From the NCBI RefSeq assembly GCF_900112305.1, contig NZ_FOKT01000007.1, forward strand, positions 135,398-199,397: DNA of 64,000 bases. The letters run 5' to 3'. The position numbers and the translations under genes were made by a program. The stretch's first letter is position 1. Each line of letters opens with the position of its first letter. Under the pieces are notes generated by a model, which did not search any database, was not told the origin of the DNA, and saw nothing but the letters and a program-made list of their open reading frames with translations. Positions 1 to 64,000 of this stretch are shown piece after piece. Origin of the DNA: Microbulbifer thermotolerans (GTDB taxonomy: Bacteria > Pseudomonadota > Gammaproteobacteria > Pseudomonadales > Cellvibrionaceae).

Positions 1-200
1 AGGGCACCGGTTTCAAGCAGTTGCTGCAGGATGCCCGTATGGAGACAGCACGCTGGCACTTGTGCGCCTCCAACATTGACATCAATTTGCTCTCCGCCGT
101 GCTCGGATACACGGAAATCAGCGCATTTTCCAAGGCATTCCGCACCGCACATGGCCTTTCGCCCTTGCAGTGGCGTAAAAAGCAGCGTGAAAAGGACTAA
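1..200 (+). CDS. AraC-family regulator, C-terminal fragment
   Basis: This is the last 66 codons of a gene that enters from the left edge; the stop is at 198-200. The visible part matches the second helix-turn-helix of the AraC/XylS DNA-binding domain: a helix ending in ARWHL, then VLGYTEISAFSKAFR and the closing GLSPLQWRK. In this family the C-terminal domain binds DNA and the missing N-terminal half senses an effector, so the regulated pathway cannot be told from here. It points toward fghA, but about 230 bp separate them, so an operon is not implied. Confidence 0.85.
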   Translation, partial: GTGFKQLLQDARMETARWHLCASNIDINLLSAVLGYTEISAFSKAFRTAHGLSPLQWRKKQREKD

Positions 201-433
201 TACTCGCTGTTCCGGGCAATAGCACCGGTTTATGCTGGCGATTCACGCGAAACAAGAGCTTCTTGTAAAAGCGACCCAATAGCAGCTGCTGGGCCGCCGC
301 GGTTTGGAATGCCGGTGACTCCCGACCGGGTCCGTTCATTCCCGCCCGATGCCTTCGCAATCCATTAACAGCGTCTTCGACCCCAGGTCCTGGGGCGAGC
401 GCCACCGCAGCCTGAACCTCTACGGGTAACACT

Positions 434-1285
434 ATGAATCTGGAACGGTTAAATAGCACCAAATGTTTCGACGGCCTGCAACAGCAGTTTGCGCATCAGT
501 CGGAAGTGCTCGACTGCAAAATGCGTTTTTCCATTTTTCTGCCGCAGGCGGCGGAAGTGGAGAAAGGGCATCGTTTCCCCGCGGTCTACTGGCTGTCGGG
601 TCTCACCTGCACCGACGAAAACTTCAGTGTGAAAGCGGGGGCGCAAAGAGCTGCGGCGGAACTCGGGATTGCACTGGTGATTCCGGACACCAGTCCGCGG
701 GGTGGGCAGGTGCCTGACGATCCGGATTTCGCTTTGGGGCAGGGGGCCGGTTTTTATCTGAATGCCACACAGGCACCTTGGAGCGCGCACTACCGGATGT
801 ACGACTATATTGTGCACGAGCTGCCGGCGTTGATTGAACGGAACTTTCCCGTCAGCGGGCGCAGGGGCATTGCCGGGCACTCCATGGGTGGCCACGGTGC
901 CCTGGTAATCGGGCTGCGCAATCCGCAGAGTTACACTTCCATTTCTGTTTTCAGTCCCATTAGCAATCCGATGGCTTGCCCCTGGGGCGAGAAAGCGTTC
1001 AATGCTTATCTGGGAGCCGACAGGTCCAGCTGGAAGGATTACGATGCGGCCGACCTGCTGCGTCGGGCGCCCGGGAAGTTGCCGGTGCTGGTCTCCCAGG
1101 GGGAATCGGACCCCTACCTGGAAGAACAGTTGAAGCCCCACGCACTGGAGGCCGCAGCCGAGGCAAGTGGTTATCCGCTAACAATGGAATACCACGCTGG
1201 CTATGATCACAGCTACTTCTTCGTCTCCTGCTTCATTGAACAGCACCTGCGTTTTCACGCAGATTACCTGCTGAGGAATCGCTGA
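434..1285 (+). CDS. fghA: S-formylglutathione hydrolase
   Basis: This 283-residue cytoplasmic esterase of the esterase D family hydrolyses S-formylglutathione to formate and glutathione, the second step of glutathione-dependent formaldehyde detoxification. The alpha/beta-hydrolase catalytic triad can be placed: Ser150 in GHSMGG, Asp226 in QGESDPY and His259 in GYDHSYF. The conserved YWLSGLTCTDENF segment near residue 52 is typical of the family, and the length is normal. The formaldehyde dehydrogenase gene (adhC/frmA), often its neighbour, is not in this window on either side. The start codon ATG has no strong Shine-Dalgarno sequence. Confidence 0.93.
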   Translation: MNLERLNSTKCFDGLQQQFAHQSEVLDCKMRFSIFLPQAAEVEKGHRFPAVYWLSGLTCTDENFSVKAGAQRAAAELGIALVIPDTSPRGGQVPDDPDFALGQGAGFYLNATQAPWSAHYRMYDYIVHELPALIERNFPVSGRRGIAGHSMGGHGALVIGLRNPQSYTSISVFSPISNPMACPWGEKAFNAYLGADRSSWKDYDAADLLRRAPGKLPVLVSQGESDPYLEEQLKPHALEAAAEASGYPLTMEYHAGYDHSYFFVSCFIEQHLRFHADYLLRNR

Positions 1286-1308
1286 TAAACGCACGCTGTG
1301 TGTATTGA

Positions 1309-1731
1309 TCAGCCGGACGCAGCCCGGCACTCACCGCGGATTTCAGCGGAGCCGCGGTCGAAGGTCTTCTCGATGATAAACCAGCCGTTGGGGCAGTAGT
1401 CGGTTTCCGCGAGAAGTTCCTCCATGCGTTCCATTGCAGCCTCCTGGGTATTATCGCGCATCTTTGCCATAGTGCCGCCGCCTTTGCCTCCGGCACCACC
1501 GCCCGGTCCGCCGCCCATGCCACCGCCCGGGCCTCCGCCTCTGCCTCCGCGGCGGCCACCGCCCATGCCGCCCTCCTGATCCGCACTCAGCTGAGCCTTG
1601 TAGGTAAAGAAGCGGTTGCCCTGATCGGAGATATGGGTAATCAGGGACTCAGAGAAGACCGGTGGCTTTTCCGGTGTGGAGCTACAACCGGCCGCCAGAG
1701 TGGCCGCCGCCAGCAGAATATAGCGTTTCAT
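1309..1731 (-). CDS. Glycine-rich putative lipoprotein
   Basis: A 140-residue protein of unknown function. The start at 1731 was chosen because it gives a clear lipoprotein signal peptide with lipobox LAAGC (Cys16), so the product is probably anchored to a membrane facing the periplasm. After about 35 polar residues there is a low-complexity stretch of roughly 35 residues made almost only of Gly with Met, Arg, Pro and Lys. A conserved-looking C-terminal part follows, with two Cys (ETDYCPNGWFI and IRGECRA) that could form a disulfide. It is convergent with fghA and divergent from the peptidase gene. An upstream in-frame start exists, but it would bury the signal peptide. Confidence 0.7.
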   Translation of the reverse strand: MKRYILLAAATLAAGCSSTPEKPPVFSESLITHISDQGNRFFTYKAQLSADQEGGMGGGRRGGRGGGPGGGMGGGPGGGAGGKGGGTMAKMRDNTQEAAMERMEELLAETDYCPNGWFIIEKTFDRGSAEIRGECRAASG

Positions 1732-2047
1732 CGTTGGGTTCTCACCTTTTCTGTTGCAGTGAGGATAAGACCACGGGAAACGAATTGGTTGGGTTAAGAT
1801 AGGTAAATAACTGTTAACCGGATTCATTTCGCGATGCCATCCTCTTTCACAACAGAATGCAACGTCGATCCAGCATCTTCGCCATGCCACTTGCTGTGTC
1901 GAGGCTGCGCCGTAGAATCCCAAACAGTCGCCTGAGGAGCTTCGGATTTTTTGCATATACCCTGGCCATGTTTTTTACGCTTTGGGGTAAATGCATCAGA
2001 GGCTTTTTGGCCCCTCTCTATAAAACACCATCGATAAGAGTCGCAAT
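1732..2047. other. Divergent intergenic region
   Basis: These 316 bp lie between the Gly-rich lipoprotein (leftward) and the DPP-IV-like peptidase (rightward). It is the expected place for both promoters. An AT-rich TATAAAA stretch near 2021 sits just ahead of the peptidase gene. I see no convincing gene or RNA in it. Confidence 0.4.
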
Positions 2048-4255
2048 ATGAAGAAAGGGCTATTTGTATTGTTCGGTTGTGTTTTCTCCGGACTATGTTT
2101 TGGAGAAACCCTTACAATCGAAAGAATATTTTCTGATCCGGCCTTGAGCGGTACTTCGCCCCGGGCACTCGAATATTCTCCGGATGGCAGTCGCGTGACT
2201 TTTCTGAAAGGGCGCGAGGAGGACTACAACCGTTACGACCTGTGGGAATACAACATCGCCGATGGCAAAAGCCGCATACTGGTGAATTCGGATTCCCTGC
2301 ACAAGGGAGAGGAGCAGCTGTCCGATGAAGAGAAGGCGCGCCGTGAGCGCCAGCGCATCTACGGCAGCGGCATTATGGAGTACACCTGGTCAGAGAACGG
2401 AAAGTCCCTGCTGTTCCCACTCGCCGGCGATGTGTACTACTACGATCTTGAAAGGGGCACAGCGAAGCGCCTGACAGAGACAGAGGCATTTGAAACCGAT
2501 GTGCGGGTATCGCCAAAAGGTCGCTATGTTTCCTTTATCCGGGATCAGAATATTTTTATCGTCGATCTGCAAACCGGTCGCGAGCGGCAACTGACCCGCG
2601 ATGGCGGGGGAGCGATCAAAAACGGCATGGCCGAATTTGTCGCCCAGGAGGAAATGGACCGCATGACCGGCTATTGGTGGTCTCCGGACGAACGCCATAT
2701 TGCCTACTTGCGGGTGGACGAATCACCGGTGGATGAAGTGGTGCGCAGCGAGATCTACGCGGACCGCATCGAGATGATCCGGCAGCGCTACCCGGCCGCA
2801 GGCCGCCCCAATGTGAAAATCCAGTTGGGCCTTCTCGATATCGATACCGGTAAAACACGTTGGTTAGACCTGGGAAAAGAAGAGGATATCTACATCCCCA
2901 GAGTGGACTGGGCGCGGGATGATTTGCTCAGTTATCAATGGCAGAACAGAAGTCAGCAGAAACTGGAACTGCGCTTGTATGACCTCACCAGCGGTAAAAC
3001 CCGCAAACTGCTTACGGAAACCAGCGATACCTGGGTCAATCTGCACGACGATCTGCACTTTCTCAAAGACAGTGACAGCTTTATCTGGTCCTCTGAGCGC
3101 GACGGCTACAAGCACCTCTATCTCTACGATCTGAAGGGCAAACTGTTGCGGCAGCTCACTGAAGGCGACTGGGCCGTGGATGAGCTCTCGGCGGTGGATG
3201 AAGAGAGAGCGCTGCTGTATTTCACTGGCCGCAAGGATACGCCGCTGGAGCGTCATCTCTACGCGGTGGACTTGAACGGCAAAGAGGGCGTGCGCAGAGT
3301 TTCCCGGCGCGCCGGCATGCACGGCATTGCATTTGCCAAGGACGCTTCCGGCTATATCGACAAATTCTCCAGCATTACGACACCACCCCAGGTCAGCCTA
3401 CACCGTGCCGATGGTGAACGGATAACCTGGCTGGAGGAGAACGCGGTGGTAAAAGGCCACCCGCTGTATCCCTACAAAAAGGACTGGATAGTTCCGGAGT
3501 TCGGCAGTTTCAAAGCGCCGGAGGGGCACCAGCTCTATTACCGCCTGTACAAACCGGCGGGCTTCGACGCCAAGAAAAAATACCCTGTTCTGGTATTTCT
3601 TTACGGTGGTCCCCATGCGCAGCTGGTGACCAATAGCTGGGATAGGGAATTTAATCAGTATATGGCGCAGCAGGGGTATGTGGTCTTTACCCTGGATAAC
3701 AGGGGCTCAGCCCACCGCGGTACCGCTTTTGAAAATCCCATTTACAAACGCATGGGAACCGTGGAAGTGGATGACCAGGTTGCCGGGGTGAAATTCCTGC
3801 GTTCATTGTCCTATGTGGATGGTGACAATATCGGCGTTTACGGTCACAGCTATGGTGGCTATATGGCGTTGATGACCATGTTCAAGGCCGGCGATTACTT
3901 CAAGGCGGGCGTGTCCGGAGCGCCGGTAACCGATTGGACCCTTTACGACACCCATTACACCGAGCGCTATATGGGTAATCCGAATACCGATGGAGAAGAA
4001 TACCAGGCCTCTTCGGTATTTCCCTATGTGGATGGTCTTAAAGGCCCGCTGCTGATCTACCATGGTATGGCGGATGACAATGTCCTCTTTACCAACACCA
4101 CCAGACTGATCAAGACAATGCAGGATAAAGGCAAGCAGTTTGAGCTGATGACTTATCCGGGCAAAAAACACAGCCTGCGCGGTAAGCCGACGCGCATCCA
4201 TATGTACACGATGATTGCGCGATTCTTTGACCGCCATCTGAAGTCGCGCGGATAA
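2048..4255 (+). CDS. Dipeptidyl peptidase IV-like S9 serine peptidase
   Basis: A 735-residue secreted or periplasmic peptidase, with a signal peptide over about the first 20 residues. Family S9B enzymes release X-Pro dipeptides from the N-terminus of peptides. An N-terminal beta-propeller (about residues 40-480) carries the Glu-Glu pair of DPP-IV enzymes (E201-E202 in AQEEMDRMTGYWW) that binds the substrate amino group. The C-terminal alpha/beta-hydrolase domain has the triad Ser601 in GHSYGGYM, Asp676 in HGMADDNV and His708 in KKHSLRG. The length fits bacterial DPP-IV. It stands alone, with a hairpin downstream. A broader prolyl-oligopeptidase-type specificity is less likely because of the EE motif. 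Confidence 0.92.
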   Translation: MKKGLFVLFGCVFSGLCFGETLTIERIFSDPALSGTSPRALEYSPDGSRVTFLKGREEDYNRYDLWEYNIADGKSRILVNSDSLHKGEEQLSDEEKARRERQRIYGSGIMEYTWSENGKSLLFPLAGDVYYYDLERGTAKRLTETEAFETDVRVSPKGRYVSFIRDQNIFIVDLQTGRERQLTRDGGGAIKNGMAEFVAQEEMDRMTGYWWSPDERHIAYLRVDESPVDEVVRSEIYADRIEMIRQRYPAAGRPNVKIQLGLLDIDTGKTRWLDLGKEEDIYIPRVDWARDDLLSYQWQNRSQQKLELRLYDLTSGKTRKLLTETSDTWVNLHDDLHFLKDSDSFIWSSERDGYKHLYLYDLKGKLLRQLTEGDWAVDELSAVDEERALLYFTGRKDTPLERHLYAVDLNGKEGVRRVSRRAGMHGIAFAKDASGYIDKFSSITTPPQVSLHRADGERITWLEENAVVKGHPLYPYKKDWIVPEFGSFKAPEGHQLYYRLYKPAGFDAKKKYPVLVFLYGGPHAQLVTNSWDREFNQYMAQQGYVVFTLDNRGSAHRGTAFENPIYKRMGTVEVDDQVAGVKFLRSLSYVDGDNIGVYGHSYGGYMALMTMFKAGDYFKAGVSGAPVTDWTLYDTHYTERYMGNPNTDGEEYQASSVFPYVDGLKGPLLIYHGMADDNVLFTNTTRLIKTMQDKGKQFELMTYPGKKHSLRGKPTRIHMYTMIARFFDRHLKSRG

Positions 4256-4375
4256 GTTCCAGCCTCGTCTGTAGAAAAGTGCCATCGTAAGAGCGGTGGC
4301 GCTTATGCCTGGCGGGATCGCGTGCTATGTGTATTGCTGAGAGTCGCTAGGGTAAAAACGCTGTACCCCTCTGCT

Positions 4376-4403
4376 CGGGCGCCAGCTTGCAAACTGGCGC
4401 CCG
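4376..4403. terminator. GC-rich hairpin after the peptidase gene
   Basis: Perfect 10-bp arms CGGGCGCCAG and CTGGCGCCCG around an 8-base loop, between two convergent genes. There is no strong T-run on either side, so it may act as a transcript-stabilising or weak bidirectional terminator hairpin. Confidence 0.5.
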
Positions 4404-4438
4404 GGCTTTGCAGCGCCTTCCCGGAGGTGCCGCACGGG

Positions 4439-4681
4439 TCAGTCGCAATTTGCGATGCGGTGATAAAGGTGCTGTTTGAGGTAGGCGCGCTGCTTTTTGA
4501 GACTGTTGTAATGTTCGTCGTCGGTTCCGATGCCGCTGTCTTGAAGGCCGCGGATTTCCTTGTCCAAACGCTCGTATTCCCGGCTCTCGCTCAGAAACGT
4601 TAAGTCCTCAGATTTCAGTCTTCTAATGCTCTCTTCATATTCGGGAAAGTCGTTTTCTAAGGTGTGGGCGGTTATTGGCAT
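4439..4681 (-). CDS. YdcH/DUF465 family small protein
   Basis: An 80-residue, highly charged, mostly helical protein. The pattern FPEYEESIRRLKSED followed by LDKEIRGLQD and LKKQRAYLKQHLYHRI matches the YdcH (DUF465) family, whose function is unknown. It probably forms a short coiled coil in the cytoplasm. It is transcribed away from the siderophore receptor, sharing a 160-bp intergenic region with a Fur-box-like palindrome, so iron control of both genes is possible but unproven. Confidence 0.8.
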   Translation of the reverse strand: MPITAHTLENDFPEYEESIRRLKSEDLTFLSESREYERLDKEIRGLQDSGIGTDDEHYNSLKKQRAYLKQHLYHRIANCD

Positions 4682-4767
4682 ATCGCTATCTCCCGTTTGT
4701 GCAAGTGGGCTTTCCGCGCTTCTATTTTAGTGTGCCGCGAGGGCGGTGGCTTAGCGGACAATTAATA

Positions 4768-4800
4768 AAAGCTAAATGATAATGACTTGCATTTAGCTTT
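4768..4800. promoter_or_regulatory. Fur-box-like palindrome upstream of siderophore receptor
   Basis: Perfect 11-bp inverted arms AAAGCTAAATG (4768-4778) and CATTTAGCTTT (4790-4800) flank ATAATGACTTG. The centre carries ATGATAATGA, close to the GATAAT hexamers of Fur sites. It lies 45 bp before the receptor start and about 90 bp from the divergent ydcH-like gene. Confidence 0.65.
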
Positions 4801-4844
4801 GATGGTCACTATGATGCGCCCAAAATTGACTGGGGAAACGAATA

Positions 4845-6959
4845 GTGGCTTGCAAAATTGGTTTATCTGCACAACCCACATTGCTGGCGATAGCGCTCAG
4901 CCTGACTCACACCGGAACCCTGGCCCAGGAGGATCAGGCGATCGAAACCGTGGAAGTGACAGGTGAGGTCTCCGAATCTTATCTGACAGGGGAAATGGAC
5001 ACTGCCACTGGTTTGGGGCTTTCCAGTCTGGAGACACCTCAGTCCGTTTCCGTTATCAACCGGACACAGCTGGACGACTTCGAGCTCAACAGCCTCAATG
5101 ACGCCCTGCTCGCGGTGCCCGGTATCCAGGTGGAGAGCGTTGAAACAGACCGCACTTACTACAGTTCGCGCGGTTTCGATGTCACCAACTTCCAGGTGGA
5201 TGGTGTCGGCGTTCCGGCCACTTACGGTAATCTGGATGGCGAAACCGATATGGCGTTGTATGACCGCGTTGAAATCGTACGTGGCGCCAGCGGCCTGATG
5301 TCCGGTGCCGGCAACCCCTCCGCCACCGTTAATATGGTACGTAAGCGCCCCACAGAAGACTTTCAGTTGTCTATCGACGCCGTGGCCGGCTCATGGGACA
5401 AGGCGCGCCTGGAGGCGGACGCTTCTGGCACTCTGACCGAGGGCCTGCGCGGCCGTTTGGTTGTCGCCAAGGAGGAGAGGGAATCCTATCTCGACGATTA
5501 CGCGATGGATAAAACCCTCATCTACGGGGTAGTGGAAAAGGATCTCGGTCAGTCCACCGTGCTGACACTGGGATCCAGCTATCAGACCAGCAATGCGGAC
5601 AGCCCGCTGTGGGGTGCCTTGCCTATGCACTACACCGATGGCACGCCCACGGACTACAACGTATCCACCACCACCTCGGCGGACTGGGCCTACTGGGACA
5701 ACACCGAAGCCGATGTCTTCGCGGAGCTGAAGCACACCTTTGCCAACGGCTGGGAGGCAAAGGCTTACTACACCCATGCGGAAATCGAGGGTGACAGCGA
5801 GCTGTTGTATATGTTCGGGACTCCGGACCCGGAAACAGAGGAGGGACTCTACGGTTATCCGAGTGCCTACACACTGGATGAAACCCGGGATCAATTCGAT
5901 CTGCGCGTATCCGGCAGCTACAGCTTTGCCGGGCGCGAACACGATCTGCTGTTCGGCTACAACTGGGCCAAAGGCAGTGTTGAGGAGCTTTCCCTGTACG
6001 ACGGCGAACTCGGCTTTCCCGCCATTGGCGACTTCAGTCAGTGGGACGGTTCCGGTATTGCGCGCCCGGTCTTCGATGACAACCCCAGCGGAAGTGATTT
6101 TGAGGATAAACAGAGCGCCTATTTCGCCGCTACCCGTGTCCATCTGATGGACAACCTGTCTTTGATCGGTGGTGCCCGTGTTGTGGATTGGAAAAGCGTT
6201 GGCGAAGGATATGGTACCAGCAAGGTCACAGAGGAGTCCGGCAAGGTACTGCCCTACGCGGGTTTGATCTACCGCATCGGTGATAATTACTCGCTCTATA
6301 TCAGCCGCACTGAGACATTTATGCCTCAGGACGATCTGACCGCAGATCTGACTTATATGGACCCGACCGAAGGTGTTAACAATGAGGTGGGCGCCAAGGG
6401 GGAATTCTTCGACGGAAAATTGCAGGCCAGTATTGCCTACTATCAAACGGAGCAGAAAAACGTGGCCGAGTCTGCCGGCGAGGTTACCGATCCGTTGACT
6501 GGTGGGCCGGTGCAGGTGTACGAAGGCGTGGATTACGATAGCGAGGGGTTCGACCTGGCCCTGAGCGGTCAGCTGGCCCCTGGACTTCAAGTGGATTTCA
6601 GCTACGCCTATGTGGAAATCGATGATCAAAATGGTGAGTTAGACCGGGCTTATATCCCGCAACAAATGGTGCGTCTCTTCGCCAGCTATAGGCCACAAGT
6701 GATGGAAAATTTGAAGTTAGGGGCGGGGCTTAATTGGCAGGACGATATAGAACGCACGACCAGCGATGGATATACCGTGCAGCAGGATGCTTACGCGACA
6801 GTCCGTGCCTTTGCCAGCTACCGGGTCAATAAAAACCTGGAAATCTCCCTGAATGCCAATAATCTGACCGACGAAAAATATATCAGCAGTCTCTATTGGG
6901 ACCAGGCCTTTTACGCCGCTCCGCGCAATTTCAGCGCATCGGTCAGCTGGCGTTACTGA
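4845..6959 (+). CDS. TonB-dependent siderophore receptor
   Basis: A 704-residue outer-membrane receptor that would import a ferric siderophore with energy from TonB-ExbBD. The GTG start at 4845 follows GGGGAAA and opens a signal peptide ending near TLAQED. The plug domain (about residues 30-160) has TPQSVSVINR, the RGFDVTNFQVDGV motif and VEIVRGASGLMSGAGNPSATVNMVRKRP-type segments of the siderophore-receptor subfamily. The remainder is the 22-strand barrel, closing with the terminal aromatic signature SVSWRY. The ligand cannot be named. A hydroxamate or ferrioxamine/coprogen-type siderophore is a family-level guess only. It is followed, after a terminator, by a PepSY protein, a common pairing for iron uptake. 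Confidence 0.93.
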   Translation: MACKIGLSAQPTLLAIALSLTHTGTLAQEDQAIETVEVTGEVSESYLTGEMDTATGLGLSSLETPQSVSVINRTQLDDFELNSLNDALLAVPGIQVESVETDRTYYSSRGFDVTNFQVDGVGVPATYGNLDGETDMALYDRVEIVRGASGLMSGAGNPSATVNMVRKRPTEDFQLSIDAVAGSWDKARLEADASGTLTEGLRGRLVVAKEERESYLDDYAMDKTLIYGVVEKDLGQSTVLTLGSSYQTSNADSPLWGALPMHYTDGTPTDYNVSTTTSADWAYWDNTEADVFAELKHTFANGWEAKAYYTHAEIEGDSELLYMFGTPDPETEEGLYGYPSAYTLDETRDQFDLRVSGSYSFAGREHDLLFGYNWAKGSVEELSLYDGELGFPAIGDFSQWDGSGIARPVFDDNPSGSDFEDKQSAYFAATRVHLMDNLSLIGGARVVDWKSVGEGYGTSKVTEESGKVLPYAGLIYRIGDNYSLYISRTETFMPQDDLTADLTYMDPTEGVNNEVGAKGEFFDGKLQASIAYYQTEQKNVAESAGEVTDPLTGGPVQVYEGVDYDSEGFDLALSGQLAPGLQVDFSYAYVEIDDQNGELDRAYIPQQMVRLFASYRPQVMENLKLGAGLNWQDDIERTTSDGYTVQQDAYATVRAFASYRVNKNLEISLNANNLTDEKYISSLYWDQAFYAAPRNFSASVSWRY

Positions 6960-6982
6960 TAGCAAATGGTATGCGCGCTTTG

Positions 6983-7021
6983 GGATGGTGGGTTGATAGG
7001 CCCCGCCATCCTTTTTTGTTT
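6983..7021 (+). terminator. Rho-independent terminator after the receptor
   Basis: GGATGGTGGG pairs with CCCCGCCATCC, and the stem is followed by TTTTTTGTTTTT. It lies between the receptor and the PepSY gene, so it may reduce rather than abolish read-through, because the PepSY gene starts only 20 bp further on. Confidence 0.7.
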
Positions 7022-7040
7022 TTCCGGATTCTGACTTCCC

Positions 7041-8162
7041 ATGAATAAAATTTTATTCAAATTGCACAGCTGGATGGCTTTGGCCGCTTTTTTGCCGCTG
7101 CTGGTGATCTGTGTGAGTGGCAGTATTCTGGTTTTTAAGCACGAAATAGACACGCTGCTGATGGCGGAAAAGGTGCGGGTAGACACCGATGCTGGCGAAC
7201 GCTTGTCACTGGACAGGCTACTTGCCAATGTCAACCAGAGCTTTCCTGACTATGAAGTGGTCGGTTGGCACCTGTTTCAGGACCCCGGACGTGCGGACCA
7301 GGTATATCTGATACAGCGCGGTAGCAGCGAATGGTCCTACGCGCTTTTGAACCAGTATTCAGGTGCAATACTGGCTGAACCGCGCGGGCTGACGCATTAT
7401 TTCACCGACTGGCTGCTCGATCTTCACTACACCCTGCTGCTGGATGACCCGGGCCTGTTGTTGACCAGTATTTTTTCTGTGCTGCTGTGTCTATTGGGGA
7501 TCACTGGCTTGATATTGCACCGCAGATTTTGGAAAAACTTTTTCACCCTGCGCTGGAAATCCCGCCTGATTGTTTACTTCAGCGACCTGCACAAAATGGT
7601 CGGTGTTATCGCCTCGCCAGTATTGTTGATTGTGGGATTTACCGGAGCCTGGTGGAATATCAGCCACTTTGCCCACGAGATAGCAGAGCATGCCGACGGT
7701 GCGGAGCACCATGTGATGCAGTCTCGCTTGTATAGTGACGACCTTTCCCTGCAGGCGCTGCAGGATGCGGCGCAGCAGCAGGTACAGGGGTTCGAAGCCA
7801 CCTATATCTCGCTGCCCTGGGAACCGGGAGTCAATATCACCTTCTGGGGGGATGTACACACAGACAACCCCCTGCTCAGCCAGTATGCGAGCAGTGTCAC
7901 TTACGATGCCAATTCCGGTGAGTTGATTGGCGCTTTTGATATCCGCGAAGCGGGGGTGGGGGCCAAAATCATCGACAGTTACCGCCGTTTGCATTTTGGT
8001 GATTTTGCCGGCTTGGCGAGTCGCGTACTTTGGTGCGTGATCGGGCTGGCTCCGCTATTGCTTGCGGTAACGGGAGGCTATATCTGGTACCGCCGGAGGG
8101 AAAAGCGCCACAATGCGCGTATGAAGAGGCGCAACAAGCGCTTGCAAGAGTTGGTGGCCTAG
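7041..8162 (+). CDS. PepSY-associated TM helix (PiuB-type) membrane protein
   Basis: A 373-residue inner-membrane protein. Membrane helices are visible at about residues 10-32, 138-160, 187-208 and 330-350, with the extracytoplasmic PepSY-type segments between them. Members of this family are usually iron-regulated and sit beside siderophore receptors. Several reduce ferric siderophores or heme-like ligands after import, but the activity here is inference. The C-terminus is a basic cytoplasmic tail (RRREKRHNARMKRRNKRLQ). It lies 80 bp downstream of the receptor and is probably controlled with it. Confidence 0.85.
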   Translation: MNKILFKLHSWMALAAFLPLLVICVSGSILVFKHEIDTLLMAEKVRVDTDAGERLSLDRLLANVNQSFPDYEVVGWHLFQDPGRADQVYLIQRGSSEWSYALLNQYSGAILAEPRGLTHYFTDWLLDLHYTLLLDDPGLLLTSIFSVLLCLLGITGLILHRRFWKNFFTLRWKSRLIVYFSDLHKMVGVIASPVLLIVGFTGAWWNISHFAHEIAEHADGAEHHVMQSRLYSDDLSLQALQDAAQQQVQGFEATYISLPWEPGVNITFWGDVHTDNPLLSQYASSVTYDANSGELIGAFDIREAGVGAKIIDSYRRLHFGDFAGLASRVLWCVIGLAPLLLAVTGGYIWYRRREKRHNARMKRRNKRLQELVA

Positions 8163-8210
8163 AAACTGTTCGCAATAGGGGGGAGTCTCCCGCTGACATG
8201 ACGGGCAAAA

Positions 8211-8270
8211 GAAAGGCATTTCGAAACCGCCGGATGCGTCCCTGTATCCGGCGGTTTCGAAATGCCTTTC
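8211..8270. repeat. Perfect 25-bp-arm palindrome, solo MITE-core relative
   Basis: Two perfect 25-bp arms (8211-8235 and 8246-8270) enclose the loop GCGTCCCTGT. It can form a very stable hairpin between two convergent genes and may serve as a bidirectional terminator. The stem contains CATTTCGAAACCG-CGGAT, also found in the core of the MITE-like elements at 33725 and 58488, but the terminal repeats of those elements are absent here. Confidence 0.85.
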
Positions 8271-8346
8271 TCGTTATCTGGGCTTCTCGCCAGACTGGCG
8301 GGGGCTTGCGCTAGGCGAGCCAATCAATCAGCGCTGCCCCGCTTCT

Positions 8347-9012
8347 CTATGCCGGCGTCATCGCCAGTCGCGTACGGGTCTGGCGTCGCGCCAGCAGCTC
8401 GCCCAAATACATCTTCAGATATGCAGCGGCGGCGCGTTTGCCTTCCGCGGCGATCTCCTCGGTAATACACCCGAAGCGGGAATAGGAAAGCGCCCAAAAG
8501 GAGTCGTTGATGGTGATCGCCAGCAGGAATCTCTCTCGCCAATCCTGGGAGGCCGGCAGCTCGAATTCCTGCGAGATGCGTTTGAGCAGTGAATCCGCCA
8601 GGCGCAGATTATTTTCCGCCTGAAGATTGCGCAGGGCCCAGTTGGATTGCGGACCGAAATGCACCTTCAACGCTGGTAGATTTATTTCGTAGTAAGAGCG
8701 GACCAGATCGCACAGCTCGAATAACAGATCCTGCCAGCTTTCCGCCGGACCCAGTTGGGGGTGCTTGTCCAGGGCCTCACTGAAGGTCTTATAGTGACGT
8801 TCAGCCAAGGCGGTCAGACTGGCGTCCACACTGGGGAAAAAGTGGTAGACCGATGCGGCGGGAACGCCGGCCATCTGGCTGAGATTCGCGAGGGTGATTT
8901 CGCAGGAGTCCTGTTCGACGATCAGAGTTTCCAATGCATCGAGCAGTTTTTCGTACTTTTCGCGACCGTTTTTACGCTGCGGTTTGCGGGGCCTCGTGGT
9001 GTCGCGTTTCAT
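8347..9012 (-). CDS. TetR-family transcriptional regulator
   Basis: A 221-residue regulator counted from the ATG at 9012; a TTG 24 bases upstream is an alternative start. A basic N-terminus (RPRKPQRKNGREKYEKLLDA) leads into the TetR helix-turn-helix, ITLANLSQMAGVPAASVYHFFPS, at about residues 40-65. The helical C-terminal ligand domain resembles bacterial regulators of the TetR_C superfamily in length only. There is no obvious target beside it: cydB lies upstream on the same strand with its own terminator between. Function remains general. Confidence 0.85.
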   Translation of the reverse strand: MKRDTTRPRKPQRKNGREKYEKLLDALETLIVEQDSCEITLANLSQMAGVPAASVYHFFPSVDASLTALAERHYKTFSEALDKHPQLGPAESWQDLLFELCDLVRSYYEINLPALKVHFGPQSNWALRNLQAENNLRLADSLLKRISQEFELPASQDWRERFLLAITINDSFWALSYSRFGCITEEIAAEGKRAAAAYLKMYLGELLARRQTRTRLAMTPA

Positions 9013-9257
9013 TGAGCGCCGATCGATTTCGTTCAATGTTATTTCGCCCTTGACGGACGCCCGCAGGCGAGTGGCCTGCTGAGCGTTTCACATCCGTGTA
9101 AATTAGTTGTCATTTGATGACGCCAATTATTTACTGCGTACCAATAACGGGCAAGTACAACTTTTCCGATTTGTGGCTTAGTTCCGCCCTAATCAAAGTT
9201 TTTTGAACTAAATCATAAAAATTATTTGGTTATATTTTTCCTGCGAATAAAGTATCG

Positions 9258-9288
9258 AAAAAAAAGGCGCCGGACTTTGTCCGGCGCC
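9258..9288 (-). terminator. Terminator of the cydAB operon
   Basis: Perfect 10-bp arms GGCGCCGGAC and GTCCGGCGCC around a 3-base loop. On the minus strand they are followed by eight T. It lies 25 bp after the cydB stop. Confidence 0.88.
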
Positions 9289-9312
9289 GTAAACCACTCT
9301 CAGCGCTTCTCT

Positions 9313-10332
9313 TTAGTGGTATTGCAAATCCGTGGCCTTGCCATGGAATACCCGGTAAGAAAAGATCGTATAGATCAAGATCACCGGTACCACAATCAGC
9401 GCGCCGACCAGAACGAACATCAGAGACTCGGGGGCGGCTGCTGCCTGCCAGATATTCAGCTCGCCCGGCACGATTTCCGGGTAGAAGCTGAAAGCCAATC
9501 CGGTGAAGCACATCAGGAAGACCAGTAGCACGTTGATAAAGGGTAACCAGCAGTGGCGGTCGTCCACTTTTGGCAGGCGTCGCAATAGGATTTCGTTGGC
9601 GATGAAGGCAAAGAAGCAGATGATTGGTACCAGCAGTACGAACATCACCAGCGGGAAGTCAAACCAGCGGTCAAAAACACCCGGGTTCACCATCGGGTTG
9701 ACTGCGGATACCGCCACGACACCGACGAAGGCTGCCCGGCCGGCGCGGCGCGTCCAGCGGATGGCGCGTTCCTGCAACTCACCCTCGGTTTTCATAATCA
9801 ACCAGGCGCCACCGATATAGGCATAGGCCGCAGTAACGCCGAAGGCGCTCAGGATGGAGAAGAGTTGTGCCGGCCAGCTACTGTCAAATCCCATCACATA
9901 CTGGCCCAGCATATAGCCCTGGGTCAGGCTGACAAGCAGGGAGCCACCTTTAAATGTCCTGTCCCAGGCCAGTTTGTGGTCCACCGCGGCCTTGGCGCGA
10001 AAATCGAAGGATACACCGCGCAGAATCAGGCCGATCAACATAATCGCCGTGGGGATATAGAGGTTGGTGAGCACCAAACTGTGGGCTGTGGGGAAGGCGA
10101 TCAACAGCAGGCCGACTCCCAGGACCAGCCAGGTTTCGTTGGCGTCCCAGAAGGGGCCAATAGAGGCAATCATGGTGTCCCGCTGCGGCTCGTCCTGGGC
10201 GCGCATCGGCAGCAATATGCCGACGCCCAGGTCGTAGCCATCGAGGATTGCATAGACCAGTACCGCAAGGCCCATTAGGCCGATAAAAACCACTGGCAGC
10301 CAATCTGCTGCTGTCATTGCACTTGTGCTCAT
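9313..10332 (-). CDS. cydB: Cytochrome bd ubiquinol oxidase subunit II
   Basis: The 339-residue membrane subunit II of a cytochrome bd-type oxidase, which oxidises quinol and reduces oxygen to water without pumping protons. Eight to nine transmembrane segments are visible. The family block VLYAILDGYDLGVGILLP lies near residue 25, followed by GPFWDANETWLVLGVG. The start overlaps the cydA stop by 4 bp (ATGA), so the two are translationally coupled. Length and sequence style are closer to the cyanide-insensitive CioB branch than to the E. coli branch. I see no cydX-like small gene after it; the terminator follows at once. Confidence 0.93.
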   Translation of the reverse strand: MSTSAMTAADWLPVVFIGLMGLAVLVYAILDGYDLGVGILLPMRAQDEPQRDTMIASIGPFWDANETWLVLGVGLLLIAFPTAHSLVLTNLYIPTAIMLIGLILRGVSFDFRAKAAVDHKLAWDRTFKGGSLLVSLTQGYMLGQYVMGFDSSWPAQLFSILSAFGVTAAYAYIGGAWLIMKTEGELQERAIRWTRRAGRAAFVGVVAVSAVNPMVNPGVFDRWFDFPLVMFVLLVPIICFFAFIANEILLRRLPKVDDRHCWLPFINVLLVFLMCFTGLAFSFYPEIVPGELNIWQAAAAPESLMFVLVGALIVVPVILIYTIFSYRVFHGKATDLQYH

Positions 10333-11732
10333 GCTTTACCTCCGTGCGCGGACTCTAGGGTCGGTTGCTGTTTAGAGTCGGATAGGTTGGTCAGACTGCC
10401 TTCGGGGTTGGGTTCCTTAGTCTCGAATTCCTCCACTTTCACAGATTTCAGTGCCATGACTCGCAGAGTGTGGAAATAAGCCCAGAGGAGAATGACGTAG
10501 ACCACCAGGTAGAGCGTCAGGGAGAGTCCGACATTAGCCGGTGCCACCGGTGTCGCCGCTTCAGCGGTTGTGAGTATCCCGGTTACCAGCCACGGTTGGC
10601 GGCCCACTTCGGTCACATACCAGCCAGCCAGTGTCGCCAGCCAGCCGGAGGCTGTCATGGCCACTGTGGTTTTCAGTAGCCAGCCGGGCAGTTGATCGCG
10701 CCGGTACAGGTTGTAACACCCAATCCAGGCCACCAGCAGCATCAGTACGCCGAGGCCAACCATAATGCGGAAGCCGTAGAAGAGCGGCTTCACCGGTGGG
10801 TGATCGTCTCCGAATTCATTCAGGCCGGGGACTTCACCGTCCGCGTGGTGGGTGAGTATCAGGCTCGCCAATTTGGGTATGGTGATTTCCAGATGATTGG
10901 TGCGGGCCTGTTCATCGGGGATTGCGAAAAGCCTCAGTGCCGCGCCTTGTTCCGTTTCCCAAATTCCCTCCATGGCGGCGACTTTCTGTGGCTGGTGTTC
11001 GAAGGTATTGAGGCCGTGCAGGTCGCCGACAAAAACTTGCAGTGGGGCCAGTATTGCCGCCAATACCAAGCCGGTTTTGAGTGCCAGCCGCGGTGCCTGC
11101 TTTGGGTCGCCTTTAAGAATGCGGTAGGCGGACAGGCCGGCGACAAAAAAGGCCGCGGTTAATCCGGAGGCCAACAGCATATGGATCATGCGGTAGGGGA
11201 AGGAGGGATTGAAGATCACTTTCATCCAGTCGGTGGCGTGAACGACGCCATCCCGAATTTCATAGCCCGCCGGTGTCTGCATCCAGGAGTTCAGAGAGAG
11301 AATCCAAAAAGCGGAGAAGGTGGTGCCCAAGGCTACCATCAGGGCGGAGAAGGTGTGCACTTTACTGGGTACACGCTTGCTGCCGAACAACATGATGCCC
11401 AGGAAGGTCGCTTCCAGGAAAAACGCGGTCAATACCTCGTAGCCCAGCAGTGGGCCGGCGATATTGCCTACTTTTTCCATAAATCCAGGCCAGTTGGTGC
11501 CGAACTGGAAAGACATGGTAATACCGCTGACCACGCCCATGGCGAAGGTCAGTGCGAACACCTTGACCCAGAAACGGTAGGCGCGCATCCAGACCGGATT
11601 GCCGGTTTTGTCGTAGCGCACTTTGAAGAACAAAAGGAACCATCCGAGCGCGATGGTGAGGGTGGGAAAGAGAATGTGAAAACTGACGTTGGCTGCGAAC
11701 TGTATCCTCGACAGCATCAGGGTGTCTAACAT
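10329..11732 (-). CDS. cydA: Cytochrome bd ubiquinol oxidase subunit I
   Basis: The 467-residue heme-bearing subunit I in the inner membrane. His19 (VSFHILFP) and His184 (YRMIHMLLAS) are the expected axial ligands of the b-type hemes, and Glu99/Glu107 (YEVLTAFFLEATFLG) the proton-path acids. GRQPWLV, a signature of quinol oxidation, is present. The periplasmic Q-loop is short, so this is the short-Q-loop (CIO-like) class, which tends to be tolerant of cyanide and low oxygen. It lies 67 bp after a GbsR/MarR-type regulator on the same strand, which is a candidate controller. Confidence 0.93.
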   Translation of the reverse strand: MLDTLMLSRIQFAANVSFHILFPTLTIALGWFLLFFKVRYDKTGNPVWMRAYRFWVKVFALTFAMGVVSGITMSFQFGTNWPGFMEKVGNIAGPLLGYEVLTAFFLEATFLGIMLFGSKRVPSKVHTFSALMVALGTTFSAFWILSLNSWMQTPAGYEIRDGVVHATDWMKVIFNPSFPYRMIHMLLASGLTAAFFVAGLSAYRILKGDPKQAPRLALKTGLVLAAILAPLQVFVGDLHGLNTFEHQPQKVAAMEGIWETEQGAALRLFAIPDEQARTNHLEITIPKLASLILTHHADGEVPGLNEFGDDHPPVKPLFYGFRIMVGLGVLMLLVAWIGCYNLYRRDQLPGWLLKTTVAMTASGWLATLAGWYVTEVGRQPWLVTGILTTAEAATPVAPANVGLSLTLYLVVYVILLWAYFHTLRVMALKSVKVEEFETKEPNPEGSLTNLSDSKQQPTLESAHGGKA

Positions 11733-11799
11733 GAGAACCTCTGCATATAACAGTAGTTACTATCCAACCTGGATTTGCGGTGCTGAGCACCGCACCGGC

Positions 11800-12366
11800 T
11801 CATTTCGCTGTAGATTTGCCTCCTTGTACCCCGGTGGCTTTATTTTTTAATTCGAGCAGCTTGCTGATACCGGAACCCAGTTTCATCAGCTTGATCAGGT
11901 CCTTCTGCTCCAGTCTGCTCAGGGTATTGGCGAAGCGGTCCAGCAGTTCCAGCAAGTTGTAAACCTCCTGGATTTTTTTCTGCTCTTCGGCCTCCTGTTT
12001 GTCCTCCGGCGCGTTCAACAGCAACTCGCGCAACAGGCTCAGTGTCGGGTCCAGTTCCCGCTTGCGCCGTTCCTCAAACACGGTGCGCGCCAGATCCCAG
12101 ATGGAGCCGGCGGCAGTAAAGTAATCCTTGCGGTCTCCCGGCAGGTGTCGCAGTTCCACCAATCGCCAGGACTGCAACTCCTTTAGGCCCATGCTGACAT
12201 TGCCGCGGCTGATCTTTAGCGCCTGTGCCAGCTGGTCCGCATTCATGGGTTCTGACTGAATGGTCAGTAAGGCAAACATCTGCCCGACAGTGCGATTAAA
12301 GCCCCAACGGCTGCCCATTTCGCCAAAATGCAATATGAATGCCTGGGCCTGACTGGATAACTTCAT
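11800..12366 (-). CDS. GbsR/MarR-family transcriptional regulator
   Basis: A 188-residue protein with a winged helix of the MarR/GbsR type: GRSMG-like N-terminus MGSRWGFNRTVGQMFALL, then MNADQLAQALKISRGNVSMGLKELQSWRLVE (about residues 40-70) and a wing at RHLPGDRKDYF. The C-terminal third is a long charged helix suited to dimerisation. GbsR proteins repress osmoprotectant or other operons in Bacillus. Here the gene directly precedes cydAB on the same strand, so control of the oxidase is a reasonable inference. Confidence 0.85.
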   Translation of the reverse strand: MKLSSQAQAFILHFGEMGSRWGFNRTVGQMFALLTIQSEPMNADQLAQALKISRGNVSMGLKELQSWRLVELRHLPGDRKDYFTAAGSIWDLARTVFEERRKRELDPTLSLLRELLLNAPEDKQEAEEQKKIQEVYNLLELLDRFANTLSRLEQKDLIKLMKLGSGISKLLELKNKATGVQGGKSTAK

Positions 12367-12376
12367 AGTGTTCTGT

Positions 12377-12398
12377 ATTTTCAGAAATTTTTGAAAAT
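12377..12398. promoter_or_regulatory. AT-rich palindrome before the GbsR-type gene
   Basis: ATTTTCA and TGAAAAT form inverted arms 8 bases apart, just 11 bp upstream of the GbsR-type start codon. The position suits an autoregulatory operator overlapping the promoter. This is based on symmetry and position only. Confidence 0.4.
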
Positions 12399-12486
12399 TC
12401 TAAACCTTATTCGATTTCTGTCAATCATTAATCCTGTTTGGGTAGGAAACGATCCAGAAGGGGTAGAGATACTGGAGCCCGTCTTA

Positions 12487-13404
12487 TTAATCAGTGGTTC
12501 CTTGGTCCACTTGCTGTAATGCCGCTCCAAACCAACCATGCGGAACAATAAAGCCGCGTTCGGTTTCCCCCGCAGCACTTATCCCGGCGACGCAAAGCGG
12601 TGCAGGCGGGCTGGTATCGCAAAGCCTCTGCGCCAGTGCCTCACTGGTGTCGCCCGGTGTGAGACCCGGGGGCAGTGGTGCCAACCAGGCGCGCTTGGGA
12701 AGCTGAACCCAGCGCAGGGAGTGTCGGCAAAAGTGGTGTTGAAACTCGTCGAGCTCCGCCCACCAACAGGGACTGCCGCCCAAAGTCAGCTCTCCGTGCT
12801 GAGGCGCTCTTCGCGCGTCGAGTGGACGGAACAGTCGCCCCGGCATCAGTGCCCACTGGCGGTCGATATGAATCTTCTGTTGCCGCAACAGTTGCCGCGC
12901 TTGAGGCTGGTGTATCAATGGCAACTGGTGGTCGCGCATGCGCGCCAGCTTGATGTCCAGACGATCCCGCAATCCGGGGCCGACCCAGTATTCGTCCGCC
13001 ACTTGCAGATAGAATTTGACTGCGATTTCCCAGTGCTCGGTGGTGCCGCTGGGCAAGTGTTGTACTACGAAGTCCAGCTCGCCCAGGGTGCGGTCCGCGG
13101 TGCGCAAGGGTAGGTTGCGGCATCGCAGCCGGTAATCGGGGTGATGGGTAAAGGCGAACGCCCACAGGTCTTCAAAATAATCGCCCAGCCGCATCCCTCT
13201 ACCCTGTGCATCGCTCTGCGCCAGCGCTGCGTCCAACAGTGGTGCTAGGCGCGTGCGTGTCTCGGTGAGGGAGAAATAAGCCGAAAGCGCCTCCCGGCGC
13301 TGGCGCGGCAGCCACGGAAGGTCTGCGCAGCGGGCGATGGAATCCGTCTCCAGCGCCCAGTGGAGGTTGGTCCAGTGGTTGGGGGTGATAGAGGGTGTGC
13401 TCAT
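12487..13404 (-). CDS. DUF1853 family protein
   Basis: A 305-residue cytoplasmic protein matching the DUF1853 family. The block TLGELDFVVQ followed by EIAVKFYLQV resembles the acid and E-x-K spacing of restriction-endonuclease-like folds, which would make a nuclease-type fold plausible, but no activity is established. Trp- and Pro-rich segments (WVQLPKRAWLAPLPPG) fill the C-terminal half. The gene follows wecB on the same strand with a 67-bp gap. Confidence 0.8.
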   Translation of the reverse strand: MSTPSITPNHWTNLHWALETDSIARCADLPWLPRQRREALSAYFSLTETRTRLAPLLDAALAQSDAQGRGMRLGDYFEDLWAFAFTHHPDYRLRCRNLPLRTADRTLGELDFVVQHLPSGTTEHWEIAVKFYLQVADEYWVGPGLRDRLDIKLARMRDHQLPLIHQPQARQLLRQQKIHIDRQWALMPGRLFRPLDARRAPQHGELTLGGSPCWWAELDEFQHHFCRHSLRWVQLPKRAWLAPLPPGLTPGDTSEALAQRLCDTSPPAPLCVAGISAAGETERGFIVPHGWFGAALQQVDQGTTD

Positions 13405-13471
13405 TGGCTGCGGCTGTCAGTCGCGCAGTTGGTGTGTAAATCCTGTTTTCTCAATAGTCTGCTGGCAAGTG

Positions 13472-14593
13472 TCAGCCGCCCCCGATCAGAGCACGCAAGA
13501 TACGGTCACACGCGGTTCCATCCCCATAGGGATTGTGGGCAAAGCTCATTGTTCGGTAAGCGTCGGAATCTGTCAGCAGGATATTGAGCTCCCGGGTAAT
13601 CACCTCGGTGTCGGTACCCACCAGTTTGACGGTGCCCGCCGCGACGGCTTCCGGCCTCTCCGTGGTGTCGCGCATAACCAAGACCGGTTTACCAATAGAG
13701 GGCGCTTCTTCCTGAATGCCGCCGGAATCGGTAAGGATAATACTGGCCCGATTCATAAGATAGACAAAGGGAAGGTAATCGAGCGGTTCTATCAAATGAA
13801 TATTGTCGATATTCGATAGCAGTCGATTGACGGGTTCGCGGACATTTGGATTCAAGTGTACTGGGTAGACGATTTGAGTATCCGGGTGTCTTCGGGCTGC
13901 CTGTGCCAGGGCCTGACATATACGCTCGAACCCTGCACCAAAACTTTCCCTCCGGTGGCCGGTAACCAGGATAAGTTTCTTTTCTTTGTCTAGGAATGAG
14001 AACCGTTTTTCCTGTTCGGTGGTGAGGGTTTTATCCGTATCCAGCTTTTTAACTACTTCGAGCAGTGCATCAATGACAGTGTTTCCGGTTACAAATATGC
14101 TCGACGGATCTATGCCTTCGGCGATCAGATTCTTTCTGGAAGTTTCCGTTGGCGCAAAATGTTTCGCGGAAAGCGTGGCGGTTAATTTCCGGTTGGCTTC
14201 CTCCGGCCAGGGGGAGTAGAGATTGCCTGTGCGAAGCCCTGCCTCCACATGTCCCACGGGTATCTGCTGGTAGTAAGCGGCGAGGGTTGTGGCGAATGTT
14301 GTCGCGGTATCGCCGTGAACCAAGACGATATCGGGCTTTGTTTCTGCAAGTACCCCTCGCATGCCCTGAAGTATTCCCGAGGTAATGTCGGTTAAATCTT
14401 GTCCCGGCTTCATCAGATCCAGGTCGTAGTCGGGGACGAGCTCAAACAACTGCAAGACTTGATCCAGCATTTCCCGGTGCTGTGCTGTTACGCAGATCTT
14501 TGCATCAAAACGCTCATCACGCCCCAGCTTTAGTGCTAGGGGTGCCATTTTTATAGCCTCCGGGCGTGTCCCGAATACTGTTAATACCTTCAT
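13472..14593 (-). CDS. wecB: UDP-N-acetylglucosamine 2-epimerase (non-hydrolysing)
   Basis: A 373-residue cytoplasmic enzyme interconverting UDP-GlcNAc and UDP-ManNAc for surface polysaccharides. The N-terminal [12 protein letters not shown] is the family signature. HGDTATTFA and [12 protein letters not shown] (about residues 95-122) and [28 protein letters not shown]-type segments near residue 290 form the UDP-binding site. The length is normal. Its divergent neighbour is a GT4 glycosyltransferase, which fits a small polysaccharide locus. The partner dehydrogenase WecC is not in the window. Confidence 0.93.
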
Positions 14594-14841
14594 AATCCGT
14601 TTAGCTCTGTCTTTTTAGATGGCAGATTGGTTGAGTGCTCAGATACCGCTTGATGATCGAAGCCGCGAATTATCCGGTTGCGCGGATAGATATCAATCAC
14701 TTTGAGGGCGGCGGCAAAGGACATTTTAAGGTTGACCGGGCGAGACCGGCTTCCAGTGTCATGGTAATGTAGCCAATGGGCGGAGACACTGGCCTGTTGT
14801 AGGCGTGTGCTACAATCCGCCGCCGTTACTGACCAGTCTAA

Positions 14842-15939
14842 ATGTCTTCTATGAAAATCCTGATGCTTTCCAATGAGTTTCCCCCCAGTATTGGCGGGGT
14901 TCAAACCCATGTGTATGAACTTGCCAAGGCATTGGTACGTGCCGGGCATCGGGTGGCGGTAGTGGCACGTCGTGCCGAAAAAAGTTTGAGCAAATTTGAG
15001 ATCATGGATGGAATAGAGGTACACAGGCTCAAGCTGCCCAACAGCCATCTGGTGTACGACTGGAAGTTGTCCCGGTTTTTGAAAAAGCAAGTGCGGGAAA
15101 ACGGTTTTGAAGTGGCCCATGTGCACGGCATGCGACCACTGAAAGCGGCCGCGCGGGCAGGCGTACCGGTCGTTTTTACCAACCATACGTCATCTTTCTT
15201 GAAGCGCGTCAAGAAAGGGCAGAAAGTCCTGGATAAGATGCGGCGTGAACTGGAGCTTGCATCAGTCGTGTTGGCCCCGAGTGAGGAGCTGGTTGAAGCG
15301 ACACGTACCACCGGTTATGGAGGGGAAACAGTATTTATCTCCAATGGCGTGGATACCGGGCGCTTTTACCCGACCGATAGTGCACTGCGTAAAACGCTGG
15401 GTATTCCAACCTCAGCGATGGTTTTTGTACTTGCTCGGCGCCTAGTGGAAAAAAATGGAGTTTTGCATTTCGCTAAAGCGATTGGTCGGGTACAGCGGGA
15501 CAATTTCCACGTGATAGTGGCGGGAGACGGTGAAGATCGAGAACAGTTCGAGCAAATCGTGGCGGATGCTGGTTGCAGTGCTCGCGTGCATATGCTAGGG
15601 GGCGTAGACAATCAAAAAATGCCGGAAGTGTTTGCCGCCGGAAATGTGTCGGTACTGCCATCATTGATGGAGGCGACCAGTATCGCGGGCCTGGAGGCAA
15701 TGGCCTGTGGCCTGCCCTTGATTGGCACCCGTGTGGGCGGAATTCCCGTGATTCTGCACCATGAAAAAACCGGTTTACTGGTGGAACCGGCATCGCCTGA
15801 TGCTCTGGCACAGGCCATGCGGTACTGCTGTGATAACCAAGAAGTGGTACATACCATGGGGCAGGCGGCCCTAGACAGAGCGAGGCGCGAATTTTCCTGG
15901 GATAAAATCGCGGAACAGACGCTGGCGTACTATCGCTAG
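14842..15939 (+). CDS. GT4-family glycosyltransferase
   Basis: A 365-residue glycosyltransferase with two Rossmann-like domains (GT-B). The N-terminus, MLSNEFPPSIGGVQTHVYELA, is the acceptor-side glycine loop of GT4 enzymes. The C-terminal EX7E-type motif appears in LMEATSIAGLEAMACGLP followed by GTRVGGIPV, near residues 275-300. It transfers a sugar from a nucleotide donor to a lipid or glycan acceptor; donor and acceptor are unknown. A second ATG nine bases downstream is an equally good start. It is divergent from wecB and convergent with the autotransporter-like gene. Confidence 0.88.
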   Translation: MSSMKILMLSNEFPPSIGGVQTHVYELAKALVRAGHRVAVVARRAEKSLSKFEIMDGIEVHRLKLPNSHLVYDWKLSRFLKKQVRENGFEVAHVHGMRPLKAAARAGVPVVFTNHTSSFLKRVKKGQKVLDKMRRELELASVVLAPSEELVEATRTTGYGGETVFISNGVDTGRFYPTDSALRKTLGIPTSAMVFVLARRLVEKNGVLHFAKAIGRVQRDNFHVIVAGDGEDREQFEQIVADAGCSARVHMLGGVDNQKMPEVFAAGNVSVLPSLMEATSIAGLEAMACGLPLIGTRVGGIPVILHHEKTGLLVEPASPDALAQAMRYCCDNQEVVHTMGQAALDRARREFSWDKIAEQTLAYYR

Positions 15940-15946
15940 GGAACTG

Positions 15947-18400
15947 CTACCACTTGTAGCGAAACCCGAACATCATCTCCGCACCGTCGCTGTCGCCGAA
16001 GTTGTCCAGGCTGGTGAAGAAATTGATTTCCCCATACACGGAGCAGCCGTCCCCGCATTCGTCGTAGGTGGCGCCTATGCTCAATTTGCCCAGCCAGTCA
16101 TCCTCCTGTTGGCCCAGGCGTGTGCGGGAAACCGTGACATGCGTTTTTTTGCCGAAATTGTAGATAACACTGGGGGTGACCTGAATACTGATGCGTTCCA
16201 GCGGTAGGTCACCGTACATATTGCGGCCGGAAACGCGGCGGCTGACTCTTTTTTCAAAGGTGGCACCGATACGCGCGCGCAGGCCGTTGTTGTTGATATC
16301 GGTGACCACTACGCCGTAAGTATCGTTCAAGTCATCCGCTTCCTCTTTGGCATAACTCAATTGCACCTGCGGGGTAAGGGCGTAGAGGTCGCGCAGCTTG
16401 AAGCTGCGCCCGCCTTCGATGGAAAGCGCGTAACCGAATGCCTCCGTCCCCCTTTGCAGGCTGCGCAGATCGAAGGCGGTGATATCGGAATCAAACCAGT
16501 TCAGTAGTAGTTGCGCATCCAGGTAGGCGCCTTGGATACCATACCAGGTCAGAAAACCGCTGGCGCCGTAGTGTTTAACATCGATCTCACCATCGCCGAA
16601 AAAGGATTTGATATCGTTTTCCGCATCCCCGTAGTGCAGGGCTGCGCTGCCGATGGGCTGAGTGCCCATTACGGTGAAACCGAACGGCACATCCACGCCC
16701 AGCTGTACATAAACGTAGTCCTGCTCCCAGTGGGCCTGGGTGGTGGATTTCATTGGATCGAAATTTCCGCGCCGGGCTAGGGTGCGAATCCAGGGGCCGC
16801 CACCATCGATGGCCCTTTCCACCGAGGTGGCGTAGTCACAGCTATATACGTCCTTGTAGCTGCTGCCCACCCAAAAGCGGTTGCCCAGACGGCTGCGTAG
16901 CGAATCGGGCCGGTTCAGCGAGCGGAGTATCTGAGGGTAGCTTTCGTACATAACTGCGCCCGGCTGCCAGCGGGGGGTTGTACCTCCGTTCTGATTCAGC
17001 ACTGAGCGCAGATACCAGTGGCCGTCTTCCGGGTTTTCTACACCATTGTGATGCAGTGTGTACGCATAGGCACCGCCTATGGCCGCTTGTCGTCCGTCCC
17101 TGGTAACAAAGTCGCCATCCAGTACAAAGGCGTCGGCGGCGGAAGTGCCGTCCACCTGCACCAGCTGGATACCGTCGCCGCTTGTGGCGGCGCCGGTGCC
17201 GTCGCGGTTGGTGACGCGGATAAAGGTCCGCCCGGAGGTATCTCCCTCGATTTTTAAAAGGTCGGCGGGTGCACCATCACCATTGAGGCGCACATCCAGC
17301 CACAGGCGTCCGTCTTTGCCGATGTAATCGCCGTAGTTGCCATCGGCATCCATGGCCAGTGTCAGGGTGTCGAAACGACCGTTGTAGGCCAAGTCCAGGG
17401 TCCCCGCGTTAGCGATATTTCCGGTGGCCACAAAATGCTGAGGAATAAATTGCACCAATCCGCCAAACAAAATATCCAGCCCCAGGTCATTGCCTTCGGT
17501 ATCTTTGCCGCCGCCCACGTTGAGACTGCCGCTGAACTTCATCTTGGAGCTGCCCCAGATAACGATGCGCTCCCAATTGCGCAAAAGACTGGCATCCTGC
17601 TCATAATCGAGAATAAAAGTCAGGGTATCGATATCGCCGTCGTCCGGGTAAACATCGTCACCGCCGTCCAGGATCGGGCCGCTTTCATAGGCAAATGAAT
17701 CGATCACCAAGCGGTCGGAACCCGGACCGCCGCGCACTTCATTGGCCAGACCTTCATCCCAGTAAATAAAATCGTCGCCCTCGCCGGCGTCGATGTAATG
17801 GAAAACAAAGCCGCCGTCGAGAATGATGTGGTCGTCCCCTTCGCCGCCCCAGACGTAAAATGCCAAACCATCCAGCAGCTCGATGGTGTCATCGCCGCTG
17901 CCGCCATTGATACCGCCGCCGTCGAGAAAACTCCCCACGTCGGCATGGCGGTTATTCATCACAATGGTGTCATTGCCCGCGCCGCCATCGATGCCTTTTT
18001 CGATAAGGACTTGATTGAATTCGAAGCCTCCCTGATCCACATTCGACTCGCCTTCATCGCCCAAGTCATCGGATTCGGAGAGCGCCTCGGGATCTGGTGA
18101 CGTGCTGAGGCCCGTATCGCCGCCGATGGTAATGACGTCGTCGCCGTCTCCCGCACGTACCCAGCCTATGGTGCCGCCATTTAGGTCCAGTGTGTCATCG
18201 CCGCCATAAGATTCCACATCGGCGCCTTCCGCATCGTTGTCCTTGTCGCAGAGAATATGATCGGCGGCGGGAGTACCGGTATTGCCAGGGGTACAGTCTG
18301 CCCATACCCGTCCGGAAAAAGTGACAGCTGCGGCAATAACAAAGCAGCCCCAGGAAAACCCTCGTCCTGCAAGACTGTGGCTTTTGACAATTACGCCCAC
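15947..18400 (-). CDS. RTX-like passenger fused to an autotransporter-type beta-barrel
   Basis: An 817-residue protein starting with GTG and a signal peptide (cleavage near RVWA-DC). Residues about 60-270 contain repeated acidic glycine motifs such as GAGNDTI, GGSGDDTI, GGEGDDHI and AGEGDDFI, resembling RTX calcium-binding beta-rolls. A middle region with beta-strand-rich sequence (about 270-500) follows. The last 280 residues or so look like an outer-membrane autotransporter barrel, ending in the aromatic signature FGFRYKW. The likely job is a surface-displayed, calcium-stabilised adhesin or structural protein. RTX proteins normally leave by type I secretion, so the barrel is a notable alternative route. 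OmpW is encoded just upstream on the same strand. Confidence 0.8.
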   Translation of the reverse strand: MGVIVKSHSLAGRGFSWGCFVIAAAVTFSGRVWADCTPGNTGTPAADHILCDKDNDAEGADVESYGGDDTLDLNGGTIGWVRAGDGDDVITIGGDTGLSTSPDPEALSESDDLGDEGESNVDQGGFEFNQVLIEKGIDGGAGNDTIVMNNRHADVGSFLDGGGINGGSGDDTIELLDGLAFYVWGGEGDDHIILDGGFVFHYIDAGEGDDFIYWDEGLANEVRGGPGSDRLVIDSFAYESGPILDGGDDVYPDDGDIDTLTFILDYEQDASLLRNWERIVIWGSSKMKFSGSLNVGGGKDTEGNDLGLDILFGGLVQFIPQHFVATGNIANAGTLDLAYNGRFDTLTLAMDADGNYGDYIGKDGRLWLDVRLNGDGAPADLLKIEGDTSGRTFIRVTNRDGTGAATSGDGIQLVQVDGTSAADAFVLDGDFVTRDGRQAAIGGAYAYTLHHNGVENPEDGHWYLRSVLNQNGGTTPRWQPGAVMYESYPQILRSLNRPDSLRSRLGNRFWVGSSYKDVYSCDYATSVERAIDGGGPWIRTLARRGNFDPMKSTTQAHWEQDYVYVQLGVDVPFGFTVMGTQPIGSAALHYGDAENDIKSFFGDGEIDVKHYGASGFLTWYGIQGAYLDAQLLLNWFDSDITAFDLRSLQRGTEAFGYALSIEGGRSFKLRDLYALTPQVQLSYAKEEADDLNDTYGVVVTDINNNGLRARIGATFEKRVSRRVSGRNMYGDLPLERISIQVTPSVIYNFGKKTHVTVSRTRLGQQEDDWLGKLSIGATYDECGDGCSVYGEINFFTSLDNFGDSDGAEMMFGFRYKW

Positions 18401-18502
18401 AATGATTCCTGCGCTTTCCGTGGCATTATCCCCGTGGCGGCAGCGGCGCGGGGGACCATTATTTATTCGGTGATTCCATGGCTGCCTGTCACTGGCACCC
18501 AG

Positions 18503-19246
18503 TCAGAATCGGTAGCCGACACTCAGGTTGAAGACCCATGGATCATAGTCGAAGCGAGCGTAGAGGCGGTCGTAGCCCAGTTCCGTGGGGAAGGTAACTC
18601 TGGCATCCGTATCCGAGTGAAAATGCTGCACCGATGCGTTGACGAGTAGGGGGAAACCCCAGTCGAAACTGAAATCCACTCCCGCCTGCGCCGCCCAGTC
18701 CCAGGAGTGGCCGAGATTGAAATCTCCCCTGCCGGTGGCCAGTCCGGAATCGATCAGAAATTGATTAAACGCGCCACTGAGGCTCACGTCGTGGAAATCC
18801 GTGTAATTGATGCCCACCCCGATATAGGGGCGGCCCAGGCAGGTGCCGTCGAGAATATACCAGTTGACGAAGGCGAGGCTGGAAGACGCTTTGAAGTCTC
18901 CCAGCGCGATTACCTCGCGGCCCGGAATGCCGGTGAAATAATCCAGGTCCGCATCGTAATCGGCGCCGCCAATATGCATCAACTCGATTCCCCAATAAGG
19001 CATTGGCCGCCAAACGGCGGAAAGCTGCCAAGTTCTGGAAGAATCGATTTCCCAGGTAGTGTTATAGAGATCCCAGTGCTGTAATACCCGAAACTTCAGT
19101 GATGTGGAGCCGTCATCCGGGTGGATATAACTGCCGCCCAGACGGACGATAAAATCTCCCCAATCCATTTCCCGCCAGTCGGGCTGTGCGATAGCAAGCG
19201 ACGGTAAAAAAACGCCAGCAGCGGCCAGAAATCGAAACCACTTCAT
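18503..19246 (-). CDS. OmpW family outer membrane protein
   Basis: A 247-residue small beta-barrel with a signal peptide (AAGVFLPSLAIAQ). The ATG at 19246 was preferred over one six bases upstream because it sits at better distance from GGAGGG. OmpW proteins form eight-stranded barrels with a hydrophobic channel. The family features here are FIVRLGGSYIHPDD at the mature N-terminus, RPYIGVGINYTDF in the middle and the terminal VFNLSVGYRF. The ligand is not known. The gene precedes the RTX-like barrel gene by about 100 bp on the same strand. Confidence 0.85.
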   Translation of the reverse strand: MKWFRFLAAAGVFLPSLAIAQPDWREMDWGDFIVRLGGSYIHPDDGSTSLKFRVLQHWDLYNTTWEIDSSRTWQLSAVWRPMPYWGIELMHIGGADYDADLDYFTGIPGREVIALGDFKASSSLAFVNWYILDGTCLGRPYIGVGINYTDFHDVSLSGAFNQFLIDSGLATGRGDFNLGHSWDWAAQAGVDFSFDWGFPLLVNASVQHFHSDTDARVTFPTELGYDRLYARFDYDPWVFNLSVGYRF

Positions 19247-19499
19247 GAACATCTCCCTCCAAAATCCTTGTGTTGGGCAGCAAATTATCCGTTTACTAGT
19301 TAGCGTACCGCCGTGTCTGTGCGGTTACTCGGTGCGTGTTGAGTAACACTTAAAAGTAGCAGGCGGTTGCGGAGGTGGAGGAGAAATCTGAAAACGCGTG
19401 CTCAGATTTTGTGTCTATTGTGACTGCTCGCCTTCTTCCGGCTACCTTGGAATTTTTCCCGCGTTGCTTGTTCACCTCGGCGCCAATTAACCGGAATTG

Positions 19500-19886
19500 T
19501 TATGGCGCCTTCTCATCCGTCCAGTAGCCAACCGCCGTCGGTTCCGGAAAATAGCGTGCCAGAGTGCGCTGTGCCGCCGCGTCGCCGTTACCCACGAGGA
19601 TGAAAATAAAGTGCCCGTGGATGGGAAATGCCACTTTCCTGGACGGCACCGCGTAGAGACTGGCTCCCACGCCGGCAGCCCGCCCCAACGCTTTGCGCCG
19701 GCATGCGAAGCGGTTGCCGCGCTGGGTTTCGTTCCATTGCAGATCGGTTTTGTTGGTGATGGGTATGTTCCACTTCGTATTTATCGGCCGTATTTTTGTA
19801 TAAATACCGTAGCTGGAGGAGGGGGCGATAAAGGGTAAATTAATTTGAATAATCCAAATGATCTTGGCCGAGTTAGAGGCAGGCAA
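19500..19886 (-). CDS. Hypothetical protein, possible gene fragment
   Basis: An open frame of 128 codons. The C-terminal 80 residues have GC-rich codon use like neighbouring genes and a protein-like sequence (HGHFIFILVGNGDAAAQRTLARYFPEP). The N-terminal 45 residues are AT-rich and less convincing, and no Shine-Dalgarno sequence precedes the ATG. It may be the 3' part of a truncated gene near the left boundary of the ssrA element. I do not recognise the family. Confidence 0.35.
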   Translation of the reverse strand: MPASNSAKIIWIIQINLPFIAPSSSYGIYTKIRPINTKWNIPITNKTDLQWNETQRGNRFACRRKALGRAAGVGASLYAVPSRKVAFPIHGHFIFILVGNGDAAAQRTLARYFPEPTAVGYWTDEKAP

Positions 19887-20249
19887 TCAAAAAATGAATG
19901 AAAAAACGTAAAAAAGCAGATCTGAAGCGGGGTATGCAACGCAATAAAAGCGAAACAAAACAAAAAGCAAGACGGATAGAGGAAGGTATCAGAAAAATAA
20001 GCAAAAGGTCATAACGGTTTGTAAACGATCTGTTTTGCTGGCCAGGGGAAAGGTCAGAGATAGTCCGGTGATGAATAGCGCTCGAAGAGGCGATAGGGGG
20101 TAATCTGGCGAGGTTAAGGCGGCGGGGCTACGTGTGTGGAGCTTTTAGGGCGGGATGGGTATGACAAGTTCCCGAAAAGAGAATGTCAGAGACGCTCGTC
20201 GCAAAGCGCTCTAGATCCTGTGCGAGCCTGTAAATATACGCCGCCCGAA
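19887..20249. other. Gene-poor stretch left of the ssrA element
   Basis: About 360 bp, AT-rich at 19840-20000, with no open frame I would call a gene and no RNA I recognise. It would have been the native sequence downstream of ssrA before the element inserted. Confidence 0.4.
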
Positions 20250-20285
20250 AAATGAAAAACCCCAACCGAAACCGGCTGGGGCTTA
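20250..20285 (-). terminator. Displaced native ssrA terminator
   Basis: On the minus strand the stem CCCCAGCCG-GTTT-CGGTTGGGG is followed by TTTTTCATTTTT. It begins within 10 bases of the CCA-end repeat at 20291-20314, where the ssrA gene would end if the element were absent. Inferred to be the original tmRNA terminator, now 4.9 kb away. Confidence 0.75.
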
Positions 20286-20290
20286 AGTTT

Positions 20291-20314
20291 TTGGTGGAGA
20301 TGGCGGGAGTCGAA
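20291..20314. repeat. Left attachment-site direct repeat (attL/attR pair)
   Basis: A 24-bp exact copy of the last bases of ssrA (TGGTGGAGATGGCGGGAGTC plus flanks), matching 25185-25208 at the intact tmRNA gene. The repeats bound the integrated element and mark the crossover region in the T-arm/acceptor stem of tmRNA. Confidence 0.92.
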
Positions 20315-20367
20315 AAGTTTTTGTAACCCACTGATTTATAAGGGATTGTTTTTCTGTGTTTTCTCTT

Positions 20368-20388
20368 AACCCGTCAAAAAACCCGTCC
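20368..20388. promoter_or_regulatory. Left integrase arm-type sites
   Basis: AACCCGTCA and ACCCGTCCA lie 12 bp apart, 55 bp inside the left repeat. The same heptamer CCCGTCC/GGACGGG recurs seven times near the right end. Their presence at both ends of the element fits arm-binding sites of a tyrosine integrase. Confidence 0.65.
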
Positions 20389-20496
20389 AGTTGAGCAAGG
20401 TTACCCATGGCGGGCCGGTTATTGGTGGGTCGCTTGCGGCAGCTCCAGCGGTCACCGCAGTGTCCGGTTTTGTATGGTCTCCAGGTGCACCCGTGC

Positions 20497-20756
20497 GCAT
20501 GCTGGCCAGAAGTGGTGCATGAGGTGCACCATGTGGTGCATGAGGTGCAAGGGATGGGGTACGCCCGTGCGCATACTGGCCAGAAAGCCGCTTCCAGGTG
20601 GTGCCCGTGGGTATTCGGAATCCCGAATAGGGTGTTTAGAAAATTCGCTTACCCCTAGTGAGAATATTAAAGGGGGTATTTAGAAAATGCGGAAGAGAGT
20701 AATACATATAAGAGTAATACAGTAAGAGTAATACAGGAGGGCGAAAACTCGCCCTC
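20497..20756. repeat. Mixed short repeats in the element's left arm
   Basis: CCCGTGCGCAT-CTGGCCAGAA occurs twice (from about 20497 and 20571). GTGGTGCATGAGGTGCA occurs twice in tandem near 20513-20550. AGAGTAATAC occurs three times at 20696, 20711 and 20725 (spacing 15 and 14). A hairpin GAGGGCGA-AAAC-TCGCCCTC closes the block at 20737-20756. No gene fits; protein binding or replication control is inferred. Confidence 0.6.
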
Positions 20757-20867
20757 GCCGGAGCCGCGCACATCCTGCCTCTCTAGCCGCTCCTGAGTTG
20801 GCCGATTTATCCAGTGATAGCCGGGCTGGATGCTCTAACAGCTACACGATAACCCCGGCACCAGATG

Positions 20868-20950
20868 CCGGGGAGGGCGGTCACTCTGACCGGGGAGGGC
20901 GGTCACTCTGACCGGGGAGGGCGGTCACTCTGACCGGGGAGGGCGGTCAC
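20868..20950. repeat. 22-bp tandem repeat array, 3.8 copies
   Basis: CCGGGGAGGGCGGTCACTCTGA repeats exactly at 20868, 20890 and 20912, with a 17-bp partial copy at 20934. Each junction contains the small palindrome GGTCA-CTC-TGACC. The 22-bp period is about two helical turns, which would place all copies on one face of the DNA. Confidence 0.9.
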
Positions 20951-21401
20951 AGTGTCCCCCTAACCGTAATAGAACCGTAAAAGAACCATCAATGAACCGT
21001 AAGAGTGATAACGCGCGCGAATCGCGCCAAAGTGCAGCCCGTGATGTGGTTGCTCGCCTCCAGCAGGGCGCGCCGTTTTTTAGGGCTAAACAATCCGGCG
21101 GGGCGGCTGTGGTACATGAATACCCCTGAGAGGCTCTGTAAGCCATTCTGAGCGCGTTTATCACCTTGGGGTATCCATCCTACTACTCGGGCTAAAAATG
21201 GCCTTGTGGTGCTTCTCAAGGGCTTTCTCTGGTTGGTCATGGTGGGCTGGGGGTGGCTGAATCGTTTTTTCTGGTTGGGTGGCCTTCAGTTGGGGCACCA
21301 CTTTGGCGTGCTGAATTGCCTTTCAGCGGTCGCTTGCATTGCCGCCCTGGGGGGTAAGGGGGGGATTAGATAGTTCTTTGGATAGTTCTTTGGATAGTTT
21401 G

Positions 21402-21525
21402 GGTGACACTGTGTCACCACCTTGGTGACTCTCTGTCACCACCTGTTGACACTGTGTCACCACATGGTGACTCTCTGTCACCACCCGCGGACACTGTGAC
21501 ACCCCTGGGGTGTTCCTGTGTCACC
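21402..21525. repeat. Array of six 17-bp palindromes
   Basis: The palindrome GGTGACACTGTGTCACC (perfect at 21402) recurs with one to a few changes at 21424, 21445 and 21466, and more degenerate copies follow at 21489 and 21509. Centre-to-centre spacing is 21-23 bp. This is the pattern of a multi-site operator, iteron or centromere array bound by a dimeric protein. Confidence 0.88.
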
Positions 21526-21860
21526 CCTGGGGTGCCTGCTCCGAATCGCCCTGTAAGCCATTCTGAGCACGTTTTCATGGTTGGCTATGGGGATGGGTAG
21601 CCTTTGGGCTATTCGGCCTTGTATGGCCTTCTAGGGGGCTTTTCTGGCTGTGCTTCACCAGTGACAACCAACAACCATTGGCAACACCGCTCACAAGTAG
21701 CGGTTGAGTGCGCAGCTGCGGACCCGTGGGGCGAACATCCAGACAGGACCCGCGCGGGCCGCAATTGGCGGCTTGGGGTAATCAATGGGCGCAAAATTCG
21801 ACGCGCGCTCAAATCCAAATATATTTTTTAGATTCGTTTTAGATTCCTTTTAGATTCGTG

Positions 21861-21939
21861 GTCCGTTTTTGGTACTACCCCAGTACCGTTTTTGGTACTG
21901 GTTTTGTCCGTTTTTGGGTCTGGTCCGTTTTTGGTACTG
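21861..21939. repeat. Iteron-like direct repeats
   Basis: The unit GTCCGTTTTTGGTACTG appears four times with small changes, starting at 21861, 21884, 21906 and 21923. It is directly preceded by an AT-rich stretch with three copies of TTTTAGATTC (21825-21860). An AT-rich tract beside iterons is the usual look of a replication origin, but no Rep protein is recognised. Confidence 0.75.
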
Positions 21940-22158
21940 GTCAACTCGCCGCGCGCTCAATGCACCCCTAAGTAATCGGCTAACCACTGGTCATTGGTTT
22001 GTTCTTGAGGGGGTACAGGGGTAACCGTATAACCGTGTGCCCTTGTTACCTTATAACCGTGGTTATTTTGTCCCGTACTTAAAAACGGCTCTAGGCCGCA
22101 TGGTTGCTTGGTTTGCGGCAATTCCTTGTCTGGAACTCTTGTCTGGAAATTGTTTGGC

Positions 22159-22190
22159 AGTTGTCCGGGAGTTGTCCGGCAGTTGTCCGG
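22159..22190. repeat. Three 11-bp tandem repeats
   Basis: AGTTGTCCGG recurs at 22159, 22170 and 22181, a strict 11-bp period (one helical turn). A related TCCGTTTTTGG core occurs in the iteron block 250 bp to the left. A longer open frame crosses this block on the minus strand, but its sequence here is only the translated repeat. Confidence 0.7.
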
Positions 22191-22366
22191 TGGTTTCACC
22201 CCCAGCAGGCGGGGCGGTCCGGTGGGCTGGTTGCTACTGCCCGAATCGCGCACCGCGCGCCAATGTGGCCGGTTAATTGGTTTGCAATTCATGCGAATTT
22301 GCACCACGCAGTAAATGTTTACTGAAAAATGCCCTACGGGCACTTGGTATATATGTATATAGGTGT

Positions 22367-22488
22367 CCGTGTGGCGGCCTAGGGAAAATGCGAAAAACGC
22401 AAATATAGGGCCGTGTGGCGGCCTAGGCGAAAGAAAAAATTCGCTCTATTGGGCCGTGTGGCGGCCTAGCTTAGGCCGTGTGGCGGCC
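22367..22488. repeat. Four palindromic GGCCGTGTGGCGGCC repeats
   Basis: CCGTGTGGCGGCCTAG occurs at 22367, 22411 and 22454, and a fourth copy CCGTGTGGCGGCC at 22476. Most copies include the palindromic arms GGCCG and CGGCC around TGTGG. Small hairpins (GCGAAAAACGC; GCGAA...TTCGC) lie between the copies. The last copy overlaps the 3' end of the minus-strand gene at 22446. Confidence 0.85.
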
Positions 22489-22904
22489 ATCAGAAAATCG
22501 AAATTGCCCTTTGGCTCCCTCCAGGTGTTTGGGGCGGTGACAGTGGCTGATACCTCCAGCTTGCCCCCGCATTCGTCAATGGGCCGCCAGCTGAGCGCGT
22601 ACAGGCTGGGGACGTTGGGCCTTCGCCCCTGTCGGGTCAAAATCAGGAACCCAGTTTCCAGCAGTTCCCGGAGTGCCTTTTGCAATTGGTCATTGCTGGT
22701 CCAGCCGTGGGCGCGCATTGTTGAGAATGAAGCGCACAAGTCGCCGTTGTTGCGTCCGTTGTACTGTGCCACTAGGGGGAACAATAGCGCCTTCGCCCTT
22801 GGTGTGAGCGCGGCAAAGTGGGGGTGGTTTACCATGTGATGCGGAAAGGCGGCGAACTGGCCGTCGCCTCGGCTCCGTTTGCCCTGCTTGTATCCCTTTG
22901 CCAT
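22446..22904 (-). CDS. Winged-helix-like protein of the ssrA element
   Basis: A 152-residue basic protein of no family I can name. The middle (LTPRAKALLFPLVAQYNGRNNGDLCASFSTMRAHGWTSNDQLQKALRELLETGFL) reads like a winged helix: a scaffold helix, a recognition pair, then a tip at LTRQGRRPNVPSLYAL. Similar arrangements occur in plasmid and phage replication-initiation or helix-turn-helix proteins. Its start overlaps the previous stop (TAATG), so it is translated together with it. The repeats at 22367-22488 lie at its end, and the iteron-like blocks downstream are candidate binding sites. Confidence 0.65.
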   Translation of the reverse strand: MAKGYKQGKRSRGDGQFAAFPHHMVNHPHFAALTPRAKALLFPLVAQYNGRNNGDLCASFSTMRAHGWTSNDQLQKALRELLETGFLILTRQGRRPNVPSLYALSWRPIDECGGKLEVSATVTAPNTWREPKGNFDFLMAATRPKLGRHTAQ

Positions 22905-23266
22905 TACCCCCCCAGTTTGCGCACTGATTGAAATAGCGGCGGTTCTGCTATAGCGCGCTTAAGGCGTTGCTTCTCGCTTGCGGGTATCCAGTAAACGCCA
23001 TGCCAGCCTATAAGGCCGTCCCTGTCGATGTGCTTAATCCGTTTGCACAGAATATTGATTCCGCGTTGTCGCAATTGCCTTATGAGTTCGGGGCTGTTGC
23101 TGGCTCCGGCTATCCTGTCCAGCTCCTCGCGGCTGTGGGGGCGCTTTAATAGGGCAGATAGCGCCCGCCATTGACGGGGGCTAAGGTGAAGCTGTTCAAA
23201 GGTGTTATAATTGGCTGCTCCTCCCTTTTCGGAGCCGCCTTTCGGGGCGGTTCTGATTCCCTCCAT
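22904..23266 (-). CDS. Small DNA-binding-like protein of the ssrA element
   Basis: A 120-residue protein counted from the ATG at 23266, chosen because GGGGAGG stands 5 bases before it; the open frame extends further upstream but would overlap the AlpA-like gene. The core LSPRQWRALSALLKRPHSREELDRIAGASNSPELIRQLRQRGINILCKRI matches the look of a helix-turn-helix used in phage-related modules, in which LLKRPHSREELDRIAG is the helix pair. GLIGWHGVYWI is a beta-hairpin wing. It starts 3 bp after the AlpA-like stop, and the next gene starts inside its stop codon, so three genes form one operon. Confidence 0.65.
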   Translation of the reverse strand: MEGIRTAPKGGSEKGGAANYNTFEQLHLSPRQWRALSALLKRPHSREELDRIAGASNSPELIRQLRQRGINILCKRIKHIDRDGLIGWHGVYWIPASEKQRLKRAIAEPPLFQSVRKLGG

Positions 23267-23268
23267 GC

Positions 23269-23499
23269 TTACACCTCCCCGCCTTGTGCTTGGTCCATCA
23301 ATTCCCGTTTCAGTTCCAGCAGGTAGGAGCCTTCCCACACGGTAATTTTCGAGCCTAGTTTTGTCCCGCGTTTTACTTTGCCGATTTTGGACCAATGCCA
23401 CCAGGTGGATAGGCCAATGGAATAAAAACGGGCGCATTCTTTGGCGCGGTAAAGTGCGGAAGGGTTGATGGTTGGGAGGTGGGAAGCGGTTTCTTGCAT
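23269..23499 (-). CDS. AlpA-like MerR-type helix-turn-helix protein
   Basis: A 76-residue protein resembling AlpA/excisionase-type regulators: RAKECARFYSIGLSTWWHW is the helix-turn-helix and GKVKRGTKLGSKITVWEGSYLLEL the short wing. In P4-like and other satellite elements AlpA activates the integrase gene or acts as an excisionase. It is the first gene of the three-gene operon and is transcribed in the same direction as the integrase gene, 250 bp downstream of the integrase stop. GAGGAA precedes the start at a slightly long distance. Confidence 0.75.
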   Translation of the reverse strand: MQETASHLPTINPSALYRAKECARFYSIGLSTWWHWSKIGKVKRGTKLGSKITVWEGSYLLELKRELMDQAQGGEV

Positions 23500-23749
23500 A
23501 TGCTAGATTTCCTCGCGTGAATAGAGATTTAAATTATGAAGGTTGTGCAAGGAATTAGAAATAAGAAAATGCGTTTAAACAGTAAAAAAAAGGCTTTTTT
23601 AAGCTATGGCTAAGATAGTTAGTCTATGAGACTAAGCTATTTGTTAAGGCGGCTAAACTTTTGGCTAACTTTTTATGGCGACAACGGGAATTTTTAAATA
23701 TTCGCCCCTTAATTTTTTCCCGTTGCCGTTAATTGATTGCGTCGTTTTT
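23500..23749. promoter_or_regulatory. AlpA-operon promoter region with dyads
   Basis: A 250-bp AT-rich gap. Near 23615-23640 the arms TTAGTCT and AGACTAA flank ATG and extend imperfectly to ATAG/CTAT, a candidate operator 120 bp before the AlpA-like gene. A second dyad, GACAACGGGAA (23680-23690) and TTCCCGTTGCC (23717-23727), lies just after the integrase stop and may terminate integrase transcription. Confidence 0.45.
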
Positions 23750-24979
23750 TTAATTGGTACCGAATTTCACAGTAACCACATTTTCCGCTTTTGCCTGCTC
23801 GCGCAGGGCGTCCAGATAATCCGCCCATCTTTGCATCATGGTTGTGCGCTGGGGTAAGTGCTTGGTGCGGTTGTAGGCGCGGCCTAGGGGGTCTTTCACG
23901 GTGTGCGCCAGTTGGTGCTCGATGTAATCCACTCGCTCATGGAGCACTTCATCCAGAAGGGTGCGGGCCATAGCGCGGAAGCCGTGGCCGGTCATTTCTT
24001 CGTTGGTGTAACCCATATTGCGCAGGGCTACCCTGATAGCGTTTTCAGACATGCAGCGGCTGGCCCCTCTCTCGGATGGGAAAACATAGCGGAAGCGTCC
24101 GGTCAGCGGCTCCAGGTCGCGCAGAATGGCCACCGCTTGGCGGGCTAAGGGGATAATGTGGGGTTCCCCCATTTTCATTTTTTCGGCGGGTATCTCTATT
24201 CTCTGTTCCTCCCAGTTGATTTCTTCCCACTCCAGGGCGCGCAGCTCGCCGGGGCGGCAAAACAGCAGCGGGGCCAGCTTCAGGGCCGCGCGCACTGTGG
24301 GGGTGCCTTGGTAGTTGTCGATGTTCACTAGCAGCTTGCCCACGTCTGCGGGGTTGGTAATCGCGGCAAGGTGTTTTTTCTTGGTGGGGGTGAGTGCGCC
24401 GTTTAGGTCAGCGGTTGGGTCGCGGTCGGCTTTGCCGGTCGCCACTGCGAAGCGGAACACTTGGCTGGCAATCCGCTTTACTCTGTGGGCGGTTTCCAGT
24501 GCGCCCCTGCTTTCGATTCGGCGCAGACAGCGGAGCACCTCGGGGGCGGTAATGTCGGCAATTGGGCGGTCACCTAGGTAGGGCAGCAGGTCTTTATCCA
24601 GTGCGCGGCGGGCGCGGTCTTTGGATGAGTCGGACAGGTGCGCCATTTTGGCCGCGAACCACTCTTCACTGACAGCGGCAAAGCTGTTTTTGTTGGCTTC
24701 CATCGCGGATTGCTTGCGGGCGCGCTTCACGTCGCGGGGGTCTATGCCTTCGGCCACATACTGGCGCGCTTCATCGCGCAGCTCCCGCGCCCTCTTCAGG
24801 CTCACATCTGGGTAAACACCCAAGGCCATTTCTGGCCGCTTGCCGTGGAGGCGGAAGCGGAACACCCAGCGCTTTGTACCGGTCGGGGTTACTTCGATTG
24901 CCAGGCCCTTTTCGTCGGCCTCGGTGTACTTTTTGGCGCGGGGCTTGAGCGCTCTTACTTTGGTGTCTGATAGCGGCAT
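23750..24979 (-). CDS. Tyrosine-type site-specific integrase
   Basis: A 409-residue integrase of the P4/CP4-57 type that recombines the element's att site with the 3' end of ssrA. The ATG at 24979 was chosen because AGGAGG lies 8 bases before it; the longer open frame only translates the tmRNA gene and arm sites. The N-terminal MPLSDTKVRALKPRAKKYTEADEKGLAIEV is the DUF4102 arm-binding domain. The catalytic domain has Arg in LLFCRPGELRALEW, the box HGFRAMARTLL and the nucleophile Tyr in LGRAYNRT. The length is typical. Three GGACGGG sites stand immediately upstream, so self-control by arm binding is likely. Confidence 0.95.
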   Translation of the reverse strand: MPLSDTKVRALKPRAKKYTEADEKGLAIEVTPTGTKRWVFRFRLHGKRPEMALGVYPDVSLKRARELRDEARQYVAEGIDPRDVKRARKQSAMEANKNSFAAVSEEWFAAKMAHLSDSSKDRARRALDKDLLPYLGDRPIADITAPEVLRCLRRIESRGALETAHRVKRIASQVFRFAVATGKADRDPTADLNGALTPTKKKHLAAITNPADVGKLLVNIDNYQGTPTVRAALKLAPLLFCRPGELRALEWEEINWEEQRIEIPAEKMKMGEPHIIPLARQAVAILRDLEPLTGRFRYVFPSERGASRCMSENAIRVALRNMGYTNEEMTGHGFRAMARTLLDEVLHERVDYIEHQLAHTVKDPLGRAYNRTKHLPQRTTMMQRWADYLDALREQAKAENVVTVKFGTN

Positions 24980-25003
24980 GGCTCGCCCTCCTAGCTGTAG
25001 CGT

Positions 25004-25117
25004 GGACGGGGTGGACGGGGTGGACGGGTTGGCCGGTATCGTAGGGGCTAACCCGTCCAATAACCCGTCCATTTGGGGGTGGTCTTGGACGGGTTTTGCT
25101 AGATTAACCGGGACGGG
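25004..25117. promoter_or_regulatory. Right integrase arm-type sites
   Basis: GGACGGG occurs at 25004, 25013, 25022, 25087 and 25111, and its complement CCCGTCC at 25052 and 25064. The first three are tandem with a 9-bp period, 25 bp before the integrase start. The same heptamer flanks the left end, as expected for arm sites of the integrase. Confidence 0.7.
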
Positions 25118-25121
25118 CCAG

Positions 25122-25161
25122 ATAAGCAAAAGCCCCGAAAACTCTAGGCTTCCGGGGCTTT
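25122..25161 (-). terminator. Element-borne replacement ssrA terminator
   Basis: On the minus strand the arms AGCCCCGG and TTCGGGGCT form a hairpin followed by TTTTGCTT, about 25 bases after the tmRNA CCA end. It lies inside the element, so the element appears to supply a terminator to the target gene in place of the one it displaced. Confidence 0.7.
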
Positions 25162-25184
25162 CGTGGTTTGTTTGGGATTGGGTA

Positions 25185-25208
25185 TTGGTGGAGATGGCGG
25201 GAGTCGAA
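25185..25208. repeat. Right attachment-site direct repeat
   Basis: A 24-bp exact match to 20291-20314. This copy is part of the functional tmRNA gene, whose CCA end is at 25186. The sequences diverge at the bases immediately outside both repeats. Confidence 0.92.
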
Positions 25209-25539
25209 CCCGCGTCCGTCAGCACTCCGCCAGAGGCTCTACATGCTTAGTTCCGTCTATTGATTTAACTCACAACAGCCCGGCGGGCAGGACGTTATGA
25301 GCGAGTCTGTAAAGATTTAGCCGATCCATCCCAGACAAACTTCACGGCGATCCAGTTCTATCTGACAGTCAGCAGCGCGGTACTGGAACCTTGCTGAAGA
25401 CTGCTGGCGGGCTTAAGCCGCCAGAGCGTAGTTGTCGTCGTTGGCAACTATTAAATTGCAGCTTTGGATTTACGTGATTGGCTGCCATCACGGCATGCAC
25501 CCATGGTTTCGTTACCGGCGTCGAATCCAAGTCATCCCC
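25186..25539 (-). ncRNA. ssrA: tmRNA (transfer-messenger RNA)
   Basis: A 354-nt tmRNA that rescues stalled ribosomes with SmpB. The minus strand starts GGGGATGACTTGGATTCGAC and ends CGCGGGTTCGACTCCCGCC-ATCTCCACCA, the conserved tRNA-like halves with encoded CCA. The tag frame at 25413-25445 reads ANDDNYALAA and stops with TAA; the resume codon is GCC. The length and tag match gammaproteobacterial one-piece tmRNA. smpB lies 1.6 kb upstream on the same strand. The 3' end is the integration target of the element to the left, which rebuilds the gene exactly. Confidence 0.97.
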
Positions 25540-25641
25540 GATAGGAAACACAGTTGTGTCGCCGGAGTATATCAAAATTTGCTCCGGGGCGACAGGTGGG
25601 GGCGTTTGTGGACTCGTGGTCGGGGCGCCCCTTTCCCGCAG

Positions 25642-26988
25642 TTAGGAGAGCGATTGCACGAAGGCCGCCAGTATGAGCAGGGGGCAGACGATGCGTACGT
25701 ACCAGGGCCAGATTTTCCAGAAAAGGGTGTGCTCGATGTTTTCGTGTCCTTTTTTGAGCTCCGCCAGCAGCTGGTCGCGATGCCAGATCCACCCGGCGAA
25801 GACGCACAGAGCCACACCCAGCAGCGGTTGGCCGTACTCGGTGCTGATGCTGACGATGAGTCCGAACAGGGAGTCGAAATTGAAGATGATCAGGCTGCTG
25901 AGGGTGAATATGACCAGCCCAACCAGAGGGGTTGCCAGTTCGCGCCGTACGCCGAGGTTTTCGATGGAGAAGGACACCGGGACTTCCAGCATGGAGATGG
26001 AGGAGGTGAGGGAGGCGATCACCATCAGGGCGAAAAAGGCGATGGCCACGAACAGGCCCGCAGTGCCCATGGTTTCGAACAGGGCCGGCAGTACCTGCAG
26101 TATCAGGTCGGGGCCGGCGATCAGTTCGCCGCTGGCGGAGAAGATCTGGGTGCCCGCTTCCTGGGCCACGTACATGGCGGGCAGTATCAATAGGCCGGCG
26201 GTAAAGGCGATACCCACATCGATCAGAGTCACCAGGGCTCCCAGGCGCGGCAGGCTTTCCTGCTGGCTGAGGTAGGAGCCGTAAATTAGCATAGTTCCCA
26301 CGCCGAGGGAGAGGGAGAAGAAAGCCTGCCCCATGGCGGCGATCAGCAGTTTGGGGGAGAGGTGGCTGAAGTCGGGCATCAGATAAACTTCCAGGCCGGT
26401 CATGGCGCCGGGCTGGGTGAGCACGTAGATGATCAGCAGCAACAGTAGGATGATCAGGGAGGGCATCAGCAGGGTGGACCAGCGCTCAATGCCTTTTTCC
26501 ACGCCAGCGGCGATGATCAGCATGGTCATGCCGCTGAAAATGGCGGTGAAGGTCAGGTTGCGCCCAGTGCTGTTGCCAGTGAGCCAGTCTGTGGCTCCAC
26601 TCATGCCGAAAAAGTTGGCGAAGGGGTCGGCCAGGTAGGCGACCATCCAGCCGGCGACAATGGCATAGAAGCTCAGAATTAGTGAGGCGACAACAATGCC
26701 ACCGAAACCAGCGAGGTTGGCAAAGATGCGGCTGATGGGGCCGGTGGATATGCCTCGCAGGGCCTGGACCATATTGCGGCGCGCGTGGCGACCGATGGTC
26801 AGCTCGGCCATCAGGGCCGGGTAGGCGAGTATAAACGCCAGCAGCAGGTAGACAATCACAAAAGCGGCGCCGCCGTTGCCGGCGGCCTTGGTGGGGAAGC
26901 CCCAGATATTGCCCAGGCCCACGGCGGAGCCCGCTGCGGCCATCAGGAAGCCGATGTTGGAGCTGAATTGTCCTCGCGGTGCACTCAT
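25642..26988 (-). CDS. Neurotransmitter:sodium symporter (NSS/SLC6) family transporter
   Basis: A 448-residue inner-membrane Na+-coupled transporter with 11-12 helices, of the LeuT/MhsT type that imports amino acids or related amines. The first helix carries the Na+ and substrate-site signature AAGSAVGLGNIWGFPTKAAGNGGAAF. The second conserved block, SLSLGVGTMLIYGSYL (helix 6 and 7), is present. The C-terminus is short and basic. The substrate is unknown. It follows smpB on the same strand, with another NSS gene on the other side of smpB. Confidence 0.92.
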   Translation of the reverse strand: MSAPRGQFSSNIGFLMAAAGSAVGLGNIWGFPTKAAGNGGAAFVIVYLLLAFILAYPALMAELTIGRHARRNMVQALRGISTGPISRIFANLAGFGGIVVASLILSFYAIVAGWMVAYLADPFANFFGMSGATDWLTGNSTGRNLTFTAIFSGMTMLIIAAGVEKGIERWSTLLMPSLIILLLLLIIYVLTQPGAMTGLEVYLMPDFSHLSPKLLIAAMGQAFFSLSLGVGTMLIYGSYLSQQESLPRLGALVTLIDVGIAFTAGLLILPAMYVAQEAGTQIFSASGELIAGPDLILQVLPALFETMGTAGLFVAIAFFALMVIASLTSSISMLEVPVSFSIENLGVRRELATPLVGLVIFTLSSLIIFNFDSLFGLIVSISTEYGQPLLGVALCVFAGWIWHRDQLLAELKKGHENIEHTLFWKIWPWYVRIVCPLLILAAFVQSLS

Positions 26989-27123
26989 GGTTGTTCTCTT
27001 CGTTATTCTTCTATGTTTTCCCTTCTCCCGGAGGAAAGGGGGCTAAAGGGCAGTGTGCCAACAAAAAGTACTCCCTGTGCGTTGTGGATTTCCGCCGTCC
27101 CTGACGGGTTAAGCTCGACAACC

Positions 27124-27603
27124 TCAGCGGTTGTCTCTGCGCATCAGGCGTTGTTTTTCCCGGTTCCAGTCGCGAGCCTTTTCTGTTTCGCGCTTGTCGT
27201 GCTTGGCTTTGCCCTTGGCCAGAGCGATCTCGCATTTGATCAGATGCTTTTTCCAGTAGAGGGCCGTGGCCACCACGGTGTAGCCCTTTTGTTCCGTGGC
27301 GGCGATCAGCTTGGCCAGTTCGCGTTTGTTGAGCAGCAGCCTCCGGGTGCGATCCGGTTCGGTGACGTAATGGGTGGAAGCACTGGGCAGCGGCTGTATG
27401 CGCGCGCCCAGCAGCCAGGCCTCGCCATTTTTAAAAATGACGTAGCTGTCGGTAAGTTGGGCCTTGCCCTCGCGGCAGCTTTTTACCTCCCAGCCCTGTA
27501 GCTCCAGGCCGGCCTCAATCTTTTCTTCGATGAAGTAGTCGTGCCGGGCTTTTTTGTTCAGTGCAATGGTGCTGGAGGTTTGGGCCTTTTTCTTTTTCGC
27601 CAT
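27124..27603 (-). CDS. smpB: SsrA-binding protein SmpB
   Basis: A 159-residue RNA-binding protein that delivers tmRNA to stalled ribosomes. The OB-fold sequence includes [36 protein letters not shown] and ends with the basic tail [20 protein letters not shown], which folds into the mRNA channel. The length is normal. It lies 6 bp after the upstream NSS transporter stop, so the two are probably co-transcribed. The tmRNA gene is in the same neighbourhood, which is common in gammaproteobacteria. Confidence 0.96.
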
Positions 27604-27609
27604 AGGTGT

Positions 27610-29028
27610 CTAGATAAAACTGTGTCCAAAAAACTTCAGGGCCACGGTGTTGATAAAGATCAACAGCAGCATCAGGGGGATAAAGGTGCCCAGGGAGAAG
27701 TTGATGTATTTCTGTGAAATGGAGCCGGCGAAGCTGCTATCGCCTTCCTGTAGTTCCTTGTCGAAGTTGGTTTTCTTCCATTTGTAGATTACGAACAGGC
27801 ATACCAGCAGACCGTTGAGGGGCAGTATGGTGTCGTAAAAGAGTAATTCAATCAGGTCGAAGAAGGACTTGCTTTCACCGGCCAAGGTCACAAACTGGGT
27901 GAAGAATTTGACCATGCCAAAGGATACCGCACAACCGACGGCGAGAAAAACCTGTACTGCGGCGATGGTGTAGATGGCTTTCTTGCGCTCCATGCCGCGC
28001 TCATCGCACAGGGTGGCGATGGGGACTTCGATGATTGACATCAGAGAGGTGACTGCGGCTACCAATACCAGGAAGAAAAAGACAGCGGCGAAGGCGCTGG
28101 CGCCGAAGTAGCCGATACTGTCCTGCAGGGCGAAGAAGATTTTCGGCAGGAACAGAAAGATCATGCCGGCGGAGGAGTCGCTCAGTTTGGTTGGATCTAT
28201 TTGTGGATCAAAGTGGAAAATGCTCGGCAGTATCAGCAGGCCGGCGGTGAAGGCTACCAGTGTGTCGGTGATGGCGACGGCGCGGGAGGAGCCGGGAATC
28301 GAGTCTCCCCTCTTCATGTAGGAGCCGTAGGTGATCATGATTCCCATGCCCAGAGACAGAGAGAAAAAGGCCTGGGCCATAGCCTTACTCACAACCGCAC
28401 TGTCGATCTTGGCAAAGTCCGGAATCAGATAATACTTAACGCCGAGCATCGCGTTCTCGCGGGTGAGCACAAAAATCACCAATCCCAGCAACATAATGAA
28501 GAGCATCGGCATCAGTGTTTTGGAGGCCCGCTCAATGCCGTCTTTGACCCCCATGGCCAGAATAGCGTTGATTCCCAGCATAAGAACGACCAAGTAAACG
28601 AAGACGACGGGGGAGTTGATGAACTGGCCGAAGTGGGTCTCTGTGGCCAGTTGGTCCAGGTTGCCGCGCAGGGTTTCCACAAGGTAGCCCAGTATCCAGA
28701 CGGTTACCACCAAGTAGAAGACTGCGATCATAAAGGGAGTGAACAGGGCTAGCCAGCCGGGGATGGTCCAGGGGCGGGAACCGCCGGAGAGCTGCCGGTA
28801 GGCGCCCACCGGGTCTTTGTCGGCGCGGCGCCCCAGTGCCAACTCCGCCATCATTACCGGCAAGCAGATAAAGAAAACGAAGAGTGCGTATACCAGCAAA
28901 AAGGCGCCGCCCCCGCTCTTGGTAGCCGCTACTGGAAAAGCCACAAGATTGCCGATTCCCACGGCGGAACCCGCGGCGGCCAGGATAAAGCCAAGCCGCG
29001 ACCCAAAATGCTCTCTGACTGCGGACAT
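27610..29028 (-). CDS. Neurotransmitter:sodium symporter (NSS/SLC6) family transporter
   Basis: A 472-residue Na+-coupled transporter of the inner membrane. The first helix reads AAAGSAVGIGNLVAFPVAATKSGGGAF, in which the usual W-F-P part is replaced by V-A-F-P, unlike its neighbour. SLSLGMGIMITYGSYM marks helix 6/7. Longer extramembrane loops near residues 370-430 distinguish it from the other copy, so these are old paralogues rather than a recent duplication. The substrate is unknown. It lies directly before smpB. Confidence 0.92.
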   Translation of the reverse strand: MSAVREHFGSRLGFILAAAGSAVGIGNLVAFPVAATKSGGGAFLLVYALFVFFICLPVMMAELALGRRADKDPVGAYRQLSGGSRPWTIPGWLALFTPFMIAVFYLVVTVWILGYLVETLRGNLDQLATETHFGQFINSPVVFVYLVVLMLGINAILAMGVKDGIERASKTLMPMLFIMLLGLVIFVLTRENAMLGVKYYLIPDFAKIDSAVVSKAMAQAFFSLSLGMGIMITYGSYMKRGDSIPGSSRAVAITDTLVAFTAGLLILPSIFHFDPQIDPTKLSDSSAGMIFLFLPKIFFALQDSIGYFGASAFAAVFFFLVLVAAVTSLMSIIEVPIATLCDERGMERKKAIYTIAAVQVFLAVGCAVSFGMVKFFTQFVTLAGESKSFFDLIELLFYDTILPLNGLLVCLFVIYKWKKTNFDKELQEGDSSFAGSISQKYINFSLGTFIPLMLLLIFINTVALKFFGHSFI

Positions 29029-29322
29029 AGTATTCTCGCTATATTATTGTTGTCTGATCTTGGGGCCTCTGAAAAACGCTTTGCGGTGCGCTTGCCGAGT
29101 CCGTGCGAGACGCCGCCAGCGTTTTGGTTTTCGGCGCCCGTCGTGTGTCCGGCAGTTCTTCAGCGGTCCCTTCGCTTTGTTTTCTCGCGCGGCCTTGACT
29201 GGCCGGTTATAACTGCGATTGTTACAGGAATTAGCTTGCTTGAGTAGCGCTGGCTGGCAAAATTGCCGGTTTATGGTAGAGGGTAGGCGATTTTCCCTTC
29301 AGAACTGGAATCGGCGGTAAGA

Positions 29323-29763
29323 ATGACTGAAATTGAGCGCAGCGCGCTGGTGATGCACAGTGCCGAAAAGATGTTTGATCTGGTCAACGATGTGGCCAGT
29401 TACCCGCAGTTTTTGCCCGGCTGTCGCGGAGCGGAGGTGTTGTTCAGCAGTGAACGAACCCTGGAGGCGCGCCTGGATCTGCAGCGCGCCGGCCTTCGCC
29501 AGAGCTTCGTAACCCGCAACCAGCTGGAGAGACCGCACCGCATGGCGCTGACGCTGGTGGAAGGCCCCTTTCAGGCTTTCAACGGGGAGTGGCGCTTCAC
29601 GCCCTTGGCGGAGGACGCCTGCAAGGTGAGTTTTAGCCTGTCTTTCAGCCTCAAGAACCGCCTGGTGGCAGCGGCTGTGGGTAAATTGTTCAGCGATCTG
29701 GCCAACCAGATGGTGGGTGTTATGTGCGCGCGCGCGGATCAGGTTTACGGAAAACAGCTATGA
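29323..29763 (+). CDS. ratA: RatA/Coq10-family START-domain protein
   Basis: A 146-residue cytoplasmic protein of the START/Coq10 fold. IERSALVMHSAEKMFDLVNDVASYPQFLPGC at the N-terminus is the family signature. In E. coli RatA was described as inhibiting 50S-30S association, whereas relatives bind ubiquinone, so the true role is disputed. The stop overlaps the rnfH start by 4 bp. Together with smpB on the other strand this is a conserved gammaproteobacterial cluster. Confidence 0.9.
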   Translation: MTEIERSALVMHSAEKMFDLVNDVASYPQFLPGCRGAEVLFSSERTLEARLDLQRAGLRQSFVTRNQLERPHRMALTLVEGPFQAFNGEWRFTPLAEDACKVSFSLSFSLKNRLVAAAVGKLFSDLANQMVGVMCARADQVYGKQL

Positions 29764-30089
29764 CGGATATCAAGACAATCGCGGTGGAAGTGGTCTACGC
29801 GCTGCCGCATGAGCAGCGGCTGACCCGATTGCTGGTGCCGCCGGGCACTACAGCGTTGGATGCGCTGGTGCGCTCGGGAATTCCGGAAGAGTTCCCCGAA
29901 GTGGACCCGGCCACGGCGAAGATGGGTATCTTCGGTCAGACACTGGGGACCAAGGGGTTGGCCCCGGCGGATCAGTACGTGCTGCAGCCGGGTGACCGGG
30001 TGGAGATATACCGACCGCTGATCGCCGATCCCAAGGAGGCGCGCAAGCAGCGCGCGGAGAAGGCCAAACGTCGCGCGGGCGGGACCTGA
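29760..30089 (+). CDS. rnfH: RnfH family ubiquitin-like protein
   Basis: A 109-residue protein with a beta-grasp fold. The internal ATG at 29760 was chosen because it overlaps the ratA stop. Features: VEVVYALPHEQRLTRLLVPPGTTALDALVRSGI at the N-terminus and QPGDRVEIYRPLIADPKEARKQRA at the C-terminus, both RnfH signatures. The function is unknown. The family is also called RatB from its pairing with RatA. Confidence 0.92.
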   Translation: MTDIKTIAVEVVYALPHEQRLTRLLVPPGTTALDALVRSGIPEEFPEVDPATAKMGIFGQTLGTKGLAPADQYVLQPGDRVEIYRPLIADPKEARKQRAEKAKRRAGGT

Positions 30090-30110
30090 GCGGTTGCGCC
30101 GCGGCGGAAT

Positions 30111-30458
30111 TTAGCGCGGCCAGCCCTCTGGCTGCCAGTCGCCGCTGGTGGCGATCAGGATGTCGCCGTTGAAATAGACAGTGAAGCGCTTCTGGGTTTC
30201 CTCGCCATCGGGATTACGCATGCGGTTGATGTAATCCCAGCGGTTGGGGTTGAAAGTGTCCTCCAGCAGAGGCGTGCCCAGTACAAAGCGCACCTGGCGC
30301 CGGGTCATGCCCGGTTTCAGCTGGTCGACCATCTCCTGGGTGATGATGTTGCCCTGCTGCACCTCGATGCGGTGTACACCGGGAAACTTGAATAGGCTGC
30401 AGGCGCCGAGTAGGGCGCAAAGGCCGGCAACGGCGAGGATTCTCAGGCTAGACGGCAT
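30111..30458 (-). CDS. bamE: Outer membrane assembly lipoprotein BamE
   Basis: A 115-residue lipoprotein of the BAM complex, which inserts barrel proteins in the outer membrane. The signal peptide ends at lipobox ALLGAC (Cys20). The SmpA/OmlA domain shows QGNIITQEMVDQLKPGMTRRQVRFVLGTPLLEDTFNPNRWDYI. The length is typical. The gene is convergent with rnfH and divergent from fur, the usual fur-bamE arrangement. Confidence 0.94.
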   Translation of the reverse strand: MPSSLRILAVAGLCALLGACSLFKFPGVHRIEVQQGNIITQEMVDQLKPGMTRRQVRFVLGTPLLEDTFNPNRWDYINRMRNPDGEETQKRFTVYFNGDILIATSGDWQPEGWPR

Positions 30459-30735
30459 TCATTGCTCCATTATGTCTTGTCGGTCAGCAACTGCCCGGAG
30501 CGGGCTGTGCTGCGAATATCAGCAGTGATATAGATAGGCGCCCGGCAGCCCGGAAAGTTCCCCGGTACTTGTGGCCTGCCCCGCCGCCTGTGCGGCGCGC
30601 CCGGCCCCGGGGTTCCGCTGATCCCGCTGGGCGTGGATAATACCCGAAGTGTTCGCGCGCCGACAGACGCGATTTGGGCGGCGGGTGAGCGGATGTATTC
30701 AGGAACCGAGAAACCCTGCCGGGAAAAATTACTGC

Positions 30736-31146
30736 ATGTCTAATGAAAATCAGGAACTGCGCAAGGCCGGCCTCAAGGTCACCTTGCCGCGGGTGAAGAT
30801 TCTACAGCTACTGGAAAGCGCGAGCGAACAGCACCTGAGTGCGGAAGATGTCTACAAGATGCTGCTGGATGCGGGCGAGGATGTCGGTCTGGCCACCGTC
30901 TACCGGGTGTTGACTCAGTTCGAAAGTGCCGGTCTGGTGATGCGCCACAATTTTGATGGCGGTCACTCGGTATTCGAGCTGGACCGCGGCGACCACCACG
31001 ATCACATGGTATGCACTGATACCGGCAAGGTCATTGAATTCCACAACGAAGAGATTGAGCGGCTGCAGAAGCAGATCGCCGAAGAACACGGCTACGAGCT
31101 GACCGGACACAGCTTGGTACTCTACGTGAAAAAGAAGGGCGCTTGA
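30736..31146 (+). CDS. fur: Ferric uptake regulator Fur
   Basis: A 136-residue Fe2+-dependent repressor. The ATG at 30736 gives the normal N-terminus; the longer frame has no homologous sequence. The DNA-binding domain is LRKAGLKVTLPRVKILQLLE, and YRVLTQFESAGLV marks its end. The metal site HHDHM follows. The pair of Cys usually found after it (C-x-x-C) is reduced to MVCTDTGKV, so the structural zinc site of E. coli Fur is missing, as in Pseudomonas-type Fur. It probably controls the receptor at 4845. Confidence 0.94.
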   Translation: MSNENQELRKAGLKVTLPRVKILQLLESASEQHLSAEDVYKMLLDAGEDVGLATVYRVLTQFESAGLVMRHNFDGGHSVFELDRGDHHDHMVCTDTGKVIEFHNEEIERLQKQIAEEHGYELTGHSLVLYVKKKGA

Positions 31147-31240
31147 CTCTGCCCCGCAGCGGCCCGGTTTCCCCGCGGGCCGCTTGCGGAAACTGGCTTG
31201 GCGCCTTCCGGGTGCTTGGCGGGGCGAAGGCGCGCTGCCC

Positions 31241-31834
31241 TCAGGCGGGCGGCGTAAAATGTTCGGGATACTTGCCGATCTTGTCCCGGTAAAAGTCGCG
31301 GATGCGCGCCAGTTCCATCTTCAGGTTTTCCCCCATTTCCATCACCGGCCCCAGGCCGAGTTCTTTTTTGCGGAAATTGATAAAGCCGCACACCACCGGC
31401 AGCCGCGCGCCGCGGGCAATGTGATAAAAGCCTGTCTTCCAGCGCTCCCCGCGCCCGCGGGTGCCCTCCGGCGGAACCGCGATGATCAGGGATCTGCACT
31501 CATTGAACTTGTCTACCGTGGCCTGTACCAAATTGTTGGCTTTGCTGCGATCCACGGCGATGCCGCCGAACCAGCGCATGGTGCTACCCAGGGGGAACCT
31601 GAACAGTTTGTCCTTACCCATCCACTGTGGCGTCAGTCCCAGTTTCAGGGCGGCGAGAATAAAGTAGTAGCCGTCCCAGTTGCTGGTGTGCGGCGCGCCG
31701 ATTAGCACGTATTTTTTTAATTTGAGGGCCTGGCGATCGCACACCACGCGCCAGCCGTGCAGCTTCAGCAGCAGCCTGGCGATCAGGCGTAGAACAGGGG
31801 TGATGACGGGGGTATTGAAAATGGTTGTTTGCAT
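31241..31834 (-). CDS. 1-acyl-sn-glycerol-3-phosphate acyltransferase-like protein
   Basis: A 197-residue membrane-associated acyltransferase counted from the ATG at 31834. The catalytic H-x4-D box is HTSNWD (PHTSNWDGYYF), followed by FRFPLGSTMRWFGGIAVDRSK and the substrate box VPPEGTRGRGERWKTGFYHIA. This matches the PlsC superfamily in lysophospholipid or glycerophosphate acyl transfer; the true acceptor is not known. One membrane helix lies at the N-terminus. It stands between fur and recN. Confidence 0.87.
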   Translation of the reverse strand: MQTTIFNTPVITPVLRLIARLLLKLHGWRVVCDRQALKLKKYVLIGAPHTSNWDGYYFILAALKLGLTPQWMGKDKLFRFPLGSTMRWFGGIAVDRSKANNLVQATVDKFNECRSLIIAVPPEGTRGRGERWKTGFYHIARGARLPVVCGFINFRKKELGLGPVMEMGENLKMELARIRDFYRDKIGKYPEHFTPPA

Positions 31835-31999
31835 CGAAAGAGTCGAAGTTGCTGCCAATTGGGGCGCGGCAGTATAGAGTGAGTCCTGGCGCGAGTCTCG
31901 GTGATTTCCGGTCCGGAGGTCGGCTATGTGATGTCGGTCGCCGCCCTCGGGGCGGAACAGCATGCAAAAGCTCGGTGGTCCGGTGCGGCGCCCGGCGAT

Positions 32000-33667
32000 T
32001 TAATTGCGGGAGAGCATTTCTTCCGCGTGGGCCAAGGACTGGGCCGTGGTTTCGCCGCCCAGCATGCGCGCTATCTCCTCGCGGCGTTCTTCGCCCTTCA
32101 GTTCGCGCAGGGAGACGAAAGCGGCTTGTCCGTCGCTGTGTTTTTCCACTTGATAGTGGCGGTGCGCCCGAGCGGCCACCTGGGCTAAGTGGGTGACACA
32201 GATCACCTGGCCTGCGCGGCCACCCCTGGTTTCCCCCAGTTGCCGCAGAAGGCGGCCAACCACGTCGCCAGTGGCGCCGCCGATACCTACGTCCACTTCG
32301 TCGAACACCAGTGTCGGCGTGCGCGATGTCTGTGCGGTGACCACTTGAATTGCCAGGCTGACCCGCGACAGTTCACCGCCGGAGGCAATTTTCCCGAGTG
32401 GGCGTGGCGGCTGGCCCGGGTTGGTGGCAATCAGTATTTCCACATCTTCCAGACCGCTCGCAGCTGCTTTTTCCAGTGGTTGCAGTGTCAGTTCCACCCG
32501 CGCGTGAGGCATGGCCAGAGCCGCCAGTTGGCGGTTGACTTCATTGGCCAGGTCGGCGGCGGCTCTCTGGCGTAGCTTGCTCAGTTTTTCCGCTGTGCGG
32601 CGGTATTCGGCCTCTAGCTGTTCGCACTCGGCGGCCAGCTTGTCCAGGGCGTCCGGTGTGCCTATCTCCTCCAGTTCCGCCTGCAGTTGCTGCTCAAGTT
32701 CCGGCAGCGCATCCGGCTGTACACGGTGTTTGCGTGCGGTTTGGTAGATGGCGCTGAGTCGCTCTTCCACTTCCGACAGGCGCTCCGGGTCCATTTCGAA
32801 GCGGTCGATATGGCGCGACAGGGTGCCGGCTGCCTCGTCCACCTGGATGCGGGCGCTGTCGAGCAGTTGCGCCACATCCGTAAGGGCCGGGCTTTGTTCT
32901 GGCATGGCAGACAGCAGCTGCAGTGCCCGGTGCAACTGTTCGGCAATATCCCCCTCGCCACCGGAAAGCAGCGCTGCCAGCTGGTAGCTGCCGTTTAAAA
33001 TCTGACCCGCGTTGGCCAGTTGCCGCTGCTCCCGTTCCAGCTCTTCGATTTCGCCGGGCTGCAGCCCCAGTTGTTCCAGCTCCTGTAGTTGATATTTCAA
33101 CAACTCGCGCCGGGCCTGGGTTTCTTCGGCACTGTCGGCGAGAGTGCGGTAGCGGCGGTATTGATCCTGCCAGCTTTTGAAGCGGATACGGGTTTCGGCG
33201 GCCAGCTCCTGGGCGCGGGCGTAGTCGTCGAGCAGGCGGCGATGCGTGTCTTTTTTTAGCAGGGATTGGTGTTCGTGCTGGCTGTGGATATCGATCAGCT
33301 GTTCGCCGAGAGTGCGCAGCTGCAACAGGGTCACCGGCTGGCCATTGATATAGGCGCGGGAGCGGCCGTCGGCGCCGATGGTGCGGCGCAGTATCACTTC
33401 TTGCCCCGCATCCAGTTCCTGCCCTTCCAACCAACTAGCGGCGGAGGGGTGATCGCTGATATCAAAGGTGGCGCTGATGTCGGCGCGGGGGCTGCCAGTG
33501 CGCACCAGTTCAGCGCTGCCCCTGTCCCCCAGGGCCAGGCCAAGGGCGTCGAGGGTAATGGATTTGCCGGCGCCGGTTTCGCCGGTCAGTGCACTGGTGC
33601 CGGGGCCGAATTCCAGCTCCAGCTGGTCCACCAGGGTGAATTGACTGATAGACAGGTGCAGCAACAT
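32000..33667 (-). CDS. recN: DNA repair protein RecN
   Basis: A 555-residue SMC-like ATPase that tethers broken DNA ends during double-strand break repair. Walker A is GETGAGKS (29-36), the signature is GGELSRVSLAIQV, and Walker B is TPTLVFDEVDVGIGG. Long charged coiled-coil segments fill residues about 155-360, and the C-terminal head ends in VICVTHLAQVAARAHRHYQV. The length is normal. The gene points away from grpE. A MITE-like element lies 54 bp upstream, between this gene and a LexA-box-like site. Confidence 0.95.
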   Translation of the reverse strand: MLLHLSISQFTLVDQLELEFGPGTSALTGETGAGKSITLDALGLALGDRGSAELVRTGSPRADISATFDISDHPSAASWLEGQELDAGQEVILRRTIGADGRSRAYINGQPVTLLQLRTLGEQLIDIHSQHEHQSLLKKDTHRRLLDDYARAQELAAETRIRFKSWQDQYRRYRTLADSAEETQARRELLKYQLQELEQLGLQPGEIEELEREQRQLANAGQILNGSYQLAALLSGGEGDIAEQLHRALQLLSAMPEQSPALTDVAQLLDSARIQVDEAAGTLSRHIDRFEMDPERLSEVEERLSAIYQTARKHRVQPDALPELEQQLQAELEEIGTPDALDKLAAECEQLEAEYRRTAEKLSKLRQRAAADLANEVNRQLAALAMPHARVELTLQPLEKAAASGLEDVEILIATNPGQPPRPLGKIASGGELSRVSLAIQVVTAQTSRTPTLVFDEVDVGIGGATGDVVGRLLRQLGETRGGRAGQVICVTHLAQVAARAHRHYQVEKHSDGQAAFVSLRELKGEERREEIARMLGGETTAQSLAHAEEMLSRN

Positions 33668-33724
33668 AGTCAGAGGCCTGCTTACACAATGTTTAATGGC
33701 CGCGGTTGGCCGTTGTTTTTATTA

Positions 33725-33939
33725 GGGAACCTCTGATTAATTCGCTTCCTGACGGTAAAAATTCTTTGGAGCTAGATGAGAAGCTCAGGTGATAGGATGG
33801 CCATTTCGAAACCGTCGGATACAGGGAGGTATCCGTCGGAGCTACAGGGAAGTACTCGTGCGTTTTCGAAATGGTCATCCTATTGCCTGAGCGCCACGGA
33901 ACTAACCAAAGCGTTCACGCGAATTAATCAGGGGTTCCT
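33725..33939. mobile_element. MITE-like palindromic element, copy 1
   Basis: About 215 bp between TA dinucleotides. Its ends, with the flanking bases, read ATTAGGGAACCTCTGATTAA on the left and, inverted, ACTAAGGAACCCCTGATTAA on the right, matching at 22 of 25 bases when extended. The inside is a long imperfect hairpin: GCTCAGGTGATAGGATGG pairs with its complement near 33875-33892. No transposase is encoded. TA flanks are typical of Tc1/mariner-IS630-type MITEs. Copy 2 is at 58488-58701. Confidence 0.85.
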
Positions 33940-33960
33940 TAGTGGCATCCCTGTGCCAAA

Positions 33961-33980
33961 TCATGGTTATTTATACAGTA
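33961..33980 (-). promoter_or_regulatory. LexA-box-like site of recN
   Basis: The minus strand reads TACTGTATAAATAACCATGA, matching the symmetric SOS consensus TACTGTATATATATACAGTA at 15 of 20 positions, with a full left half. It lies 295 bp before recN, of which about 215 bp are the MITE. recN is an SOS gene in many bacteria, so the link is plausible but not proven. Confidence 0.5.
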
Positions 33981-34026
33981 ATTGCTGCCGCTTAGCTACA
34001 GTTGTACGGCCAGTGTCACCTCTTCC

Positions 34027-34158
34027 TTGAGGGCACCCTGATTCAGCTGTTTGGTGATGGTGCAGGTGCTTTGGGGCTAAATGAGAAGCCCATCTCATTG
34101 GCTGAGTGCCCCGAAGCCCACTGCGACACCCGTGTGAATGAATCGGAAGTTCCCCAAG
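34027..34158. mobile_element. Divergent short copy of the MITE family
   Basis: About 130 bp. The left end reads TTGAGGGCACCCTGATTCAG; the right end, inverted, reads TTGGGGAACTTCCGATTCAT, so the terminal repeat of the family is recognisable but worn. Inside, GGGGCTAAATGAGAAGCCCA and CTCATTGGCTGAGTGCCCC echo the hairpin. It ends 14 bp before the sigma-32 promoter of grpE. Confidence 0.55.
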
Positions 34159-34171
34159 ACCAGCAATTCCA

Positions 34172-34199
34172 CTTGAAGTGTGTGGGTAAGGCCCCATAT
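34172..34199 (+). promoter_or_regulatory. Sigma-32 heat-shock promoter of grpE
   Basis: The -35 CTTGAA (34172-34177) and -10 CCCCATAT (34192-34199) are 14 bp apart, a near-perfect match to the sigma-32 consensus. It lies about 70 bp before the grpE start. Confidence 0.88.
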
Positions 34200-34267
34200 A
34201 GGGCTGCATTGCCCGAATCGCGGGCGGAACCTTTAGGTAACTGACAGTCGACGCGACGGAGAAAGCA

Positions 34268-34951
34268 GTGGCGAAACAGCGCAGTGAAGAAGACCAAATT
34301 GTAGAGCCCTCAGCGCAAGGTGAAGAGCTTTCAGCGCAAGGAGAGCAGCCCTCACAACAGGGACGGGACGGCGAACGGGAGGCCCAAGCGGACGGGGGCG
34401 CCGCAGAGGTTGAAATTGAGACCCCCACCGAAGAGACGCGGCACCAGGCGGATGAGTCCCTGCACGCAGAAGCCGAGAGCCCCGAAGTTCTGCGCGAGGA
34501 AATCGTCAAGTTGCAGGAGCAGCTGGCGCTGCAAAAAGACCAGGTTTTGCGCGCCCAGGCGGAAGCGCAAAACACCCGCCGCCGCGCTCAGCAGGATGTG
34601 GAAAAGGCGCACAAGTATGCGGTGGAAAGGCTGCTGCAGGACCTGTTGCCGGTGGTGGACAACCTGGAGCGGGCACTGGCTTCCATCGATGCCGATGATG
34701 AGGTCAACAAGGCGATCGTTGAAGGAATTGAGCTTACTCACAAGTCTTTCGTCGATACCTTGGCCAAGCACTCTGTAGAAGTGGTGGATCCCGCTGGAGA
34801 ACCCTTCGATCCCGAGCTGCACCAGGCCATGACCCAAGTGCCCAACGGCGATGTGGAGCCCAATACCGTACTCGAGGTCTTCCAGAAAGGTTACCGCTTG
34901 AACGGCCGTTTGGTGCGTCCGGCGATGGTGGTTGTGAGCAAGGCGCCTTAG
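34268..34951 (+). CDS. grpE: Nucleotide exchange factor GrpE
   Basis: A 227-residue co-chaperone that releases ADP from DnaK. It starts with GTG. The N-terminal 85 residues are acidic and repetitive (two SAQGE units), longer than in E. coli. A coiled coil follows ([28 protein letters not shown]), then the four-helix and beta-wing part with [21 protein letters not shown] and [16 protein letters not shown]. It is the first gene of the grpE-dnaK-dnaJ heat-shock cluster. Confidence 0.95.
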
Positions 34952-34985
34952 TCGGGCTACCTGGCTTCCGGTATTTGGCGAAACA

Positions 34986-35013
34986 CTTGAAATTTCGGCG
35001 CCGGCACCAATAT
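34986..35013 (+). promoter_or_regulatory. Sigma-32-like promoter of dnaK
   Basis: CTTGAAA at 34986-34992 and CACCAATAT at 35005-35013 resemble the sigma-32 -35 and -10 elements with 12-bp spacing. The -10 is weaker than that of grpE. It is placed 70 bp before dnaK, so dnaK probably has its own heat-shock start as well as read-through. Confidence 0.65.
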
Positions 35014-35081
35014 AGCTGGCATCACAGAATACAAAAGGCGCGGCCGAGAGCCGGCGCGAACAGCAAACGAGGATTTATCAA

Positions 35082-37022
35082 ATGGGAAAAATTATCGGCA
35101 TCGACCTGGGTACCACCAATAGCTGTGTTTCGGTACTCGACGGCGACAGCGCGCGGGTAATCGAGAACGCTGAGGGCGATCGCACTACGCCTTCCATCGT
35201 CGCATTTACTGACGACAACGAAATTCTGGTGGGCCAGTCCGCCAAGCGCCAGGCAGTGACCAACCCGAAAAACACACTGTTCGCGGTCAAGCGCCTGATC
35301 GGTCGTCGCTTTAAAGACGACGTGGTGCAGAAAGATATCAAGATGGTGCCTTATAGCATCGTCGAGGCGGAGAACGGGGACGCCTGGGTGGAAGTGAAAG
35401 GCGATAAGAAGGCCCCGCCGCAAATTTCCGCGGAAGTACTGAAAAAAATGAAGAAAACCGCTGAGGATTTCCTCGGTGAGAAGGTCGATGCCGCAGTGAT
35501 CACCGTGCCGGCCTACTTCAACGATTCCCAGCGCCAGGCCACCAAGGATGCCGGCCGCATCGCGGGTCTGGAGGTTAAGCGCATTATCAACGAGCCCACC
35601 GCGGCGGCTCTGGCTTACGGACTGGACAAGAAAGGCGGCGATCGCACCGTGGCGGTATACGACCTGGGTGGCGGTACCTTCGATATTTCTATTATCGAGA
35701 TTGCCGACGTCGACGGCGAGAAGCAGTTCGAGGTGCTGTCCACCAACGGCGATACTTTCCTCGGCGGTGAGGATTTCGACCTGTGCCTGATCAACTACTT
35801 GGCGGAAGAGTTCAAGAAAGAGCAGGGTATCGATCTGTCCGGAGACCCGCTGGCTATGCAGCGCCTGAAAGAAGCGGCGGAAAAGGCCAAGATCGAGCTG
35901 TCCTCCAGTCAGCAGACGGAAGTGAACCTGCCTTACATCACTGCCGATGCCACCGGCCCGAAACACTTGGTGGTGAAGCTGACCCGCGCCAAGCTTGAGA
36001 GCCTGGTGGAAGAACTGGTAGATCGCTCTCTGGAGCCGGTCAAGACCGCGCTGAAGGACGCCGATTTGTCCGTCTCCGGTATCGACGAAGTGATTCTGGT
36101 GGGCGGTCAGACCCGTATGCCGCTGGTGCAGAAGAAAGTCAGCGAGTTCTTCGGCAAGGAACCGCGCAAAGACGTCAACCCCGATGAAGCTGTAGCCATG
36201 GGGGCGGCCATTCAGGGCGCGGTACTGGCCGGCGACGTGAAAGACGTACTGCTGCTGGACGTGACTCCGCTGACCTTGGGCATCGAGACCATGGGCGGCG
36301 TGGCCACCGCGTTGATCGACAAAAACACCACGATTCCGACCAAGAAATCCCAGGTGTTTTCTACCGCCGAGGACAACCAGACCGCGGTGACCATTCACGT
36401 GGTGCAGGGCGAGCGCAAGCAGGCTGCTCAGAACAAGTCCCTGGGCCGCTTTGACCTCACCGATATTCCGCCGGCGCCGCGCGGCATGCCGCAGATCGAA
36501 GTGACCTTCGATATCGATGCCAATGGTATCCTGCACGTGTCCGCCAAAGACAAGGCCACCGGCAAAGAGCAATCCATTGTTATCAAAGCTTCCTCCGGCC
36601 TGAGCGAGGAGGAAATTGAAAAAATGGTCAAGGACGCCGAGGCCCACGCCGAGCAAGACAAACAGTTCGAAGAGCTGGTGCAGGCCCGCAACACGCTCGA
36701 CGGTTTGATTTCCGCCACCAAGAAGACCTTGGAGGAAGCCGGCGACAAGGCGACCGCGGAAGAGAAATCCGCGATAGAAGCGGCCATCAAGGAAGCCGAG
36801 GAGGCGGTCAAGGGTAACGACAAGGCTGCGATGGAAGCTGCTACCAACAAGCTCACCGAAGCCTCCGGCCCGCTGGCGCAGAAGATGTACGCCGAGCAGG
36901 CCCAGGCGGCCCAGGGACAACAAGGTGGCGCCGAGCAAGCCTCCGAGCAGTCCTCCGGCGGTGAAGAGGCGGTGGACGCTGAGTTTGAGGAAGTAAAGGA
37001 CGACAAAAAAGAAGGCAAGTAA
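35082..37022 (+). CDS. dnaK: Chaperone DnaK (Hsp70)
   Basis: A 646-residue ATP-dependent chaperone. The ATPase domain (about 1-380) begins with [16 protein letters not shown] and contains the phosphate-binding block [16 protein letters not shown] and [14 protein letters not shown]. The substrate domain follows from about residue 390 ([16 protein letters not shown]). The lid helices are charged, and the disordered tail ends in the acidic [11 protein letters not shown] typical of bacterial DnaK. It is the central gene of the heat-shock operon, with DnaJ and GrpE as partners. Confidence 0.98.
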
Positions 37023-37096
37023 CGTAGGCGCCAGCTTACCCTCTGTCTTCTCTGTGCAGGGCGGCCACGGGCCGCTTCTGCAGCGAAATGGAAAGA

Positions 37097-37137
37097 AAGG
37101 CGCGGCGGCGATTTCCCGGAAATGGCCACCGCGCCTT
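37097..37137 (+). terminator. Long imperfect hairpin between dnaK and dnaJ
   Basis: 19-base arms (37097-37115 and 37119-37137) match at 17 positions around a 3-base loop. There is no T-run, so it is more likely an mRNA-stability or processing hairpin, or a weak attenuator, than a strong terminator. dnaJ starts 26 bp later. Confidence 0.55.
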
Positions 37138-37162
37138 CAGCAGTTAAAAAAGAACACCTTTT

Positions 37163-38281
37163 ATGTCGAAGCGCGATTACTACGAGATCCTCGGTGTCGA
37201 CCGGAACGCCTCGGAAAAAGAGCTGAAAAAAGCCTACCGTCGGGTGGCGATGAAATACCATCCCGACCGCAACCCGGGCGACAAAGAGGCGGAGAACAAA
37301 TTCAAGGAGGCCAATGAGGCCTACGAGGTCTTGTCCGACCCGCAGAAAAAAGCGGCTTACGATCAATTTGGTCACGCCGGTGTCGAGGGGCAAATGGGCG
37401 GCGGCGGTGCCGGCGGCTTCGGTGGTTTCTCCGATATTTTTGGCGACGTATTCGGCGATATTTTTGGCGGTGGCGCCCGCCGCAGCGGGCCGGCGCGGGG
37501 TTCCGATCTGCGCTATGACCTGGAACTGGATCTGGAGGACGCGGTGCGCGGCACCACAGTCAAGATCCGTGTGCCCACTTTGACTACCTGCGAAACCTGT
37601 CACGGTTCCGGCAGCCGGCCGGGCTCCTCGCCGCAGACCTGCGGCACCTGTGGTGGCGCAGGCCAGGTGCGTATGCAGCAGGGTTTCTTCTCCGTGCAGC
37701 AGACCTGCCCCAACTGCCGCGGGCGCGGCACCATCATCTCTGACCCCTGCTCCAGCTGCCACGGTCGCGGCCGTGTAGAGCAGACCAAAACCCTCTCGGT
37801 CAAGGTACCGCCGGGAGTGGATACCGGCGACCGTATCCGCCTGTCCGGCGAGGGCGAGGCGGGTCCCGACGGCGGCCCCGCAGGCGATCTCTATGTGCAG
37901 GTGATGGTGCGCGAGCACGAACTGTTTCAGCGCGATGGCAAGAATCTCTACTGCGAAGTGCCGATCAGTTTTGTCACCGCGGCGCTCGGCGGCGAGCTGG
38001 AAGTGCCGACTTTGGATGGCAAGGTCAAATTGAAGATTCCCCCTGAAAGTCAGACCGGCAAGCTGTTCCGACTGCGCGGCAAGGGCGTCACCCCGGTGCG
38101 TGGCGGCGCGCCCGGCGATCTGTTGTGTCGTGTGGTGGTGGAAACACCGGTGAACCTTTCCTCGAAGCAGAAAGATCTGCTGCAGCAGTTCGCCGACACC
38201 CTGAGCGAGAAGAAAAACTCTCCGCGTCAGACTGGCTGGTTTGAAGGCGTGAAGAACTTCTTCGGCGATATGAAACTCTGA
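37163..38281 (+). CDS. dnaJ: Chaperone protein DnaJ (Hsp40)
   Basis: A 372-residue co-chaperone that stimulates the DnaK ATPase. The J-domain carries HPD (residues 33-35, MKYHPDRN). A Gly/Phe-rich linker follows ([17 protein letters not shown]), then four zinc-binding repeats [24 protein letters not shown] and CSSCHGRG, and the C-terminal substrate domains. The length is normal. A hairpin with GGTCTTTCCC/GGGGAAGGCC near 38300-38330 may end the operon. Confidence 0.97.
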
Positions 38282-39388
<1,107 letters not shown>

Positions 39389-39478
39389 TAGTGATGTAAG
39401 TCCTGGCAGCTTGTCCCGGGGGCGGTGTATTCGCCGATTACCGCCGGGTAAGTGCCATTGCAAACGGGAAGAACAGCG

Positions 39479-40885
39479 TTGGAAAACAAAATCATCGTCG
39501 GCTGTGAAGAATGGTGCAGCTTCCCCTCTTTGGGGATCCCCGCGGTTAAGGCGCGGGTGGACTCGGGGGCCAAAACCTCGTGTCTGCACGCGTATAACAT
39601 TCAGACATTCAAACGCGATGGCGAACCCTGGGTGAGTTTCGAGGCTCATCCACTGCAACATCTGCGGCGGCCGTCGGTGCGTTGTGAGGCGCGCTTGGTG
39701 GACAAGCGTACCGTGCGCAGCTCTTCCGGTGACAGTGAAAAGCGTCCCGTGATCCGCACGCCCCTCTCTATCGGCGGTAGCGTCTGGGATATCGAGTTAA
39801 CCCTGACCAATCGAGATAGCATGGGCTACCGCATGCTACTCGGTCGCGAGGCCATGCTCGGGCGCATGATGGTGGACCCATCGGAGAGCTTCTGCCTGGG
39901 CGACCTGCCCCCCAGCCAATTGGAGGAGTACTACCGGGACGAGCACCATATGGCTGGCACCGGCCTGCGCATCGGCCTGCTTGCCTCCAACCCGGACCTC
40001 TACAGCAATCAGCGCATTATGGAGGCCGGTGCCGAGCGCGGCCACCGCATGACCTTCCTCGATATCCGCCAGTGCTATATGAAACTGGACCCGAACGAGC
40101 CGGAGGTGCACTACCGTGACGGGCGCATCCTCAATAATCTGGACGCGGTTATTCCCCGCATCCGACCAAGCCAGACTTTTTACGGTTGTGCGCTCACCCG
40201 CCACTTCGAGAGCATTGGCGTCTTTGCCCTGAACGGGTCGGCGGCCATCAGCCAGTCCAGGGATAAACTGTTCTCCCTGCAACTGTTGCAGCAGAGCGGG
40301 CTGAATATCCCGACTTCCGGCTTTGCCAATTCGCCGGTGGACACCAATGAGCTTATCGAGATGGTGGGCGGTGCGCCGCTGATTGTGAAGCTGCTGGAGG
40401 GGACCCAGGGCAGGGGCGTGGTGCTGGCGGAGACCCGCAAGGCCGGGGAGTCGGTGATCAATGCCTTTAAGTCCCTGAAGGCCAACCTGCTGGTGCAGGA
40501 ATTTATACGCGAGGCCCAGGGCAAGGACCTGCGCCTGTTTGTCATCGACGGCAAGGTGGTCGCCGCCATCCAGCGCGAGGCGGCGCCAGGAGAGTTCCGC
40601 GCCAATATTCACCAGGGTGGCACGGCTTCGGTTGTCAAGGTGAGCACCGAGGAAAAACGCCTGGCGATGAGGGCTGCCAAGGTGCTGGGGTTAAAGGTGG
40701 CCGGTGTGGATATCATCCGTTCCAAGAAGGGCCCTCTGCTGCTGGAGGTGAACTCTTCCCCGGGGCTTGAGGGTATAGAGAGCGCTACCCGCAAGGATGT
40801 GGCCGGGGCGATGATCGTGGCTATTGAAAAGGCGCTCAAGTGGCGTCCATCGATTCCCGAATCCAGCGTCGCCGCGGGCGGATGA
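39479..40885 (+). CDS. rimK: RimB-like protease domain fused to RimK-type ATP-grasp ligase
   Basis: A 468-residue protein. I prefer a TTG start at 39479 (GGGAAG upstream; the first residues MENKIIVGCEEWCSFP fit the family) over a GTG 27 bases earlier. Residues about 1-140 form an aspartyl-protease-like (RimB/DUF785) domain with the motif VDSGAKTS. From about 165 an ATP-grasp domain follows, with the block LRIGLLASNPD, the P-loop LLEGTQGRGVVLAET and the metal site LLLEVNSSPGLEG. RimK ligases add glutamate to the C-terminus of ribosomal protein S6, and RimB can remove it. Fusing both is plausible as a regulated pair. The function is inferred by family. Confidence 0.85.
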   Translation: MENKIIVGCEEWCSFPSLGIPAVKARVDSGAKTSCLHAYNIQTFKRDGEPWVSFEAHPLQHLRRPSVRCEARLVDKRTVRSSSGDSEKRPVIRTPLSIGGSVWDIELTLTNRDSMGYRMLLGREAMLGRMMVDPSESFCLGDLPPSQLEEYYRDEHHMAGTGLRIGLLASNPDLYSNQRIMEAGAERGHRMTFLDIRQCYMKLDPNEPEVHYRDGRILNNLDAVIPRIRPSQTFYGCALTRHFESIGVFALNGSAAISQSRDKLFSLQLLQQSGLNIPTSGFANSPVDTNELIEMVGGAPLIVKLLEGTQGRGVVLAETRKAGESVINAFKSLKANLLVQEFIREAQGKDLRLFVIDGKVVAAIQREAAPGEFRANIHQGGTASVVKVSTEEKRLAMRAAKVLGLKVAGVDIIRSKKGPLLLEVNSSPGLEGIESATRKDVAGAMIVAIEKALKWRPSIPESSVAAGG

Positions 40886-41122
40886 CGCTGCGCGGGATTG
40901 CAGGTGCCGTCTCATCGACTGAATGCTCCAAAACCACCTGCAGCGCTTCCCTGGGCGGCTGAAAGGCGGCTATTGCCCCGGCGCCCTTTGGCGAAGCCCT
41001 TCCGCCGAAGCTAACCTTGCCGTGAGCCCCGGCCAGCTGCCGTGGGATTGGGTCCCCGGTGTTTTTTTAGGTCCGGGTCGCATGGCGGCGCCTTCGCCGC
41101 TGGCGACCGATTGGATATCACC

Positions 41123-41227
41123 TTGGGGCACCTCTGATTCATTCGCTTTCTGGCGGTAAAGATGCTTCGAGGTCAGAGCGCCCCGGCACCCTGTTCGGTA
41201 CGCCCGCGAACGAATCAGAGGGCCCTT
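41123..41227. mobile_element. Divergent short copy of the MITE family, upstream of yfiR
   Basis: About 105 bp with ends TTGGGGCACCTCTGATTCAT and, inverted from the right, AAGGGCCCTCTGATTCGTTC. CTTTCTGGCGGTAAAGATGC matches the interior that follows the terminal repeat in the full copies. It has no TA flanks. It ends 15 bp before the YfiR-family start, so it may carry part of its leader. Confidence 0.6.
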
Positions 41228-41242
41228 CGCGCAGGAAGCGGT

Positions 41243-41806
41243 ATGAGCAATCGCCCACACACTAATCTGTTGCGCAGCCTGGTGCTGCTGATCGCGGCTA
41301 TGGCGGTCGGTGTCCAGGCGTCGTCGCCATTGTCCCGCTCCGAAACCGGGCGCAAGGTGATGGTGGACTATATCACCCACTTCGCCCACCACCTGCAGTG
41401 GCCCATCGAAGTCTTTTCCGGAGCCGGGGCCCCCTTCCGGGTTTGCGTAATGGAAGCAAACGCGCTGCGCGATCCTCTGGTGGCGCGCCTGAAACACCAA
41501 AGCATCAATGGTCGCCGAGTGTTGGTGGAGGCCGTGGAGCCGGATGCGCTGCGGCGCGCGCGCGCTTGCCAGATTGTGGTGCTCGGCGAGATGGCGCGCG
41601 AGGATCTGTTGAAGGTTATTCGCGCGCTGGAGTTTTTTCCGGTACTGACCGTCAGTGATGTGGAGCGCTTTGCGATGATTGGCGGTATGATCGAATTTGC
41701 GAGCAACGGCGAGAATCTCACTCTGCAATTCAACAAGACCATGCTCGACCGGGCCGAGCTGAAAATGGGGGACAGCCTGTTTCGGCTAAGCGTGGAAGTG
41801 AACTGA
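41243..41806 (+). CDS. YfiR family protein
   Basis: A 187-residue protein with a signal peptide (SLVLLIAAMAVGVQA), counted from the ATG at 41243 with AGGAAG before it. The DUF4154/YfiR-type core is visible: YITHFAHHLQWP near residue 45, FRVCVMEANALRDPL, then ACQIVVLG and VLTVSDVERFAMIGGMIEF. In Pseudomonas YfiR is a periplasmic repressor of the YfiN diguanylate cyclase, linking envelope state to cyclic-di-GMP. No YfiN or YfiB gene is beside it here, so its partner must lie elsewhere, if it exists. Confidence 0.82.
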   Translation: MSNRPHTNLLRSLVLLIAAMAVGVQASSPLSRSETGRKVMVDYITHFAHHLQWPIEVFSGAGAPFRVCVMEANALRDPLVARLKHQSINGRRVLVEAVEPDALRRARACQIVVLGEMAREDLLKVIRALEFFPVLTVSDVERFAMIGGMIEFASNGENLTLQFNKTMLDRAELKMGDSLFRLSVEVN

Positions 41807-41958
41807 AAGGGGCGCGAGCCAGGTGAGACTTGCAATCTTGTCCCGGCCTGCGCACTGTGACTGGAACGCGTGAATTTGTCACTTTGTCCGCCGCCGGATA
41901 ACCGCTGTCACCGCAGGTTTGGTATCGATAAGTACTGGCGCCGACAGGTGATTTAGCG

Positions 41959-42096
41959 TAGAATCTGCGCCCGGTTTGGGCAGGTGTTGCGCCGCCCCGT
42001 GAATGCCGGCGACAAGTGCTGGCCACAGTGTGAGAGCCGTGCGTGAAACAGATTCAAAAAGCGAGATGAAGCCGCGGAGTTTCATCTCGCTTTTTT
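41959..42096 (+). promoter_or_regulatory. carAB promoter and candidate attenuator
   Basis: A -10 candidate TAGAAT (41959-41964; weak -35) would start a leader. Inside it, 15-bp perfect arms AAAAAGCGAGATGAA (42056-42070) and its complement at 42081-42095 form a hairpin followed by T6. A short frame starts at 42066 within the stem and reads MKPRSFISLFYRR onward to 42188. carA begins 118 bp after the hairpin, so transcription-terminator control is plausible. The rest of 41807-42213 holds nothing else I can name. Confidence 0.5.
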
Positions 42097-42213
42097 ATAG
42101 GCGCGCACCTGCTTGGCGCAGCGGTGCCCCATATTCGCATACCCCCCGCCCGGAAACAGTTCTGAATACTGGAGATCAAGTTGACTAAAGCTGTCCCTAC
42201 GCCGGAGGCCTCC

Positions 42214-43395
42214 ATGCCCCACGACTTCATGCAGAGTACTTTTGGTGAGAGCTCAACCCCCGCCCTGCTGGTGCTGGCGGATGGCAGCATATTTGAAGGG
42301 CGTTCGATCGGTGCCTGCGGTAGTGCAGTGGGCGAGGTGGTGTTCAACACCTCCATGACCGGTTACCAGGAAATTCTGACCGACCCCTCCTATGCCCGTC
42401 AGATTGTCACACTGACCTACCCGCATATCGGCAACACCGGCACCAACGGAGAGGATGGTGAATGTGATCGGATATGGGCCGCCGGGCTGGTGATTCGCGA
42501 TCTGCCGCTGCTGGCCAGCAGTTTTCGCAAAGAAGAATCCCTGCAGGACTATCTCAAAGCGCGCAACATTATCGGCATTGCCGATATCGATACCCGCCGC
42601 CTGACCCGCCTGCTGCGGGACAAAGGGGCGCAGAACGGTTGCATTGTCGCCGGCGACTCGGTGAATACCGCAGCGGGCAGGGAGGAAGCGCTGGCCAAAG
42701 CGCGCGAGTTCGCCGGCCTGAAAGGTATGGATCTGGCCAAAGTGGTTTCCACCGAGGAGCGCTACACCTTTAACGAAGGTACCTGGGCTCTGGGTGACGG
42801 CCACAAGCCGGCGCCGGCGGAGCAACCCTTTAAGGTGGTGGCCTACGATTTCGGTGTGAAGCGCAATATTCTGCGCATGCTGGTGGATCGCGGTTGCGAT
42901 GTGACCGTGGTCCCGGCGCAGACACCGGCGTCCGAAGTGCTGGCGATGAACCCGGATGGTGTCTTCCTGTCCAACGGCCCCGGCGACCCCGAGCCCTGCG
43001 ATTACGCCATCGCCGCGATCCGCGCGATCCTCGATGCGGGCCTGCCTATCTACGGCATCTGCCTTGGTCACCAGCTGCTGAGTCTGGCCGTGGGCGGCCG
43101 TTCACTGAAGATGAAGTTCGGCCATCACGGTGGCAACCACCCGGTGCAGGATCTGCGCAACGGCCAAGTGAAAATCACCGCGCAGAACCACGGTTTCGCG
43201 GTGGATGCGGACAGCCTGCCCGAGAATGTGGAGGTCACCCACATTTCTCTGTTCGACCGCAGCCTGCAGGGCATACGCCTCAAAGATAAACCGGCCTTCA
43301 GCTTCCAGGGCCACCCGGAAGCCAGCCCCGGCCCACATGATATGGCGCCCCTGTTCGATGAGTTTGTTCAGTCCATGGAACAGCGCCGCAAGTGA
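42214..43395 (+). CDS. carA: Carbamoyl-phosphate synthase small subunit
   Basis: A 393-residue glutaminase subunit that hands ammonia to CarB for pyrimidine and arginine synthesis. The ATG at 42214 has GGAGG five bases before it; an upstream TTG (42181) and a downstream ATG (42229) are alternatives. The class-I amidotransferase nucleophile is Cys283 in [12 protein letters not shown], and [11 protein letters not shown] carries the His-Glu pair. The N-terminal domain begins [17 protein letters not shown]. carB follows after 70 bp. Confidence 0.95.
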
Positions 43396-43465
43396 CCCGC
43401 GGCCCCAGAATCGAAATTCAATTGTGAGATCTACCGGTAACAGGCCGGAGTGAAACGGAAGAAAG

Positions 43466-46696
<3,231 letters not shown>

Positions 46697-46756
46697 CCGG
46701 CCCTTGGATTGAATGCGGCCAGTGGCCGCTTCTACAAAAATCTGATTGAAATCGCG

Positions 46757-46786
46757 GCCAGGTTTCGCCCGTTGGCGAAGCCTGGC
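46757..46786 (+). terminator. Hairpin after carB
   Basis: GCCAGGTTTCGCC pairs with GGCGAAGCCTGGC (12 of 13) around CGTT, followed by TTTCTTG. It is a probable terminator between carB and greA, 30 bp before greA. Confidence 0.6.
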
Positions 46787-46815
46787 TTTCTTGTGGAAAA
46801 ATTTGGAGGTCCCAA

Positions 46816-47292
46816 TTGAACCGGGTACCAATGACGGTTGAGGGCGCGGAAGCCCTGCGCGCCGAACTGGAAAGACTGAAAAAAGTGGAGCGCCCCGCTG
46901 TGGTTCAGGCTATCGCTGAGGCACGCGAACACGGCGATTTGAAGGAAAACGCGGAGTATCACGCCGCGCGGGAAAAACAGGGCTTTATCGAAGGGCGTAT
47001 CCAGGAGATAGAGAGCAAACTGTCTCACGCCCAGATCATCGATGTGAAGGCCATAGAGCCCAGCGATAAAGTGATTTTCGGCACCACGGTAACCATCATC
47101 AACGTGGAGAGCGACCAGGAAGTTACCTACAAGATTGTGGGCGACGACGAAGCGGACGTTAAGAATCACAAGATCTCCGTCAATTCACCCATTGCCCGCG
47201 CTTTAATTGGCAAAGAGGTTGGAGATGTTGTGGTGGTGAACACGCCTTCCGGCGCGGTGGAATACGAAATAGACGCCGTCGAACATCTTTGA
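46816..47292 (+). CDS. greA: Transcription elongation factor GreA
   Basis: A 158-residue factor that stimulates RNA cleavage in backtracked RNA polymerase. The TTG start at 46816 follows GGAGGT with good spacing. The coiled-coil tip carries the acidic pair in [16 protein letters not shown] near residue 44, and the C-terminal FKBP-like domain ends in YEIDAVEH. The length is normal. It is separate from carB by a hairpin and is followed by a bidirectional terminator facing the curlin gene. Confidence 0.96.
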
Positions 47293-47307
47293 TTTTTTTT
47301 CTGTAAT

Positions 47308-47337
47308 AAAAAGGGCGGCTTCAAGCCGCCCTTTTTA
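47308..47337. terminator. Bidirectional terminator, greA / curlin
   Basis: AAAAAGGGCGGCTT and AAGCCGCCCTTTTT form a perfect 14-bp stem around two bases, with T-runs in both directions. It separates greA from the convergent curlin gene. Confidence 0.92.
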
Positions 47338-47347
47338 TTGGCGCAGT

Positions 47348-48226
47348 TTACTGAGAGATGAACCCGACATTGAGTGTGCCGATTTGGGTGGCCATCGCCG
47401 TTTCTCCCACTCCCAACTGGACGGTGTCATGACTGTTGAATTCGCCTTGCTGGTTGGTTAGAGAGTAGTGGCCCAGTCCTGTCTGAGTTGTGAGGGCTTG
47501 GTTCGAGTCGCCGGTCTGGAATTCCAAACCGATATGGCCCACGCCCAGTTGGGTGATATCTCCCAGGTTGAAGCTGCCGTTTTGCACTTTTAACGCCGTA
47601 TTAAACAATCCCACCTGGATGATATTACCTACGTTCATAAAACCATTTTGGAAGATGTCTGCATCGTTACCCAACAACGTCTGGGAAATATCAGCGTCGT
47701 TCATAGTCCCGACCTGATTTATATTGGCGTCGTTAAGAGCGCTAAATGATTGCAAGATATTGGCGGTGTTGCTTGTCCCTACTTGGCTGATGTTGGCATT
47801 GTCCAACAGGCTCTGATTCTGGGTGATTAACCCCACGTTAAAGAATCCCTGTTGCTCAATACTGGCGGAGCTGAGCACTGAAACTGTCTGGACGGTTGTA
47901 CCGTCGTTGCCTTCATTTACTTGAGTGATACTGGCGTTGTTGAATGCGCCTCCGGATTGGGTGGAGGTGGCTAGGTTTGCAGTGCCATCCTGGTTCTGCT
48001 GGATGGTGCTGTTATTCTCGTCGGCGGTTTGCAAGGCGACTTCCACGTTGAAGGATCCTACTTGGCCTTGCATGATGGTGTTGTTATCCACACCGATACC
48101 TACCTGGGTGGCGTTTTGGAGGTTGCCGACACCGACTTGGTTCTGGATAGCGGTGTTGTTGGCCGCAAATACACTGCCGCTGGCGGCAAAAATTATTGCT
48201 GCGGCTATGGGGCTAAACGTCTTCAT
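47348..48226 (-). CDS. Large curlin-repeat protein, type N, module 2
   Basis: A 292-residue secreted curlin-like protein. The ATG at 48226 follows AAGGAGC and opens a signal peptide, MKTFSPIAAAIIFAASGSVFA. The mature part is built of alternating hemi-repeats such as Q-x-G-x-x-N-x5-Q and S-x-L-x2-A-x-I-x-Q. About 11 residues make a hemi-repeat and about 22 make a full turn, giving roughly 12 turns, against five in E. coli CsgA. Such repeats fold as stacked beta-strands in an amyloid fibre. It pairs with 49737-50621, which begins with the same AANNTAIQNQVGVGNLQ. Recent duplication of the module is likely. Confidence 0.85.
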   Translation of the reverse strand: MKTFSPIAAAIIFAASGSVFAANNTAIQNQVGVGNLQNATQVGIGVDNNTIMQGQVGSFNVEVALQTADENNSTIQQNQDGTANLATSTQSGGAFNNASITQVNEGNDGTTVQTVSVLSSASIEQQGFFNVGLITQNQSLLDNANISQVGTSNTANILQSFSALNDANINQVGTMNDADISQTLLGNDADIFQNGFMNVGNIIQVGLFNTALKVQNGSFNLGDITQLGVGHIGLEFQTGDSNQALTTQTGLGHYSLTNQQGEFNSHDTVQLGVGETAMATQIGTLNVGFISQ

Positions 48227-48690
48227 GAATTGCTCCTTGCTTACGTCCGACGTTGAATTAACTCGTGTGGGCATACTGACTGATTTACACAGCACTCTTC
48301 CCTGCGCCGTGTCGAGTCACTGTAGGATGCAGCCAGCTTCCATTGTGGAAGATGGCTCTGCAGCGATCGCTACCACCGCTTCACAGTGGCGGCAACGAGT
48401 TTGGCGAGCGCTGATTGCACAGTGGTGTACAAAAAGTAACCTGGCCTGATAGAGTCTTGTCGTTTTCACGGATGATCGCTATAGGAGGGAAGTGTCGAAA
48501 TTCTAGGAAAAAAGTTCGGATTCCTAGAACTCAGGTTCTTCCGTTTCCGCAATAGCGTGAATTTTCAGGGTGCGAGAAGGCAGATTCCTCCTGACAAGTT
48601 ACAGTTCAAACGTTTGAAGCTGGTTTAAACAATCCGCTGCTCACAGCCAGGCGCTGCGTTGTAAATTCATTTCTTCGGAATGTTTCTGAA
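48227..48690. other. Intergenic region between curlin genes, module 2
   Basis: 464 bp with no gene. It contains the 39-bp element at 48477-48515 and an inverted repeat at 48501-48529. It should carry the promoter for the 47348-48226 gene. Confidence 0.5.
48477..48529 (-). promoter_or_regulatory. Conserved element upstream of curlin gene, copy A
   Basis: A 39-bp element at 48477-48515 matches 50964-51002 at 38 of 39 bases, including TAGGAGGGAAGTGTCGAAA. It lies 250 bp before the curlin start. In this copy the arms TTCTAGGAA and TTCCTAGAA (48501-48509 and 48521-48529) form a perfect inverted repeat, possibly an operator. Confidence 0.7.
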
Positions 48691-49581
48691 TTACTGAACA
48701 ACTATTGCGGTATTGCCACTGCCAATTTGGTTTACGATAGCTGTCTCGGAAAAACCGCTCTGGATAACGGTAGCTTCATTGAGGCCGCCGGATTGGCTGA
48801 CAATGGCCAGGTGGCCACCACCCAGGCCGAGGGCGCCGGACTGTACGATATTGGCGCTGTTATTGAAGCCATTCTGGGATACCTTGGCACTGCTACCCCA
48901 GTCCACCTGCACCACATAGGTCTCGTTACCGAGTCCGCTCTGTAGTATGTCGACTTCATGATGCATGCCACTTTGGTCTGTATAGGCGCGGTTGGAGGAG
49001 CCTATTTGCTGAATAGCCGAGAAGTGGCTGCTGCCAGTTTGGGCTATTTGTGCCTCGTTGCCGGTGCCCTCCTGATATATGAAGGCGTCGGAATCGAAGC
49101 TGGAGTTCTGTCCTATATAGGCGTTGTGTACTTGGCCGTACTGCTCTATTCGCGCAACATTTCCCGTTCCCAGTATCTGCGCGATTTCTGCCTGGTTACC
49201 AAAGCCGGACTGGATTATCCAAGAATTGCTGTCCCGACTGCCAAGCTGGTAGATGCTAGCGTCATTAATTGAGCCTTCCTGATGGATGTATGCACTGTTA
49301 TAGGCGCCGTCCTGTTGCAACGTGTAGGCGCTGTTCAAGTTGCCGTCCTGAACCTGATAAATACTCGACCCTACTTCGGCCTGCTGCAGGGCATTGGCGT
49401 TGTGGAAGCTGCCTGTTTGTTGCTGTGAAATAAAGTTGTCTGTGGCGCCTGGATCTGTTTGGTCGGCCGTGGCAGTGTTGCCCGTGCCGTTCTGGTTGAG
49501 TTCGGTGGTATTGGTCGCCGCCAATCCTATGCCGCTTGCGGCCAGTAGTAATACCGCGGCTATAGGGGATATGGGGTTCAC
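48691..49581 (-). CDS. Large curlin-repeat protein, type H, module 2
   Basis: A 296-residue secreted curlin-like protein. GTG at 49581 follows AAAGGAG. The signal peptide is PIAAVLLLAASGIGLA. Hemi-repeats with Q-x-G-x-x-N and S-A-x-I-x-Q run to the C-terminus, which has GGGHLAIVSQSGGLNEATVIQSG and ends TAIVVQ. Its paralogue is 51081-51971, sharing the internal ILGTGN-A-IEQ-GQVH run and the Gly-rich LGGGHL/MGGSHL insertion. It is the first gene of the second copy of the two-gene module. Confidence 0.85.
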   Translation of the reverse strand: MNPISPIAAVLLLAASGIGLAATNTTELNQNGTGNTATADQTDPGATDNFISQQQTGSFHNANALQQAEVGSSIYQVQDGNLNSAYTLQQDGAYNSAYIHQEGSINDASIYQLGSRDSNSWIIQSGFGNQAEIAQILGTGNVARIEQYGQVHNAYIGQNSSFDSDAFIYQEGTGNEAQIAQTGSSHFSAIQQIGSSNRAYTDQSGMHHEVDILQSGLGNETYVVQVDWGSSAKVSQNGFNNSANIVQSGALGLGGGHLAIVSQSGGLNEATVIQSGFSETAIVNQIGSGNTAIVVQ

Positions 49582-49736
49582 TAGTGACTCCTTTACTGCT
49601 TCACCCGTAGAATTTCTGTGTTTCCCGGCTGCTCAAGTATCCACTTGTGTGATTTGCAGGCCGGCTTACCAGTTCCCAACTGTTTGTAAACGGCGGGCGG
49701 CCACAAGGGCCGCCCAGGGACTGGTTGTACGTGTGG

Positions 49737-50621
49737 TTACTGGTTGATAATCCCAACGTTGCCAAAACCAACTTGGGTGGCCACGGCTGTTTCACCGAAA
49801 CCGAACTGGTTCGTATCGTGGATGTTGAGTGCGCCCAGTTGAGTTGTGGTGGAGTTGTGGAAGAAGCCGACTTGGTCGGTTTCACTGACGTTGGCAAAGC
49901 CAAATTGCAGCTCCGCAGCAACATGGCCGAGGCCTGTTTGATTAATGTCACCGATGTTGCCTACACCGACTTGCAATTTCAGCGCAGAGCTACCGACTGA
50001 GAGAGCCTGGCCAATAACACCGTTGTTCGCAAAGCCGACCTGGATTATGTTGGCATCGTTCCCGAGTGCTAGGGTTTGGGTGATATCGGCGTTGTTTCCG
50101 AAGCCTGCTTGGAGGATGTTAGCGTCGTTAAGGGCGCTGACGGTTTGCAAAATATTACCTGCGTTGCCAACCCCGACCTGAGTAATGCTGGCGCTATCCA
50201 ACAGGCTCAGGGTCTGGGTGACCTCACCGAGGTTGAAAAAGCCCGTTTGTTGAATGTTAGCGCTACTGAGTAGCGACGCTGCCTGAGTGGTTACGCCCAC
50301 GTTACCTGCGCCCACCTGAGTGATGCTGGCGTTGTTGAGAGCGCCTGCGGTCTGGTTGGATACAGCTACGTTCACAGCGCCAACCTGGGTTTGTGTAATC
50401 GTGCTGTTATTTTCGCCGGCAGTCTGTAATGCGGTCTCCGAGTTGAAGAAGCCCGTCTGGGTTTGCACGATGGTGTTGTCATCCACGCCAATGCCGACTT
50501 GGACGGCAGCTTGAAGGTTGCCAACGCCTACCTGGTTTTGGATGGCGGTGTTGTTGGCCGCGAGTACACTGCCACTGGCGGCAAAAAGTACAGCTGCGGC
50601 GATGGGGGTAAACGTCTTCAT
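49737..50621 (-). CDS. Large curlin-repeat protein, type N, module 1
   Basis: A 294-residue secreted curlin-like protein. ATG at 50621 follows AAAGGAG. The signal peptide MKTFTPIAAAVLFAASGSVLA is almost the same as in the type-N gene of module 2. About 12 turns of the Gln/Asn-rich repeat follow (for example ITQVGAGNVGVTTQAASLLS). The ending FGNVGIINQ parallels LNVGFISQ of its paralogue. It should polymerise on CsgB at the cell surface, by analogy with CsgA. Confidence 0.86.
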   Translation of the reverse strand: MKTFTPIAAAVLFAASGSVLAANNTAIQNQVGVGNLQAAVQVGIGVDDNTIVQTQTGFFNSETALQTAGENNSTITQTQVGAVNVAVSNQTAGALNNASITQVGAGNVGVTTQAASLLSSANIQQTGFFNLGEVTQTLSLLDSASITQVGVGNAGNILQTVSALNDANILQAGFGNNADITQTLALGNDANIIQVGFANNGVIGQALSVGSSALKLQVGVGNIGDINQTGLGHVAAELQFGFANVSETDQVGFFHNSTTTQLGALNIHDTNQFGFGETAVATQVGFGNVGIINQ

Positions 50622-51080
50622 CAGTTGCTCCTTTGACTTACTTCCGACGTTGGACATATCAGTACTACTCATACTGATTTGTGATGGCACTGATCCCAGC
50701 GCCATATTGGGTTGCGGCACAGCGCGCTCTGTTCGGATTCAGGGACCGACTATGCCGCGAAAATCGACAATCTGTTGCTATGCCGAAGTTCATCCCATCT
50801 TCTGGCTGTGCTCTTCTCCAGCAGCTGTGCGGCTTTTGGGTGGTAATGCCGCAGCTGAATAGAGGAGAGAAAGTCTGACTGAGTACAGGTTGATAAAACA
50901 CAAATCAGTCTGTTCAAAAAGTGATCAGATGCTAAGTTGATTTTTGCCCCTTAAGCGGAGGCTCGCTATAGGAGGGAAGTGTCGAAACTCTAGGAAAAAA
51001 GTGCGTTTCGCAATCTGTTCTGAGGATAGGAGGCAATTAAAACGTCAGAAGAAAAGGATTGAGTGCCGGACTGCCAATTT
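50622..51080. other. Intergenic region between curlin genes, module 1
   Basis: 459 bp with no gene I can support. It contains the conserved element at 50964-51002, and is expected to hold the promoter for 49737-50621. Confidence 0.45.
50964..51002 (-). promoter_or_regulatory. Conserved element upstream of curlin gene, copy B
   Basis: 39 bp, identical to 48477-48515 except for one base. It lies 343 bp upstream of the type-N curlin of module 1. The second arm of the inverted repeat seen in copy A is missing here. A shared CsgD or other regulator site is inferred. Confidence 0.7.
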
Positions 51081-51971
51081 TTACTGTTTCAGGGACACTG
51101 AGTTGCCGTTGCCAAATTGGGTCACAATTGCCGTTGACGAAAAGCCGCTCTGGATAACTGTCGCCCCATTTAACCCGCCGGACTGTCCGATAATGGATAG
51201 ATGGCTACCGCCCATGCTGAAGGCTCCTGTCTGAATGACATTGGCACTGTTGAAGAAACCATCTTGAGTGACTTGTGCGCTGTTGTACCAATCGGTTTGG
51301 CCCACCAGCGTTTCATTGGAAAAACCGCTCTGAGCAATATCGGATTCTTGAGCGTAACCTTCTTGGTCTGTGCTCGCCTGATTAAAAGCTCCCTGTTGAC
51401 TTGCACTGGAAAAATGTCCGGTACCACTTTGGGTGGTATCGGCATTGTGATCAATACCCTCTTGATCTATATAGGCTTCGCCGTGAAAGGTGCCATTCTG
51501 GCTAATGGTGGCACTATGGACCTGACCGCGTTGTTCGATTAGTGCGATGTTGCCGGTCCCGATAATCTGGTGGATTTCCGCGTTATTATTGAAGCCTACC
51601 TGGACGGCAACCGCCGTACTGTTCGCACTGGCTGCTTGCAATGTTATGGTTTCGTTGAGTACGCCGACCTGGAATATATGGCTTTGATTATCAGAGCCGT
51701 CCAGCTGCAGGGTGGCGGCTTGATTCAACAAGCCGTGCTGAGTCTGTTTTATTGTACTTTCAGCCTCCTCGCTTTGACTGGCATCGGCAGTGTTGAAGGC
51801 GCCGTTTTGCTCCTGTAACAGGCTGTTGCCCTGGGCGCCGGGTTCTATTTGTTCGGCGTAGGCGGTATTTCCGGAGCCGCTCTGTGTTTGCTCTGCGCTG
51901 TTGCTGGCAGCATTTATTTTATTACTTGTGAGCAATGTCAAAATTGCGATTGTGACAGAAAACCGTTTCAC
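51081..51971 (-). CDS. Large curlin-repeat protein, type H, module 1
   Basis: A 296-residue secreted curlin-like protein. Signal peptide MKRFSVTIAILTLLTSNKINA; the mature part begins SNSAEQTQSGSGNTAYAEQ. Repeats of Q-x-G-x-x-N alternate with A-x-I-x-Q to the end, FGNGNSVSLKQ. The Gly insert MGGSHLSIIGQSGG matches the paralogue at 48691-49581. It follows csgB on the same strand, so it may be read from the csg operon or its own promoter. Confidence 0.85.
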   Translation of the reverse strand: MKRFSVTIAILTLLTSNKINAASNSAEQTQSGSGNTAYAEQIEPGAQGNSLLQEQNGAFNTADASQSEEAESTIKQTQHGLLNQAATLQLDGSDNQSHIFQVGVLNETITLQAASANSTAVAVQVGFNNNAEIHQIIGTGNIALIEQRGQVHSATISQNGTFHGEAYIDQEGIDHNADTTQSGTGHFSSASQQGAFNQASTDQEGYAQESDIAQSGFSNETLVGQTDWYNSAQVTQDGFFNSANVIQTGAFSMGGSHLSIIGQSGGLNGATVIQSGFSSTAIVTQFGNGNSVSLKQ

Positions 51972-52007
51972 GGCGATGGCCTAATATTTAAGAATAACCG
52001 TAGGGTA

Positions 52008-52532
52008 TCAGTTGTACTGATTGATAATGGTGGTAATTGCGGTCCCCTTTTGGGTGACGGATGTATGAAGTCCGTTGCCACTCTGATAAATATCCACATT
52101 GTGATAGGCGCCAATCTGATTTACCTGAGCGGAGTTTTGAATACCGAATTGAGCAATACCCGCCTGGTGCGCAAAACCTATCTGATTGATGAGAATCAGG
52201 TTTTCGTATCCCGCCTGGAGCAGAGCGGCGATATTATCTTCTCCCTTTTGGCGGGAGATCACGACATTTTCATTGCCTGCCTGGGACGCGGAAAGGTAGT
52301 TACGGTAGCCTTCCTGCAGGGCGGACAAGTAGTTCAGGGTACCGAGTTGGCTGGCGTCTACCTGATTCAGATTACCTTCCTGATAGATTACTCCAAGGTT
52401 GGCAGTGGAAATGGTATTTTGGAACTCCAGCTCACTGGTCGCAGCCAGTTCCGATACTGAGTCCAGGTCTGCTGCCCAAGCGCCAGTTGCCGAGAGCAGG
52501 AACAAAGCTTTGACTAAATTTTCAAGTTTCAT
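52008..52532 (-). CDS. csgB: Minor curlin subunit CsgB-like
   Basis: A 174-residue protein counted from ATG 52532, with signal peptide KALFLLSATGAWA; a start 27 bases upstream would overlap csgG. The repeat region (VIYQEGNLNQVDASQLG to IINQYN) has about five to six curlin repeats. CsgB anchors to the cell and nucleates CsgA polymers in E. coli. It is the shortest curlin protein here and comes directly after csgG, with only four bases between, so the nucleator role is the best guess. Basic residues near the end (SRQKGED, TQKGTA) also suit it. Confidence 0.75.
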   Translation of the reverse strand: MKLENLVKALFLLSATGAWAADLDSVSELAATSELEFQNTISTANLGVIYQEGNLNQVDASQLGTLNYLSALQEGYRNYLSASQAGNENVVISRQKGEDNIAALLQAGYENLILINQIGFAHQAGIAQFGIQNSAQVNQIGAYHNVDIYQSGNGLHTSVTQKGTAITTIINQYN

Positions 52533-52536
52533 TTGA

Positions 52537-53406
52537 TTACATAATGTGAGTGCTTTCATTCAAGTAGTACTGCAGCACGGGGTTGTTAATATCATCGGGG
52601 TTTGCCAGAGCCCAGGAATTATTGACTATGCCCTCGGCGATCAGGTGAATTACTGCCGATTCCATCGCAGACAGCATTGCCAGCTGTGCGGGTTCGTTGG
52701 TAGTGGTGCCAGCCTCTAATTCCAGCAGGCGACGGAAGCTGACAAAGCGATAGACGTCCGCGGAAATCGCTTTCGAATAGACAGTTTTCGATGTTAATAC
52801 TGAATGCAATACCCTTCCCGAGCGGATATCGACGGCTCTCAGATTTACGGTGACCTGATCGACCCGGTACTGATCATCGAGTCCAATACCGAAGTAGCGG
52901 GCACCCGCACCGCCGGTGCGGATATTGGTGTCGTAGGCGACAATCCCGCCCTCTAGGAGAATATTGGCGGCCACCAGTGATGGAAGAGGGACGTTGTTAT
53001 TGGCGGGAGCATCTGGTTTGGCCTGTGCTGCACGGATAATTTTCCGTTCCGTCAGCAGGTTTTGCAGCCCCTCCCGCTCCAGGGGGATAAACCACCCTGA
53101 TTCATTCAGAACATCCATCAACATAGAGGCTCCGCCCTGAGTAACAGCTGTTGAGAAGCTGCTGTTGGGCGAAGGCTTGTACTGTCCGGTTTGATCGCGG
53201 AAGCTATATACCGCTGCCAGTATCTTTCCTTTGGGGGTCGGCAGGTTGAGTAGGTCTCTGTAGGTACTGTTTCTGGGGGTTAATTGCGCCTCAGATAGCC
53301 CCGGACCGAACAGGGCGTCGCCGGTGCTCTTAACTGTCGTGCATCCACTTAAGGTGGCTATCAGCGCTAGTGCGGGCAAAGCAAAAATTCTTATTGCAGT
53401 ACGCAT
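52537..53406 (-). CDS. csgG: Curli secretion channel lipoprotein CsgG
   Basis: A 289-residue outer-membrane lipoprotein that forms a nonameric pore for curlin. The signal peptide ends ATLSGC (Cys22). The CsgG domain shows KILAAVYSFRDQTGQYKPSPNSSFSTAVTQGGASML, ESGWFIPLEREGLQNLLTERKIIRA and VTVNLRAVDIRSGRVLHSV. The constriction motif of the pore falls in this family near the Y-F-N region, not mapped here. The length is close to the E. coli protein. It follows csgF and precedes csgB. Confidence 0.95.
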   Translation of the reverse strand: MRTAIRIFALPALALIATLSGCTTVKSTGDALFGPGLSEAQLTPRNSTYRDLLNLPTPKGKILAAVYSFRDQTGQYKPSPNSSFSTAVTQGGASMLMDVLNESGWFIPLEREGLQNLLTERKIIRAAQAKPDAPANNNVPLPSLVAANILLEGGIVAYDTNIRTGGAGARYFGIGLDDQYRVDQVTVNLRAVDIRSGRVLHSVLTSKTVYSKAISADVYRFVSFRRLLELEAGTTTNEPAQLAMLSAMESAVIHLIAEGIVNNSWALANPDDINNPVLQYYLNESTHIM

Positions 53407-53449
53407 TGCCTATCTCCTGATTTTATTCCTGCGTAAGCCTGCAGAATTT

Positions 53450-53869
53450 TTAATTGGTGGGATTTAACCCGCTTACAATGATTTCACTTTTATCGCCGGT
53501 GCTCCGGTCAGTCACCAGTACCGTCAATACACCATCGTTGTCGACGATCTGCACAATAAAGTCGTCGGTGATCAGTTCGCCGCTGTTGCCGTTTCCGACA
53601 TCCGTAAGCAACTGATTGAGCAGGCGGGTTTCCAGGGAGTCGGTAAACCGATCCAGGGCGCTGGGCTGCTCGTAGAGAGTGTCTAGCCGGTCAGGATCTT
53701 TGTGACGATCCTGTGCCTGGGCGTTATTGAGCAAATAACTGCCGTTGAGAGGATTGCCGCCAAAGTTTGGGTTTACTGGCTCATAGATCAGCTCCGTGGC
53801 GGATAGCGGTGTGAAGATCAGGAAAAGTACGGGGGCTAAAGTCAGGCCAGCTATTTTTACGGTTTTCAT
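53450..53869 (-). CDS. csgF: Curli assembly protein CsgF
   Basis: A 139-residue secreted protein. The signal peptide ends LSATELIYEPVNP, and the conserved NPNFGGNPLNGSYLLNNAQAQ is the segment that plugs into the CsgG pore in E. coli. The C-terminal part (IVQIVDNDGVLTVLVTDRSTGDKSEIIV) is beta-rich. The ATG overlaps the csgE stop as TAATG. Confidence 0.92.
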   Translation of the reverse strand: MKTVKIAGLTLAPVLFLIFTPLSATELIYEPVNPNFGGNPLNGSYLLNNAQAQDRHKDPDRLDTLYEQPSALDRFTDSLETRLLNQLLTDVGNGNSGELITDDFIVQIVDNDGVLTVLVTDRSTGDKSEIIVSGLNPTN

Positions 53870-54300
53870 TAGAACTCGTCCTTACCTAAATCAAAGTGAT
53901 CCGTTAGGGCACTGCGCACTTTTTCTTGCAGTACCATTTCGTGAATATGTATCGATGCCTCTTCGGCTAGGCGTCGGATATCGTTAGTGCTCGGGCTGAT
54001 AAACCGACGGAATACGGTCTTGTTGTTGTAGGTGATCCAGATCAGATTTCCCCATCTGGCGGAAGGGCGCTCATGGATCGTTAGGTTGTAGGTACTGTCC
54101 GGGTAGTGAAGGTTTCGGTATTCACTCATGTAACGAACAAAGTCGTGCCCTGTTCGGGTTATGGTGCGGTCGATATTAAAGCCGCTGATTTCATCTTCGA
54201 TACGGCCGTCGTTTTCCTCAAGCGTGCCGCCATTTACATCGGTTTCCTGTGCCGACACCGAGGCAGAAAGCAGTGGAAGCAGGAGTATCAGTGCCCTCAT
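53869..54300 (-). CDS. csgE: Curli assembly protein CsgE
   Basis: A 143-residue periplasmic protein. The signal peptide is ALILLLPLLSASVSAQ. The CsgE core reads GFNIDRTITRTGHDFVRYMSEYRN, then LTIHERPSARWGNLIWI and RRFISPS. CsgE caps CsgG on the periplasmic side and directs curlin to it in E. coli. The start overlaps the csgD stop by 4 bp, so csgD-E-F-G are translated as one unit. Confidence 0.92.
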   Translation of the reverse strand: MRALILLLPLLSASVSAQETDVNGGTLEENDGRIEDEISGFNIDRTITRTGHDFVRYMSEYRNLHYPDSTYNLTIHERPSARWGNLIWITYNNKTVFRRFISPSTNDIRRLAEEASIHIHEMVLQEKVRSALTDHFDLGKDEF

Positions 54301-54890
54301 ATTCGCTCAGCCTGTAGGTGCAATTTGGCCCAGTTGCTGGCCTGTAGTCGGTTTTTTACTCCAATCTTGCGGAATATGTTGTACATATGATTCTTCACTG
54401 TATGCTCGCTAAGATGAAGCTTGGAGGCGATAACGCTATTCGGCTCTCCATTAGTGAGCTGTACCAGAATTTCTTGCTCTCGCCGGGTTAGAATAGGTAC
54501 GCTTTGCTTTTCTTCAGAAGGATGGTCTTCTGTATTTTGAATTGCCGCTTCAAGCTTCTTGATCAGGTTTTCCTGACTTGTCTTGGAGTCACACAGCAGG
54601 CGAAAATTCTGCCGTTTAAATTTTTCAGCCGAATTGCCGGACAGATCACTGGGGAAATTGATCAGAAGGATTCTTGGGTGGGAGACGTTTTTCAACTGGG
54701 AGAGAATCTGATCTAAATTCGGGTTTGTGGCCAGCTGCCAGCAATCAATGACGATTGCCTGGTAGTGTTGAAGACAGTGACACTGTTTTCCTATCTCGGC
54801 TTTCTCCCAATTGTACGGCAGTGACTTGGAAATCAGAGAAAACAGCAATTCACCATGTAGGCCGGAATTGCTAACAAAAAGAACCGGCAT
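54297..54890 (-). CDS. csgD: LuxR-family regulator CsgD
   Basis: A 197-residue regulator counted from the ATG at 54890, which has AGAGG upstream. The N-terminal receiver-like domain (about 1-110) has no recognisable phosphorylation triad. The C-terminal LuxR helix-turn-helix is TRREQEILVQLTNGEPNSVIASKLHLSEHTVKNHMYNIFRKIGVKNRLQA. CsgD activates curli genes in E. coli, where it sits divergent from csgBA; here it is first in a single operon. It may also act on the 39-bp elements in front of curlin genes. Confidence 0.9.
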   Translation of the reverse strand: MPVLFVSNSGLHGELLFSLISKSLPYNWEKAEIGKQCHCLQHYQAIVIDCWQLATNPNLDQILSQLKNVSHPRILLINFPSDLSGNSAEKFKRQNFRLLCDSKTSQENLIKKLEAAIQNTEDHPSEEKQSVPILTRREQEILVQLTNGEPNSVIASKLHLSEHTVKNHMYNIFRKIGVKNRLQASNWAKLHLQAERI

Positions 54891-55369
54891 ATACCTCTTA
54901 CCTCTCCTTGGTTGGATCGATACGCAAAAAACGGAATCTGGATCCATCTCGCGAATGGATGTCGCGATACTTTTCTCTCAGCTCTTGGCCTGGATGCCAT
55001 TTCATCAAGGTGGTTTTTATGACATCTGTTAGTAAATATAGGTGAAATAACCTAGAGCATGAGAAGTTAGTTTGGAGTGTAGACGCTGACAGCGTGCTGT
55101 TAGGCAAAAAAGTGTCAGTTTTTAAGATCTCTATGATTGATTTTTTCAGGAGGGCTTGATCTTTTGCCGGTGACCAAGAGTGTTTAAGAATACGCCAAGA
55201 ACCGGTGATCCTGGATTGGGATTTGCTTTAAAAATAGCCGAAAAAGTTTGATCTAGTAATAAGAAAGTATTTTACATATGCTATATGTTGACTGCCGCGG
55301 CAAAACACAACTTAAAACCTCCGGTAATTAAAATTGATAAGGGTTGCAGTGCAGCGGAATTGTTTTTTT
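54891..55369. other. AT-rich divergent region between csgD and the exporter
   Basis: About 480 bp with no gene I can support. The csg operon promoter and the exporter promoter should both lie here. A near-palindrome ACATATGCTATATGT sits at 55274-55288. An open frame at 55285-55467 overlaps the exporter gene start and is a shadow. Confidence 0.45.
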
Positions 55370-56383
55370 ATGATGAGTTCTATCTTGCGGCACTTCGTGA
55401 GTTCCTGCGGACGATGGAGTTCCTTTTTGTATGTGGTGGTGCTGTGCGGCTTGTTGAGCGGTTGTGAAACAAAACCAGATAGCGCATTGGGTACTCTGGA
55501 GTGGAACCGCATAGCACTTCCGGCGCCAGCAGCGGAGAAAATTGTCGCAATTGAAGTTCGTGAAGGTCAGAGAGTCAGTGCCGGACAGGTGTTGTTGCGG
55601 CTTGATGACCGGCGCACACGGGCACAGCTGGCGGCGGCCCAAGCGGAGGTGGCGCGCAATGAAGCGCTGCTGGAAGAGCTGCAGGTAGGGCCGCGTATCG
55701 AGGAAATCCAGCGCGCCGAGGCTAGTCTGGCTGCGGCTGTCGCGGAAGAGAAAGACGCCCGGCAGAATTACCGTCGCCTGCTGGCTCTGGGCACCAGGGA
55801 TTATATCTCTCAAGCGGATATCGACCGTGCCGAAGCCGCTGCTGACAGTGCCAGTGCCGGGGTGGATTCCGCCCGAGCGGCTTTGCTGGAGTTGCAGCGG
55901 GGAACCCGCAGCGAAGAGATTGTACAAGCACAGGAGGCACTGGCACAGGCGCGCGCGGAAGCTGAGGCACAGTCTGTGCTGCTGCAGAAACTCACAGTGC
56001 AGGCGCCCAGAGCCGGGCTGGTAGATACTCTGCCGTTCAAGCTTGGCGATGAGGCCCCGGTGGGTGGTCCCCTGGCGATTATGCTGGTGGGAGAAGCGCC
56101 CTATGCCCGCGTTTATATTCCACAGCCCCTGCGGCCCGGTATCCAGGTCGGTGATCCTGCCTGGGTTTATATCGATGGCGTGGAGCAACGTTTTGCCGGC
56201 CGCGTGCGTATGATACGCAGCGAGCCGAGTTTCACTCCTTATTATGCGCTGACTGGCGACGATGTGGCGCGGTTGAGTTACCTGGCGGAAATTCAGCTGG
56301 GCGAGGACGCCGCGGATTTTTCCGCTGGTCTCCCTCTATGGGCGGCGTTCACCCAGTACGAGGAGGGTGCGGATGACAAATGA
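55370..56383 (+). CDS. HlyD-type membrane fusion lipoprotein
   Basis: A 337-residue adaptor for an ABC exporter. The start MMSSIL at 55370 gives a lipoprotein signal with lipobox LLSGC (Cys32). The biotinyl-like domain shows IVAIEVREGQRVSAGQVLLRLDDRRT, followed by a long coiled-coil hairpin (about residues 95-220) and a beta-barrel domain (GLVDTLPFKLGDEAPVGGPLAIML). It matches the YbhG type. Its end overlaps the start of the ATPase gene, so the three form an operon. Confidence 0.88.
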   Translation: MMSSILRHFVSSCGRWSSFLYVVVLCGLLSGCETKPDSALGTLEWNRIALPAPAAEKIVAIEVREGQRVSAGQVLLRLDDRRTRAQLAAAQAEVARNEALLEELQVGPRIEEIQRAEASLAAAVAEEKDARQNYRRLLALGTRDYISQADIDRAEAAADSASAGVDSARAALLELQRGTRSEEIVQAQEALAQARAEAEAQSVLLQKLTVQAPRAGLVDTLPFKLGDEAPVGGPLAIMLVGEAPYARVYIPQPLRPGIQVGDPAWVYIDGVEQRFAGRVRMIRSEPSFTPYYALTGDDVARLSYLAEIQLGEDAADFSAGLPLWAAFTQYEEGADDK

Positions 56384-57332
56384 CGTGGAGATTGCCATCC
56401 GGGCGCGTAATTTGAGCAAAACTTTTGGCCGCTTGCGCGCTGTGGCGGATGTGGATCTCACTGTCGCCCGCGGCCAAGTATACGGTTTTCTGGGGCCCAA
56501 TGGTTCGGGCAAGTCCACAACCATCCGCATGCTGTGCGGACTTCTGACGCCCAGTGACGGCGATATACAAGTACTCGGTCTGCGCATACCGGAACAAGCG
56601 GAGAAACTGCGCCAGCATATCGGCTACATGACACAGCACTTTTCACTGTTTACCGACCTGACTTTGTGGGAAAACCTGCAATTTCTTGCCGCGGTGCAAA
56701 ACTTGTCGCGCCGGCAGGCTTCTCTCCGGGTGAAAGAACTGCTGCAGGAATACGGTTTCGCCGGGCGCGCTTCCCAGCTGGCGGGCACCTTGAGCGGCGG
56801 TCAGAAACAGCGCCTGGCACTTGCGGGCAGCATCGTTCACAAGCCGGACCTGCTATTTCTCGATGAACCTACCAGCGCGGTGGACCCGGAATCCCGCCGG
56901 GATTTTTGGGAGAAACTGTTCGAGCTGGCGGATGCGGGCACAACGATACTGGTTTCTTCCCACTATATGGATGAGGCTGAGCGCTGCCACAGACTGGCGA
57001 TTCTCGATCGAGGTCACTTGGTGGCGGATGGGACGCCAGCGGACCTGACCGGCGCGCTCAGAGGGCGCACGCTGGAAGTGAGCGCCGAGCGCCCGCGCCA
57101 AGCCAAACAATTGTTGATGCAGGTGTCAGGCGTAATCAGCGCGGCACAGATTGGCAACAGCCTGCGGGTGCTTTGTGACGAAGTGGGAGACTGTGCGGGT
57201 CGCATTGAGCGGGCCTTTGCCGCAGCCGGGATGAGTGCCGAGGTGAGTGCCACCACACCGAGTCTGGAAGATGTTTTCGTTGCCGCCACCAACGAACACA
57301 AAGCCGTTGAGCTGCGCGGGGAATCCGAGTGA
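56373..57332 (+). CDS. ABC transporter ATP-binding protein
   Basis: A 319-residue cytoplasmic ATPase of the ABC-2 type. Walker A GPNGSGKST, signature LSGGQKQRLALAG, Walker B LLFLDEPTSAVDPESR and the H-loop in VSSHYMDEAERC are all present. The C-terminal 80 residues are the accessory domain of drug-type ABC-2 ATPases (LEVSAERPRQAKQLL). ATG at 56373 with GGAGGG upstream was preferred over GTG at 56367. The stop overlaps the permease start (GTGA). Confidence 0.93.
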   Translation: MTNDVEIAIRARNLSKTFGRLRAVADVDLTVARGQVYGFLGPNGSGKSTTIRMLCGLLTPSDGDIQVLGLRIPEQAEKLRQHIGYMTQHFSLFTDLTLWENLQFLAAVQNLSRRQASLRVKELLQEYGFAGRASQLAGTLSGGQKQRLALAGSIVHKPDLLFLDEPTSAVDPESRRDFWEKLFELADAGTTILVSSHYMDEAERCHRLAILDRGHLVADGTPADLTGALRGRTLEVSAERPRQAKQLLMQVSGVISAAQIGNSLRVLCDEVGDCAGRIERAFAAAGMSAEVSATTPSLEDVFVAATNEHKAVELRGESE

Positions 57333-58435
57333 ACTGGCGCAGGCTCTGGGCAGTTGTCATCAAAGAACTGCGTCAGTTGCGTCGGGACCATATCACACTG
57401 CTGATGATTGTCGGCATGCCCATACTGCAGCTGGTGCTGTTCGGCTACGCGATCAATCTGAATCCGCGCCATCTGCCCGCCGCCATTGCTGATCAGGCAC
57501 TCACCAGCGGATCGCGCCAGGTGGTTATGGATATGCTGGCCACTGGTGTTATTGAACCTGTCAAGGATGCCGAGAGCCCACAGCAACTGATGAGTATGCT
57601 GCGCCGGGGTGAGATCAGTGTTGGCGTGGTGATTCCCTGGGATTTCGAACGCCGCCGGGCCCTGGGAGAATCTTCGGTTCAGGTCCTGGTGGACGGTAGT
57701 GACACTGTGGTGCAGAACGCGGCCTTGCAGCTGGCGCAGATGCCGCTCACTTATACGCCCGGAAGCCCGAGGGATTCTTCGATACCACTGCCCGAGCTGC
57801 CGATCAGTGTCGTGGCCTTTTACAACCCGCAGCGGGTTTCGGCGATCACTATTGTGCCGGGGTTGATTGGCATCATTCTGACTATGACCATGATGATGTT
57901 TACGGCCGTTGCCATAGTGCGCGAACGGGAGCGGGGCAACATGGAACTGCTGATCGCCACACCGGTCAGTAAGGGCGAGTTGATGCTGGGTAAGTTACTG
58001 CCCTACGGCGCTATCGGCCTAATCCAGACAAGTCTGATACTGCTGTCGGGTGTATTGTTGTTTCAGGTCCCGATTCGCGGCAGTCTGCTGGATGTTTACC
58101 TGTCGGCGTTGCTGCTGATCTTTGCCAATCTCAGTCTGGGATTGCTGATTTCCACTGCTACTCAGTCCCAGTTTCAGGCCATACAGATGACTTTTTTTGT
58201 CTTTGTGCCGTCGATACTGCTATCCGGTTTTGTGTTTCCCTTTGAGGGTATGCCCGAACCTGCCCAATGGATAGCCGAATTGCTGCCACTGACTCACTTT
58301 ATTCGCCTGATACGCGGCATTATGCTGCGCGGTGCTGAACTCGTGGAGTTGTGGCAGGACTGGGTGGCACTGCTGGTGTTTATTGTGTTGATGATGGTGT
58401 TGGCGGTATCACGCTTTAGGAAAAGCTTGGATTAG
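57329..58435 (+). CDS. ABC-2 type transporter permease
   Basis: A 368-residue membrane protein with one N-terminal helix, a large external domain (about 45-160), and five C-terminal helices. FYNPQRVSAITIVPGLIGIILTMTMMMFTAVAIVRERERGNMELLIATPV is typical of the YbhS/YbhR family. With the HlyD and ATPase genes it would form a drug or lipid-like exporter. Only one permease gene is present, whereas the E. coli operon has two, so a homodimer is likely. The substrate is unknown. Confidence 0.9.
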   Translation: MNWRRLWAVVIKELRQLRRDHITLLMIVGMPILQLVLFGYAINLNPRHLPAAIADQALTSGSRQVVMDMLATGVIEPVKDAESPQQLMSMLRRGEISVGVVIPWDFERRRALGESSVQVLVDGSDTVVQNAALQLAQMPLTYTPGSPRDSSIPLPELPISVVAFYNPQRVSAITIVPGLIGIILTMTMMMFTAVAIVRERERGNMELLIATPVSKGELMLGKLLPYGAIGLIQTSLILLSGVLLFQVPIRGSLLDVYLSALLLIFANLSLGLLISTATQSQFQAIQMTFFVFVPSILLSGFVFPFEGMPEPAQWIAELLPLTHFIRLIRGIMLRGAELVELWQDWVALLVFIVLMMVLAVSRFRKSLD

Positions 58436-58487
58436 GTGGTCTTTGATCTGCTTTATTGGAAAATATTATTTCAAATATAAAAGGTTA

Positions 58488-58701
58488 AGGAACCTCTGAT
58501 TAAGTCACTTTCTGGTGGCAGAGGCGCTTCGGGGGCGGATGTGAAGCTCAGGTGATAGGGCGGGCATTTCGAAACCGTGGGATACAGGGATATATCCGTC
58601 GGAGCTACAGGGAAGTACTCGTGCGTTTTCGAAATGTCCGTCCTATTGCCTGAGCGCCCCGGAAGCTACCATAGTGTTCACGCGAATTCATCAGAGGTCC
58701 T
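58488..58701. mobile_element. MITE-like palindromic element, copy 2
   Basis: About 214 bp flanked by TA. Ends AGGAACCTCTGATTAAG and, inverted, AGGACCTCTGATGAATTCG. Large runs are identical with copy 1, including GGAGCTACAGGGAAGTACTC and GAAGCTCAGGTGATAGG. The middle repeats the palindrome CATTTCGAAACCG ... TTTTCGAAATG. A partial second terminal repeat (AATCTCTGATTAATTA) follows at 58706-58721, perhaps an older copy. The remaining 58722-58973 has no gene I can see. Confidence 0.87.
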
Positions 58702-58973
58702 TAATAAATCTCTGATTAATTACCGTGATTATAGTGGTAAGTTGCGATCTGTTCAGGGGGGGTAAAATAGGAATTTTGAATCCAAGGTCTATATATTTGG
58801 TGTTTTTGCGTTACGCCTCTGCACTGACAGTAGGTTTTCGATGAAATTAAATTACGGTTTTGTGATTTCCATTAGCGATGATTTCACCAAGATTAATATA
58901 AATAAACCTTAAGGTAAATTACTTCTTTTAAGTTAAAAAATGACAATGGCATGTTGCGCGCAACAAAGGCGCG

Positions 58974-59597
58974 CTACACCATTTCCTTGTTATCATCGGA
59001 CGGGGAAAACAGTTCAAGTCCGTTAAGTGCGCCATGAAGCTCCATTTGTCGGCCAGCTACAGCAAGAGATCCAATTGCGACAGGATCGAGATCACAATCT
59101 CTGACGATATTCATTACATCTTTCACTGCGGGTTCGTTGTTGCCGGCGACAAATAAAACCCGCTTTAATCCACTTGCAGGCAATGGCGCGAACATCTTCT
59201 CTATAGGTAGAGTATTAAATGCCTTAACAACGCGCGCACCGGGTGTGAGGCGCGCTATTATTTCACTACCACTATCGTTTCCCAGGTCATCGACTTGGAA
59301 GTCCGGCGCGTAAGAGGTGAAAATATTCGTGGCGTCTATGATGATCCGCCCATTCCAATCCAGTTGCCGATCTAATACCTCTCGTATCTTGACCCACGGC
59401 ACCGCTAGTAAGACGAGGTCATTGCTCAATGCTTCCTCCAGTAAAACAGGCTGCAGAGGCACGTCGGCATCGACGATTCTTGGTACAAGTGATTCGACCC
59501 CTCGACTATTGGCAATCTGCACATCGTGCCCTTTACCAGCCAGCTTTTTTGCAAGCGTCCACCCGACCGTTGCGGCACCAATTACTCCGATCTTCAT
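58974..59597 (-). CDS. NADPH-dependent F420-reductase-like oxidoreductase
   Basis: A 207-residue protein of the NAD(P)-binding family related to F420-dependent NADP reductases. ATG at 59597 follows GGAGG. The nucleotide loop is MKIGVIGAATVGWTLAKKLAGKGHDVQIANSRG; further blocks are DLVLLAVPWVKIREVL and VVKAFNTLPIEKMF. Many bacteria without F420 encode such proteins, which probably use NADP with unknown substrates. It follows the decayed MFS gene on the same strand. Confidence 0.85.
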   Translation of the reverse strand: MKIGVIGAATVGWTLAKKLAGKGHDVQIANSRGVESLVPRIVDADVPLQPVLLEEALSNDLVLLAVPWVKIREVLDRQLDWNGRIIIDATNIFTSYAPDFQVDDLGNDSGSEIIARLTPGARVVKAFNTLPIEKMFAPLPASGLKRVLFVAGNNEPAVKDVMNIVRDCDLDPVAIGSLAVAGRQMELHGALNGLELFSPSDDNKEMV

Positions 59598-59763
59598 ACG
59601 ATATCCTCCAGCACGAGGTGCGCCTCTTTTTGAAAACCCAAACTCTGCGGGCGACAAGCCCACCTTTTGCAATCGTCCGGCGCCAACAGCACTATTTCTG
59701 GTCAGTTTTGGCACTGGAAGTGCCCCCATTTTTTACCTTGAAAAGTGAGTGCTTTTGAAATTG

Positions 59764-60165
59764 CTAGAGCACAGGAGTAACCACGGCAGCCAGGGTAAGA
59801 AAAGTCCACTGAAAGGTACTGCTGTAAATTGCGAGCACATCAGGCCCCAAGAGCACATTTACACCTATTTTTCGGACGAATACCAAGGCACATGCCGTTC
59901 CGGCTGCCACCACGCAGGAGTCAAACACCAATATAAAGGTGTTGATCACCCAGGTGGCGGCAACGCGCTCTGCACCTAACTCGGTAGATATCTCGGGCAG
60001 GGCAACTCCGATCGCTGTGTAGGTCAGGGTAACGACAAAGCCACACACACAAAGTGCGAGCAGCAGAGCACTGCGGCGCGTAGTTGAGCTAAAAGTGGAA
60101 ACGCCTTCGAAAGAACGGGAGGGCAGCCAATTGACTGCGCTTCCACCTGTGAGATAGCTATTCAT
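59764..60165 (-). pseudogene. Remnant of an MFS transporter
   Basis: A 133-codon frame whose residues about 25-90 are the N-terminal part of a drug-type major-facilitator transporter: LLLALCVCGFVVTLTYTAIGVALPEISTEL, then VAATWVINTFILVFDSCVVAAG. A full protein would have 12-14 helices and over 400 residues. This one has about three helices, then jumps to FQWTFLTLAAVV and stops. A large internal deletion, or loss of the middle and end, is likely. Confidence 0.65.
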
Positions 60166-60226
60166 TGGTGGCGCAGGTTTGCAGCAGTGGGGCAACGTAC
60201 AAACTGGCGCTGCCCGCATCCAGAAT

Positions 60227-60976
60227 TTAGATCTGGGCCAGGCCTCCGTCGGCAAATAGCTCGATGCCGTTGACGAAACTGCTGTCATCCGAGGCCAGGA
60301 ACAACGCCGCCTTGGCGATTTCGTTCGGTTGGCCCACGCGGCCCAGTGGCACCATATCGGCAAAGCCGTCCAGAAACCCCTTCGTGTGCTCAGTGGGTAC
60401 AAGACCAGTCAGCCCAGGTGTTTCCACCGGGCCAGGACTTAGGGTATTGACGCGAATACCACGCGGTTTCAGATCCAGTATCCAGTTGCGGGCGAAGCTA
60501 CGTACCGCTGCCTTGCTGGCCGCGTAGACACTAAAGTTTTCAGTGCCGCCACTGGCAGCGGTGGATCCGGTCAGAATGACCGAGGCGCCCGTACGCAACA
60601 GAGGCAGTGCCTTCTGAACCGTGAACAGCATCCCTTTGACATTAATACCGAAAATACGGTCGAACTGTTCCTCCGTGATGGCACCCATGGGCAGGAAATC
60701 ACCGCCCCCGGCATTGGCGAAAACGATATCCAGGTGACCGGCTTTTTCTGCTATCGATTCGTAGATGCGATCCAAGTCTTCCATTTTGGAAATATCGCCG
60801 CGAATGCCGATGGTGCCTGGGCCAGCTAAAGCCACTGCCTCTTCCAGCTCTGCCTGGCGGCGCCCGATAATAAACACCGTTGCGCCCTGTGCCGCGAACT
60901 CATGTGCGGTGGCTCGGCCAATACCCGTGGTGCCGCCGGTAATCAGTGCGACTTTACCTTCAAGTCTTTTAGTCAT
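60227..60976 (-). CDS. Short-chain dehydrogenase/reductase
   Basis: A 249-residue classical SDR. NADP-binding TGGTTGIGRATAHEF is near residue 14, NAGGG near residue 90, and the active site has Ser in LTGSTAASGG and the Y-x-x-x-K of YAASKAAV near residue 152. SPGPVETPGL follows. ATG has GGAGAA at good distance. The substrate is unknown. It is preceded on the same strand by a broken SnoaL-like gene, with LysR divergent beyond. Confidence 0.92.
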   Translation of the reverse strand: MTKRLEGKVALITGGTTGIGRATAHEFAAQGATVFIIGRRQAELEEAVALAGPGTIGIRGDISKMEDLDRIYESIAEKAGHLDIVFANAGGGDFLPMGAITEEQFDRIFGINVKGMLFTVQKALPLLRTGASVILTGSTAASGGTENFSVYAASKAAVRSFARNWILDLKPRGIRVNTLSPGPVETPGLTGLVPTEHTKGFLDGFADMVPLGRVGQPNEIAKAALFLASDDSSFVNGIELFADGGLAQI

Positions 60977-61002
60977 GACGATTCTCCAATTATGAATTGG
61001 CT

Positions 61003-61443
61003 TTATTGGGGGCCTCGGGCACCCATATCGAATGTGCGCGCAATCTCCAGAGTGTCCTCGTACAGATGCAGGCAGATGACCTCTCCCTCCTGTATCCTCA
61101 GATGCATCACCAGCAGCGTCGACAGCTTTTTGCCGGTGCGGGTCACTAGCTGGGTGAAATGCCCGATAATTACCGCGCCTTCGCCTTTAACCAGTACCTT
61201 GTCTACCCTGACCTCACTCTTGCCGGGCTCAAAATGCGGCCACATTTAATGAAAAAAGGCGGCGACTTGGTTGCATTTCGTACGCGGACCTACCCACGAC
61301 AGCGCCATGGAGTCGGGCACAAACCAACCGATGTTTTTTGCGAACAGTGTCTGCACGCTCTCAGTACCGGTGGCACCCAGACGCTCGAGCAACTGCACTT
61401 TGGTGCTGCGGGTGTCTTGGATCTTCATCGCGTCTTTGCCCAT
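61003..61443 (-). pseudogene. SnoaL/NTF2-like protein with an in-frame stop
   Basis: Two pieces are in the same frame. MKIQDTRSTKVQLLERLGATGTESVQTLFAKNIGWFV is at the start, the rest runs to VAAFFH, then TAA at 61246-61248, and reading resumes at once with MWPHFEPGKSEVRVDKVLV to the end. The whole looks like one 145-residue SnoaL-type domain with one sense codon replaced by TAA. It may be a pseudogene, a recent mutation, or a real read-through; the ATG right after the stop could restart translation. It precedes the SDR gene by 26 bp. Confidence 0.75.
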
Positions 61444-61565
61444 CTTGTATGATTAAGTGCTGTAGTGTGCATTCGGCGGTCACGATTGGTGTAAGAGGAC
61501 GGCTACCCGGAGCAACCGCAATCGCAAACTGGAGTGTCAGTTACATTTCCAGCCAAGGTCATTTA

Positions 61566-61592
61566 GAACCTACACTGCGAACTATAGGGTTC
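61566..61592. promoter_or_regulatory. Candidate LysR operator
   Basis: GAACCTA (61566-61572) and TAGGGTTC (61585-61592) form a near-palindrome in the divergent region between the SnoaL-SDR genes and the LysR gene. The region contains a T-N11-A-like layout typical of LysR sites. Only suggestive. Confidence 0.3.
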
Positions 61593-61657
61593 ATGGATTG
61601 GATGCATAAGTCCCCAATCAGTAGTATTAGCTTCAACCAAATGGAACAGGAATTGCC

Positions 61658-62578
61658 GTGGAGACCTTGGGAAACCTGACTTCTTTCGTGCGTGCGGCAG
61701 AAGCGCTGAACTTTTCGGAGGCCGCCAGGCGTCTCGGAATCTCCGCTGCAGCGGTGAGCAAGAATGTGGCTCGACTGGAGAGTAATCTCGGCACTCGCCT
61801 GTTCCATCGCAGTACCAGGCGCCTGACCCTAACTGAGGCCGGAGAGCGCTTTTACGCCGAGGTGGCCGACAGCCTGGACAATATCCAGGCCGCCATTGCC
61901 CGCATCGATGAGGCGCGACAAGTACCCGCTGGCCGACTGCGGGTCAGTCTGTCCCCCTCTTTCGGCATGACCTATGTGCTGCCCCTGCTGGCCGACTTCA
62001 AACAGCGCTACCCGGAAGTCGTACCCGACTGGCATTTCGAGAATCGTCGCGTCGACCTGGTTGCAGAGGGATTCGATGCCGCCATTAGTGGCGCTGTTGA
62101 ACTGGTGCCGGGCGTGGTGGCGCGGGAGCTGTGCAAGTTGCACCTAGTGGCCGTCGCCTCGCCCGCCTTCCTGAAAGCGAACCCTGCGCCCCGGGGCCCG
62201 GATGACTTGGCGGGCCTGGACGGAATCGTCGTGCGCTCTACCCAGAGCGGCCGACTGCGCAGCTGGATTCTGCAGCACAGCGACGGAACTACTTGCGATG
62301 TCAGTCTCAAGCCCTCTGTGATCATGAATGACCCAGAAGCCATCTGTCGCTGTGCTGTCATGGGCCTCGGGGTTACTCTGGCGCCGGTGGACTGCGCCTA
62401 CCCCTGGCTTCAGCGAGGGGAGTTGGTGAGGCTGTTGCCGGACTGGCATGTCGATCTGGGGGCGGTAGTGGTCTATTACTCCGGCCAAAAACTGCTGCCA
62501 TCCAAGACCCGCGTCTTCATTGACTTCCTTGTCGACCATTTTCAGACGCAGCTGGCACCACAATTTCGCGCTGTGTGA
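61658..62578 (+). CDS. LysR-family transcriptional regulator
   Basis: A 306-residue regulator starting with GTG after AGGAATT. The helix-turn-helix is NLTSFVRAAEALNFSEAARRLGISAAAVSKNVARLESNLGTRLFHRSTR. The effector domain spans about 90-300, with RLRVSLSPSFGMTYVLPLLADF and GVTLAPVDCAYPW. It is divergent from the SnoaL-SDR genes and probably controls them. The inducer is unknown. Confidence 0.92.
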   Translation: METLGNLTSFVRAAEALNFSEAARRLGISAAAVSKNVARLESNLGTRLFHRSTRRLTLTEAGERFYAEVADSLDNIQAAIARIDEARQVPAGRLRVSLSPSFGMTYVLPLLADFKQRYPEVVPDWHFENRRVDLVAEGFDAAISGAVELVPGVVARELCKLHLVAVASPAFLKANPAPRGPDDLAGLDGIVVRSTQSGRLRSWILQHSDGTTCDVSLKPSVIMNDPEAICRCAVMGLGVTLAPVDCAYPWLQRGELVRLLPDWHVDLGAVVVYYSGQKLLPSKTRVFIDFLVDHFQTQLAPQFRAV

Positions 62579-62919
62579 AAATGTCGGGCTACGAGGTTTT
62601 CACGCTCTCCCGCTCGACGACTAACACGTAGTGTCATCCGGTACCACCACAATTGTCGTTGGTAAAGACGCTCACATATTGGCTCCCTGTTTCGAGCGAA
62701 GCATGACAGACACCTTGCGGTTTGTCTTGCAGCCCAAGTTGTTCCCAATGTCTTCCCATCCGGCTTTCGAACATAGTCAACCTAACGATATATCGGGAAT
62801 AGCCTCTATGTGATGGCACTGCAGCGCAATATGCGTATAGCAATCAATGACCTTGCGTATTTTCCACACACATGTCCAGGCATGCGCATTTCCCTCACGC
62901 ATATAATTCTCCTGAAGTG
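62579..62919. other. Non-coding region after the LysR gene
   Basis: About 340 bp with no gene I can support; short open frames on both strands lack recognisable sequence. It has a balanced base composition, unlike the AT-rich TetR gene that follows. Confidence 0.4.
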
Positions 62920-62955
62920 TTGACTAGGTTTACCATTTAGGCATAATTGGTAAAC
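62920..62955 (+). promoter_or_regulatory. Promoter with operator-like palindrome before the TetR gene
   Basis: A -35 TTGACT (62920-62925) and -10 CATAAT (62942-62947) are spaced by 16 bp. GTTTACCA (62928-62935) and TGGTAAAC (62948-62955) form a perfect 8-bp inverted repeat with a 12-bp gap, straddling the -10. The ATG at 62961 comes six bases later, so the mRNA may be leaderless or start at most a few bases before it. Confidence 0.75.
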
Positions 62956-62960
62956 ATGAT

Positions 62961-63539
62961 ATGAAGACGATGCTGGGAAGTGGAGTGAAGAATCAGATAT
63001 TGGAACAATCGATCAAGGTATTCGGGAAGCTAGGGTTTAAAAAAGCAACCATGATGGATCTGGCCAAAGCCGCTGGCTTATCTAAACAGGGGCTATATCT
63101 GTACTTCCCGAGCAAAGAAGCGCTCTTTGTTGAGGCAGCTACGCACTACTTGGATCTAGGTTTGAAACTTGTTGACCGGGCACTGGCAAATCGCGATATA
63201 TGCCTTGAAAAGCGCTTACTTAACGCGGTAGATGCGTGGTTTGGGCGTCATTATGAAACGTTTCACGGTGGTACCTGGGATGTGATTTTCACAGCAAACA
63301 ATATCTCCGTGAAAGATGTAGATCATTTTAAACACGCCTTCCAACAACAACTTGCTGATGCCATTAATGAAGGGTTACCTGCTCATGCTTACGGAAGCTG
63401 TTCTTCTAAAGAAATTGCTAACACGATTTTTGTCTGTGGCCTTTCATGGAAAGAGCAATACACCTCCAAAGAGGTTTTTCTTAATCAAATGTTTCGTTGT
63501 ATCAAAGTCTGTTGTAGAACCCCAGGAGAAAAAAAATGA
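62961..63539 (+). CDS. TetR-family transcriptional regulator
   Basis: A 192-residue regulator. The helix-turn-helix is KATMMDLAKAAGLSKQGLYLYFPSKEALF (about residues 30-60), with NQILEQSIKVFGKLGFKK before it. The ligand domain is helical with Cys and Trp residues. The codons are more AT-rich than in most of the window, which suggests recent acquisition. It probably represses its own promoter through the palindrome at 62928-62955. Its stop overlaps the start of the reductase gene (ATGA), so both are one transcription unit. Confidence 0.9.
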   Translation: MKTMLGSGVKNQILEQSIKVFGKLGFKKATMMDLAKAAGLSKQGLYLYFPSKEALFVEAATHYLDLGLKLVDRALANRDICLEKRLLNAVDAWFGRHYETFHGGTWDVIFTANNISVKDVDHFKHAFQQQLADAINEGLPAHAYGSCSSKEIANTIFVCGLSWKEQYTSKEVFLNQMFRCIKVCCRTPGEKK

Positions 63540-64000
63540 GGGATGTTCTTGTAACTGGGGGAACGGGATTCATTGCCAGTTATTGCGTTGTAGAGCTACT
63601 TAAGAATAATTATCGTGTCCGCGTCACATTCAGAGATCGATCCGGAGTCGAATATATACGAGGGATGCTCATTGCTGCAGGAATTTCAGACCTCTCAAAG
63701 CTCTCTTTTCATTTCGCTGATCTCAGATATGACAAGGGGTGGCAGAAAGCGCTTGATGGCGTTACTTATGTATTACATGTTGCTTCCCCCTTCCCTTCAA
63801 AGTCTGTAGACAAAGAAGAAATTATTGGAACAGCGTGTAATGGGACCTTGCGATTACTCAAGTATGCGCAGGCTGCGTCCGTTAAGCGCGTGGTTCTCAC
63901 ATCTTCTTTTGGTGCAATCGGATACGGTCACCCCAAAGGAAAGGATCTTTATTCCGAGAACGACTGGACTAACTTAGATAATAGCAAGTTAAGCCCATAC
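63536..64000 (+). CDS. NAD(P)-dependent epimerase/dihydroflavonol-reductase-like, partial
   Basis: The first 155 codons of a gene that runs off the right edge. The Rossmann loop is VLVTGGTGFIASYCVVELL, then HFADLRYDKGWQKALDG, TYVLHVASPFPS and VLTSSFGAIGYG, all typical of extended SDR enzymes in the dihydroflavonol-4-reductase-like group. The catalytic Tyr-Lys lies beyond the edge. The substrate is unknown; TetR/reductase pairs often answer to small carbonyl compounds, but this is inference. Confidence 0.88.
   Translation, partial: MRDVLVTGGTGFIASYCVVELLKNNYRVRVTFRDRSGVEYIRGMLIAAGISDLSKLSFHFADLRYDKGWQKALDGVTYVLHVASPFPSKSVDKEEIIGTACNGTLRLLKYAQAASVKRVVLTSSFGAIGYGHPKGKDLYSENDWTNLDNSKLSPY

Follow-up and report, generated by a model that had tools for sequence, protein, structure and literature searches.

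A minimal ssrA-integrated element of Microbulbifer thermotolerans with a panel of putative phage-type replication origins

P4-like satellites and PICIs are defined by a primase-helicase or pri-rep gene, and they carry an integrase beside an AlpA-like gene as well as defence cargo. The lambda-type origin lies inside an O-like initiator gene and combines repeated units with an adjoining AT-rich tract, which, according to the available part of one report, is not needed for initiator binding but is needed for origin opening (PMC7466680). PLE of Vibrio cholerae is described as a small satellite that depends on the phage for its replication and has an initiator binding to iterons in non-coding DNA (PMC7145576). 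Its replicon modules are reported to be exchanged (PMC8263062), and the accessible sections of these papers describe a single initiator and an origin belonging to PLE itself, and mention no collection of phage-type origins. PICMI of Vibrionaceae is presented as a very small satellite with an integrase, AlpA and large non-coding regions (PMC10803314). In Lactococcus, PER, a phage origin from inside the replisome organizer gene, affects the phage when present in trans, as excerpts of that study report (PMC8965321). The satellites in the literature covered replicate from their own origin as far as the accessible portions of these sources describe it.

Here, we analyzed a 4.9-kb integrative element in a Microbulbifer genome, located in a 64-kb window (the whole stretch of DNA that was analyzed). 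As a preliminary description of this DNA had claimed, the element is bounded by an exact 24-bp direct repeat of the ssrA end, which matches the tmRNA 3′ end; the expectation of a 24-bp repeat arising by chance in 5 kb is approximately 4e-8 with even base use. The ssrA tmRNA occupies 25186-25539 on the minus strand (ARAGORN; Rfam RF00023), and no other RNA gene was found in 20000-25700 (Rfam, gathering scores). The ends and genes of the element are as follows:

20291..20314, no strand: distal att copy, 24-bp repeat of the ssrA 3′ end (repeat search, 100% identical)
20367..20393, no strand: putative integrase arm-type repeats (ACCCGTC) at the distal end, direct repeat D15, paired with 25049-25075
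22446..22904, minus strand: P0001, initiator-like winged-helix protein, 152 aa (model, Foldseek, PHROG and sister homologue)
22904..23266, minus strand: small winged-helix-like protein, 120 aa (PF22324, E 7e-4, under the curated cut-off)
23269..23499, minus strand: AlpA/excisionase-like protein, 76 aa (weak: PHROG excisionase, E 0.057; no Pfam match at E 1)
23750..24979, minus strand: tyrosine integrase, 409 aa (PF13356, PF22022 and PF00589; phrog_1, E 6e-66)
25002..25097, no strand: putative integrase arm-type repeats (GGACGGGT / ACCCGTCC) at the integrase end (repeat searches)
25185..25208, minus strand: att copy at the 3′ end of the intact ssrA (repeat search and tmRNA call)

We infer the arm-type role of 20367-20393 from a sister copy of the element in the same genome, which has a different integrase N-terminus together with a different end repeat (TACCCCCAAATG). 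Relatives of the element family sit at ssrA and tRNA genes, and an AlpA-like homologue adjoins the integrase in 10 of 12 of them (not found in L030 and L031). The minimal gene set first described, comprising an integrase, an AlpA-like protein and two small DNA-binding-like proteins, is present. Profile scans of these four proteins among the element's ORFs gave no family of structural proteins, helicases, primases or relaxases, also in line with that description. As an integrase-bearing mobile element without a full virion gene set, it shares these general traits with phage satellites. It resembles P4-like satellites and PICIs in having an integrase beside an AlpA-like gene and, among its relatives, defence cargo, whereas the four proteins scanned include no primase or pri-rep family. 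It resembles PICMI in its small size, integrase, AlpA-like protein and large non-coding arm. In contrast, PICMI lies at fis in Vibrio hosts and encodes a DUF3987/DUF5906 primase, while the present elements occupy ssrA or tRNA sites in Microbulbifer and no primase was found.

The AF2 model of P0001 has a mean pLDDT of 87.8. Its rank 1 Foldseek match is the initiator 4pt7, and 5kbj (a Rep-DNA complex), 4pql and DnaD (2v79) are in the top 11; these matches have E values of 0.05-0.11 and are interspersed with other winged-helix proteins. Comparison with PHROG replication initiation gave E 0.04, and a profile scan found no Pfam family. The model also matches the N-terminal domain of PLE RepA (4ro3, rank 31, E 0.27), but PLE combines RepA_N with a large serine recombinase, whereas here the recombinase is a tyrosine integrase and the fold resemblance of P0001 is weak. 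The homologue in the sister copy is 94% identical. Viral relatives of P0001 numbered zero with a single-protein query and 44 loci with an alignment query. The annotation of one phage record, vB_Pae_U1 (integrase, cox, replication protein O, primase and Rhs genes), resembles that of a chromosomal island. An integrative mobilizable element moved by conjugation, in which the repeats would be oriT or plasmid sites, would likewise be small and integrative with no structural genes among the proteins scanned. We consider such an element most improbable, as no relaxase family occurs in the four proteins, P0001 is found in only 2 of 72,556 plasmid records (37% and 30% identity), and the arrays match phage initiator genes.

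The arm of approximately 2.1 kb is rich in repeats, as had been noted: nine tandem arrays at a TRF score of at least 50 lie in 20696-22469, against three further arrays elsewhere in the 64-kb window in the same scan. Its features are as follows:

20484..20585, no strand: 28-bp direct repeat D13 (20484-20511 and 20558-20585), flanking the 20512-20557 block
20512..20557, no strand: possible further array (TGGTGCATGAGGTGCACCATG-like, two copies)
20609..20753, plus strand: ori-1, irregular GGGTATTCGGAATCCCGAA-type units and AT-rich 14-mers (AGAGTAATACAGTA), matching prophage initiator genes
20852..21003, plus strand: ori-2, one CCCCGGCACCAGATGCCG unit, 22-bp repeats (CCGGGGAGGGCGGTCACTCTGA, 3.8 copies) and AT-rich 11-mers (AACCGTAATAG), matching phage genes
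21133..21574, no strand: 27-bp direct repeat D14 (21133-21159 and 21548-21574), flanking the ori-3 block
21369..21508, minus strand: ori-3, AT-rich 12-mers (GATAGTTCTTTG) and 21-bp iterons (GTGACACTGTGTCACC / GTGACTCTCTGTCACC), matching the G005 prophage and Vibrio phages
21820..21942, minus strand: ori-4, AT-rich 11-mers (TTTTAGATTCG) and iterons (GTCCGTTTTTGGTACTGG), matching prophage genes of G043 and G003
21957..22343, minus strand: 128-codon open frame
22015..22190, minus strand: ori-5, element-type array (TTGTCCGGCAG, 11/22 bp, 22139-22190) with adjoining TAACCGT repeats (by eye), as in L193-L196
22357..22498, minus strand: ori-6, own-type repeats (CCGTGTGGCGGCC, four copies, spacing 44/43/22) at the 3′ end of the P0001 gene (repeat searches)

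The arm holds 2.24 arrays/kb. A panel of this kind is rare, since 17 other element regions from Microbulbifer and two related families reach only 0-0.83 arrays/kb. Tandem iterons make up ori-2, ori-3 and ori-4 (TRF periods 22, 21/42 and 23; dyad symmetry by eye only). The ori-1 units align with a prophage array and are not called tandem by TRF, neither in the window nor in the prophage locus L200. AT-rich repeats of 11-14 bp (62-78% AT, compared with an arm average of 46%) adjoin all four of these phage-type arrays and flank the iterons on the side also seen in the compared phage genes; for ori-3, this comparison is with Vibrio phages, in which the AT-rich repeat sequence differs.

The arm had been called non-coding, which is mostly correct, except that the 128-codon frame is open in both copies and the final array extends into the 3′ end of the gene for the 152-aa protein. 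The 3′ part of the frame matches the C terminus encoded by a gene of 266-301 aa that occupies the same slot in four other ssrA elements (tblastn E 1e-28 to 4e-23), and in L193-L196 an ori-5-type array lies inside the 3′ end of this gene. Relatives at the same sites (L025-L036) carry cargo genes in the arm region. Anti-phage defence cargo is found there in relatives, and one relative has phage head and tail genes, as is possible for satellites. The idea that the arm is a degraded piece of a gene-filled element, which the preliminary description had set against its own reading, accounts for part of the arm only, namely through this cargo and the 0.4-kb gene remnant at 21957-22343; it leaves out the four phage-type arrays, whose matches lie in phage initiator genes and not in genes of such elements.

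The arm had also been recommended for comparison with phage sequences, and such searches placed its arrays in phage initiator genes. The arm gave 20 matches in other Microbulbifer genomes, 11 of them within recognised elements; of the remaining nine, eight coincide at least in part with initiator genes, and the one in G011 concerns the end of the element. When the whole window was compared with 53 initiator loci, matches were confined to the arm arrays; after shuffling, none of 200 arms matched these loci. PHROGs replication initiation families were found at L199 (4e-68), L200 (1e-41), L198 (9e-12) and L201 (1e-9); the L197 ORF has no PHROGs family, and the genome profile search gives an initiator there (G047, 4e-18).

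The matches extend to each phage-type array. ori-1 shares 74-76% identity with initiator genes of prophages in G047 and G039, with shorter matches in G003, G004 and G036; its exact unit lies within the initiator ORF in 3/3 viral contigs, and its matches in named phage records are annotated as hypothetical protein and DNA methyltransferase. The AT-rich 11-mers of ori-2 fall in primosomal or helix-turn-helix genes in all 11 matched phage records (33-38 bp, E 0.01-0.5), and its first unit (CCCCGGCACCAGATGCCG) lies within the initiator ORF in 57 of 60 viral contigs (the misses are L289, L318 and L330). Searches found no match for the 22-bp repeat of ori-2, and searches of viral contigs with this repeat and with the AT pattern gave none. 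The ori-3 iterons are 82% identical to the O-like gene of the G005 prophage, beside which no AT-rich array was called, and all four Vibrio phage genes examined for ori-3 are initiators. ori-4 matches prophage initiator genes of G043 and G003, both interrupted, at 80% over 100 bp and 94% over 52 bp, and its iteron lies within the initiator ORF in 4/4 viral contigs, so that exact ori-1 and ori-4 units together are in initiator ORFs in 7/7. The best-covered prophage copies of the arrays are 74-82% identical (one 94% over 52 bp); weak short matches also occur in G020, G024, G030, G034, G042, G044 and G045. No convincing match was found in searches with the array at 20512-20557. An order-wide search with the arm matched 4 of 390 genomes, its own included, a weak negative with two candidates scored per genome; one of these matches (G769) consists of repeats resembling TTATCCACA boxes.

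Judged from sequence, the four arrays resemble lambda-type phage origins, with iterons and AT-rich repeats and with matches to such genes in several phages, and they would represent origin DNA without initiator genes. Unlike a lambda-type origin, they are lined up together in DNA lacking the coding sequence of their initiators: no O-like coding continuity is present in the arm, and no coding homology to phage initiator genes was found past the arrays. The two further arrays, ori-5 and ori-6, go with initiator-like genes of the element's own family. The element is probably a satellite of phages that carries a set of borrowed phage-type origins and is replicated by whichever phage supplies a matching initiator. 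Phage entry or induction would lead the integrase and its AlpA-like partner to excise a circle; the O-like initiator of the phage would bind the matching array, open the AT-rich repeats and load the replisome, and any of several phages could thereby amplify the satellite. The 152-aa protein and its own array may provide an element-specific replication route, and packaging in the helper's particles would rely on a putative packaging site. The repeats had been proposed as cis sites for helper functions; the matches of four arrays to phage origins support this for replication, and packaging gained no support.

The same anatomy is equally expected if the arrays are decoys, a defence that titrates or misdirects the initiators of incoming phages, in which case replication of the element by them would be unnecessary. 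For PER, a phage origin region supplied in trans is reported to have an effect, at least in the available part of that paper (PMC8965321), although PER consists of cloned origins and the present case of several different origins in a natural mobile element. Relatives carry anti-phage cargo in the same region. Searches of the host genome with the phrog_270 and phrog_391 initiator profiles gave no match, so that we know of no resident helper, a point against the satellite reading; the targets of decoys would thus be incoming phages. However, all four arrays keep adjoining AT-rich repeats, which are dispensable for a binding decoy. Because the tract is needed for opening and not for binding, the retention of both iterons and AT tracts favours working origins over pure decoys. 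A single chromosomal copy would also offer few sites relative to phage copy number unless the element replicates. We therefore regard pure defence by decoys as rather unlikely.

The sister copy lacks all four phage-type arrays, and because it does without them, this absence counts against the origin panel; its ori-6 is 99% identical. Three of the four blocks missing from it, including the ori-3 and ori-4 blocks as well as that at 20512-20557, are flanked by direct repeats of 28, 27 and ~12 bp. Such repeats are expected of gain and loss by recombination, and a remnant of another element gene adjoins the arrays, as would suit inert debris, that is, phage origins left by chance recombination in a tolerant non-coding arm. 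However, the block with ori-1 and ori-2 has no flanking direct repeats, only origin DNA is present with its repeats and AT tracts kept, four different origin types are represented, and similar multi-array arms occur at other loci of the P0001 family, which together make debris without present function quite improbable. If the borrowed origins work, the range of phages open to exploitation by the satellite would shift as origin blocks are lost or gained.

These similar arms come from three viral-contig loci with a P0001 homologue, which carry 5-9 arrays downstream, compared with at most two in each of 116 upstream regions. Where phage matches of such arms were obtained, they fell in initiator genes by annotation (1/1 and 4/4, the latter at E 0.03). 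The L138 arm had no phage match, and a class-wide search with the L139 arm matched 0 of 369 genomes, again a weak negative with two candidates scored per genome. The L139 unit occurs in four contigs: its own (L346), L344 and L345, where it is in an O-like ORF (by Pfam and by eye, respectively), and L347, where it is not.

In the accessible literature searched, with subscription papers and preprints mostly outside, we found no description of an element with origins of several different phages. We tentatively suggest, from the sequences compared, that some mobile elements form a class that encodes its helper range in cis, through a series of exchangeable origin cassettes from different phages, one for each phage group; these cassettes may be gained and lost like spacers and form a readable record of the phages exploited or fought. 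If true, an element could broaden its helper range, or alternatively interfere with many phages simultaneously, in a novel manner that needs only DNA sites, namely by carrying several phage origins. Helpers would then be predictable from sequence, and the finding suggests that the "non-coding" arms of other islands be read for borrowed origins.

As in the preliminary description, the element has the 24-bp repeat and the ssrA end, an integrase, a small operon and an arm rich in repeats; the AlpA-like label has weak profile support. The genome carrying the window (3.92 Mb) holds a second member of this element family, located at tRNA-Arg(ccg) (L009, approximately 7960-12740 with estimated ends, from contig C22 of this genome, G000). 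The window element is 97% identical to this sister copy over 21942-22953, 94% over 21548-21812 and 86% over 22961-23499; from these common stretches, the sister therefore has counterparts of all four genes, and it additionally encodes a 281-aa ORF. The integrase genes are 94% identical at the DNA level in their C-terminal part but differ in their N-terminal part, as do the short flanking arm-type repeats. The sister integrase looks chimeric, as though one exchange had replaced the target site together with the arm sites.

The arm contains the following repeat arrays.

Phage-type and own-type arrays of the arm
20609..20753, ori-1, phage-type
20852..21003, ori-2, phage-type
21369..21508, ori-3, phage-type
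21820..21942, ori-4, phage-type
22015..22190, ori-5, own-type
22357..22498, ori-6, own-type

Four blocks of the window arm are missing from the sister copy (20512-20557, approximately 20613-21075, 21160-21547 and 21813-21941), and ori-1 to ori-4 all lie inside them, within a few bases. Direct repeats of 28 bp, 27 bp and approximately 12 bp (around GCGCGCTCAA) flank three of the blocks; the block with ori-1 and ori-2, unlike the others, has no bounding direct repeats.

The arm matched 16 of the 48 Microbulbifer genomes compared, with up to six candidates scored per genome, giving 5 rows in its own genome and 20 elsewhere. Eleven of these 20 are other elements of the same kind or their ends, and one (G011) corresponds to the element's end, 20368-20401, with no integrase match nearby. 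Each of the remaining eight overlaps a phage replication-initiator gene whose position was found independently with PHROG profiles; PHROGs directly identifies four matched genes (L199, L200, L198 and L201), and the L197 ORF, also tried, gave no PHROGs family. In the alignments, the repeat array is the common part, together with the adjoining AT-rich repeats for ori-1 and ori-4, and no reading frame continues past the arrays. At E 1e-3, the whole window had no match outside the arm arrays to the 53 initiator loci, a set pooled from two profile searches that overlap, with some places included more than once; dinucleotide-shuffled arms never matched initiator loci (0/200). Because the best-covered prophage origins are 74-82% identical, the true source phages of the arrays are probably absent from the collections. 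A stretch of 0.2-0.5 kb, resembling an Ash-like leader region, occurs in L193:11414-11887, L194:8243-8718, L026:9170-9395 and L195:7584-7797, and also in sequence flanking prophage initiator loci.

Among phage records, the whole arm had 91 matches at E 1 (the best 20 listed). Ori-3 matches 73 records, all from Vibrio phages among the best 30 listed; all four Vibrio phage genes opened are initiators by PHROGs, and AT-rich 12-mers adjoin the 21-bp unit in the three loci scanned (L269, L273 and L274; L270 was left out). The AT-rich part of ori-2 matches 11 records (E 0.01-0.5), annotated as primosomal protein I (10) or helix-turn-helix protein (1), and both genes opened are O-like. Ori-1 matches two records, annotated as hypothetical protein and DNA methyltransferase, and ori-4 matches none. 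When exact units were searched in 2.9 million viral contigs, that of ori-4 occurred in four and that of ori-1 in three, always within initiator-like ORFs (7/7; L275, L276, L277 and L279 by PHROGs, and L278, L280 and L281 by eye as identical or near-identical to these). The first ori-2 unit was present in 60 contigs, many of them close relatives of one another, and fell in an initiator ORF by blastp in 57.

Downstream of homologues of P0001, the 152-aa initiator-like protein, at least five arrays were found in 4 of 119 regions (window 9, L128 9, L138 7 and L139 5), against at most two in all 116 upstream regions.

Other viral contigs with a multi-array arm next to a P0001 homologue
L139:8990-10070
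L128:9250-10330
L138:6900-7960

These three look like one lineage with array types in common by eye, and their units include GTTGTCAAAACGACAACC and TCCCGATTTGGGAC. Only L139 has an integrase match in the available stretch, and a Bro-N gene follows its arm. Its sole phage match is to Burkholderia phage Bcep176, in the primosomal gene, and one of its units occurs within a Pfam Phage_rep_O gene in L344. The L128 arm has four matches, to Brevibacillus phages (E 0.03), in genes whose annotation is replication protein O or helicase loader, and that of L138 has none among phage records. Class-wide searches with the L139 arm and order-wide searches with the window arm scored two candidates per genome.

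The own-type arrays are associated with genes of the element family. Ori-6, which overlaps the 152-aa gene at its 3' end, is also kept in the sister copy. Ori-5 sits in a gene remnant; the gene itself occupies the equivalent slot in L193-L196, whose integrase, AlpA-like and wHTH genes are of the same kind as here, and the 3' end of that gene contains an 11/22-bp array of the ori-5 type. These four (G029, G036, G041 and G018) are ssrA elements with a 266-301-aa gene in place of the 152-aa gene, whose product had no PHROG match for L194 and no Pfam match for L195. The model of P0001 has a winged-helix fold that weakly resembles plasmid initiators and DnaD, so P0001 is probably the element's origin-binding protein. 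Among its structural matches, 5kbj and 4pql are RepA_N proteins. A P0001 homologue annotated as replication protein O is present in PP003913.1 (Pseudomonas phage vB_Pae_U1), a record that bears a phage name but resembles a chromosomal island carrying Rhs genes.

P0001 homologues were present in 13 of 96 genomes, including its own. In all 12 contexts from other genomes, a related integrase lies beside a tmRNA (5), tRNA-Met (4), tRNA-Arg (1), tRNA-Leu (1) or tRNA-Phe (1) gene, and five (L025, L027, L028, L032 and L033) have a second att copy inside the stretch examined. Cargo was identified by profile scans of selected ORFs.

Cargo of related elements (profile scans)
L029:9811-13641, Dsr1, distal region
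L035:9079-15657, type I restriction system, distal region
L028:9694-10656, defence-type reverse transcriptase (PADLOC RT_VI), distal region
L196:10263-11315, NsnA-like, distal region
L025, AbiJ-like and TIR-like proteins
L032:640-11160 (G015, at ssrA), head protease, major head protein, tape measure and tail proteins

Several ORFs had no match, among them both from L033 and those of 275-281 aa in L009, L025 and L028. The L032 tail proteins are one minor tail protein and the N-terminal piece of a tail protein, and no terminase or portal family was found among the ten ORFs scanned; this element is possibly a capsid-modifying satellite.

The arrays could be pure decoys that bind phage initiators. 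PMC7466680 describes the AT tract as dispensable for initiator binding and required for origin opening, and all four phage-type arrays retain this tract beside their iterons, which argues against decoys. Because both the binding part and the tract needed for opening are kept, we prefer to read the arrays as putative working origins used by initiators of several phages, with debris as the third choice. Satellite replication from iterons can depend on phage in the Vibrio cholerae satellite PLE (PMC7145576), PLE can exchange replicon modules (PMC8263062), and in phage-encoded resistance a cell can gain protection from a phage origin region supplied in trans (PMC8965321). As working origins, the arrays would be recognised by the initiators of several phages, and the element would thereby be replicated.
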